This document shows, one piece after another, positions 1 to 22,353 of a stretch of 22,353 nucleotides of DNA (positions within the stretch are counted from its first letter, which is position 1; every line of letters starts with the position of its first letter). Position numbers and translations under genes: made by a program. The notes under the pieces are model-generated. The model saw only the letters and a program-made list of their open reading frames with translations. It had not been told where the DNA came from and ran no database searches. Origin of the DNA: Thraustochytrium sp. TN22 (lineage: Eukaryota > Sar > Bigyra > Thraustochytrida > Thraustochytriidae); the NCBI GenBank assembly GCA_013306675.1, contig JABLUY010000387.1:1-22353 (forward strand), read 5' to 3'.

Positions 1-155
1 AACTCTTTAATGTAAAAAGAATAAAGCATAACAAGTAAACTGAAAATTTCAACTGAAACCAATGCTGCCTTAACAGCTATTTTTAAACCCAGCTTAGTAA
101 AATAAAAACCTATATCAAAAAAGAGCTTAGGAAATATTTTCAAAATTATCCAAGT
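1..155 (-). other. open frame running off the left edge, unidentified
   Basis: One minus-strand frame is open from just after a UGA at 156-158 to the window edge (51 codons). It encodes a hydrophobic stretch containing KLGLKIAVKAALVSVE followed by a likely membrane helix. No AUG lies at its beginning; the first in-frame AUG comes near the edge. It could be the start of a gene with a non-AUG start, the tail of a frameshifted gene joined to the 42-codon frame just upstream, or chance. I do not recognise the protein. Confidence 0.2.
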
Positions 156-274
156 TCAAAAAAGCATGAATTACTTCCTTTATCTATAGACATTTCATGA
201 GATGTTTTAGGGTCCACCCACACTGTAAACCCTTGGACGTCAGCCATTCCAATTTTTACAAAATCACTGACCAT
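146..274 (-). other. 42-codon ORF of unknown status
   Basis: An AUG at 272-274 opens a 42-residue frame ending in UAA at 146-148, containing GMADVQGFTVWVDPKTSHEM. The start falls inside a 25-bp tandem repeat, and the stop overlaps the beginning of another open frame that leaves the window. The peptide looks more protein-like than random AT-rich DNA, but it is very short and I recognise no family. It may be a fragment of a broken gene. Confidence 0.15.
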
Positions 275-304
275 TAATCTTTACAAAATCACTGACCATT
301 AATC
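255..304. repeat. 25-bp perfect tandem duplication
   Basis: Two identical 25-bp units (255-279 and 280-304) lie head to tail; each contains the core ACAAAATCACTGACCATTAA. Related, diverged pieces recur near 2050-2068 and 2087-2098, at the junction between the decayed copy and the flank of orf814. The element therefore borders the duplicated region on both sides. Confidence 0.85.
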
Positions 305-391
305 GTTTCTTTTATTTGCTTAACTTAAAATATAAACAACCACGATTACAAAAAGAAATATACAAATACGAAACAGTTTCTTCCCTTTACG
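305..391. other. AT-rich spacer without a recognisable gene
   Basis: This stretch between the 25-bp repeats and the large hairpin is AT-rich. I found no tRNA, recognisable ORF or repeat in it. With the neighbouring hairpin and G-rich motif it forms the longest part of the window without an assignable gene. Confidence 0.5.
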
Positions 392-457
392 TTTCTTCTT
401 GCGTTGATATGACGTTCCCTGCGAGCACTCGGTCACGTCATATCACGCGAGAAGAGA
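392..457. other. long GC-rich stem-loop (23 bp, one bulge)
   Basis: The arms 392-415 and 435-457 can pair over 23 bp with a single bulged T at 404 and two G-T wobbles. The inner ten pairs (GATATGACGT with ACGTCATATC) are perfect. The loop is 19 nt (416-434) and contains CGAG and CTCG, which could extend the fold. It is GC-rich against a very AT-rich background, lies outside any recognised gene, and is about 90 bp beyond a G-quadruplex motif in the direction of transcription. It could be a replication origin, a terminator or a processing signal; the sequence does not decide which. Confidence 0.75.
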
Positions 458-506
458 AATTAAGGTTTTAAAATGCAATATAAAAAATAGTGCAAAAAAA
501 CCATCT

Positions 507-615
507 TTGTTCAAAAAGTTTCAAAATAAAACCAATTTTAAACAAAGCCCACCCTCCCACCCCCTTGCTCAAAAAGTTCCAAGACTACACCTATTTTAAA
601 CAAGACCCGCTTTCT
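507..615. repeat. imperfect tandem repeat, about 58-bp period
   Basis: Two imperfect units each begin near TCAAAAAGTT (511 and 569) and end in TTTTAAACAA. They flank the C-rich tract at 548-564. The same two-unit arrangement with a period of about 54 bp is found at 2105-2210 beyond the intact orf814, so the repeat predates the larger duplication. Confidence 0.6.
548..564 (-). other. four-tract G-quadruplex motif
   Basis: The minus strand reads GGGGGTGGGAGGGTGGG: four runs of three or more G separated by single bases, the most stable class of quadruplex-forming motif. The plus strand has the C-rich complement. It lies just past the homologous stop of the decayed orf814 copy. The equivalent place after the intact gene (2148-2160) keeps only three tracts. 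In vertebrate mitochondria a G-rich element of this kind (conserved sequence block II) stops transcription and primes replication; a similar role here is inference. Confidence 0.7.
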
Positions 616-2036
616 TCTAAAAAACAGGAGAAAAATAATACCTTCAAGTCTCCCAAAAATAAAAAAGAATCCCTAAAAGCTTTCAAAGCTGCTGCAACCT
701 TCTCATACATTTTTCGGCTAATTCGGAAGAGGCCTAGCTAATTCCGCATAATAATTATAAGAGAATCCTCCAATTCTTTACTACACGCCATAAAAAATTC
801 TTGGAAAACAGAACCAGGCAAAAGAACTCTACCTTTATTAGCAAACAAAACATATAGCTTTTTCGAAAAAAAAAATAATTAATCATATACCCTACCAAAT
901 GATTATAAAGTACTCGGCCACAATTATAAACAAAAAACCTCTGCGTACGACGTTCATCCAAGCTATTAGTAAGAATCGAAGTCTGAAATCTCTTGCCAAA
1001 TACAGGAGATGTAGGGCTCTCAGGAAACGAGCAATAACCAGCCACAATCTTCCGATGGCTCAAATCAAAAAAACCCTTACCATTAGGCAAATAGACCCTC
1101 GTATGGCGAAAAGAAAAAAAAGCAAGATTATCCTCGACATAATAAAAAAAATTCTTAGCCAAAGGTTTATAAATAAATGGAAAATCTTTACGTTTCGAAA
1201 AAAATGGAACCAAATTTTCCTTAGGAGTAAACACATGATTAGCTTGCTCTTCTGCCACCCAAGAAACAGACTCTTCTCTCTCTTTCCATTTAAAAAGTAG
1301 GGAAAAGAGGGAAGCTCTGTCAGCCTGCAGCAATGCGATTGTTTGAAGATCAAAACTTGAACTTTCTATCAAAAAGACCGAAATCTTATCACGGCTAAAA
1401 AGATTTTCATAAATAGCACATTGCATAAACATCTCCGGAGAAAGAGTTTGACTCTCCAAAAGTTCACGCAAATAATACGCTATACGCTGACAAAACCACT
1501 CCCGATAATACTAACGCTTCAGCTCCCGAACATTACGAGCAATTGAGAGAGGGTTCAAACCCTGCTTTACCAAAAAATTAACCTAAGTTTTCACTGTTTC
1601 TTTATCAAAATCAAAAGGTCCTCAACGTTTAAGATTAAGACCGCCAGCATAAGGAAACTAGAGAAGAAGCTGAAGCAACTTAGACTCAGAAAGGGGCAAA
1701 GACCCCTCCATTGAAATACCCCAAGAGAATCCAAATAAACATCAAGAAGTACCGGATCGATAATACTATAAGTTCTAAGATACTTCGCTCTTTCTTCCCT
1801 GGCTATAAGCGCATAAGATTCCTCTAGCGTATTTGCTTGAAAATAAAGAGAAACCATTTCTCCATGCTGATAACGCTTCGCAAAAACTTCCTCGAGCTCT
1901 TCGACCGAACCAGGCAAGCCCAGACCTTGTGAAAAGCTTTAGTATCGTAAATTACTGGAATTTTACTAACCGCAGCTAACAGGCAAAACAGCTATAACAC
2001 GCTACGAAAAAGCTGTTGTAAGTACAGGATGGGCAT
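591..2036 (-). pseudogene. decayed partial copy of orf814
   Basis: This stretch is a second, broken copy of the 3-prime two thirds of orf814, lying directly downstream of it in the same orientation. Similarity is high: 3 differences in about 115 nt around 1141-1256. In the ancestral frame it has nonsense TAG codons at 1511-1513, 1583-1585 (TGG in the intact copy) and 1658-1660 (CAG in the intact copy). It has lost one C near 1720, and its A run at 866-875 is two bases longer than the matching segment. A 24-nt in-frame block is also missing. Near 1925-1975 two larger deletions remove what corresponds to 3553-3687 (135 nt) and 3726-4039 (314 nt). The homologous stop is at 591-593. Open pieces remain (755-1471 and 1591-1917), but no full protein could be made. 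It is best read as a relic of a tandem duplication. Confidence 0.85.
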
Positions 2037-2104
2037 CAATCATCAAAATACCTACAAAATCACTAGCCATCAGCAGCCACCCCGATTTTTACAAAATACC
2101 TCCC
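2037..2104. other. junction between the two orf814 copies
   Basis: This short stretch links the decayed copy to the flank of the intact gene. It contains two diverged pieces of the 25-bp element seen at 255-304 (CTACAAAATCACTAGCCAT near 2050 and ATTTTTACAAAAT near 2087). No gene was found in it. The repeats at both outer ends of copy B suggest they took part in the duplication. Confidence 0.5.
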
Positions 2105-4112
2105 CTTTGCTCAAAAAGTTTCAAAATAAAACCAATTTTAAACAAAACCCACCCACCCCCTTGTTTAAAAAGTTTCAAAACTACATCTATTTTAAACAAG
2201 ACCTATCTTCTTCTAAAAAACCGTATAAAAATAATACCTTCGAGTCCCCCAAAAATAAAAGAGAATCCCTAAAAGCTTTCAAAGCTGCTGCAGCCTTCTC
2301 ATAAATTTTTTGGCTAACTCCGAAGAGATCTAGCCAATTTTGCTTAATAATTATAAGAGAATCCTCCAATCCTTTACTATACGCCATGAAAAATTCCTGA
2401 AAAACAGAACCAGGCAAAAGAACTCTACCTTTATTAGCAAACAAAACATATTTCTTTTTCGAAAGAAAATAATTAATCATATACGCTACCAAATGATTAT
2501 AAAGTACTAGGCCACAATTATAAATAAAAAACCTCTGCGTACGGCGTTCATCCAAGCTATTAGTAAGAATCGAAGTCTGAAATCTCTTGCCAAATACAGG
2601 AGATGTAGGGCTCTCAGGAAACGAGCAATAACCAGCCACAATCTTCCGATGGCTCAAATCAAAAAAACCCTTACCATTAGGCAAATAGACCCTTGTATGG
2701 CGAAAAGAAAAATAAGTAAGATTATCCTCGACATAATAAAAAAAATTCTGAGCCAAAGGTTTATAAATAAATGGAAAATCTTTACGTTTCGAAAAAAATG
2801 GAACCAAATTCTCCTTAGGAGTAAACACATGATTAGCTTGCTCTTCTGCCATCCAAGAAACAGACTCTCCTCTCTCTTTCCATTTAAAAAGTAGGGAAAA
2901 GAGGGAAGCTCCGTCAGCCTGCAGCAATGAGATTGTTTGAAGATCAAAACTTGAACTTTCTATCAAAAAGACCGGAATCTTATCACGGCTAAAAAGACTT
3001 TCATAAATAGCACACTGCATAAACATCTCCGGAGAAAGAGTTTGACTCTCCAAAAGTTCACGCAGATAATACGCTATACACTGACAAAACCACACCCGAT
3101 AATACGAACCCTTCAGCTCCCGAACATTACGAGCAATTGAGAGAGGGTTCAAACCCTGCTTTACCAAAAAATTAACCCAAGTTTTCACTGTTTCTTCATC
3201 AAAACCAAAAGATCCCCAACGGTGAAGATTAAAAACGCCAGTATAAGGAAACTGGAGAAGAAGCTGAAGCAACTTAGACTCAGAAAGGGGCAAAGACCCC
3301 TTCATTGAAATACCCCCAAGAGAATCCAAATAAACATCAAGAAATATCGGATGATCATTGCTCGACAAAACCAGATCGATAATACTATAAGTTCTAAGAT
3401 ACTTCGCTCTTTCTTCCCTGGCTATAAGCGTATAAGATTCCTCTGGCGTATCTGCTTGAAAATAAAAAGGAACCATTTCTTCATCCGGATAACGCTTCGC
3501 AAAAGCTTCCTCGAGCTGTTCAACCGAACCTGGCAAGCCCAGACCTAGGTTAAAAGCTTTATCAAAAGTTTTATTAAAATTATCAGCATTATCATCCTCA
3601 TTAAGCTCAGCTACTGTATTTTGCAAACAGCAAAAGTTAAAGAAATCGTCAAAAATAGGAAGGAAAACCAACTCGCAAGCAACTCGCAAAGCTTTAGTAT
3701 CGTAAATTACTGGAATTTTACTAACCGCAGAAGCAGCAGCTACAACCGCACTAGTTTGAGAAAGAACAGTAACCCCAGAAGGGTCATCAAACGTAGAACT
3801 AGAAGAAAAAACAAGCCTTGTATCTCGCAGAAAAAAATCTCCCTTAATAGGGTTTACGGCATCCTGCGTAAAAAGAATAGGAGGGTTTGAAAGAAAATTT
3901 TCCAAAGCAACTTTAACAGAGATAGGCGCATTTTCCTTGCAGGACCCTACAAAGTACCCTGTTGAATATTTTTTTGCAGATTCGCGATAAGAAGTATAAA
4001 TAAAACCTCTATTAAAAACCACCTGAAAAGGTGTATCCTCGCAGCTAACAGGCAAAGCATCTATAACACCCTGCGAAAAAGCTGTCGTAAGTGCAGGATG
4101 GGCATCAACTGA
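2105..4112. repeat. direct duplication, copy A (intact parent)
   Basis: This is the parent segment of the duplication, covering the 3-prime two thirds of orf814 plus about 80 nt beyond its stop. It retains the blocks 3553-3687 and 3726-4039 that are missing from copy B. Short direct repeats mark the deletion ends: AAAGCTTTA at 3553-3561 and 3688-3696, and CGCAG at 3726-3730 and 4040-4044. Confidence 0.85.
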
Positions 4113-4631
4113 AGAACGCGCTAGCAGCCGAATTTTAAGCAGAAGGCGTCTAAGAAAAGAGACACAAGAAACTTTACCTCCGTCCAAGTGCTCCTCAGAA
4201 TGTATTTCTAGAAATGTTTCAATGATAATAACGCCCAAGTTCAAAAGGCTCAGCAGCTCAGCAAAACTGGCATATGGTTTTCCTTTGAATGTTCCTGTGA
4301 AAGGAAGTACTTTATCACTTTGTTTTTCAGTTTTAGCAGTAGTGATTTCAAACTCTATATTAATAAGAGTTTGCTTAAGTCCCGAACGTTTCAAAATAAT
4401 ATTCAGCTGAATTGTCCACAGGTGAACATCTTGGCGAAGAGGATGTTGACACCTTTTTGCAAAAACAGAAGCGACTCCACCGTTTCGATTAAATCTATTT
4501 TTTCCGTCCCGACCTAGATATTTAGGAAGATTCACTGCTTGATTGCGGTGAATACCTCCCACAGTAGTAAAACGAACAGGAGTAGGACGGTCAAGTAGAA
4601 CTCTAATAGTAAGGTAAGAAGAAAAAACCAT
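2187..4631 (-). CDS. large unrecognised protein, 814 aa (orf814)
   Basis: An uninterrupted 814-codon frame from AUG (4629-4631) to TAG (2187-2189). A frame this long in such AT-rich DNA points to past or present selection. I recognise no family. It lacks obvious runs of membrane helices and reads as a mostly soluble protein. Residues about 1-60 are basic (RFNRNGG, FAKRCQHPLRQ), the middle holds acidic stretches (AELNEDDNAD, EEAFAKRYPDEE), and the C-terminal half is rich in aromatic residues (NFFYYVEDNL). I see no polymerase, reverse transcriptase, LAGLIDADG or GIY-YIG motif, which argues against a plasmid polymerase or intron-type homing enzyme. Upstream lie a tRNA-like fragment and trnY; downstream is its own decayed tandem copy. 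It could be a very divergent ribosomal protein or a lineage-specific mitochondrial ORF. The ORF is secure; the function is unknown. Confidence 0.7.
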   Translation of the reverse strand: MVFSSYLTIRVLLDRPTPVRFTTVGGIHRNQAVNLPKYLGRDGKNRFNRNGGVASVFAKRCQHPLRQDVHLWTIQLNIILKRSGLKQTLINIEFEITTAKTEKQSDKVLPFTGTFKGKPYASFAELLSLLNLGVIIIETFLEIHSEEHLDGGKVSCVSFLRRLLLKIRLLARSSVDAHPALTTAFSQGVIDALPVSCEDTPFQVVFNRGFIYTSYRESAKKYSTGYFVGSCKENAPISVKVALENFLSNPPILFTQDAVNPIKGDFFLRDTRLVFSSSSTFDDPSGVTVLSQTSAVVAAASAVSKIPVIYDTKALRVACELVFLPIFDDFFNFCCLQNTVAELNEDDNADNFNKTFDKAFNLGLGLPGSVEQLEEAFAKRYPDEEMVPFYFQADTPEESYTLIAREERAKYLRTYSIIDLVLSSNDHPIFLDVYLDSLGGISMKGSLPLSESKLLQLLLQFPYTGVFNLHRWGSFGFDEETVKTWVNFLVKQGLNPLSIARNVRELKGSYYRVWFCQCIAYYLRELLESQTLSPEMFMQCAIYESLFSRDKIPVFLIESSSFDLQTISLLQADGASLFSLLFKWKERGESVSWMAEEQANHVFTPKENLVPFFSKRKDFPFIYKPLAQNFFYYVEDNLTYFSFRHTRVYLPNGKGFFDLSHRKIVAGYCSFPESPTSPVFGKRFQTSILTNSLDERRTQRFFIYNCGLVLYNHLVAYMINYFLSKKKYVLFANKGRVLLPGSVFQEFFMAYSKGLEDSLIIIKQNWLDLFGVSQKIYEKAAAALKAFRDSLLFLGDSKVLFLYGFLEEDRSCLK

Positions 4632-4644
4632 AGCATATAAATAC

Positions 4645-4669
4645 TAGCGAAGCACGGGTTTGAACCGGA
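4645..4669 (-). other. tRNA-like 3-prime fragment (T-arm and acceptor strand)
   Basis: On the minus strand a T-arm-like segment with loop TTCAAAC (stem TCCGG with CCGTG, imperfect) is followed by seven bases CTTCGCT and an A at the discriminator place. No matching 5-prime acceptor strand (AGCGAAG), D-arm or anticodon arm is found within 100 nt upstream, so this is not a complete tRNA. It lies just ahead of the orf814 start and may be a tRNA remnant or chance. Confidence 0.3.
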
Positions 4670-4876
4670 AATCGCCACGAAGCAATTTTAATAAAAACAA
4701 AATGCCCAGGCCAGCCCATAGCAAATTTTTTAAAACTTCCAAAAATAAGATGCTTTAAAAGTATTTGCCAAAAGCAGGAAAAAAATTAAAAAACCCACAA
4801 AAGACTACTTAAAAACTTAACTTCCAAATAATTAACATTTAGTAAGAAAAAGACTGGCTTAGAAAAAAATTAGCCC
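4670..4876. other. AT-rich spacer between orf814 and trnY
   Basis: A stretch of about 200 bp with no assignable gene. A 38-codon minus-strand frame begins with ATGGGCTGGCCTGGG near 4719 and runs across the tRNA-like fragment into the orf814 start in another frame; I see no family resemblance in it. A promoter or processing site for orf814 could lie here, but no motif is evident. Confidence 0.4.
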
Positions 4877-4959
4877 TGAGAAAGATTGGATTTGAACCAA
4901 TGAATCCAAAAGGAATTTGATTTACAATCAAACGCAATAAACCACTATGCGACTTTCCC
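4877..4959 (-). tRNA. trnY: tRNA-Tyr (GUA)
   Basis: Cloverleaf with acceptor GGGAAAG paired to CTTTCTC, anticodon stem TTTGA/TCAAA and loop TTGTAAA giving anticodon GTA. The T-arm is ATTGG-TTCAAAT-CCAAT. It has a long class II variable arm, as bacterial-type tRNA-Tyr does, and discriminator A. It follows atp8 and precedes orf814. Confidence 0.95.
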
Positions 4960-4990
4960 AAAACCTTTCAAGTTAGAAAGTTTAAATAAG

Positions 4991-5374
4991 TTATAGACGT
5001 TTCAAAAGCTTAAGCTGCATCACAGTATTCAATACGGAAGACAAATAGGCAGAATTAAATTTAAAAGCTTTAGAAGTTTTTGAACTCGTTGAATTTGACC
5101 AGCGAGAAACCTCATTTGAAGATTTTTGGAGCAATGCGTACGAAGAATGACATGCTTTGCTAAAAAAAACATCATAAAGAGAAGCTGTTTCTTTTCCTTC
5201 CTTTTCCAACAAAGACGTAGACTGCAACAAAAATGAGCCTCGTTTCTTACGCAATTTCAATGAAAATGCAATCAAAGGCACAACCGTTTGAAATGTAATA
5301 AAGTAAAACAACCAAAAAAAAAGCAAAAGCCAAAAGATTTGCGAAAAAAAAGTTGTGATATCCAACTGTGGCAT
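4991..5374 (-). CDS. atp8: ATP synthase F0 subunit 8
   Basis: Encodes 127 aa of the membrane subunit 8 (YMF19 family), part of the peripheral stator of the mitochondrial ATP synthase. The N-terminus MPQLDITTFFSQIFWLLLFF is diagnostic: the family begins MPQLD and enters one membrane helix (about residues 9-33) with a conserved FW. A hydrophilic basic tail follows, which is poorly conserved in the family. The length is usual for algal and plant forms and much longer than the animal one. AUG at 5372-5374, stop TAA at 4991-4993. It follows trnK by 13 nt. The open frame of nad5 runs through trnK into the start of this gene in another frame, but that is probably not translated. Confidence 0.93.
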   Translation of the reverse strand: MPQLDITTFFSQIFWLLLFFWLFYFITFQTVVPLIAFSLKLRKKRGSFLLQSTSLLEKEGKETASLYDVFFSKACHSSYALLQKSSNEVSRWSNSTSSKTSKAFKFNSAYLSSVLNTVMQLKLLKRL

Positions 5375-5387
5375 ATAAAAATTTTAG

Positions 5388-5459
5388 TAGGTGCAAAGGG
5401 AATTGAACCCCCGACAAAAGACTTAAAAGGACTCTGCTCTACCACTGAGCTATGCACCC
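5388..5459 (-). tRNA. trnK: tRNA-Lys (UUU)
   Basis: Acceptor GGGTGCA pairs with TGCACCT (first pair G-T), D-stem GCTC/GAGC, anticodon loop CTTTTAA giving TTT, T-arm GGGGG-TTCAATT-CCCTT, discriminator A. The anticodon stem has one T-T mismatch. Its first base directly follows the last T of nad5, so its 5-prime processing would define the end of the nad5 mRNA. Confidence 0.95.
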
Positions 5460-7458
5460 AAAAGTAATTTTTTACTTGTAAGTAAAAGCATACCATAAAA
5501 AACAAAATAAAAAGAAAAGGAAAAAATTGAATAGGAAAAAAAACAAAAAGACACGAAAAGCCAATAAACGTCAAAATACTTAGCATATAATGAAAGAGGT
5601 GGCCTGTGCTCAGAAACGAAAAATTTGATACTTTTGAATACAAAATTTGAGATAGACCAAAAGGACCTACTATTTCGAAAATACCACGATCCAAAAGCTG
5701 ATAACTAAAAATATATGCAAAAGATAGCCCCCGTTGACTAATACCTTCATTGTAAAATTTATCAAAAAACCACTTACGATTAAAAAAAGTATAAAATTGT
5801 CGACCAGTATTCGAAGCTTTCAAATAAAATAGCTCTTTTTGAAAAAACCCATAAAAAAGAAAAGAGGAACAAAGACCCAAGAATGAAAAAAAAGTAGGAG
5901 TAAGCTTAATTGTAGCGGGAAGAAACTCACCAAAAAAACAAACGATATGTTGGGGATAAATAAAGATAGCATTAAAAAAAAAAGAACTCCCGGGACCTAC
6001 GAAAGCATCTTTTATAAAGTAACCAAAAAAAATGCTGCCAAAAATAAGACAAAAAAGAGGAAAAGCTATACGAAACGGAGATTCATGAACGTTCTCAAAA
6101 TTTTTTTTAAAACCATTTGCGGAACTCAAAAAAGTGAGATAAAGCAAACGTATAGAGTAGAAAGACGTAAAAAAAGCAGCAGCAGTCCCCAACAAAAAAG
6201 CAAAATGACCATGTGCCGTAAAAGACCCGTAAGCGCTTTCAAGAATAACATCTTTAGAATAAAATCCAGAAAGAAAAGGAAACCCCGCAAGCGCCAAAGA
6301 ACCGATAACTATAGCGCTATAAGTAAAGGGCAACAAATACGCAAGCCCCCCTATTTTTCGTATATCTTGCTCATCACTCATTGCATGAATAACAGACCCA
6401 GCACACAAAAAAAGCAAAGCTTTAAAAAAAGCATGATTCGCCAAATGAAAAACACCTACATGGTATGAAGAAAGCCCACAAGCAAAAACCATATACCCCA
6501 ACTGAGAACAAGTGGAGTAAGCAATAACTTTTTTAAGATCATTTTGCAAAAGACCGGTTGTTGCTGCGAAAAAAGCTGTCATAGCACCAAAAATAGTAAT
6601 TATTTTCAAAGCAAATGGCGAAAATTCCACCAAGGGTGAGCTCCGGGCAAGCAAAAACACACCTGCGGTTACCATGGTTGCTGCATGAATAAGAGCAGAC
6701 ACAGGCGTAGGACCTTCTATCGCATCCGGCAGCCATGTGTGCAAGCCCAATTGAGCAGATTTACCAACGGCACCTACAAACAGAAGCAAACTGATAATCG
6801 AAAGAGCGTCAAATGAAAACCAAAAAATATAAAAACTAGTATTAAGCAAATAAGGAGCACATGAAAAAACAGTTATATAGTTAACCGAACCAAAGATAAC
6901 ATAAATACTAAAAATACCTAGAGCGAGCCCATAATCACCGATACGGTTTACAAACATAGCCTTAATTGCTGCTTTATTTGCCTGGATCCGAGTAAACCAA
7001 AAATTAATCAACAAAAAGCTGCATAGACCAACACCTTCCCAACCGACAAACATTTGAATAAAATTGTCAGCTGTTACAAGAATAAGCATAAAAAATGTAA
7101 ACAAAGAAAGATAACTTATAAACCTAGGCAAATGGGGATCTTCTTCTATGTAAGAGCTAGAATAGATATGAACAAGAGTTGAAACAGAACAAACCACGAT
7201 TAGTATAGTTGCCGTAAGACTATCAAAAAGAAAGCCCCACGAAATATTAAAAGGACCAACGACCATCCAAGGGCTCAAAACAAAATGGATCGTATTCGCA
7301 GAATAAAGGCAGCTAGCAAAAAAAACACAAGACAAACAAAAGGAAACAAAAACAAAAAAAGTAGAAATAAAAACAGAACCATTTCGGCCAAGCCACCTAG
7401 CCCCCAATCCAGCAAATAGGGAGCCAATCAAAGGTGAGAAAACAATAATAAAATACAT
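5460..7458 (-). CDS. nad5: NADH dehydrogenase subunit 5, stop completed at trnK
   Basis: Encodes 666 aa of the proton-pumping ND5 subunit of complex I, in the inner membrane. AUG at 7456-7458 (MYFIIVFSPLIGSLFAG) lies just after trnS. Family motifs are clear: FVGWEGVGLCSFLLI, VNRIGDYG, HTWLPDAIEGPTPVSALIHA, LFLCAGSVIHA and GGLAYLLP, with about 15 membrane helices. No in-frame stop occurs at the end of the gene: codons continue TAC TTT TGG into trnK and stay open to 5272 inside atp8. The last base before trnK is T (5460), so cleavage at the tRNA followed by polyadenylation would give TAA. A protein read through trnK is the alternative, but it would add residues unlike any ND5. Confidence 0.95.
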
Positions 7459-7472
7459 TAAAAAAAAACGCA

Positions 7473-7557
7473 CGGGCAAAGCAGGATTCGAACCTGCGAA
7501 GAAAAATTTCTTACCAGTTTTCAAGACTGGAACCTTAAACCACTCAGACATTTGCCC
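7473..7557 (-). tRNA. trnS: tRNA-Ser (UGA)
   Basis: Acceptor GGGCAAA pairs perfectly with TTTGCCC. The anticodon stem is CCAGT/ACTGG with loop CTTGAAA giving TGA. It has a long class II variable arm, T-arm GCAGG-TTCGAAT-CCTGC and discriminator G. It lies between rps11 and nad5. Confidence 0.95.
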
Positions 7558-7567
7558 AAAAAGCCTA

Positions 7568-7903
7568 TTAAAGACGACGCTGCTTTTTTTGACGGCAGCC
7601 ATTAAAAGGTTTTTTTTGACTAAAATAAACAAAAGAAAACTGGCTTGCTGAAAACAACTTCAAAACATAAAATTTTCCTTTTCCAAAACCACTGAGAAAA
7701 AAAATAATAGGTTTTTGAGAGTAGTTAGTAGCAATAAAAAAAGAAGCGGCTTTGCCCAATGAAAGCAAAGCTATAGGACTATTTTTTTTAAAACTTCCTT
7801 TAATAGACGCCATACCTGTTGACGCCTTAAATTTTAGTTTTTTATTATAAAAAATAGAAACGTGAGTATTGTTAAACAAACTATTAATATAAATTTTCAG
7901 CAT
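7568..7903 (-). CDS. rps11: ribosomal protein S11
   Basis: Encodes 111 aa of uS11, a mitochondrial small-subunit protein of the platform region. The family shows in the early block with TGMASIKGSFKKNSPIALLS (equivalent to the bacterial segment around residues 35-55) and the basic C-terminus NGCRQKKQRRL, matching the usual ending NGCRPKKRRRV. It is shorter than the bacterial protein (about 129 aa). AUG at 7901-7903 overlaps the rps13 stop by 7 nt; stop TAA at 7568-7570. It is the last gene of the rpl14-rpl5-rps13-rps11 cluster, whose order descends from the bacterial spc/alpha operons. Confidence 0.9.
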   Translation of the reverse strand: MLKIYINSLFNNTHVSIFYNKKLKFKASTGMASIKGSFKKNSPIALLSLGKAASFFIATNYSQKPIIFFLSGFGKGKFYVLKLFSASQFSFVYFSQKKPFNGCRQKKQRRL

Positions 7904-8256
7904 AATATTTTTTTAATTGTTTTGGCATTTGTTTTTGTACGCTGCCCATTTACAGGCAATTTATGGAGATAACGAAAACCTTTGTAACTTTTCAATTTGA
8001 TTTCTAGATCCCGAGCAAGCTTTTGACTTTTAGCCAAATGCTGCTCAAACAGATAATTTTTTTTAAGGTTTTTTTCAATCCAATTTAGAATAGCGTTTTG
8101 CTGCGTAGCCGTCAAAAGCTTTATTGGAGTAGTAGGCAAAACACCGCAGCCTTTGCAAATTTGCAAACTAAGATGAGGACCAATTCCTTTAAATTTTTTT
8201 AGAATCAAAGACAACGGCAAATTTGAAGACAAAAGAGTTTTTTTAAACTGAAGCAT
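7897..8256 (-). CDS. rps13: ribosomal protein S13
   Basis: Encodes 119 aa of uS13, at the head of the mitochondrial small subunit. Motifs: the helix-hairpin-like LKKFKGIGPHLSLQICKGCG (about residues 18-37) and the hallmark GFRYLHKLPVNGQRTKTNAK near the C-terminus. The chosen AUG (8254-8256) gives the usual S13 N-terminus; the frame stays open upstream inside rpl5, but those residues look unlike S13. It overlaps the end of rpl5 by 14 nt and the start of rps11 by 7 nt, stopping with TGA (7897-7899). Confidence 0.93.
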   Translation of the reverse strand: MLQFKKTLLSSNLPLSLILKKFKGIGPHLSLQICKGCGVLPTTPIKLLTATQQNAILNWIEKNLKKNYLFEQHLAKSQKLARDLEIKLKSYKGFRYLHKLPVNGQRTKTNAKTIKKILC

Positions 8257-8785
8257 TAACGAAATGAATTTGAAAACTAAAGAGCAAAAACTTAAAAGCT
8301 CTCTGCGATTTTTGATGAATAAGAGATTGCATAAAAATGCATTGATTAAAGCTTTGCCCAAATTTGCTGCTTTCCAGATCAACTGCGTAAACAGCTGAAA
8401 AAGGTATTTCAAGCCTATAAACCCCCAAACTGCCAGCCTTAGAATAAGTAAAAACAAAGGGTTCACTCGCATTAAAGCAAGAAAGTTGCCAAAGACTTTC
8501 TATAGCATGAAAAAAACCAAAACCTTTAAACGCAGAATAAAATGACACAGCTTGATCTTTTCGAATTTTTAGTTTAGCTACATCAACTTTTGAATACGAA
8601 AAGGACGGCCTTCGAGTGTGCGATAGCTCATGCAAAAGCCAGCAAAAGCCAAAAAATATTTTATCCAAAGTAAACACCTTTGTATTTACTTGGTAAGAAA
8701 TAGAGATGTCTCGCATTTTTAGCGAAGACAAAAGATCTTTTTTAATAATACGATCATAATAAGTTGAATAACGAGATGACAACAT
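8243..8785 (-). CDS. rpl5: ribosomal protein L5
   Basis: Encodes 180 aa of uL5, a central protuberance protein of the large mitochondrial subunit. The N-terminus (STYYDRIIKKDLLSSLKMRD) matches the L5 opening with a YYDxxIKxDLL-type motif. The centre (KLRIKDQAVSFYSAFKGFGF) and position support it, though the C-terminal half is divergent. AUG at 8783-8785 immediately follows the rpl14 TAG; stop TAA at 8243-8245 lies inside rps13. The rpl14-rpl5 neighbourhood is the ancestral bacterial order. Confidence 0.85.
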   Translation of the reverse strand: MLSSRYSTYYDRIIKKDLLSSLKMRDISISYQVNTKVFTLDKIFFGFCWLLHELSHTRRPSFSYSKVDVAKLKIRKDQAVSFYSAFKGFGFFHAIESLWQLSCFNASEPFVFTYSKAGSLGVYRLEIPFSAVYAVDLESSKFGQSFNQCIFMQSLIHQKSQRAFKFLLFSFQIHFVNASV

Positions 8786-9190
8786 CTAAATAAAATTAGT
8801 ATACAAACTATAAGCTTTATAAAAACCTTTCTGCCTCAAAAAAAAAGGAGCTACTCCATGAGCACGAGATCCAAAAAATTGAATATTCTTTCGTGTTACT
8901 TTTATATCCAGAACCACACAAGTGTTTGAACTGAATTTTATGTAAAACCCTGTTGAATAGTGATTCTGAGGTTGCTCTTTTTTTGAATTTATAAATAGAC
9001 AAGTGACTAGCTGCCCCTTTTTAAATTTTTGCTGCTTACTAGAGCTTTGTTTTACAGAAATAACGACAGCAATAAAAAGAGAACCTAGATTTCCTCCGCG
9101 GTGATATTGCTTATTTTTAATTTGAACGCAGCGCACTTTTTGAACGTTTGTGTTGTCAGCAACAAACAAAACTGTCTGAGGTTGAAGCAT
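8786..9190 (-). CDS. rpl14: ribosomal protein L14
   Basis: Encodes 134 aa of uL14, which sits at the subunit interface of the large mitochondrial ribosomal subunit. It opens MLQPQTVLFVADNTNVQKVR, matching the family MIQ..T.L.VADNSGAK..., followed by a YHRGGNLGSLFIAVV block and ending in the SRAHGVAPFFLRQKGF region. AUG at 9188-9190 lies 12 nt after trnL(CAA). The stop TAG (8786-8788) directly abuts the AUG of rpl5. The protein is slightly longer than the bacterial form (about 122 aa). Confidence 0.93.
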   Translation of the reverse strand: MLQPQTVLFVADNTNVQKVRCVQIKNKQYHRGGNLGSLFIAVVISVKQSSSKQQKFKKGQLVTCLFINSKKEQPQNHYSTGFYIKFSSNTCVVLDIKVTRKNIQFFGSRAHGVAPFFLRQKGFYKAYSLYTNFI

Positions 9191-9202
9191 TTATGATTTT
9201 AT

Positions 9203-9277
9203 TACCTTTGGCTGGACTTGAACCAGCAAAAAAGTAGATTTTGAATCTACCGCGTTTACCTATTTCGCCACAAAGGC
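9203..9277 (-). tRNA. trnL: tRNA-Leu (CAA) with a shrunken variable arm
   Basis: Acceptor GCCTTTG pairs with CAAAGGT, D-stem is GCG/CGC, anticodon stem GTAGA/TCTAC with loop TTCAAAA giving CAA, T-arm GCTGG-TTCAAGT-CCAGC, discriminator A. The D-arm is Leu-like, but the region between anticodon stem and T-stem is only six T residues. tRNA-Leu normally has a long class II variable arm, as the neighbouring trnL(UAG) does. Confidence 0.88.
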
Positions 9278-9286
9278 ATCATAGCT

Positions 9287-9550
9287 TTACCATGAAAAAG
9301 ATTGAAAACCAGCTACATTAAAGCGAGAAAGCACCCGACGAACTTCAATCCGAGATATTTTAAGATAGCGGAAAACAGAACGAACTCGACCTGTTTGAAT
9401 ACAGCGATTATTAAGCTTCGTCCTGAAATAAGGATTTTTTATCACTTCTATTTTTTTTGAAGTGTAAAAAGAAGAAAAAATAGTTTTCGAATGAATGGAA
9501 CCAGAAATCCTATTTTTTAGATTTTGATTAAAAGCAAAACTTGACTTCAT
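9287..9550 (-). CDS. rps14: ribosomal protein S14
   Basis: Encodes 87 aa of uS14, in the head of the mitochondrial small subunit. The C-terminal half carries the family signature: NRCIQTGRVRSVFRYLKISR then VRRVLSRFNVAGFQSFSW, corresponding to bacterial RC.LTGRPRG..R.F.LSR..LRE....GE.PG..KASW. The N-terminal half is short and basic. AUG at 9548-9550, stop TAA at 9287-9289. It lies between trnA and trnL(CAA), upstream of rpl14, rather than after rpl5 as in the ancestral order. Confidence 0.93.
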   Translation of the reverse strand: MKSSFAFNQNLKNRISGSIHSKTIFSSFYTSKKIEVIKNPYFRTKLNNRCIQTGRVRSVFRYLKISRIEVRRVLSRFNVAGFQSFSW

Positions 9551-9561
9551 TTACTTTATAT

Positions 9562-9633
9562 TGGAAATGATTGGATTTGAACCAACAACATTTTGCTTGC
9601 AAAGCAAACGATCTACCATTGATCTACACTCCC
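9562..9633 (-). tRNA. trnA: tRNA-Ala (UGC)
   Basis: Acceptor GGGAGTG pairs with CATTTCC using G-T wobbles, anticodon stem TTTGC/GCAAA with loop TTTGCAA giving TGC, T-loop TTCAAAT, discriminator A. The wobble-rich acceptor includes a G-T pair, but at the fifth pair rather than at the 3-70 identity position. One base separates it from trnL(UAG). Confidence 0.93.
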
Positions 9634-9634
9634 A

Positions 9635-9716
9635 TACTGCTTACAAGACTTGAACTTGTACTAACAAAGTAAGCGGAACCTAAATCCGCCGTGTCTTCCA
9701 ATTCCACCAAAGCAGC
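9635..9716 (-). tRNA. trnL: tRNA-Leu (UAG)
   Basis: Acceptor GCTGCTT pairs with AAGCAGT, anticodon stem GCGGA/TCCGC with loop TTTAGGT giving TAG, normal long class II variable arm, T-loop TTCAAGT, discriminator A. It reads CUN leucine codons and follows atp9 by 5 nt. Confidence 0.94.
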
Positions 9717-9721
9717 AAAAG

Positions 9722-9967
<246 letters not shown>

Positions 9968-9979
9968 TCAATTATATAA

Positions 9980-10052
9980 AGGCGGGGGTAGGATTTGAAC
10001 CTACAGTCTTTAGGTTATGAGCCTAATGAGATAACCATTACTCTACCCCGCA
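9980..10052 (-). tRNA. trnfM: initiator tRNA-fMet (CAU)
   Basis: Cloverleaf with acceptor TGCGGGG against CCCCGCC, leaving the first position unpaired (T1-C72), the classic sign of a bacterial-type initiator tRNA. The anticodon stem is TTAGG/CCTAA with loop CTCATAA giving CAT, and the T-arm is GTAGG-TTCAAAT-CCTAC. The elongator Met tRNA at 12029-12102 has a paired first position instead. Confidence 0.92.
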
Positions 10053-10053
10053 A

Positions 10054-10126
10054 AGGCCAAGGTGGGATTTGAACCCACTATCTTTAGGTTTGCAACCTAA
10101 CGCAAAACCGGATATGCCTCTTGGCC
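10054..10126 (-). tRNA. trnC: tRNA-Cys (GCA)
   Basis: Acceptor GGCCAAG pairs perfectly with CTTGGCC, anticodon stem TTAGG/CCTAA with loop TTTGCAA giving GCA, T-arm GTGGG-TTCAAAT-CCCAC, and discriminator T (U73), the identity base for Cys. The nad3 reading frame runs 43 nt into this gene on the same strand. Confidence 0.95.
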
Positions 10127-10494
10127 AAAAATAACCAATCAAGAGCGCCAATCTTCCAAGCGTAATAAAAGCCAACGATAAGCTCAACAAAAAAATCAAT
10201 TATAATCCAAAAACTAAAAGAACCCAAATTGCTAAGAACCAGGGACCATGGAAAAAGATAGCTTGCCTCAAGATCAAAAATCAAAAAAAGAATAGCTACA
10301 AGATAAAAACGAACATCAAACTGATTACGAGCATCTTCAAAGGGATCGAACCCACATTCATAAGGAGACACCTTTTCAGCATAATTATTTTGCGTGGCCA
10401 CCAAATATGAAGCCAAAAAGATCACAGAAGACAAGAGCAGAGAAACGCACAAAAACAGCAGGATAAAAGAGTATTCAAAAAGAATAAAAGTCAT
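10084..10494 (-). CDS. nad3: NADH dehydrogenase subunit 3, frame ends inside trnC
   Basis: Encodes the small membrane subunit ND3 of complex I. The diagnostic loop is [20 protein letters not shown], containing the conserved Cys that switches exposure during the active/deactive transition, followed by [20 protein letters not shown]. Three membrane helices are seen. The family normally ends near GALDW, reached here just before trnC. The frame has no stop there and continues 14 codons to a TAA at 10084-10086 within the trnC anticodon region, for 136 aa in total. Cleavage at the tRNA would leave TT, which cannot be polyadenylated into a stop. So either the overlap is translated from uncleaved transcripts or the ends are trimmed differently. 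AUG at 10492-10494. Confidence 0.95.
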
Positions 10495-10509
10495 TTTTTA
10501 AATGTAAAA

Positions 10510-10583
10510 CGGAAGAAACGAGATTTGAACTCGCGACATTAAGCTCGACAAGCTTACGCTCTAACCAACTGAGCTATTCTTCC
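10510..10583 (-). tRNA. trnD: tRNA-Asp (GUC)
   Basis: Acceptor GGAAGAA pairs perfectly with TTCTTCC, anticodon stem TAAGC/GCTTA with loop TTGTCGA giving GTC, T-arm GCGAG-TTCAAAT-CTCGT, discriminator G as expected for Asp. Its first base follows the T that would become the rps12 stop. Confidence 0.95.
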
Positions 10584-10947
10584 ATAAAACCTTAGGAGCC
10601 CCATACTTCGAGCGAGAAGTTTTACGTTTAAGAACACCGGAAGAATCTTTTGCTCCGCGAATAATTTTGTACCTGACACCAGGAAGATCTTTAACCCTTC
10701 CACCACGAACCAAGACGCTAGAATGCTCCTGAAGCGAATGACCTTCTCCCGGAATATACGCCGTAATTGTTTTACCGTTACTCAAAGCCACTTTGGCGAC
10801 CTTTCGAACAGCCGAATTTGGTTTTTTTGGAGACAAAGTAAAAACTTTTACGCATACACCACTAGCTTGCGGAGATTTATAAAGAAAAGAAACACGGGAC
10901 ATTTTTCTTTTTTTACTTTTTCGAATACGTTGTATCAAAGTAGACAT
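10561..10947 (-). CDS. rps12: ribosomal protein S12, probable stop at the trnD border
   Basis: Encodes uS12, the decoding-centre protein of the mitochondrial small subunit. Signatures: [13 protein letters not shown], then [20 protein letters not shown] and [14 protein letters not shown], ending in [12 protein letters not shown]. The frame stays open into trnD and meets TAG at 10561-10563 (128 aa). S12 normally ends a few residues after SKYG, and the base just before trnD is a T in codon position 1 (10584). Cleavage there plus polyadenylation would give TAA and a 121-aa protein. AUG at 10945-10947 overlaps the rps7 TAA by one base. Confidence 0.96.
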
Positions 10948-11327
10948 TAGCGTTTAGTTTCTATCATTTTCAAAAGCTGAACTTTTTGTAGAAAAATATT
11001 ATTTTGCTGAGAACTAGAAGAAATTTCTTTGTTTGCAAATTCAAAAAAAGGTCTCTTTGCCCTGGGGTTTATAGATTTAAAAAACAAGTTAATCCCTGAA
11101 AGCCATTGTTTCCTTTTAAAAAGGGGCATAAGAGGGGTTACACTCTTAACTCTTGTTTTTTTCAATACGATAGGGAGCGAAAACTCTTTTATTTTATTTT
11201 TCAAAAATGAAGAAAGATTTGACTCTTTTTCTTTACGTAGAGCAAAAAAAAGCTTATTTAGGTTTTTTTTTGCCACAGCTTTATTTCCTTTTTTTGCCAA
11301 ACGCCCACAAATTTTATTTAGAAGCAT
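10947..11327 (-). CDS. rps7: ribosomal protein S7
   Basis: Encodes 126 aa of uS7, which organises the head of the mitochondrial small subunit. It is divergent and shorter than the bacterial protein (about 156 aa), but the layout fits: an N-terminal [20 protein letters not shown] helix, then [20 protein letters not shown] matching the variable form of the G..YQVP..V..RR...AI.W region. Its position between nad6 and rps12, with the rps12-rps7 pair kept adjacent though in rps7-then-rps12 order, supports it. AUG at 11325-11327 overlaps nad6 by 10 nt; the TAA overlaps rps12 by one base. Confidence 0.85.
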
Positions 11328-11935
11328 AAACCCCGTTTAAAAAGAAAAACAGCTTTTGATGAGCGACGAGACAGTTGCTGAAAAACATGTTGTTTTTTTG
11401 CAAATAGCCCATTACGGAGCTCAAACGTATGGCTAAGCGTCAAAACGATTGCGCCTACTATAGCAATTAGCAAAATAAAACCAGCCACCAGAAAAGGAAC
11501 AAAATAAAACGAATAAAGCACATTTGCCATAAGAATAACATTTTGAAAAGAATCAAAACCGTCAAGCCACGAAATATAACCTATTTGCATAAAAGCGGAA
11601 GTGTCAAATATAAAAAACTGTGAATAACCAAAAAAAGAAAAAACAACTGCGCAAACGAACAAAAGCGAAGAGGCAAAATTTTGGGTGTTTTCTTTATCAA
11701 CTTCGACGTTAAGCATCATCACGACGAACAAAAAAAGGACCGCGATTGCTCCCACATAAATAATTATCAAAAGAAAACCAAGAAATTCCAACTCAAGCAA
11801 AAAAAGAAGTCCAGCAGCATTACAAAAACAAAGAATCAAATAAAAAACAGAAAAAACAGGGTTAGTAGCACTAATAACAAAAAAGCTACAAACAATTATG
11901 AGCGTACTAAAAAGATAAAAAAGTGACGTAAGCAT
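11318..11935 (-). CDS. nad6: NADH dehydrogenase subunit 6
   Basis: Encodes 205 aa of ND6, a membrane subunit of complex I. Motifs: NPVFSVFYLILCFCNAAGLL (helices 1-2), then the conserved LELEFLGFLLIIIYVGAIAV with its pi-bulge segment and LFLFVVMMLNV. Five membrane helices are followed by a basic tail (SRRSSKAVFLFKRG). Length is typical of protist ND6. AUG at 11933-11935, 14 nt after trnP. The stop TAA at 11318-11320 lies inside rps7. Confidence 0.96.
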   Translation of the reverse strand: MLTSLFYLFSTLIIVCSFFVISATNPVFSVFYLILCFCNAAGLLFLLELEFLGFLLIIIYVGAIAVLFLFVVMMLNVEVDKENTQNFASSLLFVCAVVFSFFGYSQFFIFDTSAFMQIGYISWLDGFDSFQNVILMANVLYSFYFVPFLVAGFILLIAIVGAIVLTLSHTFELRNGLFAKKQHVFQQLSRRSSKAVFLFKRGLCF

Positions 11936-11949
11936 TTAATAAAAATAAC

Positions 11950-12023
11950 TCGGGGAGGTATGACTTGAACATACGACTTTTAGTTCCCAAAACTAACACG
12001 CTAACCAACTGCGTTACACCCCG
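11950..12023 (-). tRNA. trnP: tRNA-Pro (UGG)
   Basis: Acceptor CGGGGTG pairs with CTCCCCG except for one T-T mismatch at the sixth pair. The anticodon stem is TTAGT/ACTAA with loop TTTGGGA giving TGG, T-arm GTATG-TTCAAGT-CATAC, discriminator A. It is five bases beyond trnM. Confidence 0.94.
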
Positions 12024-12028
12024 AATAG

Positions 12029-12102
12029 TAGCGATGGCAAGACTTGAACTTGCGGCCATAGGATTATGATTCCCATGCTCTAACCAACTGAGCTACATCG
12101 CC
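12029..12102 (-). tRNA. trnM: elongator tRNA-Met (CAU)
   Basis: Acceptor GGCGATG pairs with CATCGCT (first pair G-T), D-arm GCTCAGTTGGTTAGAGC, anticodon loop ATCATAA giving CAT, T-loop TTCAAGT, discriminator A. The body resembles bacterial elongator Met tRNA more than the lysidine-modified Ile tRNA, though the latter cannot be excluded by eye. The cob reading frame extends 39 nt into it and stops in its anticodon region. Confidence 0.9.
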
Positions 12103-13260
12103 AAAACTAAATAAAAGTTTAGTTCGTATCAAAAAGCTTTCAAACCGACCCAAGACAGGGATCAAGATTAGCAAAAAGAAAAAATAGAATACAGTACAAA
12201 CTTGACCAATTTCTACGTACGGATACTCCACTACATTTTGACCAATCCAACCAAGAAGCAAACAGTCTACAACGAATAGCCAAAAAAATTTCCTAAAAAT
12301 AGGTCGAAACATAGAAGAACGAACCTCAGACGTATTAATAAAAGGCAAAGCTATCAAACAAACGATAGCCCCAAACATGGCGATAACTCCGCCTAGTTTA
12401 TGCGGGATAGACCTCAAAATAGCATAAAAAGGAAGAAAATACCACTCAGGCACGATATGAGCAGGAGTTACTATAGGATTTGCTATAATGTAGTTATCAC
12501 TATGACCTAGAACGTTCGGTGAAAAAAAAACAAAATATGAGTAAACGATAAAAAGTAGAATTAGACCAAAAAGATCCTTCACATAAAAATACGGATAAAA
12601 GCTGATTGTATCTGCTTTTGAGTCAACTCCCAACGGATTATTAGACCCATCTTGATGTAGCAAAACCAAATGAAGCAAAACAACAGCTACGATAACAAAA
12701 GGCAAAATATAATGTAGACTAAAAAAACGATTTAGTGTCGGGTTATCAACAGAAAAGCCACCCCAGACCCAATTAACGATTGATTCTCCTACAGCGGGAA
12801 TCGCAGAAATAAGATTCGTAATAACGGTTGCACCCCAAAACGACATTTGGCCCCAAGGCAAAACATAACCAATAAAAGCCGTAGCCATCATAAGAATAAA
12901 GATAACAACCCCAGAGCACCACAAAAGCTCCCGCGGGTGTGCATATGACCCATAATAAAGTCCACGAAACATGTGAACATAAACAACGATGAAAAAGAAA
13001 CTAGCACCATTTGCATGCAAATAGCGCAAAAGCCAACCATTGTTAACATCACGCATAATATGTTCTACGCTACTAAAAGCAAGATCCACATGCGGAGTAT
13101 AATGCATGGCCAAAAAAACACCTGTCAAAATTTGAACAACTAGCATCAAACCAGAAAGAGAGCCAAAGCCCCAAAGGTAACTAATATTAATAGGTGTAGG
13201 GTAATCAACGATGTGATTATTTACGACAGCCAAAATAGGCTGTTTCGTCCAGCGTTTCAT
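12064..13260 (-). CDS. cob: cytochrome b, frame ends inside trnM
   Basis: Encodes apocytochrome b, the haem-bearing core of complex III. Haem ligands His82/His96 and His183/His197 are present with the required 14-residue spacing. The Qo-site helix [16 protein letters not shown] and the PEWY motif at 271-274 are intact. There is no stop before trnM: codon 386 ends exactly at the tRNA border, and the frame continues 12 codons to TAA at 12064-12066 in the trnM anticodon loop (398 aa). The usual length of 380-395 aa is reached before or at the tRNA. Polyadenylation cannot make a stop here because the border falls between codons. AUG at 13258-13260 overlaps the nad9 stop as ATGA. Confidence 0.97.
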
Positions 13261-13838
13261 TTTTTAATTAAAATATTTACAGGCTTAGTAAGCTGTGAAG
13301 ACGTAACATATTTATAAGACCGAAACTCTTGAGAAAGCTCCAGTGGCTCACAAACAACGCGTTTTTTTTCCAAGTCATAACGCAATTCAGTGTAACCTGT
13401 AAGAGGAAAATCTTTACGCATAGGATATCCTTCAAACCCGTAATCTGTAAGAATTCGGCGGAGATCCGGATGATTTTCAAAAAAAATACCAAACAAATCA
13501 AAAGCCTCCCGCTCATACCAATTTGCAGAGCTATGTACGCTTGTGATTGAAGAAACGCTTTCACTTGCGCCTAGCATAACTTTAACAGTAATACGGGCGT
13601 TAAACTTTGGAGAAAGAAATTGATAAACGACTTCGAATCGGTTTTTCTTATAAGGATAGTCAACACCGGCAATATCACTTAGAATAGTAAATTGGCAATG
13701 TGAATGATAAGACAAAAACTTGATAATATCCAAAAGATATTCCTTTTTTGCAACCAGCAAAATATTACCATGAACAAAGGAAGCACTAACTAGCGCGTTC
13801 TGAAGCGTGGTTTTCAACCAAATAAAATAATTGAACAT
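13257..13838 (-). CDS. nad9: NADH dehydrogenase subunit 9
   Basis: Encodes 193 aa of the 30-kDa peripheral-arm subunit of complex I (bacterial NuoC). Motifs: [20 protein letters not shown], then the signature [20 protein letters not shown] and [20 protein letters not shown], ending in [20 protein letters not shown]. The chosen AUG (13836-13838) gives the normal N-terminus; the frame is open further upstream only within trnV. The stop TGA (13257-13259) shares bases with the cob AUG, consistent with translation from one message. Confidence 0.96.
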
Positions 13839-13850
13839 GCATAAGAAATG

Positions 13851-13924
13851 TAGGCAGCAGCGGACTTGAACCGCCAACCTCTTCGGTGTAAACGAAATGC
13901 TCTAACCAATTGAGCTAACTGCCT
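13851..13924 (-). tRNA. trnV: tRNA-Val (UAC)
   Basis: Acceptor AGGCAGT pairs with GCTGCCT (last pair T-G), D-arm GCTCAATTGGTTAGAGC, anticodon stem TTTCG/CGAAG with loop TTTACAC giving TAC, T-loop TTCAAGT, discriminator A. It lies between nad9 and trnI. Confidence 0.94.
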
Positions 13925-13929
13925 GAAAA

Positions 13930-14002
13930 TAGGCGTAAAAGGATTTGAACCTTTGGTCGTTCGATTATCAACCGAACGCTTTAACCACTAAGCTACACGC
14001 CC
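13930..14002 (-). tRNA. trnI: tRNA-Ile (GAU)
   Basis: Acceptor GGGCGTG pairs with TACGCCT using end wobbles, anticodon stem TTCGG/TCGAA (one wobble) with loop TTGATAA giving GAT, T-loop TTCAAAT, discriminator A. Its first base is also the final G of the nad4L stop TAG. Confidence 0.94.
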
Positions 14003-14331
14003 TACCTAATAAAAGGTAAAAATAAACCTTGAAGCAAGGTAATTGTTTTTATATGAATACTGCTATGGACCTTAAAATAACAAACCAAAACGGCCAAACC
14101 AATGGCTGATTCTGCAGCTGCAACAGTCAATACAAAAAGAGCAAAAACCTGCCCAAAAAGATCATCCAAGTAAGCAGAAAAAAAAAGAAATTGAAGATTA
14201 ACCGCCAGCAGCATAACTTCGATCGACATCAAAATAATCAATACACTTTTCCTATTTAGCACAATACCGAAAATACCAATAAAAAAAAGAGAAAAGCTAA
14301 CAAAGATCAAATACGAAATATCCAAAAACAT
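14002..14331 (-). CDS. nad4L: NADH dehydrogenase subunit 4L
   Basis: Encodes 109 aa of ND4L (NuoK) in the membrane arm of complex I. Three helices are seen. The core [20 protein letters not shown] and [10 protein letters not shown] carries the conserved membrane Glu of helix 2, and [15 protein letters not shown] holds the second conserved Glu in helix 3. The AUG at 14329-14331 fits the family and overlaps the end of nad1 by 25 nt. The stop TAG (14002-14004) shares its G with trnI, so tRNA cleavage would leave TA, which polyadenylation would make TAA. Confidence 0.96.
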
Positions 14332-15299
14332 AAAATAAACCAATTAAAACTCAAAAGAATACTTGAAGTAAGAACCACCCAACTTATAGAAAGAGGCAAA
14401 AAAATCTTCCATCCCAACCGCATTAGCTGATCATAGCGATATCGAGGAAAAGCAGCCCGAGCCCAAATGAACAATCCGATAAAAATAAAAGTTTTAAGCC
14501 CAAAGCAAAGACTCCCTGAAAAAAATGAAATAGGAAAAAGCCAACCCCCCAAAAAAAGAATAACGGTCAACGCACTTATCAAAATCATATTACCATACTC
14601 TCCCAAAAAAAACAAAGCAAAACCTATAGCGGAGTACTCAACGTTATAACCAGAAACAAGTTCCGCTTCAGCTTCAGGCAAATCGAAAGGATGCCTATTT
14701 GTTTCTGCGAGGCAAGAAATAAAGAATAGAATAAATATAGGCAATAGAGGCACACAAAACCAAATTGACTGCTGCGCAAGAACAATTTGAGTCAAGTTCA
14801 AAGAACTAGCACAAAGAATGACATTCATTATAATAAAACCTATAGAAATCTCATAAGAAACTATCTGAGCGGCAGACCGCAAAGCTCCAAGAAAAGCATA
14901 TTTTGAATTACTAGCCCAACCGGAAATAATAATTCCGTATACTCCAAGGGAAGAAATTGCGAAAAGGTAGAGAACCCCAACATTCAAATCACTAAAAACA
15001 TACGTTTCATTAATAGGCATAACAGCCCAACCTATCAAACTAAGAAAAAATGTAATCATAGGGGCAACAATAAAAAGCATCTTATTGGCGCTGCTAGGAA
15101 GGATTGTCTCTTTAACCAAAAGTTTCAGCCCATCAGCAAAAGCTTGAAAAAGGCCAAAAGCACCAATCAGATTGGGCCCACGCCGACGCTGAATACTACT
15201 CAAGATTTTACGCTCTGCTACCGTAAACAAAGCAATACCGATGAGAAGAGAAACGATAATAGCCAAAGCCTTTAGAACATGTTCAATATAAAACAACAT
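14307..15299 (-). CDS. nad1: NADH dehydrogenase subunit 1
   Basis: Encodes 330 aa of ND1, the quinone-channel subunit of complex I. Motifs: the first helix ending in [19 protein letters not shown], the [16 protein letters not shown] loop, [13 protein letters not shown], and the acidic loop [20 protein letters not shown], ending [20 protein letters not shown]. Eight helices, normal length. The AUG at 15297-15299 gives the expected N-terminus and overlaps the end of nad11 by 17 nt. The stop TGA (14307-14309) lies inside nad4L. Confidence 0.97.
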
Positions 15300-15915
15300 A
15301 AAAAATATTTGAAAAACCACCAACTGGACACAAATCAATAATGTTACCAGAAAGCTTAGACTTTAGAGTTTTTTGCACGAACGTACCGATCTCAGAAGCT
15401 TCACCGCGACCGGTTATACCAAAAAAAGAATAACCCGCAACCTCATTCAAAAACCGAACACAGCGGGTGCAATGAATGCACCGAGTTATAATCATAGAAA
15501 TCAAAGGGCCTACATTTTTATCCAAAACGGACCGCTTTGATTCAAAAAAACGAGATTTTTCAGTTCCGTAAGTAATTGATTGATTCTGAAGATCACATTC
15601 ACCACCTTGATCACAAATAGGACAATCTAGAGGATGATTTTTCAAGAGAAATTCTATAACAGCCTCCCTTGCTTTTTTGACAAGAGGGGTTTTTGTGTAA
15701 ACCTTTATATTCTCTGCGACAGGTATAGCACAGGAAGCAACAGGCTTAGGAAATTTTTCAATTTCAACGAGACACATTCGACAATTACCTGCGATAAGCA
15801 AACGCTCATGAAAACAAAAACGAGGAATATTTTCCCCTACTTTAGCGCAGGCTTGAAAAACAGTAGAGTTACGACTCACAAGAACTTTAGTATCATTAAT
15901 ATAGAGAGAAAGCAT
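15283..15915 (-). CDS. nad11: NADH dehydrogenase subunit 11, iron-sulfur domain only
   Basis: Encodes 210 aa of the N-terminal part of the 75-kDa subunit (NuoG) of complex I, in the matrix arm. All ligands are visible: Cys34, 45, 48 and 62 for the 2Fe-2S cluster; His94, Cys98, 101 and 107 ([10 protein letters not shown]) for one 4Fe-4S cluster; Cys146, 149, 152 and 196 (CIHCTRC with a later CPVG) for the other. The protein stops shortly after CPVG, so the large molybdopterin-like C-terminal domain (roughly 450-500 residues) is missing and not found in the window. It may be a separate gene elsewhere or nuclear, as known in several stramenopile lineages. AUG at 15913-15915 overlaps nad4 by 40 nt. 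Confidence 0.96.
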
Positions 15916-17393
15916 TTAAATAAATAAAAGACAGCCAACAAACAGCTACAACTAGCATGTATTGACTTCAAAAAAACATCTGGGTAAACCCCACCCAAAA
16001 TAGTCAGAAAAACCAAAGGGAGAAAACAAAAAAATTCAAGCTTTTGAATATCCAAAGAATATGAAAGATACTGCAATTTTATATTACCATAACAAATACG
16101 ATTAAACAACCAAAGAGAATAAGCACTACCTAGAATCATACTAGTACCCGCGACAAACGCAGCGAAGCTATTTGCAGAAAAAACACCGAAAAGAATAAGA
16201 AACTCTCCAACGAAACTAGAAGTTCCAGGAAGCGCAATATTAGCCATTGTGAACACCAAAAAAAGCAAAGTAAAGAGAGGCATAGTATGCACCATACCAC
16301 CATAATACTTAATCAATCGCGTATGATGGCGATCATACAAAACACCAACGCAAAGAAACAGTGCCCCAGAAACCACCCCGTGTGACAGCATCTGAAAAAT
16401 AGCTCCCTCGATACCAATTTGATTAAAACTAAAAAGACCTAGGACAGTTATGTTCATATGCGCAACAGAAGCATAAGCAATAACTCGCTTTATATCGCTT
16501 TGACGAATTGCCGTAAACGAAGTAAAAACTACAGCGATAACAGACAGAGTAAAAACAAAAGGACGAAAATAAAAGCTAGCGAGTGGAAAAAGAGCCAATG
16601 AATACCTAATCATACCATAAGTACCAAGCTTCAAAAGAATACCCGCTAGAAGAACTGAGCCCGCTGTAGGGGCTTCCACGTGCGCTTCAGGAAGCCACAA
16701 ATGCACAGGCATTATAGGAACCTTAACCGCAAATGAAAAAAAAAATGCCAACCACAGAAATTTTTGGCGTTCAGGACTAAACGCATTTTCAAGAAGAATA
16801 AGGTAATGTGAACTTCCAGATTCCAAATATATAAACAGAATTGCTAGAAGCATAAAAAGAGATCCAAAAAGTGTGTATATAAAAAAAAGGTACGCTGCCC
16901 GGATTTTACGTTCCCGACTCCCCCAAACACCAATGATAAAAAACATCGGCATTAGAACAGCCTCAAAGAAAGAATAAAACACGAAAATATCCAGAGAAAG
17001 AAAAACGACGATAATAAAACTTTCCATAAGCAAAAAAAGAGCAAAAAAATGTTTTTCGCTCAAGAACCCATTTTTTATTTTAACAGAATGCCAAGAAGAA
17101 AGCAAGCAAATAGGAATCAAAAAAGTCGTTAGCAATACAAAAAACAAAGAAATCCCATCCAAACCAAATGAGAATATAGCATTGGAAGAATCGAACCAGC
17201 TATAGGTTTCAATAAATTGGAACGACGCCTGGCTATTATCAAAAAAAACCCAAAAAAGCAAAGAAATAAAAAAACTAAAAAGGGAAGAAAAAAGAGCAAA
17301 CTGCTTAGAATGCAAGTTTGAAAGAGGAAAAAACAAAATGAAAACACTACTGAGAAGTGGAAATATAAACAAAAACGAAAGCGGAAAAAACAT
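15876..17393 (-). CDS. nad4: NADH dehydrogenase subunit 4
   Basis: Encodes 505 aa of the antiporter-like ND4 subunit of complex I. Motifs: [40 protein letters not shown] followed by [14 protein letters not shown], and the late block [20 protein letters not shown]. About 14 helices, standard length. AUG at 17391-17393, 30 nt after cox1. The C-terminus ([12 protein letters not shown]) is encoded in the 40-nt overlap with nad11 and ends with TGA at 15876-15878. That is the longest protein-protein overlap in the window. Confidence 0.97.
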
Positions 17394-17423
17394 TGAGAAA
17401 TCTAAAAAGCGATTGCTTTTAAA

Positions 17424-18938
<1,515 letters not shown>

Positions 18939-18945
18939 TTATTTA

Positions 18946-19017
18946 CAAGAGGAATAGGATTTGAACCTACAGCCTTTGGTTTTGGAAACCAACGCTCTGC
19001 CCTTGAGCTATCCTCTT
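18946..19017 (-). tRNA. trnW: tRNA-Trp (CCA)
   Basis: Acceptor AAGAGGA pairs perfectly with TCCTCTT, anticodon stem TTGGT/ACCAA with loop TTCCAAA giving CCA, T-arm GTAGG-TTCAAAT-CCTAT, discriminator G. The CCA anticodon reads UGG only, in line with UGA being a stop. Confidence 0.95.
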
Positions 19018-19027
19018 TAACGATTAG

Positions 19028-19159
19028 CTATTTCTTAAACTCTTTTTTAAGAGTCTTAGCACTGCTAATCATCTGTTTCACTTTTTTCTCAAGATTTCCT
19101 CCAAAAAAAAGAAAAGCAAGAAACAAAATAAAACAAAATTGAAAAAAACTAAGATACAT
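19028..19159 (-). CDS. tatA: TatA-like small membrane protein (43 aa)
   Basis: A 43-codon frame between cox2 and trnW, with AUG at 19157-19159 three bases after the cox2 stop and TAG at 19028-19030. It begins with one hydrophobic helix (FFQFCFILFLAFLFF, about residues 5-19), then a GGN turn, then a basic amphipathic helix (LEKKVKQMISSAKTLKKEFK). This is the TatA/B plan: a short helix, an FG-type hinge, and an amphipathic helix ending in lysines. TatA with TatC forms the twin-arginine translocon, which moves folded proteins across a membrane. tatA and tatC genes are known in some protist mitochondria; no tatC is seen here. The protein is shorter than most TatA, so the family call is an inference from architecture. 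It may be translated from the cox2 message. Confidence 0.65.
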   Translation of the reverse strand: MYLSFFQFCFILFLAFLFFGGNLEKKVKQMISSAKTLKKEFKK

Positions 19160-19162
19160 GAA

Positions 19163-19912
19163 TTAAGCTTCTTCAAGCTTTGCAGAAACCCAAGAAACAT
19201 AATCTTCAAGACTCACAGCTTCCACAGCGATCGGCATAAACCCATGGTTTACACCACAAATTTCGCTGCACTGACCATAAAAAACACCAGGTCTTTGGAT
19301 AAAAAGACTTGCTTCGTTCAAACGGCCAGGGCATGCATCTATTTTCACCCCGAATGAAGGTACTGTCCAAGAATGCAAAACATCTGCACTTGTTACGATC
19401 AAACGAACATGTGTGTCAACAGGAAGGACTACGCGATTATCAACTTCGAGTAGGCGCAAATCTCCAGGAGACAGCTCATCATCAGGTAGCATATACGAGT
19501 CAAACACAATATTTTCCCCTTCTTCATTATAATAATCAGAATACTCGTATGACCAGTACCACTGATGCCCAATGACTTTTAGGGTAACGGCGGGGTCAAC
19601 TACTTCATCAACAGAATAAAGCAAAGCAAAAGAAGGAACCGCAATAACCATAAGCAATAGAGCCGGAATAATAGTCCAAATAATTTCAATAGTAGTACCA
19701 TGAACAACATGAGACGGAACAGAATTTGCTTTAACGTTAAAATGGAAAACGATTCGAGTTAGCATCCAAAAAACAAAGATAACAACAAAAACTATAATAA
19801 ATATCAAATCATGATGAAACCGAATAATACCTTCTGCAATAGGTGTTGCAGGATCTTGAAACCCAAGCTGCCAAGGAGTTGCAGCGTCACAAAAACCGAT
19901 AAAAAACTTCAT
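19163..19912 (-). CDS. cox2: cytochrome c oxidase subunit 2
   Basis: Encodes 249 aa of the CuA-bearing subunit of complex IV. Two membrane helices (about 32-55 and 75-98) are followed by the intermembrane cupredoxin domain. The aromatic HQWYWSYEY motif is present. CuA ligands are His180, Cys215, Glu217, Cys219, His223 and Met226 ([14 protein letters not shown]). The gene is uninterrupted, unlike the cox2 with a very large insertion known in brown algae. AUG at 19910-19912, stop TAA at 19163-19165, three bases before the tatA-like AUG. Confidence 0.98.
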
Positions 19913-19929
19913 ACTTATATTTTAAAATG

Positions 19930-20001
19930 CTCCCCAGATTGGATTTGAACCAACGGCAATTTGGTTAACAGCCAAACGCTCTACCCCTGAGCTACTGGAG
20001 A
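19930..20001 (-). tRNA. trnN: tRNA-Asn (GUU)
   Basis: Acceptor TCTCCAG pairs with CTGGGGA, D-arm GCTCAGGGGTAGAGC, anticodon stem TTTGG/CCAAA with loop CTGTTAA giving GTT, T-loop TTCAAAT, discriminator G. It separates atp6 from cox2. Confidence 0.95.
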
Positions 20002-20019
20002 AAAACAAATTATTTTGTT

Positions 20020-20775
20020 TTAATGACCTCCGTGAATTATATCTCCTGTATACAAGCACGTTAGCATAGTAAAAACGTATGCTTGAATAAAAGCAACAGC
20101 TGTTTCCAAAAACAACAGCAAGAAAAGAATTCCTATAGGAATAAAATGAGCAACAAAAAAAACGTTACCAGCCAACATCATAGACCAACAAAAACCTACA
20201 ATAACTTTCATAAGAATATGACCCGCCATTATGTTTGCAAACAATCGAATACCCAAAGCAGCCAAAGGAATAAAAAAACTGAGCAACTCTACGACTACAA
20301 AAAAAGGCACCATCGCAAAAGGAATACCACTAGGCAAAAGAATACCAAGCATTTTAATGCCATGATAGCGAATACCTACAAAAAGCTTACCGACCCACAC
20401 AATTATAGAAAGAGCAAACGTTACTACCAAGTGAGAGGTCACTGTAAAACTATAAGGCACCATACCAAATGTATTTGCCAAAAGCAAAAAAACAAAAAGG
20501 CCAAAAATAAACGGCAAAAAAGTTTGTCCTTTTGACCCCATATTTTCTTCGACTATGTCCGCAGTGAACACATAAATATTTTCAACCAAAAGTTGCCAAC
20601 GGTTTGGCACAAAAAACCCATGACCATTTGAATAAATGAACTTCATAAAAAGAACGTAAGTTATAAAAATAATCAGCAAAAACAAACTAGAATTAGTAAA
20701 AGAAAAATCGAAAGCTCCTATCCTTATAGAAATAACAGGAAAAACTTCGAATTGCTCCAACGGACTAAAAAACAT
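20020..20775 (-). CDS. atp6: ATP synthase F0 subunit a (subunit 6)
   Basis: Encodes 251 aa of the stator subunit that forms the proton half-channels against the c-ring. The essential Arg is residue 177 in LGIRLFANIMAGH. The block FLLLANTFGMVPYSFTVTSH and the C-terminal FLETAVAFIQAYVFTMLTCL are also typical. Five or six helices. AUG at 20773-20775 comes one base after the cox3 stop; stop TAA at 20020-20022. The N-terminus is short, without the long extension seen in plants. Confidence 0.97.
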   Translation of the reverse strand: MFFSPLEQFEVFPVISIRIGAFDFSFTNSSLFLLIIFITYVLFMKFIYSNGHGFFVPNRWQLLVENIYVFTADIVEENMGSKGQTFLPFIFGLFVFLLLANTFGMVPYSFTVTSHLVVTFALSIIVWVGKLFVGIRYHGIKMLGILLPSGIPFAMVPFFVVVELLSFFIPLAALGIRLFANIMAGHILMKVIVGFCWSMMLAGNVFFVAHFIPIGILFLLLFLETAVAFIQAYVFTMLTCLYTGDIIHGGH

Positions 20776-20776
20776 G

Positions 20777-21574
20777 TTAATGAAATAAATTACCCCACCA
20801 GTAGATACTTACAAACAGAAACAACCAAACAACGTCAACAAAATGCCAATACCAAGCAGCAGCCTCGAACCCAAAATGATGCTGTTTTGTGAAATGATAA
20901 GCAAAAACCCGAAACAAACAAACAGTCAAAAAACAAGTACCAATAAAAACATGGAATCCGTGAAACCCTGTTGCCATATAAAAAGTACTTCCATAAATAC
21001 CATCAGAAATAGTAAACTGGGCACTACTATACTCAAAAAGCTGAAGCCCTGTAAACAACACAGCCAATGCGATTGTAACAGACAATGCAGTAATAGCTTC
21101 TTTTCGGAAACCTGCAATAATTGCATGATGCGCCCAAGTAACAGAAGCCCCAGAGCTCAAAAGAATAACGGTGTTAAGAAAAGGAACCTCCCATGCTGAT
21201 AGTGTTTGGATGCCTTTTGGAGGCCAAACAGAACCAATTTCAGGCACAGGGGCCAAACTTGCCCAAAAGAATGCCCAAAAAAACGCAAAAAAGAGCATAG
21301 CTTCTGAAACAATAAAAAGGATTATACCAAAACGGAGACCAAGTTGAACAATAGAAGTATGTTGCCCTTCAAAAGTACCCTCGCGAATAATATCTCGCCA
21401 CCAGACAAATATAGTGAAAACGAGTATAAACAAACCAAAGGCAAGAAAACTTCCGCCTCCATTGTAATTATGCATATACATAACAGCACCAGTCATAGTC
21501 ATAAAAGCCGAAAGCGAAGCTACCAAAGGCCAAGGACTAGGGTCTACCAAATGAAATGGATGTTTTTGTGTCAT
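20777..21574 (-). CDS. cox3: cytochrome c oxidase subunit 3
   Basis: Encodes 265 aa of the third core subunit of complex IV. It starts with the family [17 protein letters not shown], continues with [16 protein letters not shown], the [20 protein letters not shown] block, and [14 protein letters not shown], and ends [23 protein letters not shown]. Seven helices, standard length. AUG at 21572-21574, stop TAA at 20777-20779, one base before atp6, which suggests a shared message. Confidence 0.98.
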
Positions 21575-21597
21575 AGTATTAAAAAGATTTAAGGTGA

Positions 21598-21669
21598 TAC
21601 CTCCAAAGAGAATTGAACTCTTACTCTAGCTACGAAAAAGCTATGTTCTAACCATTAAACTATGAAGGC
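21598..21669 (-). tRNA. trnE: tRNA-Glu (UUC)
   Basis: Acceptor GCCTTCA pairs with TGGAGGT (some G-T pairs), D-stem GTTT/GAAC, anticodon stem TAGCT/AGCTA with loop TTTTCGT giving TTC, T-arm AAGAG-TTCAATT-CTCTT, discriminator A. It lies between the unidentified orf85 and cox3. Confidence 0.92.
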
Positions 21670-21681
21670 AAAGTAAAATAA

Positions 21682-21939
21682 TTAACAAACCACTTTTACT
21701 CTAAAACTAGCAAAACTGTCTTTGGAGATAGACGCCAAAGAATAAATAAAAAATTCTTTAATAGAAGACCACGAATTAAAAGTTTGCATGCTTGCATTTC
21801 GTGTGTAAAAAGAAAAACGAAAAGAAACTTTCGCTTTTTTATTTACATTATGAGATTTATTTGTGGTGTATACGACTGTTTTTCTTTGAAATTTACTTTT
21901 CTTATTATAAGAATAGAACGACGGAATACAATAAAACAT
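21682..21939 (-). CDS. hypothetical basic protein (orf85)
   Basis: An 85-codon frame, AUG at 21937-21939 to TAA at 21682-21684, fills the gap between trnF and trnE. The product is basic and rich in Lys, Ser and Phe (NKKSKFQRKTVVYTTNKSHN in the first third), with no membrane helix. It ends in a more hydrophobic segment (FFIYSLASISKDSFASFRVK). Its size and charge suggest a small divergent ribosomal protein, but no family motif is recognised. Its filling of an otherwise compact genome argues that it is real. Confidence 0.55.
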   Translation of the reverse strand: MFYCIPSFYSYNKKSKFQRKTVVYTTNKSHNVNKKAKVSFRFSFYTRNASMQTFNSWSSIKEFFIYSLASISKDSFASFRVKVVC

Positions 21940-21962
21940 AAAAATGATATACTTTACTTGCT

Positions 21963-22034
21963 TGCTTAAGACTGGATTTGAACCAGTGACACAAAGATTT
22001 TCAGTCTTATGCTCTACCCCTGAGCTACTTAAGC
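21963..22034 (-). tRNA. trnF: tRNA-Phe (GAA)
   Basis: Acceptor GCTTAAG pairs perfectly with CTTAAGC, D-arm GCTCAGGGGTAGAGC, anticodon loop CTGAAAA giving GAA (one T-T mismatch in the stem), T-loop TTCAAAT, discriminator A. Its first base is the last G of the nad2 stop TAG. Confidence 0.95.
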
Positions 22035-22353
22035 TAAAACCCTAAAATAATAGATAGGGCTATTTTATGCAAGATAATTATAAAAAAATCACTAAATACA
22101 AAAAGCGAACACGCTATAAAAAGGCTAGCAGAAACCAGATACGATTCAAAAAAAGTAATCTGAATACTATTTTTTGGAATAACAAACCCTTGAAGAGAAG
22201 AATTATCAAAAAAAATCCATTTAATAATACGCAAATAGTAAAAGCAACTGATTACTGCAAAAAAAACTATAATAAAGGCAATAAAAAATCTGCTTTGTTC
22301 GATTACTGCAAGAAAGCTAAAAAACTTAGCGCCAAATCCGGAAAGAGGGGGAA
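22034..22353 (-). CDS. nad2: NADH dehydrogenase subunit 2, C-terminal part
   Basis: The right edge cuts this gene; about 105 C-terminal codons are visible. They start with PPLSGFGAKFFSFLAVIEQS, the conserved late loop and helix of ND2 (usual form PPLxGFxxKF), then FFAVISCFYYLRIIKW, also typical of ND2. ND2 is an antiporter-like proton-pumping subunit of complex I. Stop TAG at 22034-22036 shares its G with the first base of trnF, so cleavage would leave TA for completion by polyadenylation. Confidence 0.95.
   Translation of the reverse strand, partial: PPLSGFGAKFFSFLAVIEQSRFFIAFIIVFFAVISCFYYLRIIKWIFFDNSSLQGFVIPKNSIQITFFESYLVSASLFIACSLFVFSDFFIIILHKIALSIILGF

Follow-up and report, generated by a model that had tools for sequence, protein, structure and literature searches.

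A 791-codon orphan gene with a TTA stop in the mitochondrial DNA of Thraustochytrium sp. TN22

The mitochondrial DNA of Thraustochytrium sp. TN22 carries a minus-strand open reading frame, called orf791 here, that is almost certainly a genuine protein-coding gene ending at a TTA codon. The window analyzed is a stretch of 22,353 nucleotides (contig C318 of a 37.9 Mb assembly in 453 contigs). It represents most of the mitochondrial genome, and all of its core genes lie on the minus strand. As a best explanation, held tentatively, we propose that orf791 is a long-resident, fast-evolving orphan mitochondrial gene with a TTA stop, and that its product has a role with nucleic acids.

Genetic code and extent of orf791

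The code of this mitochondrial DNA is the labyrinthulean code with TTA as a stop, which we take to be NCBI table 23. The 31 delimited genes besides orf791 end at TTA (15), TAA (14), TGA (1) and TAG (1). The ends of these genes were set by a scan with TTA as a stop, and their TTA-free interiors are thus there by construction. Independent support for the TTA stop comes from the frames under table 11 and from Pfam coverage. When the core-gene frames were read with the standard code, TTA was seen only at or beyond the expected C-termini; the early TTA codons listed for nad5 and rps13 precede the start codon of the given stretch. The TTA-free frames include atp6, atp8, cox2, rpl5, rpl14, rps7, rps11 and rps14. 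Thirteen of the 15 TTA-ending genes were sent to Pfam, each read only to its first TTA, and all 13 reached ≤6 positions from the profile end before that codon. A tRNA-Leu(taa) was absent among the 21 tRNAs found in the window and on a second contig, C363.

In the mitogenome of Schizochytrium sp. TIO1101, TAA, TGA and TTA are given as stops (PMC7799850). For Labyrinthulea, PMC12574857 cites an altered mtRF2a that is thought to recognize UUA, and Ser204 is the serine treated there for this factor. On contig C177 of the present assembly there is an RF2-type release factor that reads VRISEYDTNGRRQTCF, with an altered codon-binding region containing SEY and QTCF. Bacterial RF2 carries the SPF motif and HTSF. 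The altered factor would be in keeping with a mitochondrial factor that reads UUA. The code, together with the gene set, suggests that the organism is a labyrinthulean.

The original prediction had described a gene of 814 codons at 2187–4631. The minus-strand frame is indeed open for 814 codons under tables 11 and 4, but because TTA is a stop in this mitochondrial DNA, the gene has 791 codons. The two parts of the frame are as follows.

2256–4631, minus strand: orf791, a protein-coding gene of 791 codons with an ATG start and a TTA stop at 2256–2258 (first TTA at codon 792; scan with four stops; TTA absence and RSCU as given below)
2187–2255, minus strand: 3' flank of orf791, earlier counted as coding, with four further in-frame TTA codons and a TAG (frame reading)

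The frame shows no TTA across 791 codons and then five TTA within 24 codons. Given 29 TTG codons, and taking the A:G ratio from comparable codon pairs of orf791 itself, zero TTA would arise by chance with P ~1e-10. The other five frames of the same stretch contain 15 to 112 stops each. The RSCU of orf791 correlates with that of the core genes at 0.90 (0.924 with ribosomal genes and 0.889 with respiratory genes), compared with −0.09 to 0.50 for its other five frames. AGA and AGG account for 15 of the 40 arginine codons in orf791, 33 of 107 in the ribosomal genes and 15 of 134 in the respiratory genes. The GC3 values are 0.296, 0.278 and 0.300, respectively. In its codon usage orf791 matches the ribosomal-protein genes resident here; it is therefore not a chance frame, nor is it plainly a recent arrival. 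An acquired element had been suggested; as a recent acquisition, this is argued against by the host-like codon usage. Taken together, the absence of TTA, the core-like codon usage and the stop-filled alternative frames indicate that orf791 is real and has long been resident in the genome. What marks a protein gene of a labyrinthulean mitochondrion, a TTA-free interior followed by an accepted stop, is found in orf791 and the core genes alike.

orf791 had been called the longest gene in the window, and it is the longest one delimited under the organism's code; the next is nad5 with 659 codons. Its description as very AT-rich is not distinctive, with a GC content of 0.355–0.393 (1-kb steps, 2001 to 4500) against 0.324–0.398 elsewhere. 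The predicted product has a mass of ~90 kDa and a pI of 8.5. Lysine and arginine exceed aspartate and glutamate in residues 1–170 (14.7% vs 7.6%) and in residues 561–791 (12.6% vs 8.7%). There is one hydrophobic stretch (residues 119–144, Kyte–Doolittle mean up to 1.87), which could be a membrane span and would then speak against a purely soluble protein.

Gene content and searches for relatives

Contig C363 (14,190 bp) overlaps both ends of the window, by 2.6 kb and by 55 bp. It carries both rRNAs, four tRNAs, nad7, tatC, rpl2, rpl16, rps3 and others, and the joined circle would be ~33.9 kb. We sent 29 of the 31 delimited genes to Pfam, leaving out nad4L and atp9. The expected family was matched by 28 of the 29, four of them below the cut-off, and rpl5 gave no match. 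With an 85-residue frame included, 29 of 30 translations matched a mitochondrial family; the five below the cut-off were rps7, rps3, rps11, rpl6 and the 85-residue frame as rps10. Outside the set of 31 stand nad2 (cut between the contigs), rps19 (seen by eye) and the rps10 candidate. The names of rps19, rpl5, nad2, nad4L and atp9 were given by reading only.

The rps10 candidate is a minus-strand, TTA-free frame at 21682–21939 with a weak match to ribosomal protein S10 (E = 0.0076, below the Pfam cut-off). S10 is unneeded to fill the TIO1101 gene count. The nad11 gene is split, with its first half in the mitochondrial DNA (15289–15915) and its second half on contig C393, which is presumably nuclear.

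Compared by its printed annotation (PMC7799850), the TIO1101 mitogenome is similar to this one. TTA is among its stops, it has 21 tRNAs as found here, and its listed gene classes were all found here. It differs in that its longest annotated protein gene is nad5 (1968 bp), with none the size of orf791, and in that an rps10 candidate is seen here. Set against the printed TIO1101 list, the gene set here agrees except for additions, of which orf791 is the largest.

Searches of Pfam, PHROGs and NCBIfam with orf791 gave no match at E values up to 10. This agrees with the earlier statement that the gene has no recognizable family, with the length corrected to 791 codons. Within the whole 37.9 Mb assembly, orf791 matches only its own copies. 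We also scanned the protein with 14 motif patterns of our own. Twelve of these were unmatched, including those for RT, RdRp, PolB, LAGLIDADG, GIY-YIG, HNH and Walker A. The two matched patterns were loose ones, a T7-RNAP-type pattern (also matched by 30% of shuffles) and PD-D/ExK (45% of shuffles). As had been noted, a convincing polymerase, RT, LAGLIDADG or GIY-YIG motif was thus absent among the patterns scanned. A polymerase of a linear mitochondrial plasmid or a mitovirus was rejected, as the PolB and GDD patterns are absent, only the loose T7-type pattern is matched, and Pfam gave no match. A LAGLIDADG or HNH homing endonuclease was likewise rejected, with neither signature motif nor Pfam domain in orf791.

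Exact eight-residue patterns, which miss distant relatives, gave no credible relative in viral contigs (whole protein and two parts) or in genome contigs. Phages and plasmids yielded only matches at E = 4, none of them credible. One of three bacterial genomes searched gave a match (E = 0.017, 24% identity) in a 5002-residue frame, which we judged to be chance. A related mitogenome, sought in viral contigs through tatC and cox2, was not found there. Among the papers listed in our literature searches, one reports a thraustochytrid mitogenome (TIO1101), and no title or abstract describes such a gene. Two AlphaFold models from single sequences, the second of the last 202 residues (590–791), had mean pLDDT values of 34.2 and 37.1, too low to be usable.

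A highly divergent mitochondrial protein had been put forward as one reading of the gene. In general terms this is possible: orf791 could be a strongly diverged version of a known protein, for example a respiratory subunit or a ribosomal protein that has expanded. Its codon usage is closest to that of the ribosomal-protein genes, and several known proteins of this genome are themselves diverged, with rps7, rps3, rps11, rpl6 and the rps10 candidate below the Pfam cut-off and rpl5 without a match. PMC6723347 describes nad11 as split in two in many stramenopiles, and only the first half is in this mitochondrial DNA. However, the molybdopterin-oxidoreductase domain of the second half was found on contig C393, and the C-terminal half of nad11 is excluded as the identity of orf791. 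All other genes listed for TIO1101 have been assigned, and even at E values up to 10 neither Pfam nor NCBIfam recognizes orf791. We therefore consider a diverged known protein unlikely.

orf791 is one of the unidentified mitochondrial open reading frames, an already known class. Among stramenopile mitogenomes, six such frames are given for Cafileria marina and four such regions for Cafeteria (PMC6723347). Like orf791, these are open frames of mitochondrial DNA without relatives by sequence search. What sets orf791 apart is codon evidence of its translation, in the avoidance of TTA over 791 codons.

Repeat region, broken copy and selection

Bases 1–2255 are the one sizeable part of the window that lacks a core gene; the other gaps are 292, 244, 145 and ≤30 bases. 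It had been predicted that the gene sits with repeats and structured DNA outside the compact core array, and orf791 does have repeats, a hairpin and its own partial copy as neighbors. The features of the region are as follows.

2105–2158 and 2159–2212, no strand assigned: two AT-rich 54-bp repeat units downstream of orf791 (family D5, 72–94% to the reference unit)
505–2039, minus strand: truncated, broken copy of orf791 with its 3' tail, in three collinear fragments at 505–1941, 1933–1975 and 1971–2039 (identity, nonsense codons, frameshifts)
505–558 and 563–616, no strand assigned: the copy's own pair of 54-bp tail units (family D5)
394–455, no strand assigned: hairpin beyond the end of the copy (DNA fold of 380–470: −19.7 kcal/mol, z −5.16, 0 of 200 shuffles as good)
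251–304, no strand assigned: 25-bp tandem repeat with 2.2 copies, and partly similar stretches at 2047–2108 (repeat search)

For the mitochondrial DNA of Thraustochytrium aureum, PMC5910586 describes one-strand polarity and a single large intergenic region of repetitive sequence, and the region that holds orf791 looks to be of this type.

The copy is 92% identical to orf791 over 1463 aligned bases in the largest fragment and 100% and 91% identical in the two small ones. It is truncated at the 5' end and lacks the first 174 codons. Two internal deletions relative to orf791 have junctions that share 9 and 5 bp. Across the 422 codons compared, the copy has five new nonsense codons; it also has three frameshifting indels and one 24-bp in-frame deletion. 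None of these nonsense or frameshifting changes has a counterpart in orf791. Among the 25 longest of 88 inverted-repeat pairs in window positions 1–5000, the one nearest to bracketing orf791 is 19 nt long and 79% identical (392–410 with 4606–4624). Its far arm lies inside the start of orf791, and we judged the pair to be chance.

The original prediction had allowed for a selfish gene that duplicates itself. This was not supported, as the only duplicate is an adjacent, 5'-truncated and broken copy, with no other match in the 37.9 Mb assembly. Ordinary local duplication in a repeat region accounts for the copy. It would have been followed by deletions at short shared sequences, and gene mobility would play no part.

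Where the two contigs overlap (window 1–2599 and C363:11585–14190), they differ at 22 sites and by one 7-bp indel. The differences cluster at 1–230, 568–592 and 1100–1156. At the six differing sites in the coding part of the copy, C363 matches orf791, a pattern suggestive of gene conversion or of a mosaic assembly.

The 69 substitutions between orf791 and the copy fall on the three codon positions as 31/24/14. Ten of the changed codons are synonymous and 54 are not, against a neutral expectation of 15.7 ± 3.4 synonymous; the simulation compares mutations with changed codons (69 vs 64), a small mismatch. A gene that evolves slowly and acquires synonymous changes as fast as the copy fits poorly (P ~1.5e-4). 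Purifying selection is not visible in these substitutions, and the pattern fits neutral change.

Such neutral-looking change is what would be seen if orf791 were a recent ex-gene, now free to decay and open only by luck. However, the 791 codons of orf791 are free of disabling changes, whereas eight small ones have accumulated in the copy over roughly half as many codons. Were the two equally free to decay, the two-sided chance of all eight falling in one copy would be ~0.008, a generous figure, as orf791 was singled out for being open. We regard a decaying gene as rather improbable. Fast evolution of the protein together with a frame that is kept open would fit both the neutral-like substitutions and the intact orf791. 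It would also explain the absence of recognizable relatives.

The Hpy188I resemblance and the proposed role of orf791

A stretch of 44 residues in orf791 (661–704, with 14 identities) resembles the restriction enzyme Hpy188I. The match to the PDB entry had E = 0.0046 with the C-terminal part of the protein and 0.045 with the whole, and the PADLOC model REase_II matched at E = 0.001. When this model was run across the assembly, it matched only orf791 and its copies, with a best E of 0.06. Residue E695 aligns with what we take to be the catalytic Glu149 of Hpy188I.

The family itself is strongly conserved. We found Hpy188I-like enzymes at 15 loci, including Alphaproteobacteria, Bacteroidia, Bacilli, Elusimicrobia, Campylobacter, Helicobacter and others, and this scatter suggests horizontal transfer.

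A profile built from 15 bacterial relatives gave orf791 9.7 bits, a score reached by 3 of 20,000 shuffles and not significant after selection. The hhalign probability against the Hpy188I-like family was 20%. orf791 shares the 44-residue stretch with the Hpy188I-like GIY-YIG endonucleases, but the pattern scan found no GIY-YIG block, and the R..YNCG block follows the matching stretch instead of preceding it, so that the two are not collinear. Neither the order of blocks nor a significant family-profile score thus places orf791 in this family. As regards a fold shared with Hpy188I, the single-sequence model of residues 590–791 has a mean pLDDT of only 37. With a broader profile the score of a true relative should rise, and here it fell. 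Judged from sequence, the resemblance is most likely chance.

These observations bear on the view of orf791 as selfish or mobile, derived from a plasmid or coding for a nuclease and active now or until recently, with the Hpy188I-like part as its endonuclease. The PADLOC and PDB matches at residues 661–704 and the adjoining repeats and duplicate are what would be expected. Against this, 9.7 bits and a probability of 20% are no evidence for a match picked from a whole library, the GIY-YIG block is absent with R..YNCG on the wrong side, and the copies are only local and broken. We consider an active or recently active selfish or mobile gene very unlikely. There is next to no chance that the frame is an assembly artefact: the 22 differing sites and one 7-bp indel over 2.6 kb show that the repeats are not cleanly resolved, in assembly or in haplotype, but the 413 bases of orf791 present on both contigs are identical, and the frame avoids TTA and has core-like codon usage.

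We return to the proposal that orf791 is a long-resident orphan gene. It would have been in this mitochondrial DNA for long and would have evolved fast enough that its relatives are no longer recognizable. It may descend from the gene of a mobile element that settled in the mitochondrial DNA. Because both of its ends are basic, the protein would most likely bind nucleic acid in the matrix; this function is the weakest step of the proposal, and a nucleic-acid role is only weakly suggested by charge alone. Perhaps, though we rather doubt it, orf791 founds a new mitochondrion-encoded family, as the largest protein of this mitochondrial DNA, with a novel role and kept open despite its quick turnover.

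If such genes are annotated with the standard code, their 3' ends are placed too far out, in the case of orf791 by 23 codons. Protist mitochondria commonly carry orphan frames, and telling the genes among these from the rest is usually difficult. The reassigned TTA provides a clean internal test: 791 codons free of TTA, followed by five TTA in 24 codons, indicate a frame that the ribosomes of this mitochondrion have translated under selection. Orphan frames of any labyrinthulean mitogenome can be examined in this way.
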